Assembly: GCF_035975855.1 (NCBI RefSeq)
Contig: NZ_CP109055.1
Span: 3,596,001-3,660,000 of the forward strand
Direction of reading: 5' to 3'
Length of the DNA stretch: 64,000 bases
Source of the DNA: Streptomyces sp. NBC_01304
Lineage (GTDB): Bacteria > Actinomycetota > Actinomycetes > Streptomycetales > Streptomycetaceae
The translations under genes and the position numbers were made by a program. The notes beneath the pieces are model-generated. The model searched no databases. It saw only the letters and a program-made list of their open reading frames with translations, and was not told the origin of the DNA. Of this stretch, positions 1 to 64,000 are shown one piece after another. The number at the start of each line of letters is the position of its first letter. Position 1 is the stretch's first letter.

Positions 1-222
1 CCCGGGCGGCGCTTCGGGCCGCGGCGCCCGCAGCCACTCGAGGAACACCGCTCCGTCGGGCCGCGGCGGCAGGGCCGGGTCGGCGCCGGGGGCATGCGCG
101 GGGACCGGTGGGCGGGCCGGCTTCGAGGGAGGCGCGGCGGGGGGCACCGCGGGCGGCTGCGCGGGCCTGGGCACCGGCGTACCGCGCGTGCCGCGTGCGT
201 CGTGAGTGCCGTCGCTGTCCAT
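1..222 (-). CDS. Hypothetical protein, N-terminal part only
   Basis: This frame opens with ATG at 222 and runs off the left edge without a stop, so only about 74 N-terminal residues are visible. They are very rich in Pro and Ala, then contain a short stretch FLEWLRAPRPEA near the edge. That pattern suggests a disordered leader before a folded domain lying outside the window. There is no signal peptide or membrane segment in the visible part. It is divergent from the MerB-like gene, with 215 nt between the two starts. I do not recognise the family. The call rests on an open frame with Streptomyces-like codon use and a plausible start. Confidence 0.5.
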   Translation of the reverse strand, partial: MDSDGTHDARGTRGTPVPRPAQPPAVPPAAPPSKPARPPVPAHAPGADPALPPRPDGAVFLEWLRAPRPEAPPG

Positions 223-437
223 GACCCTTGCCCCCTGACCAGCCTGTCTGCCGTGCCGTGCGGGCCTCAATCTAGCGCCGCCGCACGGGGAGTTCAGCGA
301 TCCGCGCCCTTGCGGCGGGGCCGTCCGGGGCCACGTATGTCATTGCCGGAAGTAACGAAGGTCACACCCCGCACGTCGACTGCGCGACCAATAGGCTGGA
401 ATCAGGGCAAATAGCCCAGCAACCGGAGGTGCCCCCC
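223..437. other. Divergent intergenic region
   Basis: This is the non-coding stretch between the left-edge gene (minus) and the MerB-like gene (plus). It should hold promoters for both. I see no clear operator palindrome and no MerR-type spaced dyad, so there is no sequence sign of mercury-responsive control. A GGAGG ribosome binding site for the downstream gene lies at 425-429, 8 nt before its ATG. Confidence 0.4.
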
Positions 438-1067
438 ATGAACGCCAACGCCGACCACGTCCAGCAGCTCGCCGACGGCCTGATCGCCAAGTGGACGTCC
501 CCCAAGGGCGTACGCCTCATGGGCGCCGGGGCCGCGGTGGTGGGCGGGCTCCTGGAGCGGGGGCCGCTGACCCCGGTCGCCGCGGGCGAACTGCTCGACT
601 GGCCGGCCGACGAGGTCCTGTCCGGCTTCCACGCCATGGACTTCGACCTGGAGACGGACGAGGCGGGCCGGATCACCGGGGCGGGTGTGTCCCTGAACGA
701 GCAGCGGCCGCACACGATGGAGCTCCAGGGACGTCGCGTCACCGGCTGGTGCGCGATGGACGTGCTGATGTTCCCGGTGGTCTTCAAGGAGGCCGCGAGC
801 GCCGTCACCTCGCGCTGCCCGGCGACCGGCGCGCCGATCAGCCTGACCGTCACCCCCGACGGCGTACGCGACCTGACTCCACCCACGGCGCACGTGACGC
901 TCGCCCCGGCCACCGGCGCCGACATCCGCGAGGTCTTCTGCAACCGCGTCAACATCTACGCCACCCGCGAGCTCGCCGAGCAGGCGGCCGCGCAGGACCC
1001 CGACCTTGCGGTGTGCACGGTCGCCGAGGCCTGGCAGATCGGCAAGGACCTGGCCGACCTGTTCTGA
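438..1067 (+). CDS. MerB-like organomercurial lyase (alkylmercury lyase family)
   Basis: This 209-residue protein matches the length and layout of alkylmercury lyase: an N-terminal winged-helix-like part, then the catalytic core. Motif WCAMDVLMFP places Cys105 and Asp108, and FCNRVNIYA places Cys168. These match the MerB catalytic triad Cys96, Asp99 and Cys159, each at an offset of 9. The structural Cys117 corresponds to Cys127 in SRCPATGAPISL. The enzyme would protonolyse carbon-mercury bonds in the cytoplasm. ATG 438 is preferred over GTG 429 because GGAGG at 425-429 is correctly spaced for it. There is no merA, merR or mercury transporter nearby, so this is an orphan. It could act on another organometal or have a diverged role, but the full residue set argues for real lyase chemistry. 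Confidence 0.85.
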   Translation: MNANADHVQQLADGLIAKWTSPKGVRLMGAGAAVVGGLLERGPLTPVAAGELLDWPADEVLSGFHAMDFDLETDEAGRITGAGVSLNEQRPHTMELQGRRVTGWCAMDVLMFPVVFKEAASAVTSRCPATGAPISLTVTPDGVRDLTPPTAHVTLAPATGADIREVFCNRVNIYATRELAEQAAAQDPDLAVCTVAEAWQIGKDLADLF

Positions 1068-1225
1068 CGCCGCCCACCGCTCGGGGCTCGCTATGTCCGT
1101 CACGGACAACCCAGCCCGCCCACTTCTCCAGCACGGAGCATGCCCACACCCCCACCTCCCCCCTAGCCTGCGAAGAAGAATCGCATCCGATCCCCCCATT
1201 CGCCCCACCCCGCCAGGAGCCCCAC

Positions 1226-2560
1226 ATGAGCGCAGTCCCGCAGGAGCGCCGCGTCGTCACCGCCATCCCCGGCCCGAAGTCCCAGGAGCTGCAGGCCCGA
1301 CGTACCGCGACGGTCGCGGGCGGCGTGGGCTCCGTGCTGCCCGTCTTCACGGCGCGCGCGGGCGGCGGGATCATCGAGGACGTCGACGGCAACCGTCTGA
1401 TCGACTTCGGTTCCGGCATCGCCGTGACCAGCGTCGGCGCCTCCGCCGAGGCCGTCGTGCGCCGCGCCTCCGCGCAGCTGCAGGACTTCACCCACACCTG
1501 TTTCATGGTCACGCCGTACGAGGGTTACGTCGAGGTCTGCGAGGCGCTGGCCGAGCTCACCCCGGGCGACCACGCCAAGAAGTCGGCGCTGTTCAACTCG
1601 GGCGCCGAGGCGGTCGAGAACGCGGTGAAGATCGCCCGTGCGTACACCAAGCGCCAGGCCGTCGTCGTCTTCGACCACGGCTACCACGGCCGTACGAACC
1701 TGACGATGGCGCTGACCTCGAAGAACATGCCGTACAAGAACGGCTTCGGCCCGTTCGCGCCCGAGGTCTACCGCGTCCCGGTGGCGTACGGCTACCGCTG
1801 GCCGACCGGCGCGGAGAACTGTGGCGCCGAGGCCTCCGCCCAGGCCATCGACCAGATCAGCAAGCAGGTCGGCGCGCAGAACGTCGCCGCGATCATCATC
1901 GAGCCGGTGCTCGGCGAGGGCGGCTTCATCGAGCCGGCCAAGGGCTTCCTGCCCGCGATCGCGCAGTTCGCCAAGGACAACGGCATCGTCTTCGTCGCCG
2001 ACGAGATCCAGTCCGGCTTCTGCCGCACCGGCCAGTGGTTCGCCTGTGAGGACGAGGGCGTCGTCCCGGACCTGATCACCACCGCGAAGGGCATCGCGGG
2101 CGGCCTGCCGCTCGCCGCCGTCACCGGCCGCGCCGAGATCATGGACGCCCCGCACGCGGGCGGCCTGGGCGGCACCTACGGCGGCAACCCGGTCGCCTGC
2201 GCCGGTGCGCTCGGCTCCATCGAGACGATGAAGGAGCTCGACCTCAACGCCAAGGCGCAGCGGATCGGGGCGATCATGAAGCCCCGGCTGGCCGCCATGC
2301 AGGAGAAGTTCGAGGTCATCGGCGACGTCCGCGGCCGCGGCGCGATGATCGCGATCGAGCTGGTCAAGGACCGCACCACCAAGGAGCCCGCCCCGGAGGC
2401 GACCGCCGCGGTGGCCAAGGCCTGCCACCAGGCCGGTCTGCTGATCCTGACCACCGGCACGTACGGCAACGTGGTCCGCTTCCTGCCGCCGCTGGTGATC
2501 GGCGAGGACCTTCTGAACGAGGGCCTGGACATCCTCGAGGAAGCCCTCGCCGGCGTCTGA
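1226..2560 (+). CDS. gabT: 4-aminobutyrate aminotransferase
   Basis: This is a 444-residue class III PLP aminotransferase that converts GABA and 2-oxoglutarate to succinate semialdehyde and glutamate. Visible landmarks are the cofactor-phosphate region SGAEAVENAVKIAR, the Asp of VFVADEIQSGF that contacts the pyridine nitrogen, and the Schiff-base lysine in TTAKGIAGG at about residue 288. The C-terminal GNVVRFLPPLVI is typical of GabT. ATG 1226 has AGGAG about 6 nt upstream; the frame stays open further upstream but without homologous sequence. It sits several kilobases from the polyamine genes of this window, yet its substrate GABA is the product of their pathway. A short hairpin follows the stop. 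Confidence 0.93.
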   Translation: MSAVPQERRVVTAIPGPKSQELQARRTATVAGGVGSVLPVFTARAGGGIIEDVDGNRLIDFGSGIAVTSVGASAEAVVRRASAQLQDFTHTCFMVTPYEGYVEVCEALAELTPGDHAKKSALFNSGAEAVENAVKIARAYTKRQAVVVFDHGYHGRTNLTMALTSKNMPYKNGFGPFAPEVYRVPVAYGYRWPTGAENCGAEASAQAIDQISKQVGAQNVAAIIIEPVLGEGGFIEPAKGFLPAIAQFAKDNGIVFVADEIQSGFCRTGQWFACEDEGVVPDLITTAKGIAGGLPLAAVTGRAEIMDAPHAGGLGGTYGGNPVACAGALGSIETMKELDLNAKAQRIGAIMKPRLAAMQEKFEVIGDVRGRGAMIAIELVKDRTTKEPAPEATAAVAKACHQAGLLILTTGTYGNVVRFLPPLVIGEDLLNEGLDILEEALAGV

Positions 2561-2587
2561 CCCCGGGGTCGACTCCCGCCGTGGCCC

Positions 2588-2616
2588 GGGGAATCCGTGG
2601 GGAATCCGTTTTCCCC
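2588..2616 (+). terminator. Candidate hairpin after gabT
   Basis: There is a tandem repeat of GGGGAATCCGT (2588-2598 and 2599-2609). The second copy can fold through GGGGAA (2599-2604) with TTCCCC (2611-2616) around a 6-nt loop containing TT. The stem is short and no strong U-tract follows, so termination is only plausible. Confidence 0.35.
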
Positions 2617-2765
2617 GAGCCGCGCTGTCCATGTATGGACTTTTCGGGATGCGGAAACAGCGACCTGCGGTAATAGTCGGGCCATGTGAAGAACGTGTGC
2701 GGGCCCCATGGCGGCATGACGTTCCGCCTGTCGGACCCGCACCCCCTGTCGTAGGTTTTACGCAG

Positions 2766-3611
2766 ATGAGAGAAACACCCCGCCCGCAGGGGACTGCGGG
2801 CGACACCGGAATGGAGCCTCCCCAGCCCCGTTTCGGACGTGCCCTCGCGCACACCACCGGAGCCTCGCGCTCCGGGATTCCTCACCGATCGGATGGCCGC
2901 CCGCCCCACACCCCCCGGGGCGCGCGGTACCCCGGTCCAGGCGACTGCCCCGGAGCTACCCCCCCTGCTCCGGGGCAGTCGGCATTCCTCCTCCCGCTCC
3001 TGTTCGGGATCTGCGCCCTCGTCTTCGCCACGATCAGCTGGCAGGTCGTCACCGACGGCCCGCTGCGCCGCGCCGACGAGCGCCTCGGCCTGACGGTCGG
3101 GCACGTGGGAATCCCGAACCGCGCGGCCGAGTTCCTCGCCGACCTGGGCGGCATGACGCTCGCACTGCCGGTGCTGGCCGCCGCACTCGCGTACGCCGCC
3201 TGGCGCGCCCGCCGCGAGGAGGAGCCCCGCTGGTGGGCCGCACCGCTGACCGCGGCCCTCGCGATGCTCGCGGTGCCGCTCCTGGTCGTCCCGCTCAAGG
3301 CCCTCTTCGACCGGCAGGGCCCGCCGGGCATGGGCGGGCACGGCGGGTTCTACCCGTCGGGCCACTCGGCGACGGCGACGGTGGCGTACGGCGCGGCCGT
3401 CCTGCTGCTCGCACCGTACGTACGCTCCGCCTACCTGCGCCGCGAACTACTCATCGGTGGCGCGCTGTTGGTGGCCGCGGTGGGGGCAGGTCTGGTGCGG
3501 CGCGGGTATCACTGGCCGCTGGACGTGGTGGCGAGTTGGGCGCTCGGGGGGATGCTGCTGATCGGGGCTGTCACAGGGGCGCGATACCTTCGGAGATCGA
3601 CCGAGGAGTAG
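2766..3611 (+). CDS. PAP2-family membrane phosphatase
   Basis: This is an integral membrane phosphatase of the type 2 phosphatidic acid phosphatase family, likely acting on lipid phosphates such as phosphatidate or undecaprenyl pyrophosphate at the outer membrane face. The three family motifs are visible: KALFDRQGPP, YPSGHSATA with the catalytic His, and RRGYHWPLDVV with the second His and Asp. Several hydrophobic helices separate them. The N-terminal 60 or so residues are Pro/Gly-rich and poorly conserved. The start is uncertain: the frame is open from 2631, ATGs occur at 2766 and 2811, and none has a strong ribosome binding site. I chose 2766 as the compromise. Confidence 0.8.
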   Translation: MRETPRPQGTAGDTGMEPPQPRFGRALAHTTGASRSGIPHRSDGRPPHTPRGARYPGPGDCPGATPPAPGQSAFLLPLLFGICALVFATISWQVVTDGPLRRADERLGLTVGHVGIPNRAAEFLADLGGMTLALPVLAAALAYAAWRARREEEPRWWAAPLTAALAMLAVPLLVVPLKALFDRQGPPGMGGHGGFYPSGHSATATVAYGAAVLLLAPYVRSAYLRRELLIGGALLVAAVGAGLVRRGYHWPLDVVASWALGGMLLIGAVTGARYLRRSTEE

Positions 3612-3632
3612 CACCAGGCGAGGGGTGGCACG

Positions 3633-6095
3633 GTGGCGGAGCACGATCAGGTGGTGGTCACCTTCGAAGGCCGCGACTACGCGTTGACGCGGTCCCCGGG
3701 CGAGGTGATCCTGCCGGCACACGGGCGGATGATCCACCACGACGCCGCCTGCGCCCACCTCACCGACTCCGGCGACCTGCCACGGTTCCCGGACGCCGAC
3801 GGGCTGTTGTGGCGACGCCTCATCGACTCGGCGCCGTCCGACGACACCACGGGGCGTACCCGGTTCGCCCGTGCGCACGGATTGCTCGGCGGCTCGGGAC
3901 GGCCGCTCACCGCGGTGTGCAGCTGCGTACTCAAGCCGATCTCGCCCACTCAGGCGGAGACCCTGCGGCCGTGGCCACTCGACGAGGCGATAGCCGCATT
4001 CGACCGGGACAGCCAGCAGACGGTCCTCGACGAGATGAACACCCAGGCCGAGGAGATCCGCCACGCCTTCCCCTGGGAGGAATGGCCCGACCTGCCGCTC
4101 GAGCGGTACGCACTCGGCCTCGGAGACAGCAAGCAGACCAGGCCGTACTGCTACCTGATGGAGTTCGGCACCAACGTCCTGGGCAGCATCGCAGGCGGCT
4201 CCGCGATGAAGCACCTGATCTTCTGGCGTGCCCAGGAGGGCAGCTGGTGGCACGACTCTCGCTACCCGGACGCGGACCAGGCCTGGGCGGCCATCCGCAG
4301 CGGGCTCATCGAGGCCGTCACCGCCGCACGCGAAGGGCGGGTGGCCGACATCGACAACATCGAAGCGGTGCGCTCCGGCCCCGCCCTGGTGGCCAAGACG
4401 CTGCGGGTGTACGCCCCCGAGACCTCGCTCGCGGTCTACGCGGCCGACTGGGTGCGGCACTTCATCGCGCGGCTGACCGGTGAACCAGTGCCCAAACTGG
4501 AGCGGTTCGCCCTGCAGGCCAGACTGCAGTCGCTCATCGCCGAGCGGTTCCCCGGCTGGTCCCCCGACCTGGCCGTCCAGTTCCTCTACTGGTGGGCCGA
4601 CCCGAGCAAGATCCGCCAGACGGTGAAGATCGCTGCGGGGCACGGGGGCGAGCTGTGGGGCGAGTGCCGGGCGGGCGGCTACATCGCGATCGGCTGGGAC
4701 GAGGTGCCCGATCTGCGCTCCTACACCGACAAGGACGAGTTCCTCACCGCGTTCACCGCCGCCCTCTCCGAGACGTACAACGGCCACAAGTCCAAGATCT
4801 CCGCCAAGGCCAACGAGGTCTGGAAGCTGCTGAGTCTGCGTCCCGGCGACCTGGTCGTCGCCAACAAGGGCACCAGCGAGATCCTCGGTGTGGGACGGGT
4901 CACGGACGAGGGGTACGTGTGGCGCCCGGAGCGCCCCGACCACCGGCACACCGTGAGCGTGGAGTGGGACGAGAGCTATGCCGGCCGGCTCGACGAACCC
5001 GAGCGGTCGTGGGCCACCGTCACCGTCAAGGACGTGCCCGCTTCCTTGTGGGCCAAGATCCGGCGGGGACGCAGCACCCAGGCGGACTCCGAGCCCGCTC
5101 CCGAGGCCGAGGTCGTCGGGAGCCAGCCGCTCGACACCGAGCTGCAGCGCATCGCGGACGCGCTCGAACGCCGAGGCCAGGCCGTCCTTTTCGGACCGCC
5201 GGGCACCGGCAAGACGTACACTGCGCTGCGCTGCGCCGTCCGCTGGCTCGGCGAGCTTTCCGGCGCGCTGCCCGACGTCGACCCGTACGCGGAGCCGGGC
5301 AGCAGGGCGTACGGCGAGACATTGGACGCGCTCACCGCCGCCGGACGACTGACCGTCGTCACCTTCCACCCGAACTACGGCTACGAGGAGTTCGTGGAGG
5401 GGTTCCGCCCGGTCAGCCCCAAGGGTGGCACCGGCCTGGCTCTCGACCGGGTCGACGGCGTCTTCAAGCGGGTCTGTGCGACCGCGGCCGCCGACCCGGA
5501 GCACCCCCACCTCGTGGTGATCGACGAGCTCAACCGGGGGAACCTGCCCAAGATCTTCGGCGAATTGATCACTCTTCTCGAGAAGGACAAGCGGGGCCGC
5601 TCGGTCACGCTCCCCCTGTGCGGCGAGCCGTTCTCCGTGCCGCGCAACGTCTACGTGATCGGCACCATGAACACCGCCGACCGCTCCATCCGCATGGTTG
5701 ACGCCGCGATCCGCCGCCGCTTCGCCTTCCTCGAACTGCTGCCGGACTCCGGGCCCCTGCAAGGCTGCCACGTCGACCAGTTGCACCTTGCCGACCTCCT
5801 CGACGTCCTGAACGAACGCATCAGGACCCGGCTCGACCGCGAGAAGCAGATCGGGCACGCCTTCCTCCTGCCGAACGGCGCGCCCGTGGACTCCGTCGCG
5901 GAGCTTGCGGCGATCGTGCGCAGCGAGATCCTGCCGCTACTGCAGGAGTACGCCTATGACGACTACACCCTGCTGGCCGAGTTCCTCGGCGAGGAGCTCG
6001 TCGACCCTGAGGCGCACACTCTGCGCGAGAAGTCCGACGAAGGTCTGGTCGCCGCCCTGTACACCGAACTGCAGGTCAGGAGCGGACCGGAGTGA
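3633..6095 (+). CDS. mcrB: McrB-type GTPase subunit with EVE domain (type IV restriction)
   Basis: The 820-residue protein has three parts. Residues 1 to about 330 hold an unassigned region including MEFGTNVLGSIAGGSAMKHL. Residues about 337 to 475 look like an EVE/PUA-like domain (GECRAGGYIAIGWDEV), a fold that reads modified bases. The C-terminal half is an McrB-type AAA+ motor: Walker A GPPGTGKT at about 521-528, Walker B LVVIDELNRGNLPK at about 627, and the McrB signature GTMNTADRS at about 677. The GTG at 3633 follows a purine-rich AGGGGTGG. It overlaps mcrC by 4 nt, so the two are translationally coupled. Together they should cut DNA carrying modified bases, most likely phage or foreign methylated DNA. 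Which modification is read cannot be told from sequence. Confidence 0.9.
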   Translation: MAEHDQVVVTFEGRDYALTRSPGEVILPAHGRMIHHDAACAHLTDSGDLPRFPDADGLLWRRLIDSAPSDDTTGRTRFARAHGLLGGSGRPLTAVCSCVLKPISPTQAETLRPWPLDEAIAAFDRDSQQTVLDEMNTQAEEIRHAFPWEEWPDLPLERYALGLGDSKQTRPYCYLMEFGTNVLGSIAGGSAMKHLIFWRAQEGSWWHDSRYPDADQAWAAIRSGLIEAVTAAREGRVADIDNIEAVRSGPALVAKTLRVYAPETSLAVYAADWVRHFIARLTGEPVPKLERFALQARLQSLIAERFPGWSPDLAVQFLYWWADPSKIRQTVKIAAGHGGELWGECRAGGYIAIGWDEVPDLRSYTDKDEFLTAFTAALSETYNGHKSKISAKANEVWKLLSLRPGDLVVANKGTSEILGVGRVTDEGYVWRPERPDHRHTVSVEWDESYAGRLDEPERSWATVTVKDVPASLWAKIRRGRSTQADSEPAPEAEVVGSQPLDTELQRIADALERRGQAVLFGPPGTGKTYTALRCAVRWLGELSGALPDVDPYAEPGSRAYGETLDALTAAGRLTVVTFHPNYGYEEFVEGFRPVSPKGGTGLALDRVDGVFKRVCATAAADPEHPHLVVIDELNRGNLPKIFGELITLLEKDKRGRSVTLPLCGEPFSVPRNVYVIGTMNTADRSIRMVDAAIRRRFAFLELLPDSGPLQGCHVDQLHLADLLDVLNERIRTRLDREKQIGHAFLLPNGAPVDSVAELAAIVRSEILPLLQEYAYDDYTLLAEFLGEELVDPEAHTLREKSDEGLVAALYTELQVRSGPE

Positions 6096-7393
6096 CCGTG
6101 CAACCTGCGCGGATCACCCTGTGCGAATACGGCCGCCAAGTCGTGGAGGGCGTCCGCCTCACCTCCGCCGACCGCCACCGGATATCCGACCCCCGCCTGG
6201 TCGAGCGGATCCGGGTCCAGGAGCTCGCGCATGGGCGGCTGGAGTTGACGGCCGGCCCGTACGTCGGCGTCGTACAGCTGGATTCCTGCGAGATCCGGGT
6301 GCGGCCCAAGTACCTGGGCGAGGAGCTGGACGTGCTGCGCATGCTGGCTTACGTGCAGGGCCGCGCGGGCTCTCTCGACGCCGGGCGGACCCTGGCGGGC
6401 GGTACCCCGAATCTTCGGGATCTCGTGGCACTCCTCTTCGTCGATCAGGCGGAGCGGCTCCTCGCTCGCGGTGTGCGGCGGGACTATCTGACGTTGGAGG
6501 GCGATCTGCCCGTAGTACGGGGCCGCCTGCTGCCCGAGCGCCAGTTGGTCCGCCACCACGGACGGGTCGACAGGCTGGCCTGCCGGTTCGACGAGCATGA
6601 CGCGGACATCCTGGACAACCGACTGTGCGCGGCGGCCGCCGGCCTGGCCGCCCGCACCGCGCACTCCCCAGTCGTGCGAGCCCGCGCCCGGCGGGTCGCG
6701 GCGCAGTTCGCGCGGTACGCCCCCACGCCGCTCGGCGATCTGCGTACGGCCCTCGCCGGGCTCGACTACCACCGGCACAACGCGCATTACCAGGACGCTC
6801 ATCGCTGGGCCGTGCTGTTGCTGACCGGAGGCGGGATCGACGATCTCTTTTCCGGCGGGCCCCTGGCCGCCCGCGCGTTCCTCATCGACATGAACGCTCT
6901 GTTCGAGTCCTTCGCCGTCCGGCTGCTCGGCGATGCCTCGGCGACGGCAGGTTCCGGCTTCAGCGTCCAGGACCAGGCCCGGCACCGCGGCGTCCTGCAC
7001 AACGAGCACACAGGCAGGCACTACAGCGAGGTACGACCCGATGCGCTGCTCTCGGGGCACCGAGGCGGCCGGCCGGTGCGGCGGCCGGTGGACGTCAAGT
7101 ACAAGCTGTACGACACCAAGAAGGTCAGCACGGCGGACCTTTACCAGGCGTTCCTGTATGCGCACGCGCTCGCCCGGCAGCCTGCGGGCGAGACACCGAC
7201 CTGCGTGCTGCTGCACCCCGGCGGACCCACCGCGGCGCGGGCGAGCGTCGCGGTGCGGCGCTGGGACGGGGGGACTTCGGCACGGGTGAGGACGGTTCCG
7301 CTGGACCTGTCCGCGGTGCTCCATGCGCTGAGTGAGGGCGGAGCCGGGCGACGGGAGGCCCTGCTGCGCCTGTGGGATCAGGTGGCGGCCTGA
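6092..7393 (+). CDS. mcrC: McrC-type nuclease subunit
   Basis: This 433-residue protein is the partner nuclease of the preceding McrB. The C-terminal third carries a PD-(D/E)xK core: EVRPDALLSGH (Asp near residue 316), then PVDVKYKLYD with the DxK near 334, and DLYQAFLYAHA as the following helix. The N-terminal part contains the McrC-like LEGDLPVVRGRLL segment. GTG 6092 overlaps the mcrB stop. The gene ends 24 nt before the convergent chitinase stop. The two-gene unit lies tightly between genes that I believe are neighbours in related genomes, so it looks like a compact defence insertion, although no att site or integrase is visible here. Confidence 0.88.
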   Translation: MTVQPARITLCEYGRQVVEGVRLTSADRHRISDPRLVERIRVQELAHGRLELTAGPYVGVVQLDSCEIRVRPKYLGEELDVLRMLAYVQGRAGSLDAGRTLAGGTPNLRDLVALLFVDQAERLLARGVRRDYLTLEGDLPVVRGRLLPERQLVRHHGRVDRLACRFDEHDADILDNRLCAAAAGLAARTAHSPVVRARARRVAAQFARYAPTPLGDLRTALAGLDYHRHNAHYQDAHRWAVLLLTGGGIDDLFSGGPLAARAFLIDMNALFESFAVRLLGDASATAGSGFSVQDQARHRGVLHNEHTGRHYSEVRPDALLSGHRGGRPVRRPVDVKYKLYDTKKVSTADLYQAFLYAHALARQPAGETPTCVLLHPGGPTAARASVAVRRWDGGTSARVRTVPLDLSAVLHALSEGGAGRREALLRLWDQVAA

Positions 7394-7417
7394 CCCCACG
7401 CGCGAGGGCCGGCGGCG

Positions 7418-8554
7418 TCAGCCGAAGTAGCCGTCGAAGTTCTTCGAGAACTCCCAGCCGCTGTAGCGGTCCCAGTTGATCGACCAGGTCATGAGGCCGC
7501 GCAGGGCCGGCCAGGTGCCGTGGGGCTGGTACGTGCCGCAACTGGCGCCCTTCGTCAGGCAGTCCAGGGTCTTGTTGACCTCGGCGGGCGGGACGTGGCC
7601 GTTGCCCGCGTTGGTGGAGGCCGGCATGCCGATGGCGATCTTCTCCGGGGGCAGCGGCGGGAAGACGTTGTCGGTGTCGCCCGCCACCGGGAAGCCGGTG
7701 AGTAGCATGTCGGTCATCGCGATGTGGAAGTCGGCGCCGCCCATCGAGTGGTACTGGTTGTCCAGGCCCATGATCGGGCCCGAGTTGTAGTCCTGGACGT
7801 GCAGCAGCGTCAGGTCGTCGCGCAGGGCGTGGATGACAGGCAGGTACGCGCCCGCGCGGGGGTCCTGGCCGCCCCATTTGCCGGTGCCGTAGAACTGGTA
7901 CCCGAGCTGCACGAAGAAGGTCTCCGGCGCCATCGTGAGCGTAAAGCCGTCGCCGTACCGGGACTTGAGGGTCTTCACCGCGGATATCAGGTTCACGATC
8001 GACGGGGTCGTGGGGTTCTTGAAGTCGGTGTCGGCCGTGTCGAGGACGAGTGAGTGGCCTTCGAAGTCGATGTCCAGGCCGTCAAGTCCGTACTCGTCGA
8101 TGATCGCGGAGACAGAGGAGACGAAGGTGTCCCGGGCCTGGGTGGTGGTGAGCTGGACCTGGCCGTTCTGGCCGCCGATGGATATCAGGACCTTCTTGCC
8201 CGCGGCCTGCTTGGCCTTGATCGCGGCCTTGAAGTCTTCCTTCGACTCGACGTTCGGGCACTCGGTCTGCGGGCAGAGCGAGAAGCGTATGTCGCCGGAC
8301 GTGGCCGAGGTGGGTTCACCGAAGGCGAGGTCGATGATGTCCCAGCTGTCGGGGACGTCGGCGAGGCGGGTGTAGCCGGAGCCGTTGGCGAAGCTCGCGT
8401 GCAGATAGCCGACCAGGGCGTGCGTGGGGAGAGCGGTGGGCTCGGCGGCGGCCGCACGGGCGGCCGGTGCCGTGGTTGCCGCGGTGAGCAGTCCCGACGC
8501 GACCAACGTCAGGGCGGCGAGCGCGGTGCGGAGTCTGGGGCGTGAACGATGCAC
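7418..8554 (-). CDS. Secreted GH18 chitinase
   Basis: This 378-residue exported glycoside hydrolase family 18 enzyme would cleave chitin outside the cell. It has a Sec-type signal peptide (Arg-rich n-region, hydrophobic core, Ala-x-Ala cleavage region around residues 30-36). The catalytic DxxDxE motif appears as GLDGLDIDFE, with the acid Glu at its end. MTWSINWDR near the C terminus is the usual last-strand motif. There is no separate chitin-binding or fibronectin domain, so it is a single-domain enzyme. GTG 8554 is preferred because GGAGG lies at 8560-8564 and the signal peptide begins there; the frame extends further upstream through the operator. A DasR-like palindrome sits 47 nt before the start. 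Confidence 0.92.
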   Translation of the reverse strand: MHRSRPRLRTALAALTLVASGLLTAATTAPAARAAAAEPTALPTHALVGYLHASFANGSGYTRLADVPDSWDIIDLAFGEPTSATSGDIRFSLCPQTECPNVESKEDFKAAIKAKQAAGKKVLISIGGQNGQVQLTTTQARDTFVSSVSAIIDEYGLDGLDIDFEGHSLVLDTADTDFKNPTTPSIVNLISAVKTLKSRYGDGFTLTMAPETFFVQLGYQFYGTGKWGGQDPRAGAYLPVIHALRDDLTLLHVQDYNSGPIMGLDNQYHSMGGADFHIAMTDMLLTGFPVAGDTDNVFPPLPPEKIAIGMPASTNAGNGHVPPAEVNKTLDCLTKGASCGTYQPHGTWPALRGLMTWSINWDRYSGWEFSKNFDGYFG

Positions 8555-8600
8555 AACTGCCTCCGGGCATGGGGGATTTGGAGGGCAGGACGCGTTCAAC

Positions 8601-8614
8601 TTGGTCCAGACCAA
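8601..8614 (-). promoter_or_regulatory. DasR-responsive element (dre) of the chitinase promoter
   Basis: TTGGTCCAGACCAA is a palindrome apart from its two central bases. It matches the core of the Streptomyces DasR site, known to control chitinase and GlcNAc genes with consensus near TGGTCTAGACCA. It lies 47 nt upstream of the chitinase start, where a repressor would block transcription. A partial repeat (TGTCAAGACC) follows at about 8621. Control by GlcN-6-P through DasR is inferred. Confidence 0.8.
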
Positions 8615-8674
8615 TTCTGTTGTCAAGACCTCTGACGATTCTTCGAGGCTTCGGATCTCTCAGGTTCAGGTGTC

Positions 8675-9136
8675 TCACATTCCCTCCGCGTCCCGCGCGA
8701 GATGCGCGGCCGCCTCGTGCATCGCGAGCTCCAGCAGGGCCGGATCCGTGAGATTGCCGGTGCCGTCCGGAGCGATCAGCCAGCGGACCCCGCCGGTGGC
8801 CCGCCCGGGGTACGGCACGACGATCCAGGTGCCGCGGCCTGCACCGCGTACGCCCGTACCGACCCAGCGGCCGGCCGTTCCCGGTGGCACGAAGAACCCC
8901 ATCCGGGAATCGCCGAAGTCGGCGAGCACGGGGCCCGGTCGGTCGATGCAACGGGTCAGCACGTCGAGCGTCGGATAGCCGAGCTCGCCCGGCAGGATCA
9001 GCACGTCCCAGAGCCGGCCGGCCGGGAGCAGGGCGACCCCGAGGGGGTTGCGCTCCCACTCCCACCGGCAGGCCTCCGGATCCGGCGCGACCGAGACGAG
9101 CCATTCCACTGCCGACTTTGCCCCCGAGCCAGTCAT
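8675..9136 (-). CDS. Hypothetical protein, possible PrimPol-like fragment family
   Basis: This 153-residue soluble protein has no signal peptide. It contains NPLGVALLPAGRLWDVLILP and MGFFVPPGTAGRWVG, a spacing that reminds me of the N-terminal part of bifunctional primase-polymerase proteins in actinobacteria, but the catalytic acidic motif is not evident. It ends with a Glu/His/Ala-rich helix. It lies downstream of the PuuB-like gene on the same strand, with a 189-nt gap, and 121 nt before the chitinase start. I would treat the function as unknown. Confidence 0.65.
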   Translation of the reverse strand: MTGSGAKSAVEWLVSVAPDPEACRWEWERNPLGVALLPAGRLWDVLILPGELGYPTLDVLTRCIDRPGPVLADFGDSRMGFFVPPGTAGRWVGTGVRGAGRGTWIVVPYPGRATGGVRWLIAPDGTGNLTDPALLELAMHEAAAHLARDAEGM

Positions 9137-9325
9137 GGCGGGGCCTCCCTTTCACCGTGAAAGCTATGCCTGTCACGGGAGAGAGGGGCCTCACGCCATC
9201 TGCTTACGCGGGTTCTGGCTACTTTCTGGTAGTGAACCGGGTCACACCGTCTGAGCAGGGCGTACGCCCCCGGAGTGACCTCGGCTCACCTCCTGGGCTC
9301 GTGCCGGGAGCGTCCCGGGCGCGGC

Positions 9326-10753
9326 TCAGCTGTCGAAGCCGAGGCCGAGCCGGTCCATGGTCTTCAGCCAGAGATTGCGCCGGCCGCCGTTCTCGTCCGC
9401 GCGGGCCAGCGAGCGCTTGGTGAGCTCGATGCCGGCCCAGGCGAAGGGCTCGGGAGGGAAGGGCAGGGGCTTCGTGCGGACCATTTCCAGGCTCGTACGC
9501 TCCGTGCGCTCCCCCGCGAGGAGGTCGAGCATGACGTCCGCGCCGAAGCGGGTCGCGCCGACGCCGAGACCGGTGAAGCCGGCCGCGTACGCCACCCGCC
9601 CCTTGTGCGCGGTGCCGAAGAACGCCGAGAAGCGGGAGCAGGTGTCGATCGCGCCGCCCCAGGCGTGGCTGAAGCGGACGCCTTCGAGCTGCGGGAAGCA
9701 GCGGAAGAAGTGGGCGGCGAGTTTCGCGTACGTCTCCGGTCGGTGGTCGTGTTCCGCGCGGACCTTGCCGCCGTACGGATAGATCGCGTCGTAGCCGCCC
9801 CACAGGATGCGGTTGTCGGCGGAGAGCCGGAAGTAGTGGAACTGGTTGGCGCTGTCGCCCAGGCCCTGGCGGTTCTTCCAGCCGAGGGCGCCGAGCTGTT
9901 CGGGGGTGAGCGGCTCGGTCATCAGGGCGTAGTCGTAGACCGGGACCGTGTAGGGGCGCACCCGGCGGACCAGGGACGGGAAGACGTTGGTGCCGAGGGC
10001 GACGCGGCGGGCGAGGATCCGGCCGTACGGGGTGCGCACGGCCATGCCGTCGGTGCCGTGGGCGGTGAGGGCGGTGGCGGGGGTGTGCTCGTAGATGCGT
10101 ACGCCGAGCCGGCGGCAGGCGGCCTTGAGGCCCCAGACCAGCTTGGCGGGGTTGAGCATGGCGACGCCGTCGCGGTCGTGCAGGCCGCCGAGGAAGGTCG
10201 GCGAGTCGACCTGGGCGCGCATCGCGTCGGCGTCGAGGAGCTGGACGCCGGAGTCGAGGCCGTGGGTGCGCATCTCCTCGTACATCTCGGCCAGTTCGGC
10301 GACCTGGTGGGGTTCGGTGGCGACGTCGATCTCGCCGGTGCGCTCGAAGTCGCAGTCGATGGAGTAGCGGGCGACCGCCGCCTCGATGGCGTCGAGGTTG
10401 CGGGCGCCGAGCTGCTCCAGCTTGTCGATCTCGCCGGGCCAGCGGGCCAGGCCGTTGGGCAGGCCGTGGGTGAGGGAGGCGGCGCAGAAGCCGCCGTTGC
10501 GGCCGGAGGCGGCCCAGCCCGCCTCCTTGCCCTCGACGAGGATCACCTCGCGGTGCGGGTCCCGCTCCTTGGCGATGAGCGCGGTCCACAGTCCGCTGTA
10601 GCCGCCGCCGACGACCAGGAGGTCGCAGCTCTCGTCGCCGGTGAGGGCGGGTTCGGCGGCCGGCCTGCCCGGGTCGTCCAGCCAGTAGGACAGCGGCTGG
10701 GCGTCCGCGAGGGACTTCAGAGTGGCGGCACGGGTCATGGCGCTTGGGGCCAT
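9326..10753 (-). CDS. puuB: FAD-dependent amine oxidase, PuuB-like (gamma-glutamylputrescine oxidase family)
   Basis: This 475-residue DAO-family flavoenzyme has the FAD-binding dinucleotide fold near residue 45 (LLVVGGGYSGLWTALIAKE), followed by GKEAGWAASGRNGGFC. A C-terminal GFTGLGVGATRFGADVM closes the flavin site. The family oxidises gamma-glutamylputrescine or a related amine to the aldehyde, releasing ammonia and peroxide. It is the last gene of the minus-strand polyamine cluster, 55 nt after potC, so it is probably co-transcribed with the importer. The start at 10753 has AAGGGAG about 9 nt upstream; an internal ATG at 10738 is the alternative. The exact substrate (glutamylated or free putrescine) is not fixed by sequence. 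Confidence 0.85.
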   Translation of the reverse strand: MAPSAMTRAATLKSLADAQPLSYWLDDPGRPAAEPALTGDESCDLLVVGGGYSGLWTALIAKERDPHREVILVEGKEAGWAASGRNGGFCAASLTHGLPNGLARWPGEIDKLEQLGARNLDAIEAAVARYSIDCDFERTGEIDVATEPHQVAELAEMYEEMRTHGLDSGVQLLDADAMRAQVDSPTFLGGLHDRDGVAMLNPAKLVWGLKAACRRLGVRIYEHTPATALTAHGTDGMAVRTPYGRILARRVALGTNVFPSLVRRVRPYTVPVYDYALMTEPLTPEQLGALGWKNRQGLGDSANQFHYFRLSADNRILWGGYDAIYPYGGKVRAEHDHRPETYAKLAAHFFRCFPQLEGVRFSHAWGGAIDTCSRFSAFFGTAHKGRVAYAAGFTGLGVGATRFGADVMLDLLAGERTERTSLEMVRTKPLPFPPEPFAWAGIELTKRSLARADENGGRRNLWLKTMDRLGLGFDS

Positions 10754-10808
10754 GATTTCAACTCCCTTGGAACTGCTTGATCTGGTTCGTTTGGTTCGTT
10801 TGCTTCGC

Positions 10809-11636
10809 TTACGAGTGCTGCTTCTTGCGGCGGTTGGTCACGACCATTCCGGCCAGGACAAGGAGTACGGCGATCGCGAACATCGCCGTACCGATGACGT
10901 TGATCTGCACAGGTGTACCGCGCTGCGCCGATCCCCAGACGTACATGGGGAAGGTGACGGTCGAGCCCGCGTTGAAATTGGTGATGATGAAATCGTCGAA
11001 GGAGAGCGCGAAGGCGAGCAGCGCGCCCGCGGCGATTCCGGGTGCCGCGATCGGCAGGGTCACGCGCACGAAGGTCTGCACGGGGCCCGCGTAGAGGTCC
11101 TGCGCCGCCTGCTCCAGGCGCGGGTCCATCGACATCACGCGCGCCTTGACCGCCGTCACGACGAAGCTCAGGCAGAACATGATGTGCGCGATGAGGATCG
11201 TCCAGAAGCCGAGCTGGGCGCCCATGTTGAGGAAGAGCGTGAGCAGGGAGGCGGCCATGACGACCTCGGGCATGGCCATCGGCAGGAAGATCAGCGAGTT
11301 GACCGCGCCGCGCGCCCGGAACCGGTAGCGGGCCAGCGCGAAGGCGATCGCCGTGCCGAGGGCGGTCGCGCCGATCGTCGCCCAGACGGCGATCTGGAGG
11401 CTGAGCGAGAGCGAGCCGCACAGGTCGGCGACGCCGCAGGGGTCCTCCCAGGCGTGCGTCGAGAATTCCTGCCAGGCGTAATTGAAGCGCCCCTTCGGCT
11501 TGTTGAAGGAGAACACCATCACGACGATGTTCGGCAGGATCAGGAAGGCGAGCGTCAGCAGACCCGCGATCACCACGAGCCGCTTGCGGAGCCAGCGCAC
11601 GCTCGTGCCCAATAGGGAACTCCGTTCCGTGACCAT
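10809..11636 (-). CDS. potC: Spermidine/putrescine ABC transporter permease PotC
   Basis: This 275-residue inner-membrane permease has about six hydrophobic helices. The binding-protein-dependent permease EAA loop is seen around LEQAAQDLYAGPVQTFVRVT, which docks with the ATPase. The short ASFDDF-like element of PotC appears as FALSFDDFIITNFNAG. ATG 11636 shares a base with the potB stop (TGATG), showing translational coupling and fixing the start; the frame stays open far upstream but that part is antisense-like. It forms the membrane channel with PotB for polyamine uptake. Confidence 0.92.
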   Translation of the reverse strand: MVTERSSLLGTSVRWLRKRLVVIAGLLTLAFLILPNIVVMVFSFNKPKGRFNYAWQEFSTHAWEDPCGVADLCGSLSLSLQIAVWATIGATALGTAIAFALARYRFRARGAVNSLIFLPMAMPEVVMAASLLTLFLNMGAQLGFWTILIAHIMFCLSFVVTAVKARVMSMDPRLEQAAQDLYAGPVQTFVRVTLPIAAPGIAAGALLAFALSFDDFIITNFNAGSTVTFPMYVWGSAQRGTPVQINVIGTAMFAIAVLLVLAGMVVTNRRKKQHS

Positions 11637-12567
11637 CAGACCAAGTCCTCCGTTCCGGACCGGCGGATGTACAGCGTGACCATGATCAGGATCGCCGCCA
11701 TGAGGATGAAGGAGAGGGCCGCGGCCGTCGGGTAGTCGAGGACCGTCAGGAACTGCGACTGGATGACGTTGCCGACCATCTTCTCGCTGGTGGAGCCGAG
11801 GAGCTGGGCGTTCACGTAGTCGCCGCTGGCCGGGATGAAGGTGAGCAGGGTGCCGGAGACGACGCCCGGCATGGAGAGCGGGAAGGTGACGCGCCGGAAG
11901 GTCGTGATCGGGCGCGCGTAGAGGTCGCCCGCTGCCTCGTGGAGCCGGCCGTCGATGCGCTCCAGGGAGGTGTAGAGCGGCAGGATCATGAACGGCAGGA
12001 AGTTGTACGTGAGTCCGCAGACCACGGCCAGCGGGGTGGCCAGGACCCGGTCGCCCTCCGTCATGCCCAGCCAGGACGTCACGTCGAGGAGGTGCAACGA
12101 GTTGAGCGCCCCGACGACGGGCCCGCTGTCGGCGAGGATCGTCTTCCACGCCAGCGTACGGATGAGGAAGCTGGTGAAGAACGGCGCGATCACCAGGATC
12201 AGGACCAGGTTGCGCCAGCGGCCCGCCTTGAACGCGATGAGGTACGCGAGCGGATAGCCGAGCACCAGGCACAGGATCGTGGCGACGCCCGCGTACAGGA
12301 CCGAACGCAGGAACTGCGGCCAGTAGTTACTGAGCGCGTCCCAGTAGGTGGCGAAGTGCCAGGTGACCTTGTAGCCCTCTTCGAGGGAGCCGGTCTGTAC
12401 CGAGGTCGAGGCCTGGTAGAGCATCGGCAGGGCGAAGAAGACGACCAGCCAGAGCAGGCCGGGCAGCAGAAGCCAGTACGGCGTGAGGCGGCCTCGCTTG
12501 CGGGGCTTCTTCAGCGGTACCGGGGGCTCGGGCGCGGCCTCGGGGGCCGGCGCCTCGGCGACGGTTG

Positions 12568-12571
<4 letters not shown>
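11636..12571 (-). CDS. potB: Spermidine/putrescine ABC transporter permease PotB
   Basis: This 311-residue permease opens with an acidic, Pro-rich cytoplasmic leader (residues 1-30) and then about six helices. The EAA loop is visible in LHEAAGDLYARPITTFRRVT, and IPASGDYVNAQLLG is typical of PotB. ATG 12571 overlaps the potA stop by ATGA, and potC overlaps its own stop, so potA, potB and potC are one coupled unit. The leader is longer than in the E. coli protein but common in actinobacterial permeases. Confidence 0.92.
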
Positions 12572-13725
<1,154 letters not shown>

Positions 13726-13772
13726 GTTTCCTACAAGGGGATGAGGGGCGGACTCGAGCGGGAGAGGGTGAC

Positions 13773-15023
13773 TCAGGCGCCGGTGAGCTGGGCGAACTTG
13801 CCTTCGTACGCCTTCTCTTCCTTGCTGTCGAGCAGTCGGAACTCGTGCGACTGCGCGGCCATCTCCTTGGTGGGGACGATCAGCGGGCTGTCCGCCAAGT
13901 CCTTGTCGATCTTGGCCAGTTCCGGCTTCACTCCGTCCACGGGGCAGACGTAGTTGATCCACGCGGCGAGTTCGGCGGCGACCGGGGGCTCGTAGTAGTA
14001 GTCGATGAGCTTTTCCGCGTTCGCCTTGTGGCGCGCCTTGTTGGGGATCAGCAGGTTGTCCGAGGACGTGATGTAGCCGCTGTCCGGGAAGTGGAACCTG
14101 ATGTCCGGGTTGTCCACCGCCAGCTGGACGATGTCACCGGCCCAGCCGACACAGGCGGCGAGGTCGCCCTTCTCCAGGTCGCCGGTGTAGTCGTTGCCGG
14201 TGAAGCGGCGTATCTGCTTGCTGTCGACGGCCTTCTGGAGGCGGGCTATCGCGGCGTCGAAGTCGTCGTCCTTGAAGTCCGCCGGGTCCTTGCCCATGTC
14301 GAGCAGCGTCATGCCGACGCTGTCGCGCATCTCGGAGAGGAAGCCGACCTTGCCCTTCAGCTTGGGGTCGTCGAGCAGCTGCGAGATGGAGGTGACCTCC
14401 TTGCCGCCGGTGGCCTTGACGTTGTACGCGATGACCGTGTTGATGCCCGTCCACGGGTAGGAGTGGGCGCGGCCCGGGTCCCAGCTGGGGCTGCGGAACT
14501 GCGGGATGAGATTCGCGTACGCGTGCGGCAGATTGGCCGCGTCCAGCTTCTGCACCCAGCCGAAGCGGATGAGGCGGGCCGCGAGCCAGTCGGTGACGCA
14601 GATGAGGTCGCGGCCGGTGTCCTGGCCGGCCCGCAGCTGGCCCTGGATCTTGCCGAAGAACTCGACGTTGTCGTTGATGTCCTCGGCGTAGTCGACCTCG
14701 ATCCCGGTGCGCTTGCCGAACGCGGCGAGGGTGGGACGGTGGTTCTTGTCCTTCTCGTCGACGTCCATGTACTCGGCCCAGTTGGAGAAGTTGACTTGCT
14801 TCTCATCCCTGGAGTGATCGTCGGCGGCGACACCACCGGAATTGCTCGTGGCCGCGGGGATGCCGCAGCTGCTCAGCGCCCCGAGTCCGCCGACGGCGAG
14901 GGCGCCGCTCCCGGCCCCGCGCAGCAGGGAACGCCGGGTGAGGGAAGCCCGGCCACGGCTCAGAGTGCGCCGCATCGCGGCCAGTTGGGGTGGGGACAGA
15001 CGGTCGGGCTCGTACTGCTCCAT
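13773..15023 (-). CDS. potD: Polyamine-binding lipoprotein PotD
   Basis: This 416-residue substrate-binding protein carries a twin-arginine signal (RRSLLRGAGSGALAVGG) and a lipobox-like LSSC, so it is probably exported folded by Tat and lipid-anchored outside the membrane. The mature part follows the spermidine/putrescine-binding fold, with FSNWAEYMD near the start and AAWINYVCPVDG in the C-terminal lobe. It lies 47 nt upstream of potA in the same orientation. A paralogue sits at 30168-31376, without its own permeases. Confidence 0.92.
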   Translation of the reverse strand: MEQYEPDRLSPPQLAAMRRTLSRGRASLTRRSLLRGAGSGALAVGGLGALSSCGIPAATSNSGGVAADDHSRDEKQVNFSNWAEYMDVDEKDKNHRPTLAAFGKRTGIEVDYAEDINDNVEFFGKIQGQLRAGQDTGRDLICVTDWLAARLIRFGWVQKLDAANLPHAYANLIPQFRSPSWDPGRAHSYPWTGINTVIAYNVKATGGKEVTSISQLLDDPKLKGKVGFLSEMRDSVGMTLLDMGKDPADFKDDDFDAAIARLQKAVDSKQIRRFTGNDYTGDLEKGDLAACVGWAGDIVQLAVDNPDIRFHFPDSGYITSSDNLLIPNKARHKANAEKLIDYYYEPPVAAELAAWINYVCPVDGVKPELAKIDKDLADSPLIVPTKEMAAQSHEFRLLDSKEEKAYEGKFAQLTGA

Positions 15024-15087
15024 GCGCTTGATGCCCTTTCGGGATGGCCCTTGCGGGAGGGTTCGCCGCTGGTCGGTGCGGCTGCTG

Positions 15088-16647
15088 TTATCGGTCCCCG
15101 AAGATCGTGCGGTGCCAGTCCTTGCGCGCCACCGCGGTGTTGTCGTACATGACGTGCTTGACCTGTGTGTACTCCTCGAAGGAGTAGGCCGACATGTCCT
15201 TGCCGAAGCCGGAGGCCTTGTAGCCGCCGTGCGGCATCTCGCTGAGGATCGGGATGTGGTCGTTGATCCATACGCAGCCCGCCTGGATCTCGCGGGTCGC
15301 GCGGCCGGTGCGGTAGACGTCGCGGCTCCAGGCGGAGGCCGCGAGGCCGTAGGGGGTGTCGTTGGCGAGGCGGATGCCCTCGTCGTCCGAGTCGAAGGGG
15401 AGCACCACGAGGACCGGGCCGAAGATCTCGGACTGGACGATCTCGCTGTCCTGGGCGGCGTCGGCGATCAGGGTCGGTGCGTAGTACGCGCCGCGCGCGA
15501 GGCCGTTGGTCTTCGGGGCCTCGCCGCCGGTGACCACGCGCGCGTAGCCGCGGGCCCGGTCGACGAAGTCGGCGACGCGGTCGCGCTGGGCGTGGCTGAT
15601 GAGCGGGCCGAGGTCGGTGGACTCGTCGAAGGGGTCACCGAGCCGGATCGTCGCCATGAGGTCGGCGACGCCCTGCACGAACGCGTCGTGGAGCGGCCGC
15701 TGTACGTACGCGCGCGTGGCGGCCGTGCAGTCCTGTCCGGTGTTGATCAGCGCACCGGCGACCGCGCCGTGCACCGCGGCCTCCAGATCGGCGTCGTCGA
15801 AGACCACGAAGGGGGCCTTGCCGCCGAGTTCGAGGTGGAGGCGCTTGACGGTGGCGGTGGCGATCTCGGCGACGCGCCTGCCGACGGCGGTCGAGCCGGT
15901 GAAGGAGGTCATGGCCACGTCCGGGTGGCCGACCAGGTGCTCGCCCGCCTCCTTGCCGGCGCCGGTGATGACGTTGACGACGCCGTCCGGGATGCCCGCC
16001 TCGGTGGCGGCCTGCGCGAACATCAGTGAGGTCAGCGGGGTGAGCTCGGCGGGCTTGAGGACGATCGTGTTGCCCGCGGCGATGGCCGGCAGGACCTTCC
16101 AGGCGGCCATCTGGAGCGGATAGTTCCAGGGCGCGATGGAACCCACGACGCCGATCGGCTCGCGCCGAACGTACGAGGTGTGGTCGCCGGAGTACTCCCC
16201 CGCGGACTGGCCCTGCAGATGCCGGGCGGCGCCCGCGAAGAAGGAGGTGTTGTCGACCGTCCCCGGGACGTCGAACTCCCGGCTGAGCTTGATCGGCTTG
16301 CCGCACTGCAGGGACTCGGCCCGCGCGAACTCCTCGGCGCGCTCGGCCAGTACGCCCGCGAAGCGGTGCATCGCCTCCGAGCGCTCGCCGGGAGTGGCAC
16401 CTGCCCAGCCCGGGAAGGCGGCGCGGGCGGCGGCCACGGCGGCGTCGACGTCCTTGGTACCTGCGAGGTCGTACGTGAACACCGCGTCGCCGGTCGCGGG
16501 GTCGATCACGGCGTGCTCGCGGCCCGAAGTGCCCGCGCGCAGCTCGCCGTCGATGTATTGCGCACCGGATGGGAGGGCGACTCCGTGGGGGGCGTTGCCG
16601 TCTTTGGCCTGGCGGCTTCCCGCTTCACTGCTTCCGGCGTTGCTCAT
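15088..16647 (-). CDS. Aldehyde dehydrogenase, gamma-aminobutyraldehyde/PuuC type
   Basis: This 519-residue NAD(P)-dependent aldehyde dehydrogenase has the catalytic Cys in NTGQDCTAATR, the general-base Glu in LELGGKAP, and FTGSTAVGRR in the cofactor site. The first 30 residues are a variable extension. It is the first gene of the minus-strand polyamine cluster, 64 nt before potD, which points to oxidation of 4-aminobutyraldehyde or its glutamyl derivative to the acid. ATG 16647 has ACGGAGC upstream. A close paralogue with the same QDCTAATR motif is at 34388-35824; division of labour between them is unknown. Confidence 0.88.
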   Translation of the reverse strand: MSNAGSSEAGSRQAKDGNAPHGVALPSGAQYIDGELRAGTSGREHAVIDPATGDAVFTYDLAGTKDVDAAVAAARAAFPGWAGATPGERSEAMHRFAGVLAERAEEFARAESLQCGKPIKLSREFDVPGTVDNTSFFAGAARHLQGQSAGEYSGDHTSYVRREPIGVVGSIAPWNYPLQMAAWKVLPAIAAGNTIVLKPAELTPLTSLMFAQAATEAGIPDGVVNVITGAGKEAGEHLVGHPDVAMTSFTGSTAVGRRVAEIATATVKRLHLELGGKAPFVVFDDADLEAAVHGAVAGALINTGQDCTAATRAYVQRPLHDAFVQGVADLMATIRLGDPFDESTDLGPLISHAQRDRVADFVDRARGYARVVTGGEAPKTNGLARGAYYAPTLIADAAQDSEIVQSEIFGPVLVVLPFDSDDEGIRLANDTPYGLAASAWSRDVYRTGRATREIQAGCVWINDHIPILSEMPHGGYKASGFGKDMSAYSFEEYTQVKHVMYDNTAVARKDWHRTIFGDR

Positions 16648-16869
16648 CGCGCGCTCCGTAGCTCCAGCTCGATTTGAGTGCCGATCCTGACAGAGGGGAT
16701 GCCCTCCGCCAAGGGATTCCGTTGTTGCCTTTTGGTTACGCGACGGATTCTGTCGACCAGGTGTCGAGTGACCCTGGAAAATGCAGGACGGAGTGTCAGT
16801 GGTGGATGGAAGACTCGCGTGCATGGGGATCGGCCGGGGGAACGGCCAGGGAACAGCGGGGGGAACGGC
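16648..16869. other. Divergent promoter region of the polyamine cluster
   Basis: A 222-nt gap between the aldehyde dehydrogenase (minus) and the NADAR gene (plus). It must hold the promoter of the six-gene polyamine cluster. It is visibly richer in T than the neighbouring genes around 16720-16760. I cannot identify an operator with confidence. Confidence 0.4.
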
Positions 16870-17427
16870 GTGGGATTCGAGAGTCTCGACGCACTGATCG
16901 CGCAGGTCAACCGGGGGACGAAGGTCAAGTACCTGCACTTCTGGGGGCACGCGCCACGTAAGGACGGGTCGATCGGGGCGAGTTGCCTCAGTCAGTGGTG
17001 GCCGGCGCCGTTCGAGGTGGACGGCCTCAGTTACGCGACGGCCGAGCACTGGATGATGGCGGCCAAAGCCCGCCTCTTCGAGGACGCCGATGCCGAGCGC
17101 GCGGCACTCGCCGCCAAGTCGCCTGCCGCCGCGAAGAAGGCGGGGCGTCTTGTCCGGGGGTTCGACGACGCGCTCTGGGAGCGCGAGCGCTTCGGGATCG
17201 TGGTCGAGGGCAGCGTGCACAAGTTCGCGGCCGACGACGCGCTGCGCTCGTTCCTGCTCGGCACCGGCGAGCGCGTCCTCGTCGAGGCCAGCCCGCTGGA
17301 CCGCGTCTGGGGCATCGGGCTCGCGCAGGACGACGAGCGAGCGGACGACCCGGCGCGGTGGCGGGGGCTCAACCTGCTGGGGTTCGCGCTGATGGAGGCG
17401 CGGGGGCGGCTGGGCGGGGAGGGCTGA
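16870..17427 (+). CDS. NADAR domain protein (YbiA/RibX-like N-glycosidase family)
   Basis: This 185-residue single-domain protein of the NADAR (NAD and ADP-ribose) family has the family motifs LSQWWPAPFEVDG, YATAEHWMMAAKA, LVRGFDDALWERERF and VLVEASPLDRVWGIGL in the usual order. Known members cleave N-glycosidic bonds in riboflavin intermediates or remove ADP-ribose from guanine in DNA, some as antitoxins to DarT. No DarT-like toxin is visible near it, so it may be housekeeping. GTG 16870 follows a G-rich GCGGGGGG; the frame is open 64 codons further upstream but the extra residues show no family resemblance. Confidence 0.88.
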   Translation: MGFESLDALIAQVNRGTKVKYLHFWGHAPRKDGSIGASCLSQWWPAPFEVDGLSYATAEHWMMAAKARLFEDADAERAALAAKSPAAAKKAGRLVRGFDDALWERERFGIVVEGSVHKFAADDALRSFLLGTGERVLVEASPLDRVWGIGLAQDDERADDPARWRGLNLLGFALMEARGRLGGEG

Positions 17428-17720
17428 GGTTGCGCGGGGGCGGGGCGCGAGCGAGGCCGGGGGCGCCGGGACCGGGCGGGGGGCGGAGGGCGGGGGCCGG
17501 AGGGCGGGGGCAGCGGGGCCAGGCGGGGGCCGGGGGCGGCGAGGCGGAGGGCGGCGAGGCGCGGGCGGAGGCGGCGCGCGGCCCGGGCGGCGGCGGGCGG
17601 AGGCGGCCCGGGCGGAGGCGGCCCGGGCGGAGGCGGCGCGAGGCCCGGGCGGAGGCGGCGCGAGGCGCGGGCGCAGGCGGCGGCGGGCGGCGGGCGGCGG
17701 GCGGAGGTTGCTCGTTGGCT
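17428..17720. repeat. Extremely GC-rich low-complexity tract
   Basis: About 290 nt of almost pure G and C with a strongly purine-rich plus strand. It is built from degenerate repeats of GGCGGAGGCGG and CCCGGGCGGAGGCGG (clear copies around 17607, 17622 and 17643). Many G-runs give potential for G-quadruplex structure on the plus strand. No gene is supported here: frames stay open in all phases only because AT-rich stop codons cannot occur. It separates the NADAR gene from the shared terminator. Confidence 0.7.
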
Positions 17721-17786
17721 ATGTGGGGGGAAAGGGGCGTTTTTGCGCCCGAAATGCCGCTATTGCCTGCCCCTTTTCCCCCACAT
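17721..17786. terminator. Long bidirectional hairpin between convergent genes
   Basis: The arms 17721-17738 and 17769-17786 pair over 18 bp with one mismatch (ATGTGGGGG...AGGGGC). A second small hairpin sits in the loop (GGGCG...CGCCC around TTTTT). It lies between the convergent NADAR and DUF4190 genes, and suits termination from both sides. Confidence 0.75.
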
Positions 17787-17802
17787 GGCAAGGGCTGGAG
17801 GG

Positions 17803-18693
17803 TTAGCGGGGCGCCGCGATCGCTGTGTCGTACGTCGGGGCGTCCTGCGAGTCGTTGTCCTTCTCCGACTGCACGATCGCCCAGATCATGAAGGAGAGCA
17901 TCGCGATGCCGACGACGATGCCGATCACCCCGGTGATGATCCCCGCCAGTGCCATCCCGCCGTTGGTCGCCTCACCGCGCGCGGCCTTCTTGCGGCCCAG
18001 GATGCCGAAGATCAGCGCGAGCGTGCCCAGGATGATCCCGAAGATGCCCCAGAAGCAGAACAGGACTATGGACAGAATGCCGAGGACCATCGCGGCCGTG
18101 CCCATGCCGTTGCTGGGCATCGGCACCTGGCCGTACCCCCAGCCGTAGCCGGGGCCGCCGCCCGGGTAGGACGGGTACGACGGATAGCCCGGGTAGCCGG
18201 GGTGGCCCGGGTGACCGCCGTAGGGCGGCTGGGCTCCGTACGCGGGCTGGGCCGGGCCCTCGGGGCCTACGGGCGGCGGGGGCACCGCGTCGGTGGGGGC
18301 GGCGGGGCCCGGCTGGGCCGTAGGGCCCGCGGGCGGCGCGAAGGGGTTCGGGCCGGGCGGGGCGAAGGGGCCGGGCCCCGGGGTCGGTCCGGAGGCGGCG
18401 GGCGGGGCGAACGCGCCGGCCGGGCCGGACGCGGGCCCTGCGGGAGTCGCCGCGGGAGGCACGTCAGCGCCGGGCATCGACGTCACGGTGGGCTGGCTGT
18501 GCAGGGTCGACCCCGAATCGGGCGCCGACCGCTCGGGCTTGGTCAGCTCCACCTTGTCCTGCGGCTCCTGCGGCTCCTGCGGCTCCTGAGCCTCCTGAGC
18601 CTCCTGAGGCGCCCGCGGCGCCCGGCTCTCCGGCGGGGCCCACGGGTCCCGGTCCTCGGGCTCGCCCGGGCTGTGCTGGTCGTTCGCTGACAT
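17803..18693 (-). CDS. DUF4190 membrane protein with long Pro-rich leader
   Basis: This 296-residue protein has a disordered N-terminal two-thirds, containing a Gln/Glu/Pro repeat (QEAQEAQEPQEPQEP) at about residues 31-46 and then Pro/Gly/Tyr-rich repeats such as HPGYPGYPSYPSYP. The C-terminal 100 residues form two hydrophobic helices around LGRKKAARGEATNGG, which is the DUF4190 layout. Such proteins are membrane-anchored with the leader in the cytoplasm; the function is unknown. The repeats are encoded by short tandem DNA repeats, so the length may vary between strains. Confidence 0.75.
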   Translation of the reverse strand: MSANDQHSPGEPEDRDPWAPPESRAPRAPQEAQEAQEPQEPQEPQDKVELTKPERSAPDSGSTLHSQPTVTSMPGADVPPAATPAGPASGPAGAFAPPAASGPTPGPGPFAPPGPNPFAPPAGPTAQPGPAAPTDAVPPPPVGPEGPAQPAYGAQPPYGGHPGHPGYPGYPSYPSYPGGGPGYGWGYGQVPMPSNGMGTAAMVLGILSIVLFCFWGIFGIILGTLALIFGILGRKKAARGEATNGGMALAGIITGVIGIVVGIAMLSFMIWAIVQSEKDNDSQDAPTYDTAIAAPR

Positions 18694-18907
18694 GGGCGGA
18701 CCCTATCCTTCGCGCTCGGTGATGCTAAGGGCCAGGCTTCGGCCGGGCCGTCCTCCTCATACGATGATCCCCGAACGCGTGGCCACCCGGTACCGGGTCC
18801 TTGGACCCGGATTTCCAGCCCGAGGGCCGCGCGGCCGGCAATACCCGCAGCCGTACCAGTACCAGTACCAGTTACCCGTACCCACGCCCGTTCCTGGGGA
18901 GGACCCC

Positions 18908-19942
18908 GTGACCGACCTGCACGCCTTCATCGCCGGACTGCCCAAGGCCGAGCTGCATGTGCACCACGTGGGGTCCGCCTCGCCGCGCATCGTCGCCGAG
19001 CTCGCCGCCCGGCACCCCGACTCCGCGGTGCCGACCGACCCCGAGGCGCTCGCCGACTACTTCACGTTCACGGACTTCGCGCACTTCATCAAGGTCTATC
19101 TGTCGGTGGTCGATCTCATCCGTACACCGGAGGACGTCCGCCTGCTGACCTTCGAGGTCGCCCGCGACATGGCCCGGCAGAACATCCGCTACGCCGAGCT
19201 GACCATCACCCCCTCCAGCTCCACCCTGCGCGGCGGCATCGACGCGCACGCCTTCATGGACGCCATCGAGGACGCCCGCAAGGCCGCCGAGGCCGAGCTC
19301 GGCGTCGTCCTGCGCTGGTGCTTCGACATCCCCGGCGAGGCCGGCCTCGAAGCCGCCGAGGAGACCCTGCGGCTCGCGACCACCGAGGGCCTGCGCCCCG
19401 AGGGCCTGGTCTCCTTCGGGCTCGGCGGACCCGAAATCGGCGTACCGCGCCCGCAGTTCAAGCCGTACTTCGACCAGGCGATCGCGGCCGGCCTGCACTC
19501 CGTGCCGCACGCGGGCGAGACCACCGGCCCCGGCACCATCTGGGACGCCCTGAACGACCTGGGCGCCGAGCGCATCGGCCACGGCACGAGCGCCACCCAG
19601 GACCCCGAGCTGCTCGCCCACCTCGCGAAGCACCGCATCCCGCTCGAGGTCTGCCCCACCTCGAACATCGCGACCCGCGCCGTGACCGACCTCGACCAGC
19701 ACCCGATCAAGGAGATGGTCGCGGCGGGCGTGGTCGTCACCATCAACTCGGACGACCCGCCGATGTTCGGCACCGACCTCAACAACGAGTACGCGGTCGC
19801 CGCCCGCCTCCTCGACCTCGACGAGCAGGGCCTCGCGACCCTCGCCAAGAACGCCGTCGAGGCGTCCTTCCTGGACGAGACCGGCAAGGCGAAGCTGGCG
19901 GCGGAGATCGACGCCTACACGACCCAGTGGCTCGCCCGCTGA
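18908..19942 (+). CDS. Adenosine deaminase family, probable aminofutalosine deaminase
   Basis: This 344-residue metal-dependent deaminase has its metal ligands in AELHVHHVGSASP (HxH) at the N terminus, HAGETTGP with a metal His, RIGHGTSA with the catalytic His, and TINSDDPPMF with the metal Asp. The HHVGSASP wording, rather than the usual HLDGS, is what I remember from the actinobacterial enzymes that turn aminofutalosine into futalosine in menaquinone synthesis (S. coelicolor SCO5662). Plain adenosine deamination remains possible. GTG 18908 has GGGGAGGA just upstream; the frame is open to 18692, but that part overlaps the promoter of the divergent gene. Confidence 0.83.
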   Translation: MTDLHAFIAGLPKAELHVHHVGSASPRIVAELAARHPDSAVPTDPEALADYFTFTDFAHFIKVYLSVVDLIRTPEDVRLLTFEVARDMARQNIRYAELTITPSSSTLRGGIDAHAFMDAIEDARKAAEAELGVVLRWCFDIPGEAGLEAAEETLRLATTEGLRPEGLVSFGLGGPEIGVPRPQFKPYFDQAIAAGLHSVPHAGETTGPGTIWDALNDLGAERIGHGTSATQDPELLAHLAKHRIPLEVCPTSNIATRAVTDLDQHPIKEMVAAGVVVTINSDDPPMFGTDLNNEYAVAARLLDLDEQGLATLAKNAVEASFLDETGKAKLAAEIDAYTTQWLAR

Positions 19943-20000
19943 GCCCCGCCGCACCCCGGCACGGGTCGCCCCCGACCTGGCCCCCGACCACAATGGCCAC

Positions 20001-20681
20001 ATGCAGACCGTGACCGCCGTGGGCCACCGGGGCGACCCGTACGTCGTCCGCGAGAACACCGTCGCCTCCCTGCGTTCCGCGCTCGCCGCGGGCGCGGACG
20101 CCGTGGAGATCGACGTACGGCTGACCCGCGACGACGTCCCCGTGCTGCTGCACGACGCCTCGCTCAAGCGGCTGTGGGGGCACGACCGGCCGCTGGCCGC
20201 GCTCTCCTCGGACGAGGTGCGCGGGATCACCTCCGGTGGAGTGCCCACGCTGGAGGAGGCCCTCGCTGGCACGGGGGACGACGCACGGCTCATGGTCGAT
20301 CTACCGGACGCGGATGCGCGTACCGCCCGGGCAGTCGTCGAGGTGATCCGCGCCTGCGGGGCCGAGGAGCGGGCGTACTACTGCGCGGGTCCGAGCGAAA
20401 TGCTCGCCGTGCGTGCCGCAGATCCGGCCGCCGAGATCGCCCTGACCTGGAAGTCCCTCGCGCCGCCCCGGCGTGCGCTGCTCGACGCGGTGCGCCCGCG
20501 CTGGCTGAACTACCGGTTCGGGCTCCTGGACCGGGAGTTGGTGGGGCAGGTGCACCGGGACGGATATCTGGTGTCGTGCTGGACGCCGGACACCGTGCGC
20601 TCGATGCGGCGGCTCCTGGACATGGGCGTCGACTCGATCACCACGAACCGCGTGGACGCCCTGCGCACGCTGGCCTGGTAA
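20001..20681 (+). CDS. Glycerophosphodiester phosphodiesterase
   Basis: This 226-residue GDPD-family TIM barrel has the catalytic HRG near residue 9 (AVGHRGDPY), then RENTVASLRSALAAGADAVEIDVRLT split into metal and substrate residues, and VPVLLHDASLKRLW with the second His. SCWTPDTVRSM and VDSITTNRVD close the barrel as usual. It would hydrolyse glycerophosphodiesters to glycerol-3-phosphate and an alcohol. There is no signal peptide, so it is cytoplasmic. It lies 58 nt after the deaminase gene on the same strand and could share its transcript, although the pathways have no obvious link. Confidence 0.88.
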   Translation: MQTVTAVGHRGDPYVVRENTVASLRSALAAGADAVEIDVRLTRDDVPVLLHDASLKRLWGHDRPLAALSSDEVRGITSGGVPTLEEALAGTGDDARLMVDLPDADARTARAVVEVIRACGAEERAYYCAGPSEMLAVRAADPAAEIALTWKSLAPPRRALLDAVRPRWLNYRFGLLDRELVGQVHRDGYLVSCWTPDTVRSMRRLLDMGVDSITTNRVDALRTLAW

Positions 20682-20723
20682 GCCGGGTGAGCACGCCGGC
20701 CGGGGTAAGGGGAGAGCCCCGCG

Positions 20724-21464
20724 TCAGCTCCGGCGGCGACGCCGGGCCGCGACCGCCTCGGGGTCGATCTCCGGATGGGACCACTCGGCCGCGAGCGCCA
20801 GGCTGTCCGCCCGCCCCGCGGTGACATGCCCGTGTGCCAGGACCGCCGCCCGGTCCGCGTCGCCGGCCGCGATCGCCTCGTACAGCTGCTCGTGCTCGGT
20901 GCACTCCTTGCCCGGGTCGCGCTGGGCGGTGAGCCGGAACAGCCAGTGCATGCGGGCCTCCAGAGGCCGCATCATGCCGGTGAGCAGCGGGTTCGCGGCG
21001 AGTTCGACGATGTCGGTGTGGAAGCCCGCGTTCGCGGCGGCGATGGTGTCACGGGAGCGGGAGCCGGCCGGCGCGCGGGTCGCGGCGCGCGCCTCGTCCA
21101 GCCGGGCCGCGAGCCGCTCCAGGCCCCCGGCGTCGGCGCGTTCGGCCGCCAGGCGTGCCGCGAGGGACTCCAGGGATTCGCGTACGTCGAACAAGTCGCG
21201 TACGTCGGTGGGGGTGAAGGGCGCGACCAGGGCGCCCCGGTGCGGCACCAGCAGGACGAGCCCGTCGGCCTCCAGGCGACGCAGGGCCTCGCGCAGCGGA
21301 ATGCGGGAGACCTCCAGCTCGGCGGCGAGGTCACGCTCCACCAGGCGCTGTCCGGGCTGGAGTTGGGCCTCGATGATGCGCCGGCGCAGGGTGTCGTACG
21401 CACGGTCGCGCAGGGAGCCGCGCTGCGAGCCGGGCGGGCGGGCTGCTGTCGCTGCTGACTTCAA
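20724..21464 (-). CDS. GntR/FadR-type transcriptional regulator
   Basis: This 246-residue regulator has an N-terminal winged helix (YDTLRRRIIEAQLQPGQRLV, then VSRIPLREALRRLEADGLV) and a C-terminal FCD ligand domain with metal-type His residues (GFHTDIVELAANPLL, HEQLYEAI). The start codon is TTG at 21464, chosen because GGAGG lies 8 nt upstream and there is no alternative in frame. It is divergent from the BMP-type importer operon, and a GGTATACC palindrome lies between them, so it probably controls that operon and itself. The effector is unknown. Confidence 0.87.
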   Translation of the reverse strand: MKSAATAARPPGSQRGSLRDRAYDTLRRRIIEAQLQPGQRLVERDLAAELEVSRIPLREALRRLEADGLVLLVPHRGALVAPFTPTDVRDLFDVRESLESLAARLAAERADAGGLERLAARLDEARAATRAPAGSRSRDTIAAANAGFHTDIVELAANPLLTGMMRPLEARMHWLFRLTAQRDPGKECTEHEQLYEAIAAGDADRAAVLAHGHVTAGRADSLALAAEWSHPEIDPEAVAARRRRRS

Positions 21465-21584
21465 GGGGGGATCCTCCAGTTTCCGGACCTGCCCACAGTA
21501 GGCCGCCGCCGGACGGGCACCTCGATTGCTAACGGGCTCCTAACCTCGCGGAAACACGCCACCCCGAGACTGAGGCGACTTAAC

Positions 21585-21592
21585 GGTATACC
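21585..21592. promoter_or_regulatory. Candidate GntR/FadR operator
   Basis: GGTATACC is a perfect 8-bp palindrome, within ACGGTATACCAGT, in the 237-nt gap between the gntR-type gene and the importer operon. FadR-subfamily sites often have a GT-N-AC core of this kind. It is AT-rich in a GC-rich region, which makes chance less likely. Binding is inferred. Confidence 0.5.
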
Positions 21593-21595
21593 AGT

Positions 21596-21688
21596 AACTG
21601 GTTGCCGGCCCTTCGTCCCGCTGGCTTGCGGGCCCCCGTCCATCCGGCTTCGGGCCCCTCGCCCAACTGGCTTGCGAGCCCTTCGTCT
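21596..21688 (+). repeat. Four degenerate 24-nt repeats in the importer leader
   Basis: Units begin at about 21596, 21620, 21644 and 21665, each built around CTGGCTTGCGGGCCC followed by TTCGTCC or a variant. The third unit is about 3 nt shorter. They lie just before the ribosome binding site (TTGGAGG at about 21687) of the BMP-like gene, within its probable mRNA leader. Confidence 0.65.
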
Positions 21689-21701
21689 TGGAGGCACTTC
21701 A

Positions 21702-22730
21702 GTGGCGTACTCCCCTTCCGGCGCCTCGCCGATTCCCCGCACCGCGGTCTCCTCCGCCGCCGTCGCCGTGTGCGGGCTGCTGCTGCTCACCGGCTGCGGC
21801 GGCACGTCCTCCGCCGAGGGCAAGGACGGCGGCGGCAAGCTCAGGGTCGGGGTGCTCTTCCCCGGCTCGCTCTCCGACGACGGCTTCATGGAGTCGGCGT
21901 ACCTCGGCTATCAGCGGGCCGCCAAGACCCATCGGGGCAAGGTCGACTTCAGCAAGGTCGAGCAGGTCGCGCCGGCCGACTACGAGCAGGCCCTGGTCCG
22001 CTTCGCCACCAAGTCCGACCTGGTCGTCTCGCTCGGCGGGCAGACCGACGCGGCCGTACGCAAGGTCGCGGCGCGCTTCCCCCAGGTGAAGTTCGCGGAG
22101 ATCGGCGGCCCGGCCGACGCGAAGCCGCTCACGAACCTCGCCCTGTACGACCCGCAGCAGGCCGAGGGGGCCTTCCTCGCCGGTGCCGCCTCCGCGCTGC
22201 TCTCCGAGAAGGGGACGGTCGCCTTCGTCGGGGGTGCGGAACTGCCCGCGATCGTGAACGCGGCCGAGGAGTTCGAGAAGGGCGCGAAGGCCGCGGACCC
22301 GAAGGTGAAGGTCCTGGGCCCGCAGTACGTGGGCGACTTCAACGACGCCGCCAGGGCCAAGCAGTCGGCGCTCGCCGACTTCGGGGCCGGGGCGGACGTC
22401 CTCGGGCAGATCCTCAATCTGGGCCACAAGGGCGTCGCGCAGGCCGCTCAGCAGCGTAAGGGCGCATTGATCGGAGGTCCGATCGCCCACAAGTGCGGGA
22501 CCGAGGCGGCGTACGCCGGGTACGTCGAGACGGACATCGGCGCGGAGATCGAGTACGCGGTGGACCGGCTGGCCGCCGGGAAGTGGAAGGCGGAGTCGGT
22601 CCGCTTCGGGCTGACCTTCGAGGAGCCGCACAACGACATCGTGCTCTGCGAGAAGCCCGACGCCTCCGCGCAGAAGACCCTCGACGAGCTCAAGTCGAAG
22701 ATCGCGGCCGGGGAGATCAAGACCCGATGA
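21702..22730 (+). CDS. BMP-family substrate-binding lipoprotein
   Basis: This 342-residue lipoprotein of the BMP/PnrA/Med family binds nucleosides or related ligands for ABC import. The signal region ends in the lipobox LLTGC near residue 32. The mature part follows the family plan: RVGVLFPGSLSDDGF, then VVSLGGQTD and VAFVGGAELPAI. GTG 21702 has TTGGAGG about 8 nt upstream; an ATG at 21672 would add ten residues with no ribosome binding site. It overlaps the ATPase gene by ATGA. Ligand identity (nucleoside, purine or other) is inferred from family membership only. Confidence 0.85.
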   Translation: MAYSPSGASPIPRTAVSSAAVAVCGLLLLTGCGGTSSAEGKDGGGKLRVGVLFPGSLSDDGFMESAYLGYQRAAKTHRGKVDFSKVEQVAPADYEQALVRFATKSDLVVSLGGQTDAAVRKVAARFPQVKFAEIGGPADAKPLTNLALYDPQQAEGAFLAGAASALLSEKGTVAFVGGAELPAIVNAAEEFEKGAKAADPKVKVLGPQYVGDFNDAARAKQSALADFGAGADVLGQILNLGHKGVAQAAQQRKGALIGGPIAHKCGTEAAYAGYVETDIGAEIEYAVDRLAAGKWKAESVRFGLTFEEPHNDIVLCEKPDASAQKTLDELKSKIAAGEIKTR

Positions 22731-24367
22731 CCACGGCCGCCGACACTCATGGGCGGGCCCCCGCCCTCGAAGTCACCGGGCTCGCCAAGTCCTTCGGCGC
22801 GGTCAGCGCGCTGGACGGGGTGGACCTCGTCGTCGAACCCGGCAGTGTGCACTGCGTCCTCGGCGAGAACGGGGCGGGCAAGTCCACGCTCTGCCATGTG
22901 ATCGGCGGCTCGCTCACCGCGGACACCGGGACGCTGCGGCTGTACGGGCAGCCGTACGCACCACGGCGTCCCGCCGACGCGCTGGCCGCCGGAATCGCCA
23001 TGGTGCACCAGCACTTCAGCCTCGTGCCGACGCTGACCGTCGGCGAGAATCTGCGGCTGCTGCGGCTGCGGGACCTGCCACGGCGGATCGCGCGGGTACG
23101 TGCCGAGTACGGCCTCGAACTGGACCTGGACGCCCGGATCGGGGACCTGCCGGTCGGGGTGCGGCAGCGGGTCGAGATCGTGAAGGCGCTGCTGCACGCA
23201 CCTCGGCTGCTGCTGCTCGACGAGCCCACCGGAGTGCTCGACCCGGCCGGGACCGATGCGCTCCTTGCCACCTGTCGGCGCATCGCGGAGGCCGGGCACG
23301 CGGTGGTCCTCGTGACGCACAAGCTGGGCGAGGTGGCCCGCGCGGGGGACGCGGCGACCGTGCTGCGGGGCGGGCGGGTGGCGGGTGCGGGGCCGTTGTC
23401 CGAGCTGCCGCCCGAGCGCCTGGTCCCGTTGATGATCGGCCGGCCCGCGGCTTCCCTGGATGCTTCGCTCGCGGGGTCGATCGGCCTGACTCCCGTCAAC
23501 TCCAAGGGAACTGGCGGCAGTTGCAGCTCGCCTGCCGAGACGGACGCAGGCCACCCCGACAGCGGCCTCGCGCTGCGCCTGCGCGACCTCACCGTGCGCC
23601 GCGCCGACGGGACGTACGCGCTCGACCGGGTCTCGCTCGACGTCGCGCGCGGCGAGATCGTCGGCATCGCCGGGGTCGACGGCAACGGGCAGAGCGAACT
23701 CATGGCCGTGCTCGGCGGATCCCTCGCCCCGGACGGCGGGAGCGTGGAAGTGGGCGGTACGGATCTCACGCACGCCACGCCCGCGGCACGGACCCGCGCC
23801 GGGCTCGGGGTGGTCCCCGAGGACCGGCATCACGAGGGCTGCGTACCGCAGTTGTCGGTCGCGGAGAACCTCTTCCTCGGGCGGCTCGACCGGTTTCGCC
23901 GGTACGGGGTGTTCCTGGACCGGCGGGCGATGCGGAGGGCCGCCGAGCTCGTGATCGCCGAGCATCGGATTCGGGCGGACGGGCCGGGCGCACCCATGGC
24001 CTCGCTGTCCGGCGGCAACCAGCAGAAGGCCGTACTGGCAAGGGAGTTGGCCCTGGATCCCTTGGTCTGCCTCGCCGCCGCGCAGCCCACCCGGGGCCTC
24101 GACGTCGGCGCGGTGGACGCGGTCCACGGGCGCGTTCGTGAGGCGGCTGCCGCCGGGTCGGGAGCGCTGGTGGTCTCTGCCGAGTTGGACGAGTTGCTGG
24201 GTCTGTGCGATCGCATCGCGGTGGCTTATCGGGGGAGGTTGCTCGGCTCCGTCGAGGCGGGTGCCTGCGGCGCGCGGGAGCGGATCGGGCGCCTGATGCT
24301 AGGCGCGGAAGCGGCGGGGGCCGACTTGCCGGAGCCTGACTCGCGGACCTCGGCCGTGTCGGCGTAA
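22727..24367 (+). CDS. Nucleoside-type ABC transporter ATPase, two ATP-binding domains
   Basis: This 546-residue double ABC ATPase of the NupA/RbsA class has a first domain with intact Walker A GENGAGKST and Walker B LLLLDEPTGVLD. Its signature is replaced by LPVGVRQRVEI, as in this subfamily. The second domain has the degenerate Walker A GVDGNGQSEL usual for these proteins, signature LSGGNQQKAVLAREL and CLAAAQPTRGLD. A linker of about 50 residues joins them. It overlaps the binding-protein stop by 4 nt and is followed, after an intergenic repeat, by two permease genes. Confidence 0.9.
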   Translation: MTTAADTHGRAPALEVTGLAKSFGAVSALDGVDLVVEPGSVHCVLGENGAGKSTLCHVIGGSLTADTGTLRLYGQPYAPRRPADALAAGIAMVHQHFSLVPTLTVGENLRLLRLRDLPRRIARVRAEYGLELDLDARIGDLPVGVRQRVEIVKALLHAPRLLLLDEPTGVLDPAGTDALLATCRRIAEAGHAVVLVTHKLGEVARAGDAATVLRGGRVAGAGPLSELPPERLVPLMIGRPAASLDASLAGSIGLTPVNSKGTGGSCSSPAETDAGHPDSGLALRLRDLTVRRADGTYALDRVSLDVARGEIVGIAGVDGNGQSELMAVLGGSLAPDGGSVEVGGTDLTHATPAARTRAGLGVVPEDRHHEGCVPQLSVAENLFLGRLDRFRRYGVFLDRRAMRRAAELVIAEHRIRADGPGAPMASLSGGNQQKAVLARELALDPLVCLAAAQPTRGLDVGAVDAVHGRVREAAAAGSGALVVSAELDELLGLCDRIAVAYRGRLLGSVEAGACGARERIGRLMLGAEAAGADLPEPDSRTSAVSA

Positions 24368-24398
24368 GCGCTCCGCAGGAAGTGCCGCGAGAGGCCGT

Positions 24399-24456
24399 CT
24401 GTCCACTGCGGCGCCGTCGTGGCTGGTCGCGCAGTTCCCCGCGCCCCTTCGGGGCA
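24399..24456 (+). repeat. Dispersed Streptomyces intergenic repeat, type B
   Basis: The stretch contains GGCTGGTCGCGCAGTTCCCC followed by a GCGCCCC-TTC-GGGGC hairpin. The same element occurs inverted at 34259-34313. It is a sequence I know as common between Streptomyces genes. Here it splits the ATPase from the permeases of one importer operon. Confidence 0.8.
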
Positions 24457-24494
24457 CGCCCCCCTTCCCCGACTCCTCCCATCAAGGACTCCCC

Positions 24495-25616
24495 ATGCCC
24501 GCCCCACCCCTACGTCACCCCCTCCCCATAGCCGTCCTCGCCGGGCTGCTCGCCGCGGCCATCGGCATGGCGCTCGTCATCGCCGCCGGAGCCGACCCCG
24601 TCGCCGCCTGGGCCGCTCTGGAAGAGGGGATGTTCGGGTCGCCGTACGCGCTCGGCAGTTCCCTCAACTCCGCCGCGGTCCTCGCCCTCATCGCCACCGG
24701 CTTCACCGTCGCGCACCGCGCGGGACTGGTGAACGTGGGCGGCGAGGGGCAGCTCTGCGCGGGCGGCATCGCGGCCGCGGCCACCGGGCTCGCCCTGCCC
24801 GCAGGCATCCCCACGGTGATCGGCGTCCCGGTCACGCTCGCCGCGGGCTTCCTCGCCGGTGCGCTGTGGGCCGGGATCGCCGCCTGGCTGAAGACGGCGC
24901 GCGGCACCAGCGAGGTGATCACGACGCTGCTCCTCAACTTCATCGGCACCGGGCTCGTCTCGGTGGCCGTGCACGAGGCGGCCCTGCTGCGCCAGCCGGT
25001 GACGTCGTCGGAAACACTCCCCCAGTCCGCGCCCCTCCCGGTCGGCGCCCAACTGCCGCTCATCGGCGGGGTCGAGTCGCCCGCGACGGCCGTCGTCGTG
25101 ATCGCGGCGGTGGCGGTCGTGGTCACCGGCGTCGTGCTGCGGCACACTCCCGTGGGCCTGCGCCTGAAGTCGGTCGGGCACTCCCCCGCCGCCTCGGCCC
25201 GGCTCGGTCTGCCCGTCGCCCGCCTGGAGACGGGCGGCCTCACCTTCGCGGGCGGCCTCGCCGGGGTGGCGGGCGCGGCGCTGGTCGCGACGGCGCCGTA
25301 CGTCCTCGCCGAGCACTTCTCTTCTGGCTACGGCTTCTCCGGACTGGTCGTCGGCCTGCTCGCGCGTGGCTCGCTGACCGCCGTCGCCGCGACCTCGCTG
25401 CTCTTCGGCTTCCTCACCAGCGGCGGCATCAACCTCCAGCTGGCGGCGGAGGTCCCGGCGTCCTCCGTACAGATCGTGCAGAGCCTGCTGGTGCTGTTCA
25501 TCGCGGCCGCCATGCTCTGGAGCAACCACGCAGGCAACAAGCACCCGGGCGGCAACCACACCGGCAGCCACACCGACAGCCACACCGGCAGCGACCCCAC
25601 CCGGAGCACCTCATGA
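24495..25616 (+). CDS. Nucleoside-type ABC transporter permease (first)
   Basis: This 373-residue membrane protein of the branched-chain/nucleoside permease family has about nine hydrophobic helices. Typical segments are HRAGLVNVGGEGQLCAGG near residue 75 and LKSVGHSPAASARLGL. The final 30 residues are an odd hydrophilic tail rich in His, Asn, Gly and Thr (repeats like SHTGSHTDSHTGS), encoded by a short tandem DNA repeat; it may bind metal or be neutral. It overlaps the next permease by ATGA. Confidence 0.88.
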   Translation: MPAPPLRHPLPIAVLAGLLAAAIGMALVIAAGADPVAAWAALEEGMFGSPYALGSSLNSAAVLALIATGFTVAHRAGLVNVGGEGQLCAGGIAAAATGLALPAGIPTVIGVPVTLAAGFLAGALWAGIAAWLKTARGTSEVITTLLLNFIGTGLVSVAVHEAALLRQPVTSSETLPQSAPLPVGAQLPLIGGVESPATAVVVIAAVAVVVTGVVLRHTPVGLRLKSVGHSPAASARLGLPVARLETGGLTFAGGLAGVAGAALVATAPYVLAEHFSSGYGFSGLVVGLLARGSLTAVAATSLLFGFLTSGGINLQLAAEVPASSVQIVQSLLVLFIAAAMLWSNHAGNKHPGGNHTGSHTDSHTGSDPTRSTS

Positions 25617-26536
25617 GCGCCGTCGTCGACGAACTGGCCTCGGGCGGCGTCCGCCTGGCCGTCCCTCTCCTGCTCGCCTCCAGCGGTGAACTGCTCAGCG
25701 AACGCGCGGGAGTTCTCAACCTCTCCGTCGAAGGCATGATGCTGACCGGCGCCTTCGCGGGCGCCGGCGGAGCCCTCGCCTCCGGCAGCGCGGCCGTCGG
25801 CGCGCTCACCGCGCTGGCTGCCGGGCTCCTGTTCGCCGCGCTGCAGGCCCTGCTCTCCGTCACCCTGCGGGCCGACCAGATCGTCACGGGCATCACCGCC
25901 AACGCGCTGGCCCTGGGCGCAACGACGTACGGCGCGCGGCTGCTCTTCGGCGACGGCAAGGCCGACTCCGTGCCCGGCTTCGACCCGCTGCCCGTCCCCG
26001 GCCTGCACCGCATCCCGGTCCTCGGCCCGGCCCTCTTCGAGCAGACCGCACTCGGCTATGCCGCCTTCGCGATCGCGGCCGCGCTCGCCTTTGGACTGAG
26101 CAGGCGTACGCAGTGGGGCCTGGTCATCGACGCGGTCGGCGAGGACGCCACCACCGCGGACCGCTGCGGAAGGCCCGTCCAGGCGGTGCGCTACGCCGTC
26201 GTCCTCGTCACCGGTGCCGTCTCCGGGCTCGCGGGCGCCCAGCTCGCGCTGTCCGAGGTGCACGCGTTCAGCGACAACATCACCGGCGGCATCGGCTATC
26301 TCGCGGTGGTCGCGGTGATCGCAGGGCGGTGGCGCGCCTGGCCGACCGTCGCGGCCTGCCTCTTCTTCGGCGTCGCACAGTCCCTGCAGTTCGCGGCCCC
26401 CGCCCTCGGTCTGCACGTCTCGGCGCCACTGCTCACCACGCTGCCGTACGTGTTCGCGCTGCTCGCCGTCAGCGGTCTGGTCGGCCGCAGCCGGGCCCCG
26501 TCGGGGCTCACCGTGCCGTTCGTACGCGGCACATGA
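25613..26536 (+). CDS. Nucleoside-type ABC transporter permease (second)
   Basis: This 307-residue permease is the partner of the preceding one. LSERAGVLNLSVEGMMLTGA near residue 30 is the family signature, and the rest is about eight hydrophobic helices. ATG 25613 overlaps the upstream stop. Together with the lipoprotein and the double ATPase it makes a complete importer. The ornithine cyclodeaminase family gene starts 74 nt later on the same strand and may belong to the operon. Confidence 0.9.
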   Translation: MSAVVDELASGGVRLAVPLLLASSGELLSERAGVLNLSVEGMMLTGAFAGAGGALASGSAAVGALTALAAGLLFAALQALLSVTLRADQIVTGITANALALGATTYGARLLFGDGKADSVPGFDPLPVPGLHRIPVLGPALFEQTALGYAAFAIAAALAFGLSRRTQWGLVIDAVGEDATTADRCGRPVQAVRYAVVLVTGAVSGLAGAQLALSEVHAFSDNITGGIGYLAVVAVIAGRWRAWPTVAACLFFGVAQSLQFAAPALGLHVSAPLLTTLPYVFALLAVSGLVGRSRAPSGLTVPFVRGT

Positions 26537-26609
26537 TCACCCAGACCCGACAATCGACCGATGGCCCGCACGAATTGACCGCCGGCCTGCACGCTCCCGG
26601 AGGAACCCC

Positions 26610-27611
26610 ATGCCCCAGACCCTGATCCTGACCCGCTCCGACGTCCTCGGGCTGCTCGCCGACGCCACCGGGGAAGTCGAGTCCGCGGTGCAGCGGGCCC
26701 ACCGGGACCTGGCGCTCGGCCGTGCCGTCCTGCCCGCCCCGCCGGCGATGGCCCTGCCCGGCTCGGACGGGACCTTCCTGGCGATGGCCTCGGCCTCGGC
26801 CCCGGCCGGCCTGGCCGCGGTGAAACTCCTGGCCGACCTGCCCGGCAACCGGGAGCGGGGCCTGCCCGTGCAGCGCTCGTCCGTCCTGGTGACCTCGACG
26901 GAGACCGGCGCCCCCGAGGCGCTGCTCGACGGCGGCGCGCTCACCCGGGTGCGGACCGCCGCGGCCACCGCGGTCGCCACCCGCGCCCTGGCCCGCGCGG
27001 ACGCCCGCACCCTCGGCCTCATCGGCACCGGCCCGCTGGCCCACGCCCATGCCCACGCGCTGCTGCCGGCCCGCGCCTACGAGCGGATCGTGCTATGGGG
27101 ACGTACGCCGTCCAGGAGCCAGGAACTCGCCACCACGCTGACCTCCGAACTCGGCCTGGAGGCAAAGGTGTTGGACTCCCCCCGGGCCGTCACGGAGGCG
27201 GCCGACGTCCTGTGCACACTCACCCCGTCCCGCGAACCCCTCGTACGTGGCGCCTGGTTCCTCGACGGCCAGCACATCAACGCGGTCGGCGCCCCGCCCC
27301 GCCCCGACCACCGGGAGATCGACACCGCAGGGGTCGTACGCTCCCGGATCGTCGTGGACGCCTTCGACACGGCGCGGGCGAAGTCCGGCGAGGTACTGAT
27401 CCCGCTCGCCGAGGGCGCCCTCGGCGAGGACGACTTCCGCTGCGAGCTCGGCCAGGTCCTGGCCGGACTCGCGCCCGGCCGGACCTCCGACGCCGAGATC
27501 ACCCTGTTCGACTCCGTGGGCGTGGGCCTCCAGGACCTGGCCACGGCCCGCCTCCTGATCGACCTCGCCCGGGAACGGGACGTGGGCACCCTCATCGACC
27601 TCGGCGCCTGA
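26610..27611 (+). CDS. Ornithine cyclodeaminase/mu-crystallin family protein
   Basis: This 333-residue NAD(P)-binding enzyme has a Rossmann motif LGLIGTGPLAHAHAHAL near residue 137 and the family DGGALTRVRTAAATAVA before it. INAVGAPPRPDHREID and the C-terminal LFDSVGVGLQDLATARL are typical. Family members include ornithine cyclodeaminase, alanine dehydrogenase and imine reductases. The glycine-rich loop is GTGPLA rather than GxGxQA, so the substrate cannot be assigned. The position after an importer operon hints that it handles the imported compound. An AGGAACCCC ribosome binding site precedes ATG 26610. Confidence 0.82.
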   Translation: MPQTLILTRSDVLGLLADATGEVESAVQRAHRDLALGRAVLPAPPAMALPGSDGTFLAMASASAPAGLAAVKLLADLPGNRERGLPVQRSSVLVTSTETGAPEALLDGGALTRVRTAAATAVATRALARADARTLGLIGTGPLAHAHAHALLPARAYERIVLWGRTPSRSQELATTLTSELGLEAKVLDSPRAVTEAADVLCTLTPSREPLVRGAWFLDGQHINAVGAPPRPDHREIDTAGVVRSRIVVDAFDTARAKSGEVLIPLAEGALGEDDFRCELGQVLAGLAPGRTSDAEITLFDSVGVGLQDLATARLLIDLARERDVGTLIDLGA

Positions 27612-27624
27612 CCTGCGGGGCAGG

Positions 27625-28281
27625 TCAACCCGCCGCATGCGTCAGCGGCGGCGCGATCGCCTGCGCATCGACCCCCTCCCCCACCCACAGCCCGATCAGC
27701 ACCGCCGCTGTGGCCTCCAGCAGACCCGCCCGCTCCAACCCGCCCGCCGCGTACGGCTCGCAGCCGAGGTCCCGCACCAGTTCTCGTACGCGGATGAGGG
27801 CGGCCTCGTCGTCTCCGGCGAGCGGGACTCCGAGCGGGCGGCCGTCGAAGACCGGCGGGGTCAGGCGCCAGACGCCCTCGTGGCAGAGGTTGAACGCCTT
27901 GACCACATGGGCCGTCGGGGCGGCGGCCGCGATGCGCTGCGCCGCGGAGGGGCCGCCGGCGGTGGCGAGCGTGAAGCCCTCGACCACGGGGTTGGTCGGG
28001 TCGATCAACGTGCGTCCGCGCAGGGCCGGTTCGGGCAGCGCGGCGAGTATCGCGGGCGCCGCGTCGTGCGGGACGGCCAGGAGGACCGCCTCGCCGAACT
28101 CGACGGCGTCCGGGATGCCGCCGTGGGCCGCTGTGCCGCCGTGGTCCGCATCGAGCCCGGCGACGAGGGTCTTGGCCGCCGCCAAGTCGCGGCCACCGAT
28201 GCGTACTTCGTGGCCTGCTGCGAGCCATTGGGCGGCGAAGGCCGAGGCCATGCCGCCCGTGCCGATGATGCCGATCTTCAT
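27625..28281 (-). CDS. NAD(P)-binding reductase, F420-dependent NADP reductase-like
   Basis: This 218-residue single-domain Rossmann protein begins MKIGIIGTGGMASAFAAQWL, the start of the F420:NADP oxidoreductase/ProC-like fold. It continues with VRIGGRDLAAAKTL and VVKAFNLC, the usual second and third landmarks of the family. ATG 28281 has AAGGGAAG upstream. It is divergent from an HxlR regulator with only 64 nt between starts, a common arrangement where the regulator controls the reductase. Cofactor (F420 or NADPH only) and substrate are not determined. Confidence 0.82.
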   Translation of the reverse strand: MKIGIIGTGGMASAFAAQWLAAGHEVRIGGRDLAAAKTLVAGLDADHGGTAAHGGIPDAVEFGEAVLLAVPHDAAPAILAALPEPALRGRTLIDPTNPVVEGFTLATAGGPSAAQRIAAAAPTAHVVKAFNLCHEGVWRLTPPVFDGRPLGVPLAGDDEAALIRVRELVRDLGCEPYAAGGLERAGLLEATAAVLIGLWVGEGVDAQAIAPPLTHAAG

Positions 28282-28345
28282 GGTGCTTCCCTTCCGAAGT
28301 GCGTACACACGGACACTAGGAAGCGGTTCGGGCACCATTTGGTAC

Positions 28346-28729
28346 GTGACGACCGACCCCGCACCCGACCGCTTCCTCGCCGACTGCCGCGCACGTCTGG
28401 CCTTCGACCTGCTCGCCAACACCTGGAACGCCGTGGCTCTTTGGGCCCTGCGCCACGGCCCCCGGCGTCCGGGCGAGCTGCGGGAGCACATCGGCGGGAT
28501 CAGCCCGAAGGTGCTCACCGAGACGCTGCGCAGGCTGGAGTTCAACGGACTGGTGACCCGGCGGGCGTATGCGGAGGCGCCGCCCCGCGTCGAGTACGAA
28601 CTGACCGCTCTCGGACGTACGTTGCTGGGGCCGATCGAGTCGTTCGGAGCGTGGGGATTCGCGTACGGGGACGAGGTCATGGCGGCACAGGACCGGGCCG
28701 AGCGGCAACGGGCGGAGCAGGCCCCCTAG
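28346..28729 (+). CDS. HxlR-family transcriptional regulator
   Basis: This 127-residue winged-helix regulator has the Cys of HxlR sensors near the N terminus (FLADCRARLAF). The helix-turn-helix is HGPRRPGELREHIGGISPKV, followed by LTETLRRLEFNGLVTRRAY. Members sense aldehydes, quinones or oxidants through Cys. GTG 28346 is the only suitable start. It probably represses the divergent reductase gene from the 64-nt shared promoter region. Confidence 0.85.
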   Translation: MTTDPAPDRFLADCRARLAFDLLANTWNAVALWALRHGPRRPGELREHIGGISPKVLTETLRRLEFNGLVTRRAYAEAPPRVEYELTALGRTLLGPIESFGAWGFAYGDEVMAAQDRAERQRAEQAP

Positions 28730-28873
28730 GGGGCAGCCCCGACAACAGGCCGCTGGATGGCGGCAGTTGACTCCGGGCTCCACCAGGGTCGTTCCCTGAT
28801 CCACTGGGGGCGTCCCCCGGGCCAGGATGGGAGCCGTTCCGCACCGCATCCCACACCCGGAGGCACGTACCCC

Positions 28874-30031
28874 ATGAACGCCAGGACCCGCACTCTGCTC
28901 GCCGCCGCTCTCGTCCTCGGCATCGCCGCCGGCCCCGTCGCCACGACCGCCTTCGCCGCGCCCTCGACGCATTCCGCGACCGCCGCCACCCAGGAGTACG
29001 GCCCCGACGCCGCGGCCCTGCGCAAGGCGATTGCGGGCCTGCCGAACAGCGATGCCACGGCCGCGCTCGTACGCGTCGGCGGCAAGGGGAGCTGGCACGG
29101 CAGCGCGGGCGTCCACGACATCGTGACGAACCGGAAGGCCCAGGAGAACGCCAGATTCCGGGCCGGGTCCACCACCAAGGTGGTCACCTCGGCGGTCGTG
29201 CTGCAGCTCGTCGCGGAGGGGAAGCTCAGCCTGGACGACACGGTGCAGGAGTATCTGCCGGATCTGCTGTCGGCCGACTTCCAGCCCATCACCGTACGGC
29301 AGTTGCTCACCTTCACCAGCGGGCTGCAGTCCGGGAAGTCCTTCGGCGGCAGCGTCGAGGAGGAGTACCCGCACCGCTTCGAGACGCTCACTCCCGAGGA
29401 GGTCGTGGCGTCCTCCGTGGCCAAGGGGCCCTACCGGGGTGAGGGCGAGGGTCCCGGCAAGAAGCAGCGGTACGCCAACATCGACTACACCGTGCTCGGC
29501 ATGCTCATCGAGAAGATCACGGGCGACTCGTACGAACACCAGGCGCAGGTCCGCGTCTTCGACCCGGTCGGGATGCGGCACACGTCCTTCCCGGGCGGGC
29601 CCGACCCCCGCATTCACGGGCCGCACAACCGCGGATACCAGGTGATGGGCGGGAAGCTCGTCGATGTGACCGAGTGGAACATGTCGGACCGGTGGGCCGC
29701 GGGAGACATGATCTCGACCACGGCCGACCTGGAGAAGTTCCTGTTCGCGCTGTTCGGGGGCGAGGTGGTGCCGTCGGCGCAGCTGGAGGAGATGTTCACG
29801 GTGCCGGACATCGATGGGGCGACGATGAGTGCGGGGCTGTCCCGGATCGAGCTGAGCGAGGACGAGGTCGTGTGGGCCAAGACCGGGGGGCGGCCCGGGT
29901 ACAACACGGTGATCGCGGGGACTCGGGACCTGTCCCGGACCCTGGTGTATTCGGTCAACTCGACCGACGCGAAGGGGGAGGCGATGAATCCGGTGGCGGA
30001 GCGGGTGGTGCGGGCTGCGTTCAGTCGTTGA
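28874..30031 (+). CDS. Secreted serine hydrolase, beta-lactamase class C/DD-peptidase family
   Basis: This 385-residue exported enzyme has a Sec signal peptide (residues 1-29, ending TTAFAAP). The mature part has the catalytic SxxK in AGSTTKVV, the YxN in RYANIDYTVLG, and a KTG in VWAKTGGRPGYN, the complete penicillin-recognising set. It is likely a D-alanyl-D-alanine carboxypeptidase or esterase acting outside the cell. Resistance to beta-lactams cannot be concluded. A perfect palindrome 30 nt after the stop serves as terminator. Confidence 0.88.
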   Translation: MNARTRTLLAAALVLGIAAGPVATTAFAAPSTHSATAATQEYGPDAAALRKAIAGLPNSDATAALVRVGGKGSWHGSAGVHDIVTNRKAQENARFRAGSTTKVVTSAVVLQLVAEGKLSLDDTVQEYLPDLLSADFQPITVRQLLTFTSGLQSGKSFGGSVEEEYPHRFETLTPEEVVASSVAKGPYRGEGEGPGKKQRYANIDYTVLGMLIEKITGDSYEHQAQVRVFDPVGMRHTSFPGGPDPRIHGPHNRGYQVMGGKLVDVTEWNMSDRWAAGDMISTTADLEKFLFALFGGEVVPSAQLEEMFTVPDIDGATMSAGLSRIELSEDEVVWAKTGGRPGYNTVIAGTRDLSRTLVYSVNSTDAKGEAMNPVAERVVRAAFSR

Positions 30032-30060
30032 TCTTCCCCTCCCCGCCCCTTCCCGAAAGT

Positions 30061-30109
30061 CCTCAAACGCCGGACGGGCTGACTTTGTCAGCCCGTCCGG
30101 CGTTTGAGG
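30061..30109. terminator. Perfect 23-bp palindrome made of two facing dispersed repeats
   Basis: The arms 30061-30083 and 30087-30109 pair perfectly around TTT. Each arm contains the dispersed repeat CAGCCCGTCCGGCGTTTGAG, one per strand. It lies between the convergent hydrolase and PotD-like genes. A further stretch to about 30160 resembles 41941-41990. Confidence 0.85.
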
Positions 30110-30167
30110 ACAGTCTTTGAAGCCGGCGGCGGCCTTTCGGGAAGGCGCGGGGAGGGGAGGCGAAGAT

Positions 30168-31376
30168 CTAAAGCCCGGCAATCCCATTCCACCGCTTGGC
30201 CAACTCCACCCGTTCCCCCGACGTGATGTCCCGCGCGATGGCCAATCGCGACCGCATCGCATCATCCGGAAAGATCAGCGGATCCTCGGCCAACGCCGCC
30301 GTCTCCTCGTCCTTCGACGACGCCAGCACATCCCTAGCCGCCGGCACCGGACACACATAGTTGACCCACGCCGCCAACTCGGCGGCGACCGAAGGGTCGT
30401 AGTAGTGGTCGACCAACGCCTCCGCATTCCGCTTGTGCCGCGCCAGATTGGGAACCATCAGGGACTCCGACCACAACTCGGCCCCCTCCTCCGGCACCAC
30501 GAACTCGATCTCCGGTTTGTCCGCCTGGAGTTGGATCACATCCCCGGAGTAGGCCTGGCAGGCCAGGACGTCCCCGCTCTCCAGATCCTTGATGTAGTCG
30601 TTGCCGGTGAACCGGCGGATGTGCCGCGAATTCACCAGCTTCTCCACCCGGTCGCAGACCCGGTGGAAGTCATCCGTACGCCACCGCGTGATGTCCACGC
30701 CGTCACCCTGCATCAGCAGCGCGAACGCCTCGTCAAGGCCCGAAAGCAGCGTGACCTTGCCGCGCAGGTCCGGCGCCCACAGGTCGGAGACCGAACGGAT
30801 CTCGCGGCCGAGCTTCTTGCGGTTGTACGCGATGCCGGTGATGCCCGACTGCCAGGGCACGGAGAAGCGCCGGCCCTTGTCGAAGCGCGGGGTGCGCAGG
30901 AGCGGGTCCAGGTGTTTCTGCACGTTCGGCTGGCGGGAGCGGTCCATTTCCTGGACCCAGCCGAGGCGGACGAAGCGGGCGCACATCCAGTCGCTGATGA
31001 CGATCAGGTCCCGGCCGGTGGCCTGGTGGTTCATCAGGGCCGGGCTGATCTTCCCGAAGAACTCGTCGTTGTCGTTGATCTCTTCGGTGTACGACACCGA
31101 TATGCCGGTGCGCTTCTCGAAGGCGTCCAGAGTGGGCCGACGCGACGCGTTCTCGTCGTCCGTGTCGATGTAGAGCGGCCAGTTGGCGAAGGCGAGACGC
31201 TTCTCCCGGGACGACACATCGGCTGCCGCGCGCTCGTCCGGGGCGATGTAGGCCGCAGGCACCCCGCAGCCCGCGAGGGCGGCCATCGCGGCGCCGCCGC
31301 CCAGGCTTCGCAGCAGGGTCCGGCGGGACGGGCGAGGCACAGAGGACAGGCGGGGGGTCCTTCGGTTCGCTGACAC
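30168..31376 (-). CDS. Second PotD-like polyamine-binding lipoprotein
   Basis: This 402-residue substrate-binding protein is paralogous to the PotD at 13773-15023. It has a Tat-type signal RRTLLRSLGGGAAMAALAGC with the lipobox Cys. The mature part contains FANWPLYIDTDDENASR, EEINDNDEFFGKI and AAWVNYVCPVPA. No permease or ATPase lies beside it, so it may feed the PotABC complex of the window. Gene order near the Lrp, dehydrogenase and aminotransferase genes supports a polyamine role. Confidence 0.88.
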   Translation of the reverse strand: MSANRRTPRLSSVPRPSRRTLLRSLGGGAAMAALAGCGVPAAYIAPDERAAADVSSREKRLAFANWPLYIDTDDENASRRPTLDAFEKRTGISVSYTEEINDNDEFFGKISPALMNHQATGRDLIVISDWMCARFVRLGWVQEMDRSRQPNVQKHLDPLLRTPRFDKGRRFSVPWQSGITGIAYNRKKLGREIRSVSDLWAPDLRGKVTLLSGLDEAFALLMQGDGVDITRWRTDDFHRVCDRVEKLVNSRHIRRFTGNDYIKDLESGDVLACQAYSGDVIQLQADKPEIEFVVPEEGAELWSESLMVPNLARHKRNAEALVDHYYDPSVAAELAAWVNYVCPVPAARDVLASSKDEETAALAEDPLIFPDDAMRSRLAIARDITSGERVELAKRWNGIAGL

Positions 31377-31442
31377 CTCCGCAGCATGGCGCGCGGATCT
31401 TGGCCGGGCAATGGACGCTGCGTCGAGCGCGCGCGGGCGGTG

Positions 31443-31517
31443 ACCCGACAGGCTGTCGATCGGCCGTCGACGGCCTGCCCGTCGGTCGTCGCAGGCTTGC
31501 CCCTCGGCCGTCGCCCG
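31443..31517. repeat. Short imperfect repeats between PotD-like and kinase genes
   Basis: Two to three degenerate units of roughly 23 nt built on CGGCCGTCG and GGC(C/T)TGCCC occupy the gap. They may form overlapping hairpins ending the kinase transcript. No gene is visible. Confidence 0.4.
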
Positions 31518-32843
31518 TCAGGCCGGAGGCAGCGTGACCTCGACGTTCAGCCCGCCCTGTGCACGCGGGCTCGCCCGGACCGCTCCCCCGTGCGCCGCCG
31601 CCACGGCCGCGACGATGGACAGGCCGAGCCCCAGACCGTCGCGGGTGCGGACCCGGTCGGGCCCGAGGCGGCGGAAGGGCGCGAAGAGGCCGTCCACCTG
31701 GTCGGCCGGGATCATCGGGCCGCTGTTGGCGATGCGCAGGGTGGGGCGCCCGGCCTCCATGCCTGTCCACAGCGAGATCCAACTGCCGCTCGGATCCGGG
31801 GAGTTGTGGCGTACGGCGTTGTCCCTGAGGTTGACCACGAGCCGCTCGATCAACTGCGGATCGCCGAGGAGCGGCGCCCTGTGCAGCTCGGCCGCCACCC
31901 GGGGCACCCCCGGCCCGGCGGCGGGCAGCAGCGCCCGGACCAGGACCGCGAGGTCGACGTACTCCCGTCGCTCGAGCCCGCGCTGGCTGCGCGCGAGGGT
32001 GAGCAGCGCGTCGATGAGCCGCTCCTGCTCCTGCCCGGCCGCCCGCACCCGGCCGAGGGCCGCGCGCAGGTCCACGGCGTCGGCGCCCTGGTCGGCGAGC
32101 GTGATGTCGATGACGGCCTGCTGGAGCGTGAGCGGCGTACGCAGCTCGTGCGAGGCGTTCGCGACGAACTGCCGCTGCGCCGCGAAGGCGTCCTCCAGGC
32201 GGGCAAGGAGGTCGTCGAACGTGTCCGCAAGGTCCTTGAGTTCATCGGCGGGGCCCGGCACGGCGAGCCGCTCGTGCAGATTGTCGGCCGAGATGCGGCG
32301 GGCGCCGGCGGTCATGGTGCGCAGGGGCGCGAGGACGCGGCCGGCCATGAACCAGCCCAGGCCGAGGGAGGCTGCCGCCATCAGGCCGAGCGCGATGCCC
32401 GACTGGACGACCAGGTCGTTCAGCTGGTCCTGGCGGACGGCGGCAACCTTCTCGTCCAGGACGGACTTGAAGCCCATCTCACCGCCAGGCAGGCCGAGTT
32501 CGTCGGGGAGCTGCACGGAGTCCGTGCGAGGGCCGGTGGACTGGGCCCGGGAGACCAGGACGTACGTGATGGTGAGCAGGAGCGCGCCCGCGATGACGAA
32601 GAGGCCGCCGTAGAGCAGGGTCAGGCGCCACCTGATGCTTTTCCCCGGCCGGGTTGCGCGTCGCTGTGACCGGGGCGTGCGGTGTTGCGGCTGATCTTCC
32701 TTCGCTGAGGTCGCGGGGACGCTGCCCCCGGGCCCCCGGTCCTCAAGCGCCGGACGGGCTGGTATTCGCCCCTCTTGTCCGGGCATGCGGTGCCCTCGAT
32801 TTGTCTGGGCATGCGGTGCCTGCCCCGGGCGGGCCCTGGTCAT
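31518..32843 (-). CDS. Sensor histidine kinase
   Basis: This membrane kinase has two hydrophobic helices (LLYGGLFVIAGALLLTITYV, then GIALGLMAAASLGLGWFMAG) around an extracytoplasmic loop of about 60 residues. A HAMP region (RVLAPLRTMTAGARR) follows, then the H-box ASHELRTPLT, N-box LRDNAVRHN and G-box DGLGLGLSIV. The start is uncertain. ATG 32843 overlaps the regulator stop by ATGA and gives 441 residues; ATG 32786 is next; no start codon lies near the first helix. With either start, part of the 60-residue leader is encoded by a dispersed repeat (32707-32761). The signal is probably linked to the divergent secreted protein. Confidence 0.85.
   Translation of the reverse strand: MTRARPGQAPHAQTNRGHRMPGQEGRIPARPALEDRGPGGSVPATSAKEDQPQHRTPRSQRRATRPGKSIRWRLTLLYGGLFVIAGALLLTITYVLVSRAQSTGPRTDSVQLPDELGLPGGEMGFKSVLDEKVAAVRQDQLNDLVVQSGIALGLMAAASLGLGWFMAGRVLAPLRTMTAGARRISADNLHERLAVPGPADELKDLADTFDDLLARLEDAFAAQRQFVANASHELRTPLTLQQAVIDITLADQGADAVDLRAALGRVRAAGQEQERLIDALLTLARSQRGLERREYVDLAVLVRALLPAAGPGVPRVAAELHRAPLLGDPQLIERLVVNLRDNAVRHNSPDPSGSWISLWTGMEAGRPTLRIANSGPMIPADQVDGLFAPFRRLGPDRVRTRDGLGLGLSIVAAVAAAHGGAVRASPRAQGGLNVEVTLPPA
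32707..32761 (-). repeat. Composite dispersed repeat inside the kinase 5' region
   Basis: Read on the minus strand it starts CAGCCCGTCCGGCGCTTGAG and continues with a GGGGGCAGCGTCCCC-type hairpin ending CGCGACCTCAGC. The same two-part element is intergenic at 41996-42041 and 55178-55233. Just upstream, two copies of GGGCATGCGGTGCC (32781 and 32809) form a direct repeat. Confidence 0.75.
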
Positions 32844-33493
32844 AGGCGATACCCGGCCCGCTCCACCGTCTCGATGAGCGGTGGTTCGCCGAGCTTGCGG
32901 CGCAGGCGGCTGACCGTGACCTTGACGGTCTGGCTGAACGGGTCCGCCGCGTCGTCCCAGGCCCGTTCCAGGAGTTGCTCGGCCGAGACGACCGCGCCCT
33001 GGGCCGCGAGGAGCAGTTCCAGGACCGCGAACTCCTTGGGGGTGAGCGTCAGGCGCCGGCCGGCCCGTGAGGCGGTGCGGCGCGCCGGGTCGAGGCGCAG
33101 TTCGCCGCGGACCAGGACCGGGGGCAGGGCGGGTTGGGCCCGGCGGCCCAACGCCCGGATGCGGGCGACCAGTTCGGTGAAGGCGAAGGGCTTCGGGAGA
33201 TAGTCGTCGGCGCCGATCCGCAGGCCTGCCACCCGGTCCGCGACCGTGCCGGACGCCGTGAGCATGAGGACGCGCGCCCTGCTGCCGGCCGCCACCAGGG
33301 CCCGGCACACCCGGTCTCCGTGCAGGCCGGGCAGGTCGCGGTCGAGGACGACCACGTCGTAGGCATTGATCTCGGCTCGTTCGAGCGCGGTCGCCCCGTC
33401 GAGGACGACGTCGACGGCCATCCCCTCGCGGCGCAGCCCCCCGGCCACGGTCTCGGCCAGTTCCTCATGGTCCTCGACCACCAGCACACGCAT
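32840..33493 (-). CDS. OmpR-family response regulator
   Basis: This 217-residue regulator has a receiver domain with acidic pocket VVEDHEE, phospho-Asp in VVVLDRDLPG, Thr in LMLTASG and Lys in DDYLPKPF. A C-terminal winged helix follows (LTLTPKEFAVLELLL, VKVTVSRLRRKLGEPP). ATG 33493 is the natural start, right before MRVLVVEDHEE. It pairs with the kinase just downstream and is divergent from a secreted small protein, its likely target. Confidence 0.92.
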   Translation of the reverse strand: MRVLVVEDHEELAETVAGGLRREGMAVDVVLDGATALERAEINAYDVVVLDRDLPGLHGDRVCRALVAAGSRARVLMLTASGTVADRVAGLRIGADDYLPKPFAFTELVARIRALGRRAQPALPPVLVRGELRLDPARRTASRAGRRLTLTPKEFAVLELLLAAQGAVVSAEQLLERAWDDAADPFSQTVKVTVSRLRRKLGEPPLIETVERAGYRL

Positions 33494-33633
33494 GGGTCGA
33501 GCGTGCCCGAGCCGTGGTCGGGGGGCCGTAAGGCAGAGCTGTGAGCGTCTGTTCCCGTGCCGTAACCGGCGCCGCGCTTCTCTGGTTCCACACCGCCCCA
33601 CGGCGGCAACGTACCTACCGCAGGAGGAAGTTG

Positions 33634-34239
33634 ATGGAAGCGCCCGCAGGATTGGAACCCGCAACCCCGGAACCCGCAACCCCCGCGCCCCGGTCGAGGC
33701 GCGCCCGGCGCCGTCGGCTGACGCTCGCCGGCGCCCTGCTCACGGCCGCCACGCTCGGCACGGTCTTCTCCGTGCAGGCCATGGCCGCAGGCGGGACCAC
33801 GCCGCCGCCCGGCGCGCCGCCCGCGCACGACAAGGCCATCGGCGAACTGAAGGCCGGCAAGGGCCACGAGCGGGGCTTCATGATGGCGATCCGGCTCAAG
33901 GACGGCGACGTAGCGAAGATCAAGGATGCGAACGAGGACTTCACGGCCTGCATGCGCGACGAGGGCCTGCACAAGTTCCCCGGCTTCGAGGTGTCGTCCG
34001 ACGACGACGGCTCGGTACTGCTCGAACTGAGCCTGAACGGCAAGGGTGGTCTGGACCCGACGTCGAAGAAGTTCCAGAAGGCGTATCGGACCTGCGCGCC
34101 GATCTTCAAGGACGCCGGCGTCGACCTGCCGGACTCACCGGTGCCGCCCGGGAAGCCGGGAAAGCCCGGTGAGCCCGGGTTGCACAAGGAGTTCAAGGAC
34201 GACGGCAGCCCCGACGCGAGCACAAGCGCAAGCGTCTGA
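33634..34239 (+). CDS. Secreted or anchored Cys-pair protein of unknown function
   Basis: This 201-residue protein has an Arg-rich start, a hydrophobic segment (LTLAGALLTAATLGTVFSVQ) that is a signal peptide or anchor, and an extracytoplasmic domain. That domain has a Cys pair in FTACMRDEGLHKFPGF and AYRTCAPIF, a pattern I know from actinobacterial proteins encoded next to two-component or efflux genes. The C terminus is Pro/Gly/Lys-rich. AGGAGGAAG precedes ATG 33634. It is divergent from the response regulator, with about 140 nt between starts, so control by that system is likely. Function unknown. Confidence 0.75.
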   Translation: MEAPAGLEPATPEPATPAPRSRRARRRRLTLAGALLTAATLGTVFSVQAMAAGGTTPPPGAPPAHDKAIGELKAGKGHERGFMMAIRLKDGDVAKIKDANEDFTACMRDEGLHKFPGFEVSSDDDGSVLLELSLNGKGGLDPTSKKFQKAYRTCAPIFKDAGVDLPDSPVPPGKPGKPGEPGLHKEFKDDGSPDASTSASV

Positions 34240-34258
34240 GCGGTGGGCGGCGAGGGTT

Positions 34259-34313
34259 GCGCCCCGAAGGGGCGCGGGGAACTGCGCGACCAGCCCCCAC
34301 CGGCCCGCAGAAG
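34259..34313 (-). repeat. Dispersed Streptomyces intergenic repeat, type B (inverted copy)
   Basis: GCGCCCC-GAA-GGGGCGC hairpin followed by GGGGAACTGCGCGACCAGCC, the reverse complement of the element at 24399-24456. It lies after the secreted protein gene and before a strong hairpin. Confidence 0.8.
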
Positions 34314-34332
34314 ACCTACTCGCCTCCGCGGA

Positions 34333-34368
34333 GCGGCCCCGCACGGGACAACTCCCGTGCGGGGCCGC
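34333..34368. terminator. Strong 16-bp hairpin between convergent genes
   Basis: GCGGCCCCGCACGGGA (34333-34348) pairs perfectly with 34353-34368 around CAAC. It sits between the secreted protein gene (plus) and the aldehyde dehydrogenase (minus), so it can end both transcripts. Confidence 0.85.
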
Positions 34369-34387
34369 GTCATGGCCTTGCGGAGGC

Positions 34388-35824
34388 TCAGCCCAGCGAC
34401 GTCATCACGTGCTTGATCCGCGTGTAGTCCTCGAACCCGTACGCCGACAGGTCCTTGCCGTACCCGGACTGCTTGAAGCCGCCGTGCGGCATCTCCGCGA
34501 CCAGCGGGATGTGCGTGTTGATCCAGACGCAGCCGAAGTCGAGGACCTTGGACATGCGCATCGCGCGCGCGTGGTCCTTGGTCCACACCGAGGAGGCGAG
34601 GGCGAAGCGGACGCCGTTCGCGTACTCGACGGCCTGCTCCTCGTCCGTGAAGGACTGGACGGTGATGACCGGGCCGAAGACCTCGTTCTGGATGATCTCG
34701 TCGTCCTGCTGGAGGCCGGAGACGACGGTCGGGGCGTAGAAGTAGCCCGTCTCGCCGACCCGCTGACCGCCGGCCTCCACGCGCGCGTGCGCGGGCAGGC
34801 GGTCGATGAAGCCCTCGACCTGGGCGAGCTGGTTCGGGTTGTTGAGCGGCCCGTACAGCACGTCCTCGTCGTCCGGCATGCCGGTCTTGGTGTCCGCCGC
34901 CGCCTTGGCGAGCGCCGTCACGAAGTCGTCGTGGATCGACTCGTGCACGAGGACGCGCGTGGCGGCCGTACAGTCCTGGCCCGCGTTGAAGAAGCCCGCC
35001 ACCGAGATGTCCTCGACGGCCTTGGCGATGTCGGTGTCCTCGAAGACCACGACGGGCGCCTTGCCGCCGAGCTCCAGGTGGACCCGCTTGAGGTCCTTGG
35101 ACGCGGACTCGGCGACCTGCATACCGGCGCGCACGGAGCCGGTGATGGAGGCCATGGCCGGGGTCGGGTGCTCGACCATCGCGCGGCCGGTGTCGCGGTC
35201 GCCGGTGACGACGTTGAAGACGCCCTTGGGCACGATCGAGCCGATGATCTCCGCCATCAGGATCGTGGAGGCGGGGGTGGTGTCCGAGGGCTTGAGGACG
35301 ACGGTGTTGCCCGCGGCGAGCGCCGGGGCGAACTTCCACACGGCCATCATCATCGGGTAGTTCCACGGCGCGACCTGGGCGCAGACGCCGATCGGCTCGC
35401 GGCGGATGATCGAGGTCAGCCCCTCCATGTACTCGCCGGCCGCGCGGCCTTCGAGCATCCGGGCCGCGCCCGCGAAGAAGCGGATCTGGTCGACCATGGG
35501 CGGGATTTCCTCGGAGCGGGTGAGCCCGATCGGCTTGCCGGTGTTCTCGACCTCGGCGGCGATCAGCTCCTCGGCCCGCTCCTCGAAGGCGTCCGCGATC
35601 TTGAGGAGGGCCTTCTGGCGCTCGGCGGGGACGAGGTCGCGCCAGGCCGGGAAGGCAGCGGCGGCGGCCGCCATCGCGGCGTCGACGTCCGCGGCGCCGG
35701 ACAGCGGCGCGGTGGCGTACGCCTCTCCGGTCGCGGGGTTGACCACCTGGGTGGTCCGTCCGTCGGCGGCGTCCCGGAATTCTCCGTCGATGTAATTGCG
35801 CAAACGACGCAGCTCGGTGGTCAC
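34388..35824 (-). CDS. Gamma-aminobutyraldehyde dehydrogenase-type aldehyde dehydrogenase
   Basis: This 478-residue NAD-dependent aldehyde dehydrogenase begins MTTELRRLRNYIDGEF with the standard N-terminal strand. It has SITGSVRAGMQ in the cofactor site, the Glu in LELGGKAP and the catalytic Cys in NAGQDCTAATR. The motif and length match the Prr/PatD group that oxidises 4-aminobutyraldehyde to GABA. It is divergent from the Lrp regulator, and the aminotransferase that would make its substrate from putrescine lies just beyond. It is the better candidate of the two paralogues for that step. Confidence 0.88.
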   Translation of the reverse strand: MTTELRRLRNYIDGEFRDAADGRTTQVVNPATGEAYATAPLSGAADVDAAMAAAAAAFPAWRDLVPAERQKALLKIADAFEERAEELIAAEVENTGKPIGLTRSEEIPPMVDQIRFFAGAARMLEGRAAGEYMEGLTSIIRREPIGVCAQVAPWNYPMMMAVWKFAPALAAGNTVVLKPSDTTPASTILMAEIIGSIVPKGVFNVVTGDRDTGRAMVEHPTPAMASITGSVRAGMQVAESASKDLKRVHLELGGKAPVVVFEDTDIAKAVEDISVAGFFNAGQDCTAATRVLVHESIHDDFVTALAKAAADTKTGMPDDEDVLYGPLNNPNQLAQVEGFIDRLPAHARVEAGGQRVGETGYFYAPTVVSGLQQDDEIIQNEVFGPVITVQSFTDEEQAVEYANGVRFALASSVWTKDHARAMRMSKVLDFGCVWINTHIPLVAEMPHGGFKQSGYGKDLSAYGFEDYTRIKHVMTSLG

Positions 35825-35987
35825 TGCCCGGCCTCCTGATCAGCTGTCCAATGGATGAGACACCCACACTAGTCCGAGCACCAACGCTTTCGACATACCC
35901 AGACGGCAACTCCTGCGGATTCCGTGACTCAGAGGCACGCAAACAACGAATTTCATCGGTCTGCTCTTGCGGAACGGACGAGACCTC

Positions 35988-36509
35988 GTGCACAGTGAAG
36001 CCGTGGCCAGTCGAAGCGCAGACTCCCCCAGATCAGACACCCCCCGAACCGGAAACGGCTCACCCTCGGTGGACGCCGTCTCCCTCGCGATCATCGAGCA
36101 GCTCCAGGAAGACGGCCGCAGGCCGTACGCCGCGATCGGCAAGGCCGTCGGCCTCTCCGAGGCGGCCGTGCGCCAGCGCGTCCAGAAGCTGCTCGACCAG
36201 GGCGTGATGCAGATCGTCGCCGTCACCGACCCGCTCACCGTGGGCTACCGGCGCCAGGCGATGCTCGGCATCAACGTCGAGGGCGATCTGGATCCGATCG
36301 CGGATGCGCTGAGCGCCATGCAGGAGGTCGAGTACGTGGTCCTCACCGCGGGCTCGTACGACATCCTCGCCGAGGTTGTCTGCGAGGACGACGACCACCT
36401 GCTCGAAGTGATCAACAAGCGCGTACGGAACCTGCCGGGCGTGCGCTCCACCGAGAGCTTCGTCTACCTCAAGCTCAAGAAGCAGACCTACATGTGGGGA
36501 ACCCGATAG
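35988..36509 (+). CDS. Lrp/AsnC-family regulator, likely of polyamine genes
   Basis: This protein of about 173 residues has an N-terminal helix-turn-helix (LAIIEQLQEDGRRPYAAIGK, then LSEAAVRQRVQKLL) and a C-terminal RAM ligand domain (VLTAGSYDILAEVVCEDDDH). It sits between the divergent aminobutyraldehyde dehydrogenase and the downstream aminotransferase, pointing to polyamine or GABA control. I recall an S. coelicolor Lrp regulator at this position (SCO5656, EpuRI) tied to polyamine use. GTG 35988 or GTG 36003 may be the start; neither has a strong ribosome binding site. It is 2 nt from the aminotransferase start used here. Confidence 0.85.
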   Translation: MHSEAVASRSADSPRSDTPRTGNGSPSVDAVSLAIIEQLQEDGRRPYAAIGKAVGLSEAAVRQRVQKLLDQGVMQIVAVTDPLTVGYRRQAMLGINVEGDLDPIADALSAMQEVEYVVLTAGSYDILAEVVCEDDDHLLEVINKRVRNLPGVRSTESFVYLKLKKQTYMWGTR

Positions 36510-36511
36510 CC

Positions 36512-37873
36512 GTGAGCAAGGACCTCTCGAAAACCGCCTATGACCACCTGTGGATGCACTTCACCCGCATGTCGTCGTACGAGAACGCACCTGTGCCCAC
36601 CATCGTGCGCGGTGAGGGCACCTACATCTACGACGACAAGGGCAAGCGCTACCTCGACGGCCTCGCGGGCCTGTTCGTGGTCAACGCCGGCCACGGTCGC
36701 CACGAGCTCGCCGAGACCGCGTACAAGCAGGCCCAGGAACTGGCCTTCTTCCCGGTCTGGTCGTACGCGCACCCCAAGGCCGTCGAGCTGGCCGAGCGGC
36801 TCGCGAACCACGCGCCGGGCGACCTCAACAAGGTCTTCTTCACCACCGGCGGCGGCGAGGCCGTCGAGACCGCGTGGAAGCTGGCGAAGCAGTACCACAA
36901 GCTCACCGGCAACCACACGAAGTACAAGGTCATCTCGCGTGCGGTCGCCTACCACGGCACCCCGCAGGGCGCCCTGTCCATCACCGGACTCCCGGCTCTG
37001 AAGGCTCCGTTCGAGCCGCTGGTGCCCGGTGCGCACAAGGTGCCGAACACCAACATCTACCGTGCCCCGATCCACGGCGACGACCCGGTGGCCTTCGGCC
37101 GCTGGGCCGCCGACCAGATCGAGCAGGAGATCCTCTTCGAGGGCCCCGAGACCGTCGCGGCCGTCTTCCTGGAGCCGGTGCAGAACGCCGGCGGCTGCTT
37201 CCCGCCGCCGCCCGGCTACTTCCAGCGGGTCCGCGAGATCTGCGACAAGTACGACGTGCTGCTCGTCTCGGACGAGGTCATCTGCGCCTTCGGCCGGCTC
37301 GGCACGATGTTCGCCTGCGACAAGTTCGACTACGTACCCGACATGATCACCTGCGCCAAGGGCATGACCTCGGGCTACTCCCCGATCGGCGCCTGCATCA
37401 TCTCCGACAAGCTCGCCGAGCCGTTCTACAAGGGCGACAACACCTTCCTGCACGGCTACACCTTCGGCGGCCACCCCGTGTCCGCCGCGGTGGGCCTCGC
37501 CAACCTCGACATCTTCGAGCGCGAGAACCTCAACCAGCATGTGCTGGACAACGAGGGCGCGTTCAAGGCGACGCTGGAGAAGCTGCACGACCTGCCGATC
37601 GTCGGCGACGTCCGCGGCAACGGCTTCTTCTACGGCATCGAGCTGGTGAAGGACAAGGTCACCAAGGAGAGCTTCAACGACGAGGAGACCGAGCGCGTGC
37701 TCTACGGCTTCCTCTCCAAGGCCCTCTACGACAACGGCCTTTACTGCCGCGCCGACGACCGGGGCGACCCGGTGGTGCAGCTGGCGCCGCCGCTGATCGC
37801 CGACCAGTCGACGTTCGACGAGATCGAGCAGATCCTGCGCGCGACCCTGACGGAGGCGTGGACCAAGCTGTAA
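36512..37873 (+). CDS. Class III aminotransferase, probable putrescine/diamine aminotransferase
   Basis: This 453-residue PLP enzyme has cofactor-region TTGGGEAVETAWKLAKQYH, pyridine-contact Asp in LLVSDEVICAFGR and Schiff-base Lys in TCAKGMTSG at about residue 283. It belongs to the omega-amino acid/diamine group. Its place after the Lrp gene and near the dehydrogenase suggests putrescine to 4-aminobutyraldehyde. GTG 36512 has GGGGA about 11 nt upstream. GTG 36494 is an alternative that would overlap the lrp gene by 16 nt and give 459 residues. Substrate is inferred from context. Confidence 0.87.
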   Translation: MSKDLSKTAYDHLWMHFTRMSSYENAPVPTIVRGEGTYIYDDKGKRYLDGLAGLFVVNAGHGRHELAETAYKQAQELAFFPVWSYAHPKAVELAERLANHAPGDLNKVFFTTGGGEAVETAWKLAKQYHKLTGNHTKYKVISRAVAYHGTPQGALSITGLPALKAPFEPLVPGAHKVPNTNIYRAPIHGDDPVAFGRWAADQIEQEILFEGPETVAAVFLEPVQNAGGCFPPPPGYFQRVREICDKYDVLLVSDEVICAFGRLGTMFACDKFDYVPDMITCAKGMTSGYSPIGACIISDKLAEPFYKGDNTFLHGYTFGGHPVSAAVGLANLDIFERENLNQHVLDNEGAFKATLEKLHDLPIVGDVRGNGFFYGIELVKDKVTKESFNDEETERVLYGFLSKALYDNGLYCRADDRGDPVVQLAPPLIADQSTFDEIEQILRATLTEAWTKL

Positions 37874-37885
37874 GCACACATCAAC

Positions 37886-37938
37886 CACACGGCCCGGGTG
37901 CCTCGTTCGAGTGAGAACGGGGTTGCCCGGGCCGTGTG
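37886..37938 (+). terminator. Hairpin terminator after the aminotransferase
   Basis: CACACGGCCCGGG (37886-37898) pairs perfectly with 37926-37938; the loop of 27 nt can form inner pairs. It is 12 nt after the stop of the aminotransferase gene. Confidence 0.75.
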
Positions 37939-38070
37939 CTGTCCGGCCTTGTGCGCGTATGTCCCTACGGTTCGCAGTGACCGATCGGCCCTCCGTCTCG
38001 TTCCCCCGTACGGGGGACGGGACTTCACGGGCCCTTCGTGCCCCACGCAACCGAACCGAGGTGTTTCACC

Positions 38071-38805
38071 ATGGTGGCCCCGCCGGACAACGACGTGCTC
38101 TGGGCACGCGCCCTGCACTGCTCCCACGACGGCTCGCCCGCACTCACCGGCGTCTCCATCGGCGTACGGGAAGGCGAGATCCTCGCCGTGCACGGCCCGC
38201 GCGGCTGCGGCAAGACGACGCTGCTGCAGTGCCTGTCCGGCCAGCGCCTGCCGCAACAGGGCGAGGTCTGGTTCAACTCCACGCCCGTGCACACCATGGG
38301 CCCGCTCGTCCGGGAGCGGCTGCGCCGCGACAAGTTCGGCTGGATCGACCCCGAGCCGCAGCTGGTGCCCGAGCTCACCGCCTGGGAGAACGCCGCCCTG
38401 CCGCTGATGCTGCGCGGCTTCTCCAACCGCAACTCCCGTACGGCCGCGCTCGAATGGCTGGAGCGGCTCGACGTCGGCACCTGCGCCAAGAAGCGCCCGC
38501 ACGCCCTCGTACAGGCCGAGCGGCAGCGCGTCGCCATCGCCCGCGCCCTGGTCACCGCGCCCACCGTGCTCTTCGCCGACGAGCCGACCGCGCCGCTGCA
38601 CCGCGCGGACCGCGCCCATGTGCTGCGTACGCTCACCACCGCCGCCCGCTCGCACGGCATCACCGTCGTCCTCGCCACCCACGACGCCGAGGTCGCCTCC
38701 CTCGCCGACCGCACGGTCGCGCTGCTCGACGGCCGTCGCGTCAACACCGTCCGCCTCCCCGGAGCCGTCGAGAACGAAGGGGTGGCGTGCTCGCTCTCCG
38801 TCTAG
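38071..38805 (+). CDS. ABC transporter ATPase with degenerate signature motif
   Basis: This 244-residue single-domain ATPase has Walker A GPRGCGKTT and Walker B VLFADEPTAPL, with H-loop VLATHDAEVA. The signature expected as LSGGQ is replaced by LVQAERQRVAIARAL, and the D-loop is APLHRADR rather than SALD. These changes should weaken one half of ATP-site closure, so it may be slow or work in an unusual pair. It overlaps the permease gene by 19 nt, so the two form one transporter. The MacB/LolD-like order suggests export or a mechanical task, but no substrate can be named. Confidence 0.82.
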   Translation: MVAPPDNDVLWARALHCSHDGSPALTGVSIGVREGEILAVHGPRGCGKTTLLQCLSGQRLPQQGEVWFNSTPVHTMGPLVRERLRRDKFGWIDPEPQLVPELTAWENAALPLMLRGFSNRNSRTAALEWLERLDVGTCAKKRPHALVQAERQRVAIARALVTAPTVLFADEPTAPLHRADRAHVLRTLTTAARSHGITVVLATHDAEVASLADRTVALLDGRRVNTVRLPGAVENEGVACSLSV

Positions 38806-39950
38806 CCCGCGGCGCCCATCCGCTCGTTCTGCTCCGCCGGCTGTCGGTCGCGGCTGCCTCCGCGGGGACCGGCTTCCTCCTGCTGTGCACCTTGGGGTAC
38901 GCGGTCGCGCATCCCGCCGCGTCCTCCTCGTCGGCGCTCCGCCTGGCCTGGTGCCTGCCGCCGCTCGCCGCGACGGTGCAGCTCGCCGTCGCCGTGGCAC
39001 GCACCGACCCGGCGACGCGGCCGCGGGCGGGGCTCTCGGCGGTGGGGCTTGGCCCGGGGCGGATGCGCGTCATCGCCGCGGTGTCGACCGGGGTGTCCTG
39101 TCTGCTCGGGTCGATGGTGGCGCTGCTGTTCTTCCTGCATCTGCGCGGCGACCTGAGCGGACTGCCCTTCGACGGCGCGGCCGGTGAACTCCTCGGCGCG
39201 GGACAGTCGTTGCCGCTCGGCGCCGCCCTGACGCTGCTCGCCGTGGTGCCGCTGGTCGCCGCCGGGGCCAGCGCGTTCACCCCCCGCGCCAAGCAGCTGC
39301 GGCCCGGCGACGAGCAGGACCCGGCCGCCCCCGAGGCACCCGCGCCCGCGCCGAACGGGCTGCCCTGGGGCGTGGCCCTGATGGCGGCCGGTCTCGCCCT
39401 GGAGACGTACGCGGCCCGCGGGGCGGGAACCGGCGGCATCGCCCTGCCCGGCCGGGTGGCCGCCACCCCGGCCGGCGTCCTCGGCGGCTGGGCGGCGTGT
39501 GCCCTCGGCCTCACCCTGGCCGGACCCGGCCTCGCCTTCCTGAGCGGGCGGCTGCTCCAGTGCCTGCGCCCGGGCGCGGCCCGCCTGCTCGGCGGCCGGG
39601 CCCTCATGGAGGAGGCCCGGCGGATCGGGCGACCGCTCGGTGTGGTCTGCGCGGTGGCGTCCGGGGCGCTCGCGGCGGGCTCGCTGTACGCGGGGCGGCG
39701 CCCGGAGGTAGGGCCGCTGACCGAGCTCGGGGCCGGGCTCGTCGTGGGCTGCACCCTGCTCGCGCTGCTCGCCGCGGCGATCGAGGCACGGCAGGCGCGG
39801 GCCCACACCACGGCGGCACTGCTGCGGCTCGGGGCTCCGGTGTCGCTCCTGCGGGGTGCGGCGGGGCTGCGGGCGGTGGCACTGCTGCTCGTGTTCGGGC
39901 CTCTGACCTGGGCTGTTGCCGAGCTGGTGGCGATTCCCCTGCGGCCGTGA
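38787..39950 (+). CDS. ABC transporter permease, FtsX/MacB-like
   Basis: This 387-residue membrane protein has about eight hydrophobic helices. There is a first cluster (SVAAASAGTGFLLLCTLGYA), a Pro/Ala-rich cytoplasmic linker around residues 175-190 (DPAAPEAPAPAP), and a second cluster ending AVALLLVFGPLTWAVAELV. EARQARAHTTAALLRLGAP resembles the coupling segment before a final FtsX-type helix group. GTG 38787 overlaps the ATPase gene, and the two are coupled. There is no large extracytoplasmic domain as in MacB. Function unknown. Confidence 0.78.
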   Translation: MLALRLARGAHPLVLLRRLSVAAASAGTGFLLLCTLGYAVAHPAASSSSALRLAWCLPPLAATVQLAVAVARTDPATRPRAGLSAVGLGPGRMRVIAAVSTGVSCLLGSMVALLFFLHLRGDLSGLPFDGAAGELLGAGQSLPLGAALTLLAVVPLVAAGASAFTPRAKQLRPGDEQDPAAPEAPAPAPNGLPWGVALMAAGLALETYAARGAGTGGIALPGRVAATPAGVLGGWAACALGLTLAGPGLAFLSGRLLQCLRPGAARLLGGRALMEEARRIGRPLGVVCAVASGALAAGSLYAGRRPEVGPLTELGAGLVVGCTLLALLAAAIEARQARAHTTAALLRLGAPVSLLRGAAGLRAVALLLVFGPLTWAVAELVAIPLRP

Positions 39951-40073
39951 GGGCAGCCGTGAGCGGCGTCCTGAAAAGTCGCCGGAAATTTCTTCGCGGG
40001 GAACGATGAGTTCTGTGAGGGGCGGGGGTCCATCCCTTCGTAACCCACAGCATCGACTCAGGGAGCAGCCGCC

Positions 40074-40484
40074 ATGGCGTACCAGCAGATGATCTTCGTG
40101 AACCTGGCCGTCCAGGACCTCGAGGTCTCCAAGAAGTTCTTCAGCGAGCTCGGCTACTCCTTCAACCCGCAGTTCAGCGACGACACGACCGCCTGCCTCG
40201 TCATCAGCGACACGATCTTCGCGATGCTGCTGACCGAGCCGCGCTTCGCGGACTTCGCGACGAAGCCGGTCGTGGACTCCACCAAGTCCACCGAGGTGCT
40301 GCTCTGTCTGAGCGCGGAGAGCCGCGCGAAGGTCGACGAGCTCGCCGACAAGGCGCTCGCGGCGGGCGGCTCGCCGGCCAAGGACCCCATCGACTTCGGC
40401 CAGATGTACGGCCGCTCCTTCCAGGACCCGGACGGGCACCACTGGGAGGTCATGTGGATGGACCCGGCCGCCGTCCAGGGCTGA
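40074..40484 (+). CDS. VOC/glyoxalase-family protein
   Basis: This 136-residue protein has two beta-alpha-beta-beta-beta modules of the vicinal oxygen chelate fold: MIFVNLAVQDLEVSKKFF at the start and FQDPDGHHWEVMWMDP at the end. The latter motif is typical of the small YaeR/PhnB-like group. Metal ligands cannot all be placed. GGGAGCAGCC precedes ATG 40074. A hairpin follows 24 nt after the stop, so it is monocistronic. Substrate unknown. Confidence 0.85.
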   Translation: MAYQQMIFVNLAVQDLEVSKKFFSELGYSFNPQFSDDTTACLVISDTIFAMLLTEPRFADFATKPVVDSTKSTEVLLCLSAESRAKVDELADKALAAGGSPAKDPIDFGQMYGRSFQDPDGHHWEVMWMDPAAVQG

Positions 40485-40507
40485 TCCGTTCCGGCAGGCC
40501 GGAGCTG

Positions 40508-40536
40508 CGCCCGAGCAGTGCATTCGCGCTCGGGCG
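40508..40536 (+). terminator. Hairpin after the VOC gene
   Basis: CGCCCGAGC (40508-40516) pairs with GCTCGGGCG (40528-40536) around an 11-nt loop, 24 nt after the stop. No U-tract follows, which is common in Streptomyces terminators. Confidence 0.6.
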
Positions 40537-40638
40537 ACATCACCGGGACCTGACGGACGACCGCGCGACGGCTCCCGATAGCGTGCGGGGAAGATCAATG
40601 GGGGAAGCCGGGGAAGCCGGTACGGGGAGGGGCCTGCC

Positions 40639-41913
40639 ATGGAGTCCGTGGAATTCATCGACGACCTCGGCGACGAGGAGCACGACGAGATCTTCCCCGA
40701 CATCCCGACGCCGACGGACGGCAGCCGCTGGCTCGCGCCCACCGATGTCGAGCAGCACCTGTACAAGCTGGTGCGCAGCGAGAACTCGTACGCCTACCTG
40801 CGCACCCTCGCGCACGAGGGCGTCTTCTATCCGGTGCCGCTGCAGGACGCCAGGGACACCCCGTCCGACCAGTATCCGGCGATGCTGCAGCGGGAGTCCG
40901 AGGGCCGGGTCATCGTGCCGGTGTACACGTTCGGGGTGCTGCCGCGCCCCTTTCCCGGCCTGGTCTTCGAGCACATCACCCTCGACGGGCTCGCCCGGAT
41001 GGTGCCCGAGGACGCCGACATCCTCGTGGTGAACCCGATGACCCCGTGCCAGGAGTTCTTCGCCGTCGACGACGAGGAGCGCGACGTCTGGCGCGACCTC
41101 AGCGAGGACCTGTACGAGCACGGCGACAGCCACGACCGGGTCCTCGCGCTGCGCACCGGCGCCCCGCCGATGGGCCCGCTGCTGCACGGACTGGCCTGCG
41201 GCGGCCACCTCTGCTTCACCAACGGCGACCCCTGGAATCTGCTCAATTGGCAGGGCCACAAGGGCTACCAGAACGAGGTCGAGCGGCTCAGCGAGTGGTG
41301 GGGCGTGGACAGCCGCGAGGAGTGGCTGGACATCCAGGAGCGGCTCCTGAAGCGCGAAGTCAGCCCCTGGTACTGGGACTTCGTGCTCGGCGCGCGATCC
41401 GCCCTGGCACGCGAGCACGGCATCCGCCCTTCGGCCGTGGACGCGGGCGCCTGGCGCGACTGCGTGGAGACGACGCTGCGCGAGCGGGTGCGCGGCGAGG
41501 ACCCCGAGTTCGCCGACTTCATGGCCATGGCACGTGGCCTCGTGGGCCAGATACTCCGCTACGAAGCCCGCTTCCGCGCCGACGAGTTGCTGGCCCCCGA
41601 CGAGGTGGTGCGCACCGTCGCCGCCTGGGACCTGGGCCGCGCCTCGAAGATGGCCCGCTGGGGCAGGGGCGCCCGCTACGCAGCGGAGAAGGAGTCCCAC
41701 GCGGCCCTGGAACGCGCCGGCCAGGGCGCACGCGAGGTGTACGGCTCCTGGGAGGAGTTCTCGGCGGGCTACGTACTCGGCCGCTGCCTGCACTTCGACG
41801 ACGAGGAGTTCGGCGACTGGTACACCACGGTCCTCACCGCCCACCGAGCCCTGCTGACGTCCCCGGACAGCCCGTGGCTGACGGTGCCGTTCATGGGTAG
41901 CAGGGCCCTCTAA
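40639..41913 (+). CDS. SseB-like plus DUF1266 domain protein
   Basis: This 424-residue soluble protein is in two parts. The N-terminal half (to about 180) resembles SseB-like modules (VFEHITLDGLARMVPEDADI). The C-terminal half (about 195-424) is DUF1266, with GYQNEVERLSEWWGVDSREE, WDLGRASKMARWG and SAGYVLGRCLHFDD. DUF1266 proteins are often tied to polymorphic toxin or export loci, but nothing of that kind lies here. It is flanked by a VOC gene and a repeat cluster. Function unknown. Confidence 0.8.
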   Translation: MESVEFIDDLGDEEHDEIFPDIPTPTDGSRWLAPTDVEQHLYKLVRSENSYAYLRTLAHEGVFYPVPLQDARDTPSDQYPAMLQRESEGRVIVPVYTFGVLPRPFPGLVFEHITLDGLARMVPEDADILVVNPMTPCQEFFAVDDEERDVWRDLSEDLYEHGDSHDRVLALRTGAPPMGPLLHGLACGGHLCFTNGDPWNLLNWQGHKGYQNEVERLSEWWGVDSREEWLDIQERLLKREVSPWYWDFVLGARSALAREHGIRPSAVDAGAWRDCVETTLRERVRGEDPEFADFMAMARGLVGQILRYEARFRADELLAPDEVVRTVAAWDLGRASKMARWGRGARYAAEKESHAALERAGQGAREVYGSWEEFSAGYVLGRCLHFDDEEFGDWYTTVLTAHRALLTSPDSPWLTVPFMGSRAL

Positions 41914-41915
41914 AT

Positions 41916-42041
41916 CAGCCCGTCCGGCGTTTGAGGACAATCTTTTCAAGCCGGCGGCAGCCTTACGGGAAGGGGCGGGGAGGGGCAAAAATCAGCCTCT
42001 CCGGCGAGGAGCGGGGCCCGGGGCAGCGCCCCGCGACCTCA
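41916..42041 (+). repeat. Tandem dispersed-repeat cluster
   Basis: It starts with CAGCCCGTCCGGCGTTTGAG, followed by about 55 nt that closely resemble 30110-30165 (AGCCGGCGGC, GGGAAGG, GGGGAGGGG). A second element at 41993-42041 begins CAGCCTCTCCGGCGAGGAG and carries a GCGGGGCCCGGGGCAGCGCC hairpin ending CGCGACCTC. It occupies the gap before the LOG gene; no gene is here. Confidence 0.75.
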
Positions 42042-42088
42042 ACGAAGCACCCAGCCCCACCCGGCCAGGCCCCCGCTAGCATTGCCAA

Positions 42089-43198
42089 ATGGCCGACCTG
42101 GAAATCGAGACCCTCGCAGAGTTCGACACAGTCGTGGCGAAGGGCTCGCTCGCCCACCACCGCATCCAAGCGATCGACCTGACCGACCGCACCTTCGCCC
42201 TGCTCTCCGCGGACACGGCCGGCGCGGTCTTCCTCGGCTGCCCCATGGAACCCGACGTGGCCGCGAAGGTCAGGGCGAGCGGAGCCCTGGTCTTCCCACC
42301 CGTCCCGGGCCTCCCCTTCGACCCGTACCGAGGCCTGCTCTACACCCCGGACGAGCTCTTCGAAGGCCTGCCGGACGGCTACGAGGCAACCCCCGACGCC
42401 CGTACGTACGACTGGTTCAACGCCACCAAATCCGACGGCGACATCTTCGCCTCGATGCTCCGCGCCATCCACGACGACGCGGTCTCGGACGCCCTGGACG
42501 AACTCCTGGTCGGCACCCGCGTGGTGGGCGTGATGGGCGGCCACGCCATGGCCCGCGGCACCGACGCCTACGCGGGCGCGGCCCGCCTCGGCCGCACCCT
42601 GGCCCGCGAGGGCCTGACCGTGGCCACGGGCGGTGGCCCGGGCGCGATGGAGGCCGCCAACCTGGGCGCGTACGCGTCGACGTACGCCGACGAGATGCTC
42701 GACGAATCCCTCGAACTCCTCGCCAAATCCCCCTCGTTCACCCCGTCGATCACCGACTGGGCCCAGGCCGCCTTCACGGTCCGCGAGCGCTGGCCGATGG
42801 GCGGCACCTCGGTGGGCATCCCCACCTGGTTCTACGGCCATGAGCCGCCGAACGCCTTCGCCGCCCACATCGCCAAGTACTTCGCCAACGCCACCCGCGA
42901 GGACGGCCTGCTCTCCCGCTCGAACGCGGGCGTGATCTACCTCCCCGGCGCGGCCGGCACGGTCCAGGAGATCTTCGACAACGCCACCCCCAACTACTAC
43001 GGGTCCCGCGGCGAGCCGACCCCGATGGTCCTGGTCGACCGCGAGCACTGGACGACGAAGCTCCCCGCCTGGCCGCTGCTCCAGGCCCTGGCGAAGGGCC
43101 GCGCGATGGAGACGCGGATCGCGCTGGTGGACACGGTGGAGGAGGCGCCCGAAGCGCTGGCACGCCTGACCGCGCACGCGCGACCGACCACGAACTGA
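42089..43198 (+). CDS. LOG-family protein (Rossmann-fold nucleotide-binding)
   Basis: This 369-residue protein has a LOG/lysine decarboxylase-like core at residues about 130-330. VVGVMGGHAMARG opens the fold, ATGGGPGAMEAANLG is the first signature and YLPGAAGTVQEIFDNA is the form of PGGxGTxxE in this group. Small LOG proteins release cytokinin bases from nucleotides; this is a longer bacterial form with an N-terminal extension of about 130 residues. The activating Glu is present, so phosphoribohydrolase activity is possible. ATG 42089 is the only good start. The substrate is not known. Confidence 0.82.
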   Translation: MADLEIETLAEFDTVVAKGSLAHHRIQAIDLTDRTFALLSADTAGAVFLGCPMEPDVAAKVRASGALVFPPVPGLPFDPYRGLLYTPDELFEGLPDGYEATPDARTYDWFNATKSDGDIFASMLRAIHDDAVSDALDELLVGTRVVGVMGGHAMARGTDAYAGAARLGRTLAREGLTVATGGGPGAMEAANLGAYASTYADEMLDESLELLAKSPSFTPSITDWAQAAFTVRERWPMGGTSVGIPTWFYGHEPPNAFAAHIAKYFANATREDGLLSRSNAGVIYLPGAAGTVQEIFDNATPNYYGSRGEPTPMVLVDREHWTTKLPAWPLLQALAKGRAMETRIALVDTVEEAPEALARLTAHARPTTN

Positions 43199-43301
43199 CG
43201 GGCCACGCCCCAAACTCCTGCCCCTAGGGAGCACTTGGCGCCACCCGGATGCCGCTGGGGTTCCACGGGAGCTGGGTGCCGGACGCGTAGATTCCGGCCG
43301 T

Positions 43302-43349
43302 ACGTCCCCTCACCTCCGGCCGTACGCCCCTTCGCCACCGGCCGTACGA
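43302..43349 (+). repeat. Three tandem units of about 20 nt
   Basis: CCGGCCGTACG occurs three times at regular spacing (about 43305, 43326 and 43339) in the gap between two convergent genes, separated by CCCC-rich spacers. CGGCCG and CGTACG are self-complementary, so several alternative hairpins can form. Confidence 0.5.
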
Positions 43350-43400
43350 GGGGGCCGCATGCGGCAGTTGCCGTTGCAACCCCGGTCGGCCCGGCCCGGC

Positions 43401-44183
43401 TCAGCCGAAGGTGGAGCGCGCCAGCCAGGTGTCGAGCAGCGCACGGTCGCCGAGGACCTCGACCCGCTCGCTGTCCGCCGGGAGCCGGCGGAAGAAGACC
43501 CGGACCACCTCGGCGAGCGGCCCGCGCAGCGCGACGGTCGCCTTCTCGTGCCCGCGCCGCCAGGTGAAGCCCTCGTCGCCGAACGCGATGAGCCACTCCG
43601 CGTTCACCTCGACAGGGGAGTCGGTGGCGTGGAGGTGGAGACTGCGGCCGTTCAACTCGGCTGCGGTGGTGGCCAGTTCGGCACGCGGGACGTGCGGCAG
43701 GATCTCCAGGAGCTCGTCGATGGCGTCGGCCGCCACCTCGGGCGCCACCTCGAACTCCGCTCCCACGGTGAGGGCCACGTCGGCCCGGTGGATCAGCGTC
43801 TCCAGCGTCATCCGCCGCGCCCAGAACCGGGCATTGCTCATCCCCACCCAGGCCCACACCTTGGTCTCGGGCCCGGCCTCGCGCAGCGCCGCCACGAGCC
43901 GCTCGGCCCCGGCGAGCAGATAGGCGCCGAGCGCGTGGGCGTCGTCGTCGGGCCCGGTGTACTGATCCAGCTTCGGCCGCTCGGTGTGTTCCACGGCCCG
44001 GGTCCGCACCAGGAACTCGGCCCAGCGATGCGCCCCGCCCACATGCAGGACGAGCCTCCGCAGATTCCAGTCCGGGCAGCTCGGCACGGTGGCCGCGAGA
44101 TCGGCACCGGGCAGCAGGGCGATCAACTGCTCTGTCTGGTGGACGATTTCGGCACAGTAGCGTTCATGGTCGAGAAGGCTCAT
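43401..44183 (-). CDS. Mycothiol-dependent maleylpyruvate isomerase-family protein
   Basis: This 260-residue protein has an N-terminal DinB-like four-helix domain (residues 1-150) and a C-terminal MDMPI-type domain. Metal ligands of the family fit His in VLHVGGAHRWAEF and His/Asp in ETLIHRADVAL. The family works with mycothiol, which is made by actinobacteria only, matching the host. The usual PSCPDWNLRRLVLHVG start is present. Substrate unknown; maleylpyruvate is only the founding example. The gene is alone, convergent with the LOG gene. Confidence 0.85.
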   Translation of the reverse strand: MSLLDHERYCAEIVHQTEQLIALLPGADLAATVPSCPDWNLRRLVLHVGGAHRWAEFLVRTRAVEHTERPKLDQYTGPDDDAHALGAYLLAGAERLVAALREAGPETKVWAWVGMSNARFWARRMTLETLIHRADVALTVGAEFEVAPEVAADAIDELLEILPHVPRAELATTAAELNGRSLHLHATDSPVEVNAEWLIAFGDEGFTWRRGHEKATVALRGPLAEVVRVFFRRLPADSERVEVLGDRALLDTWLARSTFG

Positions 44184-44239
44184 GCCAGCACACTAGGGTG
44201 CCCGCCGAACACCCCGCACCCGGTATTCAGGCCGGGCCC

Positions 44240-45274
44240 TCACTCGCCGAGGACCACCACGTCGGCCGCGTCGAACGCGACCCCCACGCGCTGACCCACC
44301 TCGGGCGCGTCCCGCAACGCACAGGCCGCCTCGAGCCGCGGCGCACCCGCGGGCTGCAGATGTACGGCGACGTGCGTACCCCGGAAGGTCCGCCCGGCCA
44401 CCGTGCACTCCAGCCCTTCCTTCGCCGGCACGAGCCGCACACCTGCGGGACGTACGAGCACACTGGCCGCCCCCTGCCGGGACCCCGCCGGCACCGGCAC
44501 CTTCCCCCACGCGGTGTCCGCGACCTCGCCGCTCACGCTCGCCCCGACCACGTTGTCGAAGCCGAGGAAGCGTGCCACGAACTCGTCGGCGGGCCGCTGC
44601 CACACCTCAAGCGGGGACCCGGACTGGGCGATCCGCCCGTCCCGCATGACGACGACCCGGTCGGCGAGCGCGAAGGCCTCGCCCTGGTCGTGGGTGACGG
44701 CGAGCACGGTGGTGCCCAACTGGCCGAAGAGTTCCCGAAGTTCGACGACGAGGCGTTCGCGCAGGGAACGGTCGAGCTGGCCGAGCGGCTCGTCGAGCAT
44801 GATCAGCCGGGGCTGCGGGGCGAGCGCCCGCGCCAGGGCGACGCGCTGCTGCTCGCCACCGGAGAGCGACCCGACGGCCCGCCGCCCGGCTCCCGGAAGA
44901 CCGACGAGTTCAAGCAATTCCTTTACGCGTACGGCCTGTTCGCTCTTCGAGGCCCCGTGCATCCGCAGCCCGAACGCGACGTTCCCGCCCACGTCCCGCT
45001 GCGGGAACAGCTGATGGTCCTGGAACATCAGGCCCACGCCCCGCTTGTGCGCGGGCACCCCGGCCTGGTCGCGCCCGTCCAGCCGGACCCGCCCGCCGTC
45101 GATCGACTGCAGCCCCGCCACGACCCGAAGGAGCGTCGACTTCCCGCTGCCGCTGGGCCCGAGCACACACACGATCTCGTGCTCGGCGACATCGAGATCG
45201 ACGGCATCCAAGGCGGCATGCCCGCCGGCTCCGCCGAACCGCACACTGACCTGATCAAGCTCCAGGAGCGCCAT
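44240..45274 (-). CDS. thiQ: Thiamine-type ABC transporter ATPase
   Basis: This 344-residue ABC ATPase has Walker A GPSGSGKST, Q-loop MFQDHQLFPQRDV, signature LSGGEQQRVALARAL and Walker B LIMLDEPLGQLD. A C-terminal TOBE-like domain (about residues 240-344) is longer than in E. coli ThiQ. ATG 45274 shares a base with the permease stop (TGATG). It is the last gene of a three-gene operon headed by a TPP riboswitch, which assigns the cargo as thiamine or a thiamine-related compound. Confidence 0.9.
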   Translation of the reverse strand: MALLELDQVSVRFGGAGGHAALDAVDLDVAEHEIVCVLGPSGSGKSTLLRVVAGLQSIDGGRVRLDGRDQAGVPAHKRGVGLMFQDHQLFPQRDVGGNVAFGLRMHGASKSEQAVRVKELLELVGLPGAGRRAVGSLSGGEQQRVALARALAPQPRLIMLDEPLGQLDRSLRERLVVELRELFGQLGTTVLAVTHDQGEAFALADRVVVMRDGRIAQSGSPLEVWQRPADEFVARFLGFDNVVGASVSGEVADTAWGKVPVPAGSRQGAASVLVRPAGVRLVPAKEGLECTVAGRTFRGTHVAVHLQPAGAPRLEAACALRDAPEVGQRVGVAFDAADVVVLGE

Positions 45275-46971
45275 CAGAACTCTCCGGTCCTGTCGGTACG
45301 TACACGTTCAAGCAGCAGCAGAGACACGGCGCACACCACCATCAGAATGGTCGAAAGGGCCATCGCCTGCCCGTAGTTGAGCTCCCCGGCCCGACCGAGC
45401 AGCGTCGCCACGGCGACCGGCAGCGTCGGGTTGTCGGCCCGCGCGATGAACACGGTCGCCCCGAACTCGCCGAGGGACACGGCGAAGGCGAACCCGGCGG
45501 CGACGAGCAGCGCCCGCCGCACCATCGGCAGATCGACCTCGCGCCACACCCGCCACGGCGAGGCCCCGAGCACCGCGGCCGCCTCACGAAGCCGGCCGTC
45601 CACGGCGCGCAGGACCGGCAGCATGGTGCGTACGACGAAGGGCACCCCGACCAGCGCCTGGGCCAGCGGCACCAGGATCCAGGAGGCCCGCAGGTCCAGC
45701 GGCGGCTTGTCGAGCGTGATCAGGAACCCGAAGCCGACGGTCACCGCCGACACCCCGAGCGGCAGCATGAGGAGCGCGTCGAAGCCGCGTACCAGCCGCC
45801 CGGCCTTCCGCGTCAGCGCGGCCGCCGCGAGGCCGCCGATCGCCAGCGCGATGGCCGTGGCGGCGGCCGCGTACTGCAGCGAGTTCCCGATCGCCTCGAT
45901 CGGCGGGACCAGGAACGCCCCGCCTTCGTTCGAGGTCAGCGCCCTGAAGTAGCCGAAGCCATACCCCTCGGACGTGCTCAGCGACCGCTCGACGAGCACC
46001 CCGAGCGGCACCAGGATCAGCACCAGAACCGTCAGGAGTACGAATCCGAGCAGCCCCCACTGCCCGGCCCCGCGCGGCCTGCGCGAGGTCCGCGCCGGGT
46101 CGACCAGCTTCAGGGCCGTCTCCCGGCGGCGTACCGTCCAGGCGTGCACGGCGAGGATCAGGCTGACCGCCGCGAACTGCACGATCGTCAGGACGGCTGC
46201 CGTGTCCAGGGCGAGCAGCTGTGCGGTCTGCCGGTAGATCTCGACCTCGAGGGTCGAGAAGGTCGGCCCGCCGAGGATCATGACGACGCCGAACGAGCTG
46301 AAGGTGAACAGGAACACCATCAGCGCGGCCGCCGCCACCGCGGGCCCGAGCGCGGGCAGCGTCACCTTGCGCCAGGCCGCGAACCGGGAGGCGCCGAGCA
46401 CCCGCGCGGCCTCCTCCTGGCGGGGGTCGAGCTGCGACCAGAGGCCGCCGACGGTGCGTACGACGACGGCGTAGTTGAAGAAGACGTGCGCGAGCAGAAT
46501 CGCCCACACCGTCGTGTCGAGCCGCACGCCCCACAGCTCGTCGAGCATGCCCCCGCGCCCGAGCAGCGCGAGAAATGCCGTGCCCACCACGACGGTCGGC
46601 AGCACGAACGGCACCGTGACGACGGCCCGCAGGAGCTGCTTGCCGGGGAAGTCGAAGCGCGCGAAGACATACGCGCCCGGCAGGGCGATCAGCAGGGTCA
46701 GCGCGGTGGACGCGAGGGCCTGCCAGGTGGTGAACCACAGGACGTGCAGGATGTCCGGTTCGGTGAGGACGTCGACGATCCGGCCGAAGCGCCAGACGCC
46801 GTCGGCCTTCAGTCCCCGGCCGACGATCGCGGCGACCGGGTAGGCGAAGAAGAGCCCGAAGAACACGACGGGCACGATCATCAGACCGAGCCGCGTCGCG
46901 CTCCCTCGCAGCTGAACCTTCTTGACCGCCTTGCCTACTTCACGACCAGCGACTGCCACGACTTCAGCCAC
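45274..46971 (-). CDS. thiP: Thiamine-type ABC transporter permease, fused two-domain
   Basis: This 565-residue permease comprises two homologous halves of about six helices each, as in ThiP. Both EAA loops are visible: QEEAARVLGASRFAAWRKVT in the first half and LREAAAVLGASPWRVWREVD in the second. A polar linker around residues 290-310 joins them. It overlaps thiB by 37 nt and thiQ by 1 nt, so the operon is tightly coupled. The ORF start at 46971 is an ATG; a few residues of the leader could be dispensable. Confidence 0.9.
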   Translation of the reverse strand: MAEVVAVAGREVGKAVKKVQLRGSATRLGLMIVPVVFFGLFFAYPVAAIVGRGLKADGVWRFGRIVDVLTEPDILHVLWFTTWQALASTALTLLIALPGAYVFARFDFPGKQLLRAVVTVPFVLPTVVVGTAFLALLGRGGMLDELWGVRLDTTVWAILLAHVFFNYAVVVRTVGGLWSQLDPRQEEAARVLGASRFAAWRKVTLPALGPAVAAAALMVFLFTFSSFGVVMILGGPTFSTLEVEIYRQTAQLLALDTAAVLTIVQFAAVSLILAVHAWTVRRRETALKLVDPARTSRRPRGAGQWGLLGFVLLTVLVLILVPLGVLVERSLSTSEGYGFGYFRALTSNEGGAFLVPPIEAIGNSLQYAAAATAIALAIGGLAAAALTRKAGRLVRGFDALLMLPLGVSAVTVGFGFLITLDKPPLDLRASWILVPLAQALVGVPFVVRTMLPVLRAVDGRLREAAAVLGASPWRVWREVDLPMVRRALLVAAGFAFAVSLGEFGATVFIARADNPTLPVAVATLLGRAGELNYGQAMALSTILMVVCAVSLLLLERVRTDRTGEF

Positions 46972-48035
46972 TTCTCACGGTTGTCCGCGATCCTCTTCGG
47001 GTCCATCGTCTGCAGGTCCGTGGCCTGGGCGCCGAACTTGGTGAAGACCTCGGGCACCTGCGCGTCCTTGGCGACCGGGTTCACGAACATGTTGAGCGGC
47101 ATGTCGTCCTGGAACTTCTTGGAGATCAGGAAGTCGAGGAGCGCCTTGCCGCCCTTCTCGTTCTTGGCACCGCTGAGCAGGCCGGCGAACTCGATCTGCT
47201 GGAAGCAGGTGCCGGTGGCGACACCGGTCGGGGCGTCCTCGGCCGTCTTGGGCTTGTCCTTGGCGTAGACGACCTCGACGGGCGGGCTGGAGGCGTAGGA
47301 GACGACGAGCGGGCGGTCGGCCTTGGCCTTCTTGCCGCCGGCCGAGCCGGAGAACTCCTCGTTGTAGGCCTGCTCCCAGCCGTCGATGACCTTGACGCCG
47401 TTGGCCTTCAGCTTGGTCCAGTACTCCTGCCAGCCGTCGTCGCCGTACTTGGCGGCGGTGCCGAGCAGGAAGCCGAGGCCGGGCGAGGAGGTCGCGGCGT
47501 TCTCGACGACCAGCATGTCCTTGTACTCGGGCTTGATGAGGTCGTCGAAGGACTGCGGCGGCGCCAGCTTCTTGTCCGCGAAGTACTTCTTGTCGTAGTT
47601 GACGCAGATGTCGCCGGTGTCGATGGGCGTGACACGGTGCTCGCCCTTGTCGAGCTGGACGCCCTCGGGGATCCGGTCCAGGCCCTTGGCCTCGTACGAC
47701 GTGAACAGGCCGTTGTCGAGGGCCCGCGAGAGGAGGGTGTTGTCGACGCCGAAGAAGACGTCGCCCTGTGGGTTGCCCTTGGACAGGATCGCCTTGTTGA
47801 CGGCCTCGCCCGCGTCACCGCTCTTGAGCACCTTGACCTTGTAGCCGGAAGCCTTCTCGAAGTCCTTCAGCACCTCGGGGGTGACGTTGAAGGACGAGTG
47901 GCTGACGAGCGTCACGGTCTTGGAGTCGCCGCCGGACGCCTTGTCGCCGGAGTCGCTGCCGCAGGCGGCAAGGGCCGAAGCACCGAGTGCGCCGCAGAGC
48001 ACCGTGCCCAGGGCACGCCGAAAGGTGATGTTCAT
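46935..48035 (-). CDS. thiB: Thiamine-binding lipoprotein
   Basis: This 366-residue substrate-binding lipoprotein has a signal peptide with lipobox ASALAACGS near residue 25. The mature part has VTLVSHSSFNV at its start, then GDVFFGVDNTLLSRAL and TGDICVNYDKKYF, all familiar from thiamine-binding proteins. ATG 48035 lies 11 nt after GGGAG, a ribosome binding site that is itself part of the TPP riboswitch. It delivers thiamine, or its phosphates, to the permease outside the membrane. Confidence 0.92.
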   Translation of the reverse strand: MNITFRRALGTVLCGALGASALAACGSDSGDKASGGDSKTVTLVSHSSFNVTPEVLKDFEKASGYKVKVLKSGDAGEAVNKAILSKGNPQGDVFFGVDNTLLSRALDNGLFTSYEAKGLDRIPEGVQLDKGEHRVTPIDTGDICVNYDKKYFADKKLAPPQSFDDLIKPEYKDMLVVENAATSSPGLGFLLGTAAKYGDDGWQEYWTKLKANGVKVIDGWEQAYNEEFSGSAGGKKAKADRPLVVSYASSPPVEVVYAKDKPKTAEDAPTGVATGTCFQQIEFAGLLSGAKNEKGGKALLDFLISKKFQDDMPLNMFVNPVAKDAQVPEVFTKFGAQATDLQTMDPKRIADNREKWLKSWQSLVVK

Positions 48036-48044
48036 GATGGTGCT

Positions 48045-48130
48045 GACTCCCTACGCCGGTATGACCCGGATCAGGTCCGAGGGTCTGCGGCAGGTTGCCG
48101 CACTCTCAGCGCTGTTCGCGCTCCCCTGTC
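48045..48130 (-). promoter_or_regulatory. TPP riboswitch (THI element) of thiBPQ
   Basis: Read on the minus strand it holds the classic pieces: GACAGGGGAGC, GCTGAGAG, then GACCCTCGGACCTGATCC, GGGTCATACCGGCGTAGGGA and a closing GTC. GAC and GTC can close P1. The ribosome binding site GGGAG of thiB (48051-48047) lies in the 3' conserved strand, so ligand binding should hide it and stop translation directly. The start codon follows 11 nt later. Confidence 0.93.
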
Positions 48131-48208
48131 GGATTTCATTAGTACGAATGCACAGTACTGCACTCGTAAGGGACCCCCGCTGCTCCGGGCCGCCCCTGCG
48201 AGGCCCCG

Positions 48209-49315
48209 TCAGCGCTCGGACGCCGCCAGCTGTCCGCAGGCCCCGTCGATCTCCTGACCACGGGTGTCCCGGACGGTGACCGGCACCCCATGGGCGGCGA
48301 TGGCCTCGACGAAGGCCTTCTCGTCCTCGGGCCGTGAGGCCGTCCACTTGGAGCCGGGCGTCGGGTTCAGCGGAATCAGGTTCACATGCACCCGCTTGCC
48401 CTTGAGCAGCCGCCCGAGCCGGTCGCCGCGCCACGCCTGGTCGTTGATGTCCCGGATCAGTGCGTACTCGATGGAGATACGGCGGCCGGACTTCTCCGCG
48501 TACTCCCACGCGGCATCGAGCACCTCCCGCACCTTCCACCGCGTATTGACCGGTACCAGGGTGTCGCGGAGCTCGTCGTCGGGCGCGTGCAGCGACACCG
48601 CGAGGCGGCACTTGAAGCCCTCGTCGGCGAAGCGCAGCATCGCCGGGACGAGCCCGACCGTGGACACGGTGATGCCGCGCTGCGACAGGCCGAGGCCGTC
48701 GGGCTCCGGGTCGGTGAGGCGGCGGATGGCGCCCACCACACGGTTGTAGTTGGCGAGCGGCTCGCCCATGCCCATGAAGACGATGTTGGAGAGCCGCGCG
48801 GGACCGCCGGGGACCTCGCCGTCGCGCAGGGCGCGCATGCCGTCGACGATCTGGTGCACGATCTCGGCCGTCGACAGGTTCCGGTCGAGCCCGGCCTGGC
48901 CGGTCGCGCAGAACGGGCAGTTCATGCCGCAGCCGGCCTGCGAGGAGATGCACATGGTGACCCGGTCCGGGTAGCGCATCAGGACGGACTCGACGAGCGT
49001 CCCGTCGTGCATCTTCCACAGGGTCTTGCGGGTGGTGTCGTCATCGCAGGAGATGTTCCGCACCACGGACATCAGATCGGGCAGCAGCGCTTCCTGCAGT
49101 TTCGTGCGCGATCCGGCGGGGATGTCGGTCCACTCCGCCGGATCGTGCGCGTACCGCGCGAAGTAGTGCTGCGAGAGCTGCTTGGCACGGAACGGCTTCT
49201 CGCCGATCGCGGCCACCGCTTCCTTGCGCTCGGCGGGCGTGAGGTCGGCGAGGTGCCGCGGGGGCTTCTTGGCTCCGCGGGGCGCGACGAAAGTGAGTTC
49301 TCCGGGCTTGGGCAT
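48209..49315 (-). CDS. rlmN: Dual-specificity RNA methyltransferase RlmN
   Basis: This 368-residue radical SAM methylase would modify C2 of adenine 2503 in 23S rRNA and A37 of some tRNAs. The iron-sulfur motif CxxxCxxC appears as [13 protein letters not shown] near residue 126. [11 protein letters not shown] and [12 protein letters not shown] follow as expected. The acceptor Cys lies near the C terminus in [12 protein letters not shown] 49315 begins [10 protein letters not shown]; the frame is open upstream without homology. The ThiBPQ operon runs the same way just downstream but has its own riboswitch. Confidence 0.95.
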
Positions 49316-49417
49316 GATGCAGCCATTCTCCCAGACATACGCCGACGGGCTCGCCGCCCTGTGGACAACGAGCCCGCCAACACACAAAACGCAGGTCAGA
49401 TCACGTACGGAAGGAAA

Positions 49418-50545
49418 TCAGCTGGAACCGACGAAGATCACCAGCATCAGCCACACAACCGGCGCGGTAGGCAGCAGCGAGTCCAGCCGGTCCATGATCC
49501 CGCCATGTCCCGGAAGCAGGGTCCCCATGTCCTTGATCCCGAGGTCCCGCTTGATCATCGACTCGCCCAGGTCACCGAGCGTCGCGCTGCACGCCACCGC
49601 GAGCCCGAGCAGCAGGCCCTGCCACCACTTGCCGTCGTCGATCAGGAACTGCATGCACAGCGCGCCCGCCACCATCGCGAAGGAGATCGCTCCGAACAGG
49701 CCCTCGCGGGTCTTTCCGGGGCTGATGCGCGGCGCCAGCTTGTTCTTGCCGAAGCGCCAGCCGATCGCGTACGCACCGGTGTCACTGACCACGGTCAGCA
49801 GCAGGAAGGTGAGCACCCGCCAGGCACCGTCGTCCGCGGTGAGCATCAACGCGACGAAGGTCGCCAGGAACGGCACGTAGAACGCGGCGAAGACACCCGC
49901 GGTGACGTCCTTGAGGTAGCCCTCGGGAGGCTCGGTCATCCGCCAGACCAGGACCGCGAGCGCGGTCAGCGCCATCGCCACCCAGGCACCCTCGGGACCG
50001 CGCACATAGCCGGCGACGACCATGGCCGCACCACCGACGGCGAGCGGCACCAACGGAGCCTTGATGCCCTTGCGCTCCTGCAGACGGGAGGTGAGCTCCC
50101 ACAGGCCGACCACCACGGCGATCGCTATGACGCCGATGAAGACGGCCTTCACGATGAACAGCGACCCGATGATCACCACCCCGAGCCCTACGCCGACCCC
50201 TATGGCCGCACGCAGGTCTCGGCCCGCGCTCTTCTTCTGGGGCGGCTGAGCCGGCGGCGGTGGCGTGCTGGACATGGGCTCCTGCGGCATTTCGTCGCGG
50301 AACAAGGGGCCGCTCAGCCGAGCGGCCCCCGATTCGCGGTCGTCGCGGTCTCCAGCGTCTCTACCTGCGTCGAGAGCGTCTCTCCCGGCATCAGGCACCT
50401 CGGGCACGATGGGCATGGGCCGAGTCTGCTGGGCGTCAGGCACATCGTAGGCAGGACCCGCCGGGGGACGCCCCTGGGCGGGGCCCATTTCGGGCGGTCC
50501 CCAGTAGCCGGGCTGCGGCGGGGCCCCCCAGGAAGAGTCGTTCAT
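49418..50545 (-). CDS. cdsA: Phosphatidate cytidylyltransferase
   Basis: This 375-residue membrane enzyme makes CDP-diacylglycerol from phosphatidate and CTP. About 105 residues of Pro/Gly/Asp-rich leader precede roughly eight helices; the leader is typical for actinobacteria and absent in E. coli. The family signature is complete: SMIKRDLGIKDMGTLLPGHG followed by GIMDRLDSLL. SDTGAYAIGWRFGKNKLAP is the second landmark. ATG 50545 shares a base with the frr stop (TGATG), so the two genes are coupled. Confidence 0.95.
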   Translation of the reverse strand: MNDSSWGAPPQPGYWGPPEMGPAQGRPPAGPAYDVPDAQQTRPMPIVPEVPDAGRDALDAGRDAGDRDDRESGAARLSGPLFRDEMPQEPMSSTPPPPAQPPQKKSAGRDLRAAIGVGVGLGVVIIGSLFIVKAVFIGVIAIAVVVGLWELTSRLQERKGIKAPLVPLAVGGAAMVVAGYVRGPEGAWVAMALTALAVLVWRMTEPPEGYLKDVTAGVFAAFYVPFLATFVALMLTADDGAWRVLTFLLLTVVSDTGAYAIGWRFGKNKLAPRISPGKTREGLFGAISFAMVAGALCMQFLIDDGKWWQGLLLGLAVACSATLGDLGESMIKRDLGIKDMGTLLPGHGGIMDRLDSLLPTAPVVWLMLVIFVGSS

Positions 50546-51102
50546 CAGACCTCGAGGAGTTCCGCTTCCTTGTGCTTCAGGAGCTCGTCCACCTGGGCCA
50601 CGTACTTGTGGGTGGTGTCGTCGAGCTCCTTCTCGCCGCGGCGCCCCTCGTCCTCACCGACGTCGCCGTCCTTGATGGCCTTGTCGATCGCTTCCTTGGC
50701 CTTGCGGCGGATGGAGCGGATCGAGACCTTGGAGTCCTCGGCCTTGGTCTTGGCGACCTTGATGTAGTCGCGGCGACGCTCCTCGGTCAGCTCCGGGAAC
50801 GTCACACGGATGATGCTGCCGTCGTTGCTCGGGTTGACGCCCAGGTCGGAGTCCCGGATCGCCTGCTCGATGTTGCGCAGCGCGCTCTTGTCGAACGGGG
50901 TCACCACGGCCATCCGCGGCTCCGGCACCGAGAACGACGCCAGCTGGTTGATCGGCGTCAGTGCGCCGTAGTAGTCGGCCACGATCTTGTTGAACATCGC
51001 CGGGTGCGCACGGCCGGTGCGGATCGCGGCGAAGTCCTCCTTGGCGACCACGACGGCCTTCTCCATCTTCTCCTCGGCCTCGAGGAGGGTCTCTTCGATC
51101 AC
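50545..51102 (-). CDS. frr: Ribosome recycling factor
   Basis: This 185-residue factor splits post-termination ribosomes with EF-G. It has the three-helix bundle domain ([20 protein letters not shown] at the start) and the domain II hinge ([20 protein letters not shown]). [18 protein letters not shown] sequence ([19 protein letters not shown]) and the final [10 protein letters not shown] are typical. Two adjacent GTG codons (51105 and 51102) follow AGGAGCAA; I use the second, which gives the usual VIEETL start. It is coupled to cdsA by TGATG. Confidence 0.95.
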
Positions 51103-51241
51103 CACTTGCTCCTGCGTGTCTTGAGTAGGCCCGGCATGCGTCCTCGCGGGCGGCCGGCTGCGTCGCGTCTTGTTCCTGCACGGTGTCCGACCGGCAGGGG
51201 TTTGTCCATCCCCCCGGGGCGGGCCGGGGAGTTGGCGTGGG

Positions 51242-52018
<777 letters not shown>

Positions 52019-52038
52019 CTAGTGGTGCACATACAAGA

Positions 52039-52083
52039 AGGCCATTGCCGGTGGGTACTTGCGTCCCTCAGCGGCAATGGCCT
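52039..52083 (-). terminator. Terminator between tsf and pyrH
   Basis: AGGCCATTGCCG (52083-52072 on the minus strand) pairs perfectly with its complement at 52050-52039 around a 21-nt loop. TTCTTGT follows on the transcript, a modest U-rich tail. It lies 112 nt after the tsf stop. Confidence 0.8.
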
Positions 52084-52194
52084 CCTCGTCAGATCTGCGG
52101 TCGTCCGGCGTCGTACGAGTTTCCGTAGGACGCTGTCGTACGCGGGCGACTGCTGTCGACCCTAGCGGGGTCTACCGTCGGTCGCGGTACGGAC

Positions 52195-53031
52195 TCAGAT
52201 GCCGACCTTGATGCGCGAGAAGCGCTTCAGGGTGACACCGGCCTCGGCCAGGACCTTCTCGACGGACTTCTTGTTGTCCAGCGCGTAGGGCTGGCCAAGA
52301 AGGGTGACGTCCTTGAAGAAACCGTTGACGCGACCCTCGACGATCTTCGGGAGCGCGGCCTCCGGCTTGCCCTCGGCGCGGGTGGTCTCCTCGGCGACGC
52401 GACGCTCGGTCTCGACGACCTCGGCCGGGACGTCCTCACGGGTGAGGTACTTCGGCGCGAAGGCGGCGATGTGCTGCGCGATGCCCTTGGCGACGTCGGC
52501 GTCGGCCTTGTCCAGCTCGACCAGGACACCGATCTGCGGGGGCAGGTCGGGCATGGTGCGGTGCATGTACGCGAAGACGAAGCCGTCGTTGTACTGCGCG
52601 AAGCGGTCCAGGACGATCTTCTCGCCGAGCTGGGCGTTGGCCTCGTCGACGAACGCCTGGACGGTCTTGCCGGCCTCGATCTCGGACGCGAGCAGCGCCG
52701 CGATGTCGGCGGGGGACGTCTTGGCGACGTGCTCGGCGATCGTGTTGGCGACGGCCTGGAACTTGTCGCCCTTGGCGACGAAGTCCGTCTCGCACTTCAG
52801 CTCGACGATGACACCGGAGGTGTTGTCGTCGGCGATGATGGAGACCACGGCACCGTTCTCGGCAGAGCGGCCCTCGCGCTTGGCGACGCCCTTCTGGCCC
52901 TTGATACGGAGCGCCTCGACGGCCTTGTCGACGTTGCCGTCGGCCTCGTCGAGCGCCTTCTTGCAGTCCATCATGCCGACGCCGGTGAGCTCGCGGAGCT
53001 TCTTGACGTCAGCGGCGGTGTAGTTCGCCAT
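52195..53031 (-). CDS. tsf: Translation elongation factor Ts
   Basis: This 278-residue nucleotide-exchange factor serves EF-Tu. The N-terminal UBA-like domain (YTAADVKKLRELTGVGMMDC, KKALDEADGNVDKAVEAL) contacts EF-Tu. VELKCETDFVAKGDKFQ is the family signature, and the second dimerisation part ends with RFSRIKVGI. It follows rpsB on the same strand, with a hairpin in the 105-nt gap. Confidence 0.96.
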   Translation of the reverse strand: MANYTAADVKKLRELTGVGMMDCKKALDEADGNVDKAVEALRIKGQKGVAKREGRSAENGAVVSIIADDNTSGVIVELKCETDFVAKGDKFQAVANTIAEHVAKTSPADIAALLASEIEAGKTVQAFVDEANAQLGEKIVLDRFAQYNDGFVFAYMHRTMPDLPPQIGVLVELDKADADVAKGIAQHIAAFAPKYLTREDVPAEVVETERRVAEETTRAEGKPEAALPKIVEGRVNGFFKDVTLLGQPYALDNKKSVEKVLAEAGVTLKRFSRIKVGI

Positions 53032-53077
53032 GATTCTCGGAAATCTCTCTAAGCGAAGTCTGAAGATCTACGGGTGA

Positions 53078-53106
53078 ACGGCGGGGGCCTTGTGGGCCCC
53101 CGCCGT
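53078..53106 (-). terminator. Hairpin between rpsB and tsf
   Basis: ACGGCGGGGGCC pairs perfectly (53078-53089 with 53095-53106) around a 5-nt loop. It sits 31 nt after the rpsB stop, and probably trims rpsB-tsf read-through to lower tsf expression. Confidence 0.75.
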
Positions 53107-53136
53107 CAACTACCGAACTCTTGTGACCGGTGAGGG

Positions 53137-54078
53137 TCAGGCCTGCTCGGCGGCGTCCGCGGCCGGAGCCTCGGCGGGAACCTCAGCAGCAGCCTCGGCC
53201 GGAGCCTCAGCGGCAGCCTCGGCCGGCTTCTCGGCCTCGGCCTCAGCGGCGGCAGGGGCCTCGGCGGCAGCGGCCTCGGCGGGCTTCTCAGCCTCGTCGG
53301 CCTTCTTCTCGCCCTCGAGGAGGTCGCGCTCCCACTCGGCGAGGGGCTCGCCGGCGGCCTTCTCGCCCTTGCCCTCACCAGCACCACCGGAGCGGGCGAT
53401 GAGGCCCTCGGCGACGGCGTCGGCGATCACGCGGGTGAGCAGGGTGACGGAGCGGATCGCGTCGTCGTTGCCCGGGATCTTGTAGTCGACCTCGTCGGGG
53501 TCGCAGTTGGTGTCGAGGATGGCGACGACCGGGATGTTGAGCTTCCGGGCCTCACCGACCGCGATGTGCTCCTTCTTGGTGTCCACGATCCAGACGGCGC
53601 TGGGCACCTTGGACATCTCGCGGATACCACCGAGGGTCTTCTCCAGCTTGGCCTTCTCGCGCGAGAGCACGAGAAGCTCCTTCTTGGTGAGACCGGAAGC
53701 GGCGACGTCCTCGAAGTCGATCTGCTCGAGCTCCTTGAGGCGCTGCAGACGCTTGTAGACGGTCGAGAAGTTGGTGAGCATGCCGCCCAGCCAGCGCTGG
53801 TTGACGTAGGGCATGCCGACGCGGGTCGCCTGCTCGGCGATCGCCTCCTGCGCCTGCTTCTTCGTGCCGACGAACATGACCGTGCCGCCGTGGGCGACGG
53901 TCTCCTTGACGAACTCGTAGGCGCGGTCGATGTACGACAGCGACTGGAGAAGGTCGATGATGTAGATGCCGTTGCGCTCCGTGAAGATGAAGCGCTTCAT
54001 CTTCGGGTTCCAACGACGGGTCTGGTGACCGAAGTGGACGCCGCTTTCCAGCAGCTCCCGCATCGTGACGACGGCCAT
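53137..54078 (-). CDS. rpsB: 30S ribosomal protein S2
   Basis: This 313-residue S2 has a conserved core to about residue 225 ([55 protein letters not shown]). The tail of about 60 residues is almost only Ala, Glu and Pro (repeats like [17 protein letters not shown]). Such tails are usual in Streptomyces and differ in length. ATG 54078 has AAGGAGT just upstream. It heads the rpsB-tsf-pyrH-frr-cdsA run. Confidence 0.96.
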
Positions 54079-54350
54079 AGCCGTACTCCTTGTGTTTTCT
54101 CGGTTATTTCCTGACGCCCCGGCGCGTGCCCTTGCCCGTGACTTTCGTACGGGACCGAGGGGTGCTGACGCCGATGCTGTGGAGAGCTCGACGTCGGGGC
54201 GTGCGAAGTCGACCCGGTGACCCGGATCGCCACAAGAAGTGTACGGGACCCGCGAGGCACCGGGTGACGCCGCTGTCCACAACCGGTCGGTACTCCACAG
54301 ATCCAGGCCATGATCAGCGCGAATCCGCCTGCTGCGGGACGGTGTGCGGC
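54079..54350. other. Divergent promoter and rpsB leader region
   Basis: The 272-nt gap holds the rpsB leader (minus) and the M23 gene promoter (plus). The part next to rpsB is AT-richer (TTTTCTCGGTTATTT). It could contain an S2 autoregulatory structure, but I cannot fold it with confidence. A near-match to a DnaA box (CTGTCCACA) at about 54272 is likely chance. Confidence 0.4.
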
Positions 54351-54950
54351 ATGCGACGACTACGTTCTGCGGCCCTGCTGACGGCCGCACTGCTGCTGGG
54401 CTGCGCGGCCCTGGCCGGGGCCGCGGTGCGGGCCCCGGAGGCGGCTTTCGCGGTGCCGCCGGCGGGGGCCCTGGCGGCTGCGGGCCCTGATGCCCCGGCG
54501 GGTGGCCGGGCCTGGCCGGTGGGTGACAGACCTCTGGTCGTACGCGCCTGGGAACCGCCCGCGACCGCGTACGGGCCCGGCCATCGCGGCGTGGACCTGG
54601 CGGCCGCACCGGGCGCCGAGGTGCGGGCCGCGGCGCCGGGGCGGGTGTCCTTCGCGGGCAGGGTGGCGGGCCGGGGCGTGCTGTCCGTCGAACTCACCGG
54701 GACGGGTGACCCACCACTGCGCACCACGTACGAGCCGGTGCGGGCGCTGGCCGAGGAGGGGGACGAGGTGGCGGCGGGCGAGGTGGTGGGGGTGATGGAG
54801 ACCGGCCCGTTCCACTGCCCCGGAGCGTGCCTGCACTGGGGGCTGCTGCGGGGTGAGACCTACCTGGATCCCTTGACCCTGCTGCCACCCGACCTGCTGC
54901 GGCGGGGGCCTTCGCGTCTGCTGCCGGTGGCCGGGGTGCCGGAACCGTAG
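54351..54950 (+). CDS. Secreted M23-family peptidase (LytM domain)
   Basis: This 199-residue exported protein has a signal peptide at residues 1-25 ([17 protein letters not shown]), with a Cys that might allow a lipoprotein. The LytM/M23 domain spans about 75-175, with [14 protein letters not shown] (metal His and Asp) and [12 protein letters not shown] (HxH reduced to LHWG; the preceding His seen in many members is Cys-Leu here). It could cleave peptidoglycan cross-bridges or be a degenerate activator. The start is ATG 54351, or GTG 54342 in the same frame. It is divergent from rpsB. Confidence 0.82.
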
Positions 54951-54956
54951 TTTCCG

Positions 54957-55190
54957 GCGGCCGGCAACTTCAGCCGGAGTGTGGCGCCGCACAACAACAG
55001 CCTGAGTCTGGCACCGGGTACACCAGCCTGTGTTCGGCGCCGGGCAACATCAGCCTGTGTTCAGGGCCGGACAACATCAGCCTGTGTTCGGCGCCGGACA
55101 ATCAGCTTCCCTCCGGCACCGGGCAACATCGACCCCAACATCGGCCCTTCCTCCGGCAGTTGGGCAAATTCAGCCCCTCCGGCGTTTGAG
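54957..55190 (+). repeat. Degenerate tandem array with about 27-bp unit
   Basis: About seven units of the pattern GGGCAACATCAGCCTGTGTT plus CGGCGCC fill the array, best preserved at 55021-55100 and decaying toward both ends. The last unit merges into the dispersed repeat (CAGCCCCTCCGGCGTTTGAG at 55171-55190). Units abut with no unique spacers, so it is not a CRISPR array. No gene is supported in this 368-nt gap. Confidence 0.85.
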
Positions 55191-55285
55191 GAGCGGGGTC
55201 CGGGGCGGAGCCCCGCGACCTCGGCAGAGTCTCCCTCCCGGGCCGGACTCCGTCGGGGTCCGGGGGCGGAGCCCCGTGACCTCAG
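55178..55285 (+). repeat. Composite dispersed repeats
   Basis: Two copies of a GGGTCCGGGGCGGAGCCCCG hairpin module, ending GACCTC (55193-55222 and 55256-55285). The first is directly preceded by the CCGGCGTTTGAG module, as in the copies near 42000 and 32730. They fill the end of the gap before the tetR-type gene. Confidence 0.75.
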
Positions 55286-55318
55286 CGGGTCTGGCCCGAG
55301 GGCCGGGCCCCGCCCGAG

Positions 55319-55900
55319 TCAGCCACTCACCCCGCGCAGAGCCATCGAAACCGCGGCCTCGGTGATCGCGGCCGGATCCTCCGCCGCCCCCAGCTCGATG
55401 CGCCGCACCGCCGTGTCCACGATGCCCTGCAACAGCATCGCCGCCATCCGCGGCTGCTCGTGTCCCAGGGCATCCAGCGCCTCGACGATCATGGCGATGA
55501 GGCCGCCGTGCGCGGCTCGGATCTTCTCGCGGGCCCCCGCGTCCAGCTCGCTCGAGGAGATCGCCACGACCGCGCGGTGCCGCCGGTCCCCCACGAGCGC
55601 GAGCTGCGCCCGCACATAGGCCTCGACCTTGCCCTCGGGCGTATCGGCCTGCTCCATCGCGGACTCGACCTCGGCCGCCCAGACCGGGAAGTCGACCTCG
55701 CAGAGCTCTTCCACCACGGCCGCCCGGGACCGGAAGTACTCATACACGGAGGACCGGGCCAGGCCCGTGCGCTCGGCGAGTGCGGGGAAGGTCAGCGCCT
55801 CCGTACCGCCCTCGGACAGCAGGGACCTCGCGGCGTCCAGAAGGGCGCCACGCTGCATCGACCGGTGCTCGGCCACAGAGGCCGCTCGAATCCTAGGCAC
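55319..55900 (-). CDS. TetR-family transcriptional regulator
   Basis: This 193-residue regulator has an N-terminal helix-turn-helix (ALTFPALAERTGLARSSVYE, YFRSRAAVVEEL) and an all-helical ligand domain. GTG 55900 lies right after GGAGGC, closer than ideal; ATG 55858 is a possible later start but would cut into the first helix. A short dyad overlaps this ribosome binding site and suggests autoregulation. It is 81 nt downstream of whiG on the same strand. Target and ligand unknown. Confidence 0.85.
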   Translation of the reverse strand: MPRIRAASVAEHRSMQRGALLDAARSLLSEGGTEALTFPALAERTGLARSSVYEYFRSRAAVVEELCEVDFPVWAAEVESAMEQADTPEGKVEAYVRAQLALVGDRRHRAVVAISSSELDAGAREKIRAAHGGLIAMIVEALDALGHEQPRMAAMLLQGIVDTAVRRIELGAAEDPAAITEAAVSMALRGVSG

Positions 55901-55901
55901 G

Positions 55902-55918
55902 CCTCCACTTTACGGAGG
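55902..55918. promoter_or_regulatory. Candidate autoregulatory dyad of the TetR gene
   Basis: CCTCC-ACTTTAC-GGAGG is a 5-bp dyad with a 7-nt AT-rich centre, with partial symmetry further out. It overlaps the ribosome binding site of the regulator gene. A TetR dimer bound here would block its own expression. Short arms make this a weak call. Confidence 0.4.
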
Positions 55919-55981
55919 TGGCGCACCTACCGGGGCCCGAACCGTCCCCCGACCGCTCCGGGCACCTTTTGCCGCCCGGCC

Positions 55982-56818
55982 TCAGCGCCCGAAACTCGCC
56001 AGCTTCGCCCGGAGCTGCAGGACCGACTTCGTATGGATCTGGCTCACCCGGCTCTCGGTCACACCGAGCACATTGCCGATCTCCGCGAGCGTGAGCCCCT
56101 CGTAGTAGTAGAGGGTGACCACGGTCTTCTCGCGCTCGGGCAGCATGTTGATCGCCCGCGCGAGCAGCCGCCGCAGCTCGCGCCCCTCGGCGACCTCCAC
56201 CGGGTTGTCGGCAGCGGTGTCCTCGAGCGTGTCCATCAGGCTCAGCCGGTCGCCACCCTCGCCCCCGACATGCAGCAGCTCCTCCAGAGCCACCACATTC
56301 GCCAGCGACAACTGGCTGAAGACAGCGTGCAGTTCCTCGATCTGGATGCCCATCTCGGCGGCGACCTCAGCCTCCGAGGGCGTACGTCGCAGCTGCGCCT
56401 CGAGCGTGGCGTAGGCGCGCTCGACGGCCCGCGCCTTCTGCCGAACGGAGCGCGGAATCCAGTCCAGGGCCCGCAGTTCGTCGATCATCGCGCCCCGGAT
56501 GCGGGTGATCGCGTACGTCTCGAACTTGATCGCCCGCTCGATGTCGAACTTCTCGATCGCGTCGATCAGCCCGAAGACCCCGGAGGACACGAAGTCCGCC
56601 TGCTCCACATTGGGCGGCAGCCCCACGCTGACCCGGCCCGCGACGTACTTCACCAACGGTGAGTAGTGCAGGATCAACTGCTCGCGCAGCCGTCCGTCGC
56701 CCGTCGCCTTGTACGACCGCCACAGCTCGTCGAGCGACGAAGGTGCGGGCGGTCGCACGCTGCCACGGGCAGCAGGGGGAACTGCCGCGCGGTCAGACCC
56801 GGAGGTGTGCTGGGGCAT
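55982..56818 (-). CDS. whiG: Sporulation sigma factor WhiG
   Basis: This 278-residue sigma factor of the FliA/WhiG class switches aerial hyphae to sporulation in Streptomyces. Region 2 is visible in [20 protein letters not shown] and [19 protein letters not shown], region 3 in [20 protein letters not shown], and region 4 in [20 protein letters not shown] then [14 protein letters not shown]. The start [15 protein letters not shown] matches what I recall of S. coelicolor WhiG. The frame is open upstream to 57031, without homology. Its usual partner set (dprA, comM) follows upstream in order. Anti-sigma control by RsiG is known for this protein but is not encoded here. Confidence 0.97.
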
Positions 56819-57050
56819 TCGTCGCCTTGAGCCGTTCTGCTGTGAATCGAGTTGAGTGTGCGTGTCGGAGCCGGAAGCCTTGTGAGCGTAGCGTGACTGG
56901 AGTGTCGCAGTGAGCGAAGAGTAAGGGATCGCGCCTGCGCAGATACGTTCAGCTGCTCGCCCCACACGGTCGATCCGGCGGCCGCTCCGGTCCGGCGACG
57001 GGGCCCCGATCACAGAATCTGCCAAGGTCATCGGGGATCATCCGGACAGC

Positions 57051-58613
57051 TCAACGCCTATGGTCAGCCCCCTTGTCACCCTCCTTGCCGCCCCCTTCCC
57101 GAGACGGAAATACGGACATGATCGCCTGGCGTGTCAACTGCCAGCCGTCGCCGTGTCGTTCGACGAACCCCAGTGACTGCAGTTCGTACAGCCTGCCGAC
57201 GGTGTCGTCCAAAGGCGTCGCCGCACCCCGCGCAACGTCGGCCAAGGACACCGCTCCCCGGGCCGGCAACGCGGCGAGCACCCGCGCCGCGGGCGGCTCG
57301 AGGAGATCCCTCGGCACCACGGGACCGCGCCGCTCCGGCGCGAGATCGCCCATGTCGCCGACCAGCTCCACCACTTCCGCGGCATCACCCACCAGCACAC
57401 CCTCACCACGCAGGAGTTGATGCACCCCGGCCGAGAGCGGACTCGTGACCGGGCCTGGCACGCCCATGGTGTGCCGGCCGAGCCGCTGCGCCGCCCTCGC
57501 GGTCACCAGCGCTCCGCTGCGGTACGCGGCCTCGACCACGACGGTGCCCCGGGTGAGCGCCGCGATCACGCGGTTGCGCTGGATGAACCGGTAGGCCGTG
57601 GGATGGTCGCCCGGCGGCAACTCGCCCACCAGGATGCCCTGTTCCGCGATCCGGTCGAGCAACCCCGCATGCCCCCGCGGATACGGCATGTCGACCCCGC
57701 TCGCCAGCACGGCCACCGTGGCGCCGCCCGCCCCGAGCACCCCGCGGTGCACGGCCCCGTCCACGCCGTACGCCCCGCCGGACACCACGACCCAGCCACG
57801 CTCCGCGAGCCCCGCCCCGAGGGTGACCGCCGTGTGGGCGCCGTACTCCGTGCAGGCCCGCGAGCCGACGACCGCCACCGAGCGCAGGGCCCATATCCGC
57901 AGGTCGGCCGGCCCTCGCAGCCACAGCCCGATGGGCTGCGCATCCCCCAGATCCGCGAGCTGGGCCGGCCACTCCATGTCGCCGGGACAGATGAACCTGG
58001 CCCCTGCGGCACGGGCCGCCTCCAGGTCCCGCTGAGGCCGGGCCCGGGCGGCCCGCAACCGCAGCCCTTGGGCCCGCTTCGGTGTGGCACCGGGCAGCAG
58101 ATCGTCATCCTCGGTCAGCCGCCGCATCAGCCCCACGGCCCCGTAGATCCGCAGCCACTGCCCACCGACCTCGTCCCCGGGCTCGAGCACCCGCGTCAAC
58201 GCAGCCCGCGCCAGCCGCTCCTGATCCTGATCCTGGTCCTGCCCCGACCTCAACCTCGGCTCCGTATCCGTATCCGTATCCGGCTCCGGCTCCGGCTCCG
58301 GCTCCGAGACGTCCGCAGCCCCGGCTATCCACGTGCTCCGTCCGGCCTCGCCCCCCAAGGCGCTCCGCGCGATCTCGGCCCCTGAGCCGCCCCACCCGGC
58401 CTCGGCCCTCGATGCACTCCGTCCGAGATCGGCCCCTGAACCGCTCCGTCCCACAGCTCGCCCCGGCACGCTCGGCCCGCCCTGTCTCCCAGCAAGACCG
58501 TCGGCCCCAGCAATCCACCGACCTTCCCCGCTCCCACGGCGCCGCGCGCGCCCAACTCCGGGATCACCCTCCTCGGCCCCGTCCCAACGCTCCAACTCCC
58601 GCCCCTCCCCCAT
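57051..58613 (-). CDS. dprA: DNA processing protein DprA with expanded N terminus
   Basis: This 520-residue protein has a normal DprA/Smf core from about residue 132: ERLARAALTRVLEPGDEVGG, then the Rossmann part SVAVVGSRACTEYG, VVSGGAYGVDGAVHRG, RFIQRNRVIAALTRGTVVVE, and a C-terminal winged helix. It binds single-stranded DNA and loads RecA. The first 130 residues are extra and of low complexity, including EPEPEPEPDTDTDTEP and QDQDQDQE encoded by hexanucleotide repeats. ATG 58613 is 2 nt from the comM stop. A later start near the core is possible, which would make the repeats untranslated. Confidence 0.88.
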   Translation of the reverse strand: MGEGRELERWDGAEEGDPGVGRARRRGSGEGRWIAGADGLAGRQGGPSVPGRAVGRSGSGADLGRSASRAEAGWGGSGAEIARSALGGEAGRSTWIAGAADVSEPEPEPEPDTDTDTEPRLRSGQDQDQDQERLARAALTRVLEPGDEVGGQWLRIYGAVGLMRRLTEDDDLLPGATPKRAQGLRLRAARARPQRDLEAARAAGARFICPGDMEWPAQLADLGDAQPIGLWLRGPADLRIWALRSVAVVGSRACTEYGAHTAVTLGAGLAERGWVVVSGGAYGVDGAVHRGVLGAGGATVAVLASGVDMPYPRGHAGLLDRIAEQGILVGELPPGDHPTAYRFIQRNRVIAALTRGTVVVEAAYRSGALVTARAAQRLGRHTMGVPGPVTSPLSAGVHQLLRGEGVLVGDAAEVVELVGDMGDLAPERRGPVVPRDLLEPPAARVLAALPARGAVSLADVARGAATPLDDTVGRLYELQSLGFVERHGDGWQLTRQAIMSVFPSREGGGKEGDKGADHRR

Positions 58614-58615
58614 CG

Positions 58616-60067
58616 TCAAACCCCGCCCGCCACCACCGCACCGCGCGGAATCCCCGTCCGCAGTTGCAGCGCCAGATTCACGTCCTCCGCCTCCGGTCGG
58701 TCGCGCCCCGCCAGGTCCGCGACGGTCCAGGCCACCCGAAGGACCCGGTCGAGGCCCCGCGCGGTCAGCAGACCCCGCTCCAGGTCGCACTCCGCCTCGT
58801 GCAGCGCTCCGGAAGCCACCTGCCAGCGGGTCCGCAACTCGTGCCCGGGAACCTCGGTGTTGGTGGTCCATGGCGTACCGAGCAGGCGCGCCGTGGCCCG
58901 GTCCCGCGCCTCGCGCACCCGGTCGGCCACCTCGCCGGTGCTCGCACCCTGCACCGCACTCCGCGTCAACTGGGCGCGGGTGACGGGCTGAACGGTGACA
59001 TTGAGGTCGACCCGGTCAAGGAGCGGCCCCGACAGCCGGGACTGATAGCGGCGGATCGTGGCGGGCAGACAGCTCCCCTCGAACTCCGTCGTGCACCGCC
59101 CGCAGGGGCACGGATTGGCGGCCAGGATCATCTGGAACCGGGCCGGCAGACGTACCACCCCCGCCGCCCGCGCGATCACGACATGCCCCGACTCCAGCGG
59201 CTGCCGCAGTGCGTCCAGCGCCTTGGAGCTGAACTCCGGTGCCTCGTCGAGGAACAGCACCCCCCGATGCGCCAGCGACACGGCCCCCGGCCGGGGCAGC
59301 CCCGGCCCACCGCCGACCAGGGCCTGCATGGTGGCCGAGTGGTGCGGTGCGCAGTACGGCGCCACCTCGACCAGTGGCCGCCCCGTCGGCAGGGTGCCCG
59401 CCACCGAGTGGACCGCCGTCACCTCCAGGGATTCCTGCCTGGTCAGGGGCGGCATGATGGCGGGCAGGCGCTCTGCGAGCATCGTCTTGCCCGCACCCGG
59501 CGGCCCCTTCAGATACAGATGGTGCCCACCGGCCGCGGCCACTTCCAGAGCGGTCCGCGCCTCGAGCTGACCGGCGACTTCGGCAAGGTCGGAGCCTGAT
59601 GTGTCCCGTGCCGCGGCCAGGCCGCCGCCCAGTCCCGCCCCGGGCGCCAGCAGCCCGGCGAGCCCATGGTCCGGCCGTCCGACGTCGTCCGGCTCCTCCT
59701 CCGGCACCGGCTCGTCCGCGAGCACCGCGATCAACTGGCGCAGGCTGCGCACCCCGAGGATCGAGACCCCCGGCACGAGCGCGGCCTCGGCCGCCGCCCG
59801 CTCCGGCACCACCACCTGCTCGTACCCGGCGTCGGCCGCCGCGAGAACGGCCGGAAGTACACCCCGCACCGGCAGCACCCGACCGTCGAGCCCCAGCTCC
59901 CCGATCATCACGATGTCGGCGAGCACCCGGGGGTCGATCCGCTCGGCGGCACCGAGGACCGCACAGGCGATCGCCAGGTCGAAGCCGCTGCCGCCCTTGG
60001 GCACCGAGGCAGGACTGAGCCCCACCGTGAGCTTTTTCTGCGGCCATTCGCCACCGGAGTTGCCCAC
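58616..60067 (-). pseudogene. comM: comM (YifB-family Mg-chelatase-like ATPase), 5' end lost to an insertion
   Basis: About 483 codons of a ComM/YifB ATPase remain: Walker A GPPGAGKTMLAERLP, sensor region VLFLDEAPEFSSKAL, cysteine-rich insert ANPCPCGRCTTEFEGSC and the C-terminal helical lid. The reading frame begins abruptly at NSGGEWPQKK, a motif that normally lies about 55-60 residues into the protein, and an in-frame TAA stands five codons upstream (60080-60082). The missing N-terminal Lon-like part should be on the far side of the inserted element. A truncated product from GTG 60067 is possible but lacks a good ribosome binding site. dprA follows 2 nt after the stop. Confidence 0.9.
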
Positions 60068-60118
60068 TTCCCTGTTGAATTAGCGTGTTGAAGCTGATCA
60101 AGAGGGGTGTCTCGTCGG
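60066..60118. other. Probable left junction of the integrated element
   Basis: Homology to comM stops at about 60066, and AT-richer sequence begins. TGTTGAATTAGC (60073-60084) and TGTTGAAGCTGA (60086-60097) form an imperfect direct repeat suited to recombinase binding. There are no terminal inverted repeats or transposase-type ends. The exact crossover and the matching right end are not visible. Confidence 0.6.
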
Positions 60119-61681
60119 GTGAGTTGGCGTGTGTTCTGGGTGCCAAATGACGCGGTACGACGTGGTGTGCGGAAGTCCGTGCTGGAGGGGTGGGAGGACC
60201 TCCCGTCTCGCGAGGATGCGGTGGGGGTACGGGCTGGCGATCCGATTTTCTTGTCTCCGGATTTCCGGGTGGATCCGCTGCTGTCTCTGTACGTGCAGTC
60301 GCGTCCTTTCAGCGGGTACACGGTCGAGACGAAGCGGAACTACACAACGGATATCGCCCTGTTGTTGACCGCGCTGTGGTCCCGAGGGAAGACGTGGCTC
60401 GAGGCGACGTCGAAGGATCTGGAGAATTACGAGGACTGGCGCCGTTTCGCTTCGGCGAACCCGGACCGTATTGGCGGCTCGAAGTGGGACCGGGAACTGT
60501 CCGCAATCATGAGTTTGTACTCGTGGGCGAAGAAGGCGGGCTATCTCACGCGCAATCCGGTCCTCATGAAGCAGGTGCTCGGGCGGAACGGGGAGAGCCT
60601 GCTGGTCCCCGAGCAGAGGGCGGATGACGCCCGACCGAGCAACGTGCACTGGCTGACGCCGAGGACCTGGCGCCGCTGGATCGACGTCGGGCTTCGCGGC
60701 CATACCCGTGAGGGGGCGCCGGAGCCGGGCTGGGTGGGCCGGCTGGAGGACCGCAACGTGGCTTTTGCTCGGACGTTAGTCTCCTCGGGCCTGCGGCTGG
60801 GCGAGGGCAGCTCTCTGCTGACGTTCGAGGTTCCGAAACGACGGCTGGGCGGCGGCCGTTACTACCGCGGCCAAGTCGCCGCCGAGGTGACTCGGTCGAA
60901 GAAGCAACGCACGTATTACGTCTCCTCCGAGGCGATTGGGGACGTGGAGTCGTACGTCGCGTCGTCGCGGGCCTGGGCGGTGCGGAAGGCTCAGAAGGCC
61001 GGCCGTTATGACCGTCTGCCCGAGATGCGGATGCTGTTGGAGGTGACCCGGGGGCTGAAGCCGAAGGTCCGTTGGTGCGATCGGAACGGTGTGATCGGGG
61101 AACGGGAACTCAACCTGCTGACTTGGCAGGAGAGGACGCTGCTGTTCGAGGACAGGTCGAATGGTCCTGAGCCGTTATGGCTCTGGTTGAACGAGCGCGG
61201 GCTGCCGTTCGAGCCGTCGTCGTGGGAGAGCGTCTTCCGCACGGCGAACGAACGCTGCGAGCGAGTACTCACCCCGCCCGAGCACCTGCGGAAGGACCCG
61301 CACCAGGTCTTCGCGCCCTACGCGACCCCGCACGCCGCCCGGCATTCTTTTGCCCTGTTCATGCTGGTTGTTCTGAACCATCTGCTGGATCAGCGCTACG
61401 GACTGACTCCGGAGGAACGCCGGGATTTCCGTCTGCTCTACGGCGATCCGTGGTTCATGGTCCAGAATTTGCTGGGTCACGCCTCGCGGGACACGACGGT
61501 CAAGCATTACCTCGCGCCCGTCGCGGATCTGCAACTGCGGGCGATGCTGGCCACGGCCGAGGATCGCATCGAGGCGCCGATGCCCGAGCTGGATGCCGTC
61601 TTCGCCCGCATCGCCCGGGAGTCGGAGGGCATCCAGGACATCGACGACCGCATGCAGCCCGCCACAGGCGGTGCCGCATGA
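60119..61681 (+). CDS. Tyrosine recombinase, first of a three-gene module
   Basis: This 520-residue integrase has a complete catalytic set: Arg226 in SSGLRLGEGSS, the beta-hairpin Lys in TRSKKQRTYYV, His405 and Arg408 in PHAARHSFAL, His454 in LLGHASRDTT and the nucleophile Tyr464 in VKHYLAPV. The N-terminal core-binding domain includes VETKRNYTTDIALLLTALWS. It is larger than phage integrases because of a long insert before the His-x-x-Arg box. GTG 60119 has AGAGGGG 11 nt upstream; GTG 60107 overlaps that site. It starts about 50 nt inside the junction with comM and overlaps the next gene by ATGA. Codon use is less GC-biased than in the flanking genes. Confidence 0.88.
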   Translation: MSWRVFWVPNDAVRRGVRKSVLEGWEDLPSREDAVGVRAGDPIFLSPDFRVDPLLSLYVQSRPFSGYTVETKRNYTTDIALLLTALWSRGKTWLEATSKDLENYEDWRRFASANPDRIGGSKWDRELSAIMSLYSWAKKAGYLTRNPVLMKQVLGRNGESLLVPEQRADDARPSNVHWLTPRTWRRWIDVGLRGHTREGAPEPGWVGRLEDRNVAFARTLVSSGLRLGEGSSLLTFEVPKRRLGGGRYYRGQVAAEVTRSKKQRTYYVSSEAIGDVESYVASSRAWAVRKAQKAGRYDRLPEMRMLLEVTRGLKPKVRWCDRNGVIGERELNLLTWQERTLLFEDRSNGPEPLWLWLNERGLPFEPSSWESVFRTANERCERVLTPPEHLRKDPHQVFAPYATPHAARHSFALFMLVVLNHLLDQRYGLTPEERRDFRLLYGDPWFMVQNLLGHASRDTTVKHYLAPVADLQLRAMLATAEDRIEAPMPELDAVFARIARESEGIQDIDDRMQPATGGAA

Positions 61682-63429
61682 GCCCGCGCGGACGCCGGGC
61701 GTCCTTGCCGCCGGCCGACCACGTCCGCCCCGAGCCGCTGAGCTCCAACGGCCTGGTCGTGCACCACTACAACAGGGAACAACGCGTTAAGGAGTACGAC
61801 TTCACTACTCTGCCGGTCGCCGAGCCGATGCAGCGCTCACTCGCGATGTTGTTCGCCGCACAGTGCACGCCCCATCGGTGGCGGTCGCACGGCTCGTCGA
61901 AGATGTATTGGCGCCAGCTGACGCTGTTCTCGTCGTTTCTGGCCAAGCAGGATCAACCTCCTGGTGACCTCGACGAACTCACCGGCGCCTTGGTGAACCG
62001 ATGGTGGCAGAGCCTGTCGAAGACTGCCGGAGGCTGCAACACCTTCGACTACACCGCCCGCCTACTGCGCGGTGACGACCGGTTGCAGTCAGGGCCGGTG
62101 GCCGACGCCCTGGCCAGGCGGGTCCCGCGGCCGAAGAGTCAGACACAGTCATACGCCGAGGCGGAGTTCGACCAGATCAGGACGGCGGCCCGGCGGATGT
62201 TCCGGGCTGCACTGTTGCGGATCGACGAGAACGCTCGTCATCTCGACCGGTGGCACCGGGGAGATTTCCCCCGAACCAGCCAGGACTGGATGGTCGGCGA
62301 AGCCCTGGAGCACATCGCTCGCACGGCAGATGTCCCGCGATACGTCCGCGGAGGCGACAAGAAGCGGGAGCCCCTGGCCTATTACCGGAGGATCCTGGGT
62401 GGTGGCCGGGCCGAGAACACGTGGCAGCGGCTGTTTTTGTCGCGGATGGAGGCGACCGCGCTCGGCATCCTCTTGCTGGCCGAGTACGGCTGGAACCTCT
62501 CCACCATCGACCGGGCCAACGTGCCTCAGGCTCTGCCGGATCAAGGCGAGGACGGCCATCCCACCTATCGGATTCCGGTGGAAAAGCGGCGTCGTGGTGC
62601 TGGCAACTACTTCGAGACCAGGAACGTCACCGACGACGGCGCCGACTCCCGCGGGCGTCTGGTCACGCAGGCCCTTCAGGCCACCCGGTTCGCCCGCGCC
62701 GCAGTCGAGAAGCTCGCCCCCGGCACCGACCTCTTGGTCGTCTGGCGCTCGAACCGGCCCGACCGCGACCGCGAGAATAGGGACCGGCATCCCTCAATCG
62801 ATGTGTTTTCCTTCGGGCTGTCTCACGACGATGCCCAGGAATGGGCCCAGCAACTGGGCTTCACGGGCTCGCCGTTCCAGCGGGGGCGGCGGACGGTTGT
62901 TGCGGTCGATCGGCGCGAGCCCACCCAACACAATCAGGACACCCATGACCGCTCATACGCGCTCGTCGACAAGCGCGTCCAGGCCGACGCGATCGAGGTC
63001 ATCGCGAGCGGGGCCGAGGACGCCGCAGCTCGAGCCCGCACAGCGGTGCTGCTCGCCCAGCTGACCGACGCGCCGGACCCCGAGCACACGGAGACCGCCA
63101 CGGCGGACTGCTCTGACTTCGACCACGGTCCCTACCCGGCACCGGACGGGGGCTGCGGCGCCTCCTTCCTGATGTGTCTGGGCTGCGAAAACGCGAGCGT
63201 TCACCCGGGGCATCACCCCCGCCTGACCCACCTGCACCACGCACTCGGCAACCTCCGCTCGGTTCTGCCCACTCGCACCTGGGCGAAGGACTGGGGCGAT
63301 GCTCACGCTCAGCTAGATGACCTGAAGGTCAAGCTCGGCGACGGGACGTGGGAACAGGGTCTTGCCCGCGTCACGGACGCCGACCGTGACCTCATCGACC
63401 TGTTGCTGAACGGAAGCCTCGACACGTGA
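61678..63429 (+). CDS. Recombinase-like protein, second of the module, catalytic residues degenerate
   Basis: This 583-residue protein resembles an integrase in overall order: a SAM-like N-terminal domain (SKMYWRQLTLFSSFLAKQ, residues about 75-150), then a probable catalytic-like fold with EYGWNLSTIDRANVP where GLRxxEL is expected. I cannot place the Arg, His-x-x-Arg and Tyr set, so it may be an accessory subunit. Near residues 478-525 lies a Cys/His-rich stretch (GGCGASFLMCLGCENAS, HPGHHPRLTHLHH) that could bind zinc. It overlaps both neighbours by 4 nt, so all three are made together. Confidence 0.75.
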   Translation: MSPRGRRASLPPADHVRPEPLSSNGLVVHHYNREQRVKEYDFTTLPVAEPMQRSLAMLFAAQCTPHRWRSHGSSKMYWRQLTLFSSFLAKQDQPPGDLDELTGALVNRWWQSLSKTAGGCNTFDYTARLLRGDDRLQSGPVADALARRVPRPKSQTQSYAEAEFDQIRTAARRMFRAALLRIDENARHLDRWHRGDFPRTSQDWMVGEALEHIARTADVPRYVRGGDKKREPLAYYRRILGGGRAENTWQRLFLSRMEATALGILLLAEYGWNLSTIDRANVPQALPDQGEDGHPTYRIPVEKRRRGAGNYFETRNVTDDGADSRGRLVTQALQATRFARAAVEKLAPGTDLLVVWRSNRPDRDRENRDRHPSIDVFSFGLSHDDAQEWAQQLGFTGSPFQRGRRTVVAVDRREPTQHNQDTHDRSYALVDKRVQADAIEVIASGAEDAAARARTAVLLAQLTDAPDPEHTETATADCSDFDHGPYPAPDGGCGASFLMCLGCENASVHPGHHPRLTHLHHALGNLRSVLPTRTWAKDWGDAHAQLDDLKVKLGDGTWEQGLARVTDADRDLIDLLLNGSLDT

Positions 63430-64000
63430 CCACCGCACCTGAGGTTGACCCTTATTGCCTCGCCCTGCCCACGCCCGCCACGCTCGTGGTTCCCGGACAC
63501 CGCGTCGTTGCTGTTCATGCTCATCTCAACAACCAGTACGCGGATCCGGTCTGGTCCTTGGCCCCGCTCACCGACAAGCCGAGCGCGACCAAGACCACGA
63601 TCCTTTGGAGCAACTGCCCTCCGGTCTTCCAGGACGAGATACGACTGATCGCCTGGACCATGATCAACGGCCAGCTCAGACCCACATACGTCAAAGAACG
63701 AGGCAACCGGTTCCGCTCCCGCCTCGGCGGCGAGCGCACCGCCGAGACGGTGCGCGACTGGTCGCACTTCGCGACATGGCTGACCAAGCGGGACATCACT
63801 TCCCTCGCGTCCTGCAACACCACGGTGCTGCAGGAGTACGCCCTGCACCTGAACGAGAAGTACTCCCGCCGGGACCGCGTCGAACGCATCCTGGGCGCCT
63901 TGACGCGGCTCTGGGCCTTCGGTGAGCTCTCCGCCCGTCCCACCGGCATCGCCCGGCCGCCCTGGGACGAGTTGGGAGTGGACGATTACCTCCCGGCCGC
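63426..64000 (+). CDS. Third recombinase-type protein of the module, partial
   Basis: Translation from GTG 63426, which overlaps the previous stop (GTGA), stays open to the window edge for 191 codons. It has a core-binding-like helical region (VRDWSHFATWLTKRDITSLA, LQEYALHLNEKYSRRDRVER). The catalytic domain would be outside the window. Position and coupling make it the third member of a recombinase trio. I base this on my own translation of the sequence, since other frames here are broken. Confidence 0.7.
   Translation, partial: MTTAPEVDPYCLALPTPATLVVPGHRVVAVHAHLNNQYADPVWSLAPLTDKPSATKTTILWSNCPPVFQDEIRLIAWTMINGQLRPTYVKERGNRFRSRLGGERTAETVRDWSHFATWLTKRDITSLASCNTTVLQEYALHLNEKYSRRDRVERILGALTRLWAFGELSARPTGIARPPWDELGVDDYLPA

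Follow-up and report, generated by a model that had tools for sequence, protein, structure and literature searches.

A split comM gene in Streptomyces sp. NBC_01304 and the four-gene recombinase element, very probably a site-specific transposon, that divides it

The window analysed here, a stretch of 64,000 nucleotides from a Streptomyces-type soil bacterium, ends in the middle of a complete element of 6,008 bp that splits the gene comM. Table 1 presents an overview of the features on either side of the junction. On the minus strand, comM homology starts at the residues NSGGEWPQKK and adjoins sequence foreign to comM, in which an in-frame stop lies upstream, an edge already described in an earlier sequence-only reading of the window and seen again here. 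The 5' part of comM that this reading expected on the far side lies beyond the right end of the element, as a ChlI match at G000:C1:3662079-3662177. With this part only 6 kb away, a comM gene truncated without any insertion is ruled out. Relatives sharing the truncation but lacking the insertion had been named as the observation that would count against an insertion; instead, the insertion point is uninterrupted in all 36 of the same-genus relatives. The element starts at position 60,068 of the window, and its right terminus ends at genome position C1 3662075, outside the window. Both ends were located by eye and with a weight matrix, and they are conserved across the family of related elements. 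They form imperfect terminal inverted repeats of 24 bp, in which 19 positions are alike as counted from the printed ends; an inverted-repeat search with generic seeds returned GC-rich noise only.

Table 1. Features of the interrupted comM locus (window positions unless marked as genome positions)
Feature	Position	Strand	Remarks
comM 3' fragment, ChlI and following domains	58616..60061	-	PF13541 match
attL 6-bp spacer GCCCAC, non-native	60062..60067	.	encodes Gly in comM; Val in 27/29 and Ala in 2/29 relatives
Left terminus TTCCCTGTTGAATTAGCGTGTTGA, imperfect inverted repeat of right terminus	60068..60091	.	from printed ends
ORF1, 524 aa tyrosine recombinase, full R..HxxR..H..Y set	60107..61681	+	IntA/GinA position
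ORF2, 583 aa, recombinase fold, Arg I and His missing, Cys cluster at the C-terminus	61678..63429	+	Tfp-like
ORF3, first part; large tyrosine recombinase, residues R, K, R, H and Y present	63426..64000	+	ends at genome C1 3661546
ORF4, 139 aa small HTH/coiled-coil protein	genome C1 3661543-3661962		outside window

The element consists of four overlapping genes. ORF1, which starts 39 bp inside the left end, is the complete tyrosine recombinase that had been placed about 50 nt from comM, and the overlaps through ATGA (ORF1/ORF2) and GTGA (ORF2/ORF3) are likewise as first noticed. A second protein with a Cys/His cluster and an incomplete catalytic set had also been recognized; the alignment, read by eye, bears this out, with the cluster in the C-terminal part and a Tyr retained. 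Three other expectations of the same reading did not hold: the supposed three-gene system has a fourth gene after ORF3, which is itself 706 aa at full length; the terminal inverted repeats thought to be absent are present; and cargo past the window edge is ruled out, as the right end follows the ORF4 stop by 113 bp. The earlier inference of a recombinase element in comM, rather than a Tn7-like one, is supported. Recombinase folds were found by Foldseek for ORF2, where the match is weak (best E 0.068, query TM 0.28), and for ORF3, where it is modest (best E 1.3e-3, query TM 0.28). By sequence, ORF1 and ORF3 appear to be active tyrosine recombinases and ORF2 a catalytically incomplete partner with a recombinase fold that probably binds the ends or the target. 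ORF4 may serve as a small HTH/coiled-coil helper.

The genome holds a second, near-identical copy of the element, placed within a GAF-domain gene. The two copies measure 6,008 and 6,007 bp and differ by one indel and one substitution. Relatives occur in actinobacterial genomes, and all four genes were matched in 18 of the first 20 fetched, the exceptions being L041 (no ORF1 match) and L057 (ORF1 broken, ORF2 partial); internal stops are present in a few of these 18, for example in ORF3 of L038. The position of ORF2 between ORF1 and ORF3 recurs in the aligned relatives. By profile comparison, the operon also matches four-gene operons on proteobacterial plasmids (Paraburkholderia and Serratia) gene by gene (ORF1 99.9%, ORF2 98.2%, ORF3 99.9%), the match of ORF4 being modest at 84%. 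Target-like genes 3' of ORF4 were found in two of 27 elements (L053, GFA-like; L185, MFS), which argues against a general "target repair" cargo.

The 6-bp spacers flanking the element indicate which junction retains the target's own sequence. Among SEs, which are strand-biased circularizing integrative elements, the target 6 bp stay at attL and the donor 6 bp pass to attR (PMC10214605). In the present genome the spacers are swapped between the two copies, reading GCCCAC/GACCAC in comM and GACCAC/GCCCAC in the GAF gene. The second base of the native comM spacer is A in 27 of the 29 relatives read and G in two, and the C of attL occurs in none. At the GAF site, attR encodes Ala and attL Asp, and neither is the residue of the homologues: all 29 aligned rows, which are only about 37-50% identical, have V, L, M or I there. 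In comEC, another target described below, the conserved Asp-Val/Ile before GQGD is encoded by attR in all four cases with both ends and by attL in none of them. Taken over the comM and comEC elements with both ends, attR is native in 7/7 and attL foreign in 6/7, and the polarity is the reverse of the SE rule in all six such cases with unequal spacers. Identical spacers, uninformative on polarity, were found in 15 of the 30 elements with both ends read. A native-like attL occurs in one of the nine comM elements (L150, perhaps also L152) and in two of the ten comEC elements (L179 and L187, with attR unread). Judged from these junctions, the ORF4 end keeps the native 6 bp and the ORF1 end carries foreign ones, a departure from the published rule for SEs and Tn554. 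No clear consensus was seen in the target arms.

Very probably these features make up a site-specific transposon, complete at 6,008 bp and free of cargo, which has a four-gene operon and split comM by a 6-bp exchange that leaves attR native. In the proposed mechanism, the four proteins would draw the two inverted ends together, and a circle or a copy would form, carrying the 6 bp that adjoin the ORF4-side end. Insertion at the target core would then proceed by staggered exchange over 6 bp. The ORF4-side junction would keep the 6 bp native to the target, the imported 6 bp would mark the ORF1-side junction, and comM would be divided in two. A family-wide test lent no support to attL as the previous address of each element: it gave seven exact matches, a number reached by 4882 of 5000 shuffles (shuffled mean 13.0), although this null is a crude one in which matches within the same target can arise by shuffling. 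Single pairs that fit a previous address, namely the two copies in the present genome and L173 with L175, are anecdotes.

Flanks were readable for 90 elements, the two present copies included, and place nine in comM, ten in comEC and three in dprA, each at one fixed point. The comM parts of L151, L152, L208, L209 and L212 and the left side of L150 were read by eye. The dprA calls rest on reading and on the right-hand dprA parts of L119 and L137; the left parts of L119 and L139 had no Pfam match, and the right part of L139 falls outside the locus. Other targets include DNA ligase, kinase, GFA-family, VanX-like and further genes; these labels were assigned by eye in frames chosen by GC3, some of them have Pfam support, and the ligase label covers two different sites. 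In a pattern search of 295 genomes, the comM junction was found in at least two and the comEC junction in at least five; both counts are lower bounds, the comM pattern missing variants such as L152. Parsimony on the ORF1 tree requires a minimum of four changes for comM, six for comEC and two for dprA, with target groups that were named after the data had been seen and a method that does not separate gain from loss. A single clade is rejected for comM and comEC and marginally for dprA. The targeting of comM and comEC is not the mark of one lineage, and the independent choice of comM proposed in the sequence-only reading gains support from the nine elements at the same point.

There is about an even chance that competence genes are hit only as safe havens that are widespread, conserved at the DNA level and dispensable in their hosts. 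The hits do fall where the codons are conserved (NSGGEWP for comM, CDVGQGD for comEC), and the other nameable targets are ordinary conserved families as well. However, this explanation alone leaves the recurrence of one pathway unexplained, and on the tree a single change suffices for each of five further targets hit by several elements (GFA, ATP-dependent ligase, VanX-like, DUF2637 and zinc-finger). Selection may plausibly favour the breaking of DNA uptake, and the more specific proposal that competence-gene loss is selected, with the element guarding against its own removal by transformation with clean DNA, is somewhat less likely than not. It fits the concentration of 22 of the 90 elements in three genes, the repeated tree changes, a divergent element, L145, that splits dprA at a different site, and published cases of other elements interrupting comM and comEC (available part of PMC4774983). 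Against it, no natural transformation in Streptomyces was found in the literature searched, the junctions were found in few of the 295 genomes, and the AAA_33 kinase and PIG-L targets, which lie outside the competence genes, also need two changes each. It is rather unlikely that a large actinobacterial lineage with a strand bias opposite to that of SEs and Tn554 repeatedly evolved to cut comM, comEC and dprA; if so, natural transformation, which is not known from these hosts, would be real enough in them to threaten mobile elements. The recurring targets make natural DNA uptake by streptomycetes and their kin directly testable, and minimal elements of 6 kb should be tractable in laboratory Streptomyces.

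Compared with known systems, the comM element resembles in layout the SEs, whose intA-tfp-intB-srap order of active, dead, active and small helper protein it matches, along with imperfect inverted ends, a 6-bp spacer and few fixed targets (PMC10214605). The likeness is drawn from gene order, and the element differs in its opposite polarity, its 6.0-kb cargo-free form and its actinobacterial hosts; the SE authors did not find Tfp and Srap outside Gammaproteobacteria (PMC10214605). GInts, compared by description, share an operon in which a small GinD-like helper accompanies three recombinase-type proteins, a 6-nt exchange and site specificity; their defective protein is GinC and their cargo is 2.5-70 kb, whereas here the second protein is defective and cargo is absent, and the available portion of that paper does not name actinobacteria among the hosts (PMC5385486). 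Tn554 has TnpA, TnpB and TnpC only, with no Tfp counterpart such as ORF2, and its 6 bp are described as copied left to right, opposite to the comM element. RIT elements also carry several recombinases in a row, but these number three, measure 315-410 aa and all have the catalytic Tyr; the repeats are of 34 bp, and there is no fourth gene. Membership of RIT or plain Tn554 is ruled out by gene number, by the dead protein and by sizes (524, 583, 706 and 139 aa), which had already been suspected of fitting neither. The comM element appears to be a new variant within the SE/GInt/Tn554 kind, set beside SEs and GInts by description, and through it the ends and targets of actinobacterial multi-recombinase elements are defined and a near-identical pair within one genome is provided.

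It is improbable that the element is simply one more SE, GInt or Tn554 relative and its reversed polarity a misreading of native spacers: the shared multi-recombinase logic, dead second protein, inverted ends and 6-bp spacer would suit such a reading, as would the actinobacterial Tn554-related transposons already published (available part of PMC3414803), but the native attR and foreign attL counts speak against it, as do the left-to-right copying described for SEs and Tn554-related elements and the host range of SE Tfp and Srap. The published actinobacterial class, described in 2012 by Van Houdt and others, shares with the comM transposon hosts that include Streptomyces and Mycobacterium, an abnormally long recombinase (611-828 aa) alongside a shorter one, a third gene that is usually TnpC-like, and sometimes two identical copies, as far as the available text of PMC3414803 goes. 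In that text the recombinases are adjacent, the shorter being about 350 aa, and neither a third recombinase-type protein between them nor the ends, targets and polarity are named; ORF1, by comparison, has 524 aa and is not adjacent to ORF3. Sequences were compared at one plasmid of the 2012 table, pNOCA01, which carries a relative (L240) with an ORF2 match and an ORF1 fragment only.

The sequence-only reading had placed a recombinase element within comM, and the 10.99-Mb genome bears this out. Following the sequence to the right, as it had proposed, locates the 5' part of comM just past the right edge of the window and then a gene resembling yraN; the 3' part lies inside the window. The companion comparison with relatives found the comM site unbroken in 36 of 36 same-genus genomes. 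A PF13541 search of the genome gave two further matches above the cut-off, both away from the comM locus. Other details needed revision. The supposed three-gene module is an operon of four genes, ORF1 to ORF4, with a four-base overlap at every junction, and the cargo expected beyond the right edge is absent; 113 bp separate the ORF4 stop from the right end. The comM insertion is a complete, minimal four-gene recombinase transposon.

Element, its proteins and the 6-bp spacers adjoining its ORF1-side (attL) and ORF4-side (attR) junctions
Feature	Coordinates	Size	attL spacer	attR spacer
Element	C1 3656068-3662075; window 60068 onward	6,008 bp		
ORF1		524 aa		
ORF2		583 aa		
ORF3		706 aa		
ORF4		139 aa		
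comM copy			GCCCAC	GACCAC
GAF copy			GACCAC	GCCCAC

ORF1 has an above-cut-off match to an integrase SAM-like family, whereas its match to the catalytic family is weak; all 18 aligned sequences share R230, H409, R412, H458 and Y468. For ORF3, neither Pfam nor NCBIfam gave a match, but R361, K395, R501, H523 and Y533 are kept in 19 of 19 aligned sequences, and its predicted model has Cre as top structural match (E 1.3e-3, query TM 0.28). No family match was obtained for ORF2, in which Asn273 occupies the position read as Arg I and the His is not conserved (18 aligned sequences). Its Tyr427 and Cys478, 493, 500 and 503 are invariant (18/18), and its model (pLDDT 80) resembles Tn1549 integrase, Cre and lambda integrase most, with weak E-values of 0.07-0.3. 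Turning to ORF4, weak family matches suggest that it begins with an HTH-like segment and has a predicted coiled coil.

A second copy in the same genome splits a GAF-domain gene (PF01590). Its ORF3 (C1 9180257-9182374) is identical, and over their full length the copies are the same except for one indel and one substitution close to the right end. The spacers of the two copies are exchanged between attL and attR. At the comM site, the second spacer base is A in 27 and G in 2 of the 29 relatives read. Since it is never C, sequence comparison indicates that in the comM copy attR is native, carrying the target's own bases, and attL is foreign. If one copy was the immediate source of the other, the mobile form would have borne the attR-side 6 bp. 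The native state at the GAF site is less certain: V, L, M or I occurs in homologues where attR would give Ala and attL Asp.

For 30 elements it was possible to read both ends; the spacers are equal in 15 of them and unequal in the other 15. Among the comM and comEC insertions in this set (the comM copy, L150, L212 with L118, L130, L171, L183 with L123, and L056 with L125), attR is native in 7/7 and attL foreign in 6/7; the comEC attR bases encode Asp-Val or Asp-Ile preceding GQGD. Two further comEC loci, L179 and L187, whose attR was not read, have a native-like attL, which the polarity rule allows if their source was another comEC. The opposite polarity is stated for strand-biased circularizing integrative elements (SEs) and, via citations, for Tn554-related elements in the accessible part of PMC10214605. 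The element is a new four-gene variant with reversed spacer polarity.

Compared by description rather than by protein sequence, and as far as the available text of their reports goes, SEs and the GinABCD systems or GInts (PMC5385486) are the nearest described four-gene systems. Actinobacterial Tn554-related transposons were defined in 2012 as having one long and one shorter recombinase, often with TnpC; the portion of that report at hand mentions neither a third recombinase-type protein nor ends, targets or polarity (PMC3414803). Beyond it, searches confined to open-licence papers listed no other paper on such elements in actinobacteria. Same-order four-gene operons occur on plasmids pCC119 of Serratia and pBPHYT01 of Paraburkholderia, each gene matching its counterpart; the cross-check of ORF2 against ORF3 gave 0.5%.

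ORF3 matches at E up to 1e-10 occur in 84 of 295 own-genus genomes, with this genome included and fragments counted. A scan of named genomes, from which the best 80 of 178 relatives were taken further, found them in Streptomyces, Kitasatospora, Actinomadura, Nocardia, Mycobacterium, Mycolicibacterium, Amycolatopsis, Crossiella, Kutzneria, Prauserella, Saccharothrix, Arthrobacter, Sinomonas, Actinoplanes, Trebonia and others. Relatives also reside on actinobacterial plasmids, such as Rhodococcus opacus pCP105, where all four genes are matched. Near-minimal elements include L150 (6,045 bp, comM), L171 (6,035 bp, comEC) and L189 (5,817 bp, DNA ligase gene). A third four-gene set in this genome (L037, G000:C1:9606000-9620000) is divergent and apparently broken, its ORF3 being ~31-33% identical.

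Of those best 80 relatives, 75 yielded a left end. Adding 30 loci from earlier and the two copies of this genome gave 107 left ends, which fell to 92 after removal of 15 duplicates, and to 90 readable elements once two with too short a flank were set aside. Listing targets at other loci, a further proposal of the sequence-only reading, placed 9 of the 90 in comM, 10 in comEC and 3 in dprA. Those in comM and comEC come from Streptomyces, Kitasatospora, Actinacidiphila, Trebonia and further own-genus genomes, and a junction pattern search of the 295 genomes found the comM junction in at least 2 genomes and the comEC junction in at least 5. Other targets include GFA-family, ATP-dependent DNA ligase, AAA_33 kinase, VanX-like and DUF2637 genes, besides genes hit once and many flanks that hold a target without a name.

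A quickly built ORF1 tree of 91 rows omits L169 and has some long branches, such as L135 and L161. On this tree the minimum target changes, which may be gains or losses, are 4 for comM, 6 for comEC, 2 each for dprA, AAA_33 kinase and PIG-L, and one each for GFA, ligase, VanX, DUF2637 and a zinc-finger target. With target labels picked after the data were seen, grouping in a single clade is rejected at p 8.9e-62 for comM and p 6.8e-70 for comEC, and marginally for dprA (p 0.028). The lineage's liking for DNA-uptake genes is striking and still unexplained, and DNA-processing genes seem frequent among its targets. Other elements that target comM and comEC, and the proposal that such disruption protects them, have been described before (accessible part of PMC4774983).

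Individual loci add some detail. In one genome (G142:C26; L039, L118, L119), comM holds a family element of ~20.9 kb and the neighbouring dprA a divergent one. A distant four-gene element (L145:3050-11017, ~30% identity) also sits in dprA, at a point different from that in L119, L137 and L139. The flank of L154 (Kutzneria) reads by eye as a DnaE-like polymerase gene, and that of L045 reads as a ligase-type helix-hairpin-helix domain (Pfam HHH_2). L185 (= L042) sits in an MFS transporter gene and has, after ORF4, an MFS gene of its own that is 43% identical to the target over 143 aa; L053 likewise has a GFA-like gene close to its right end.
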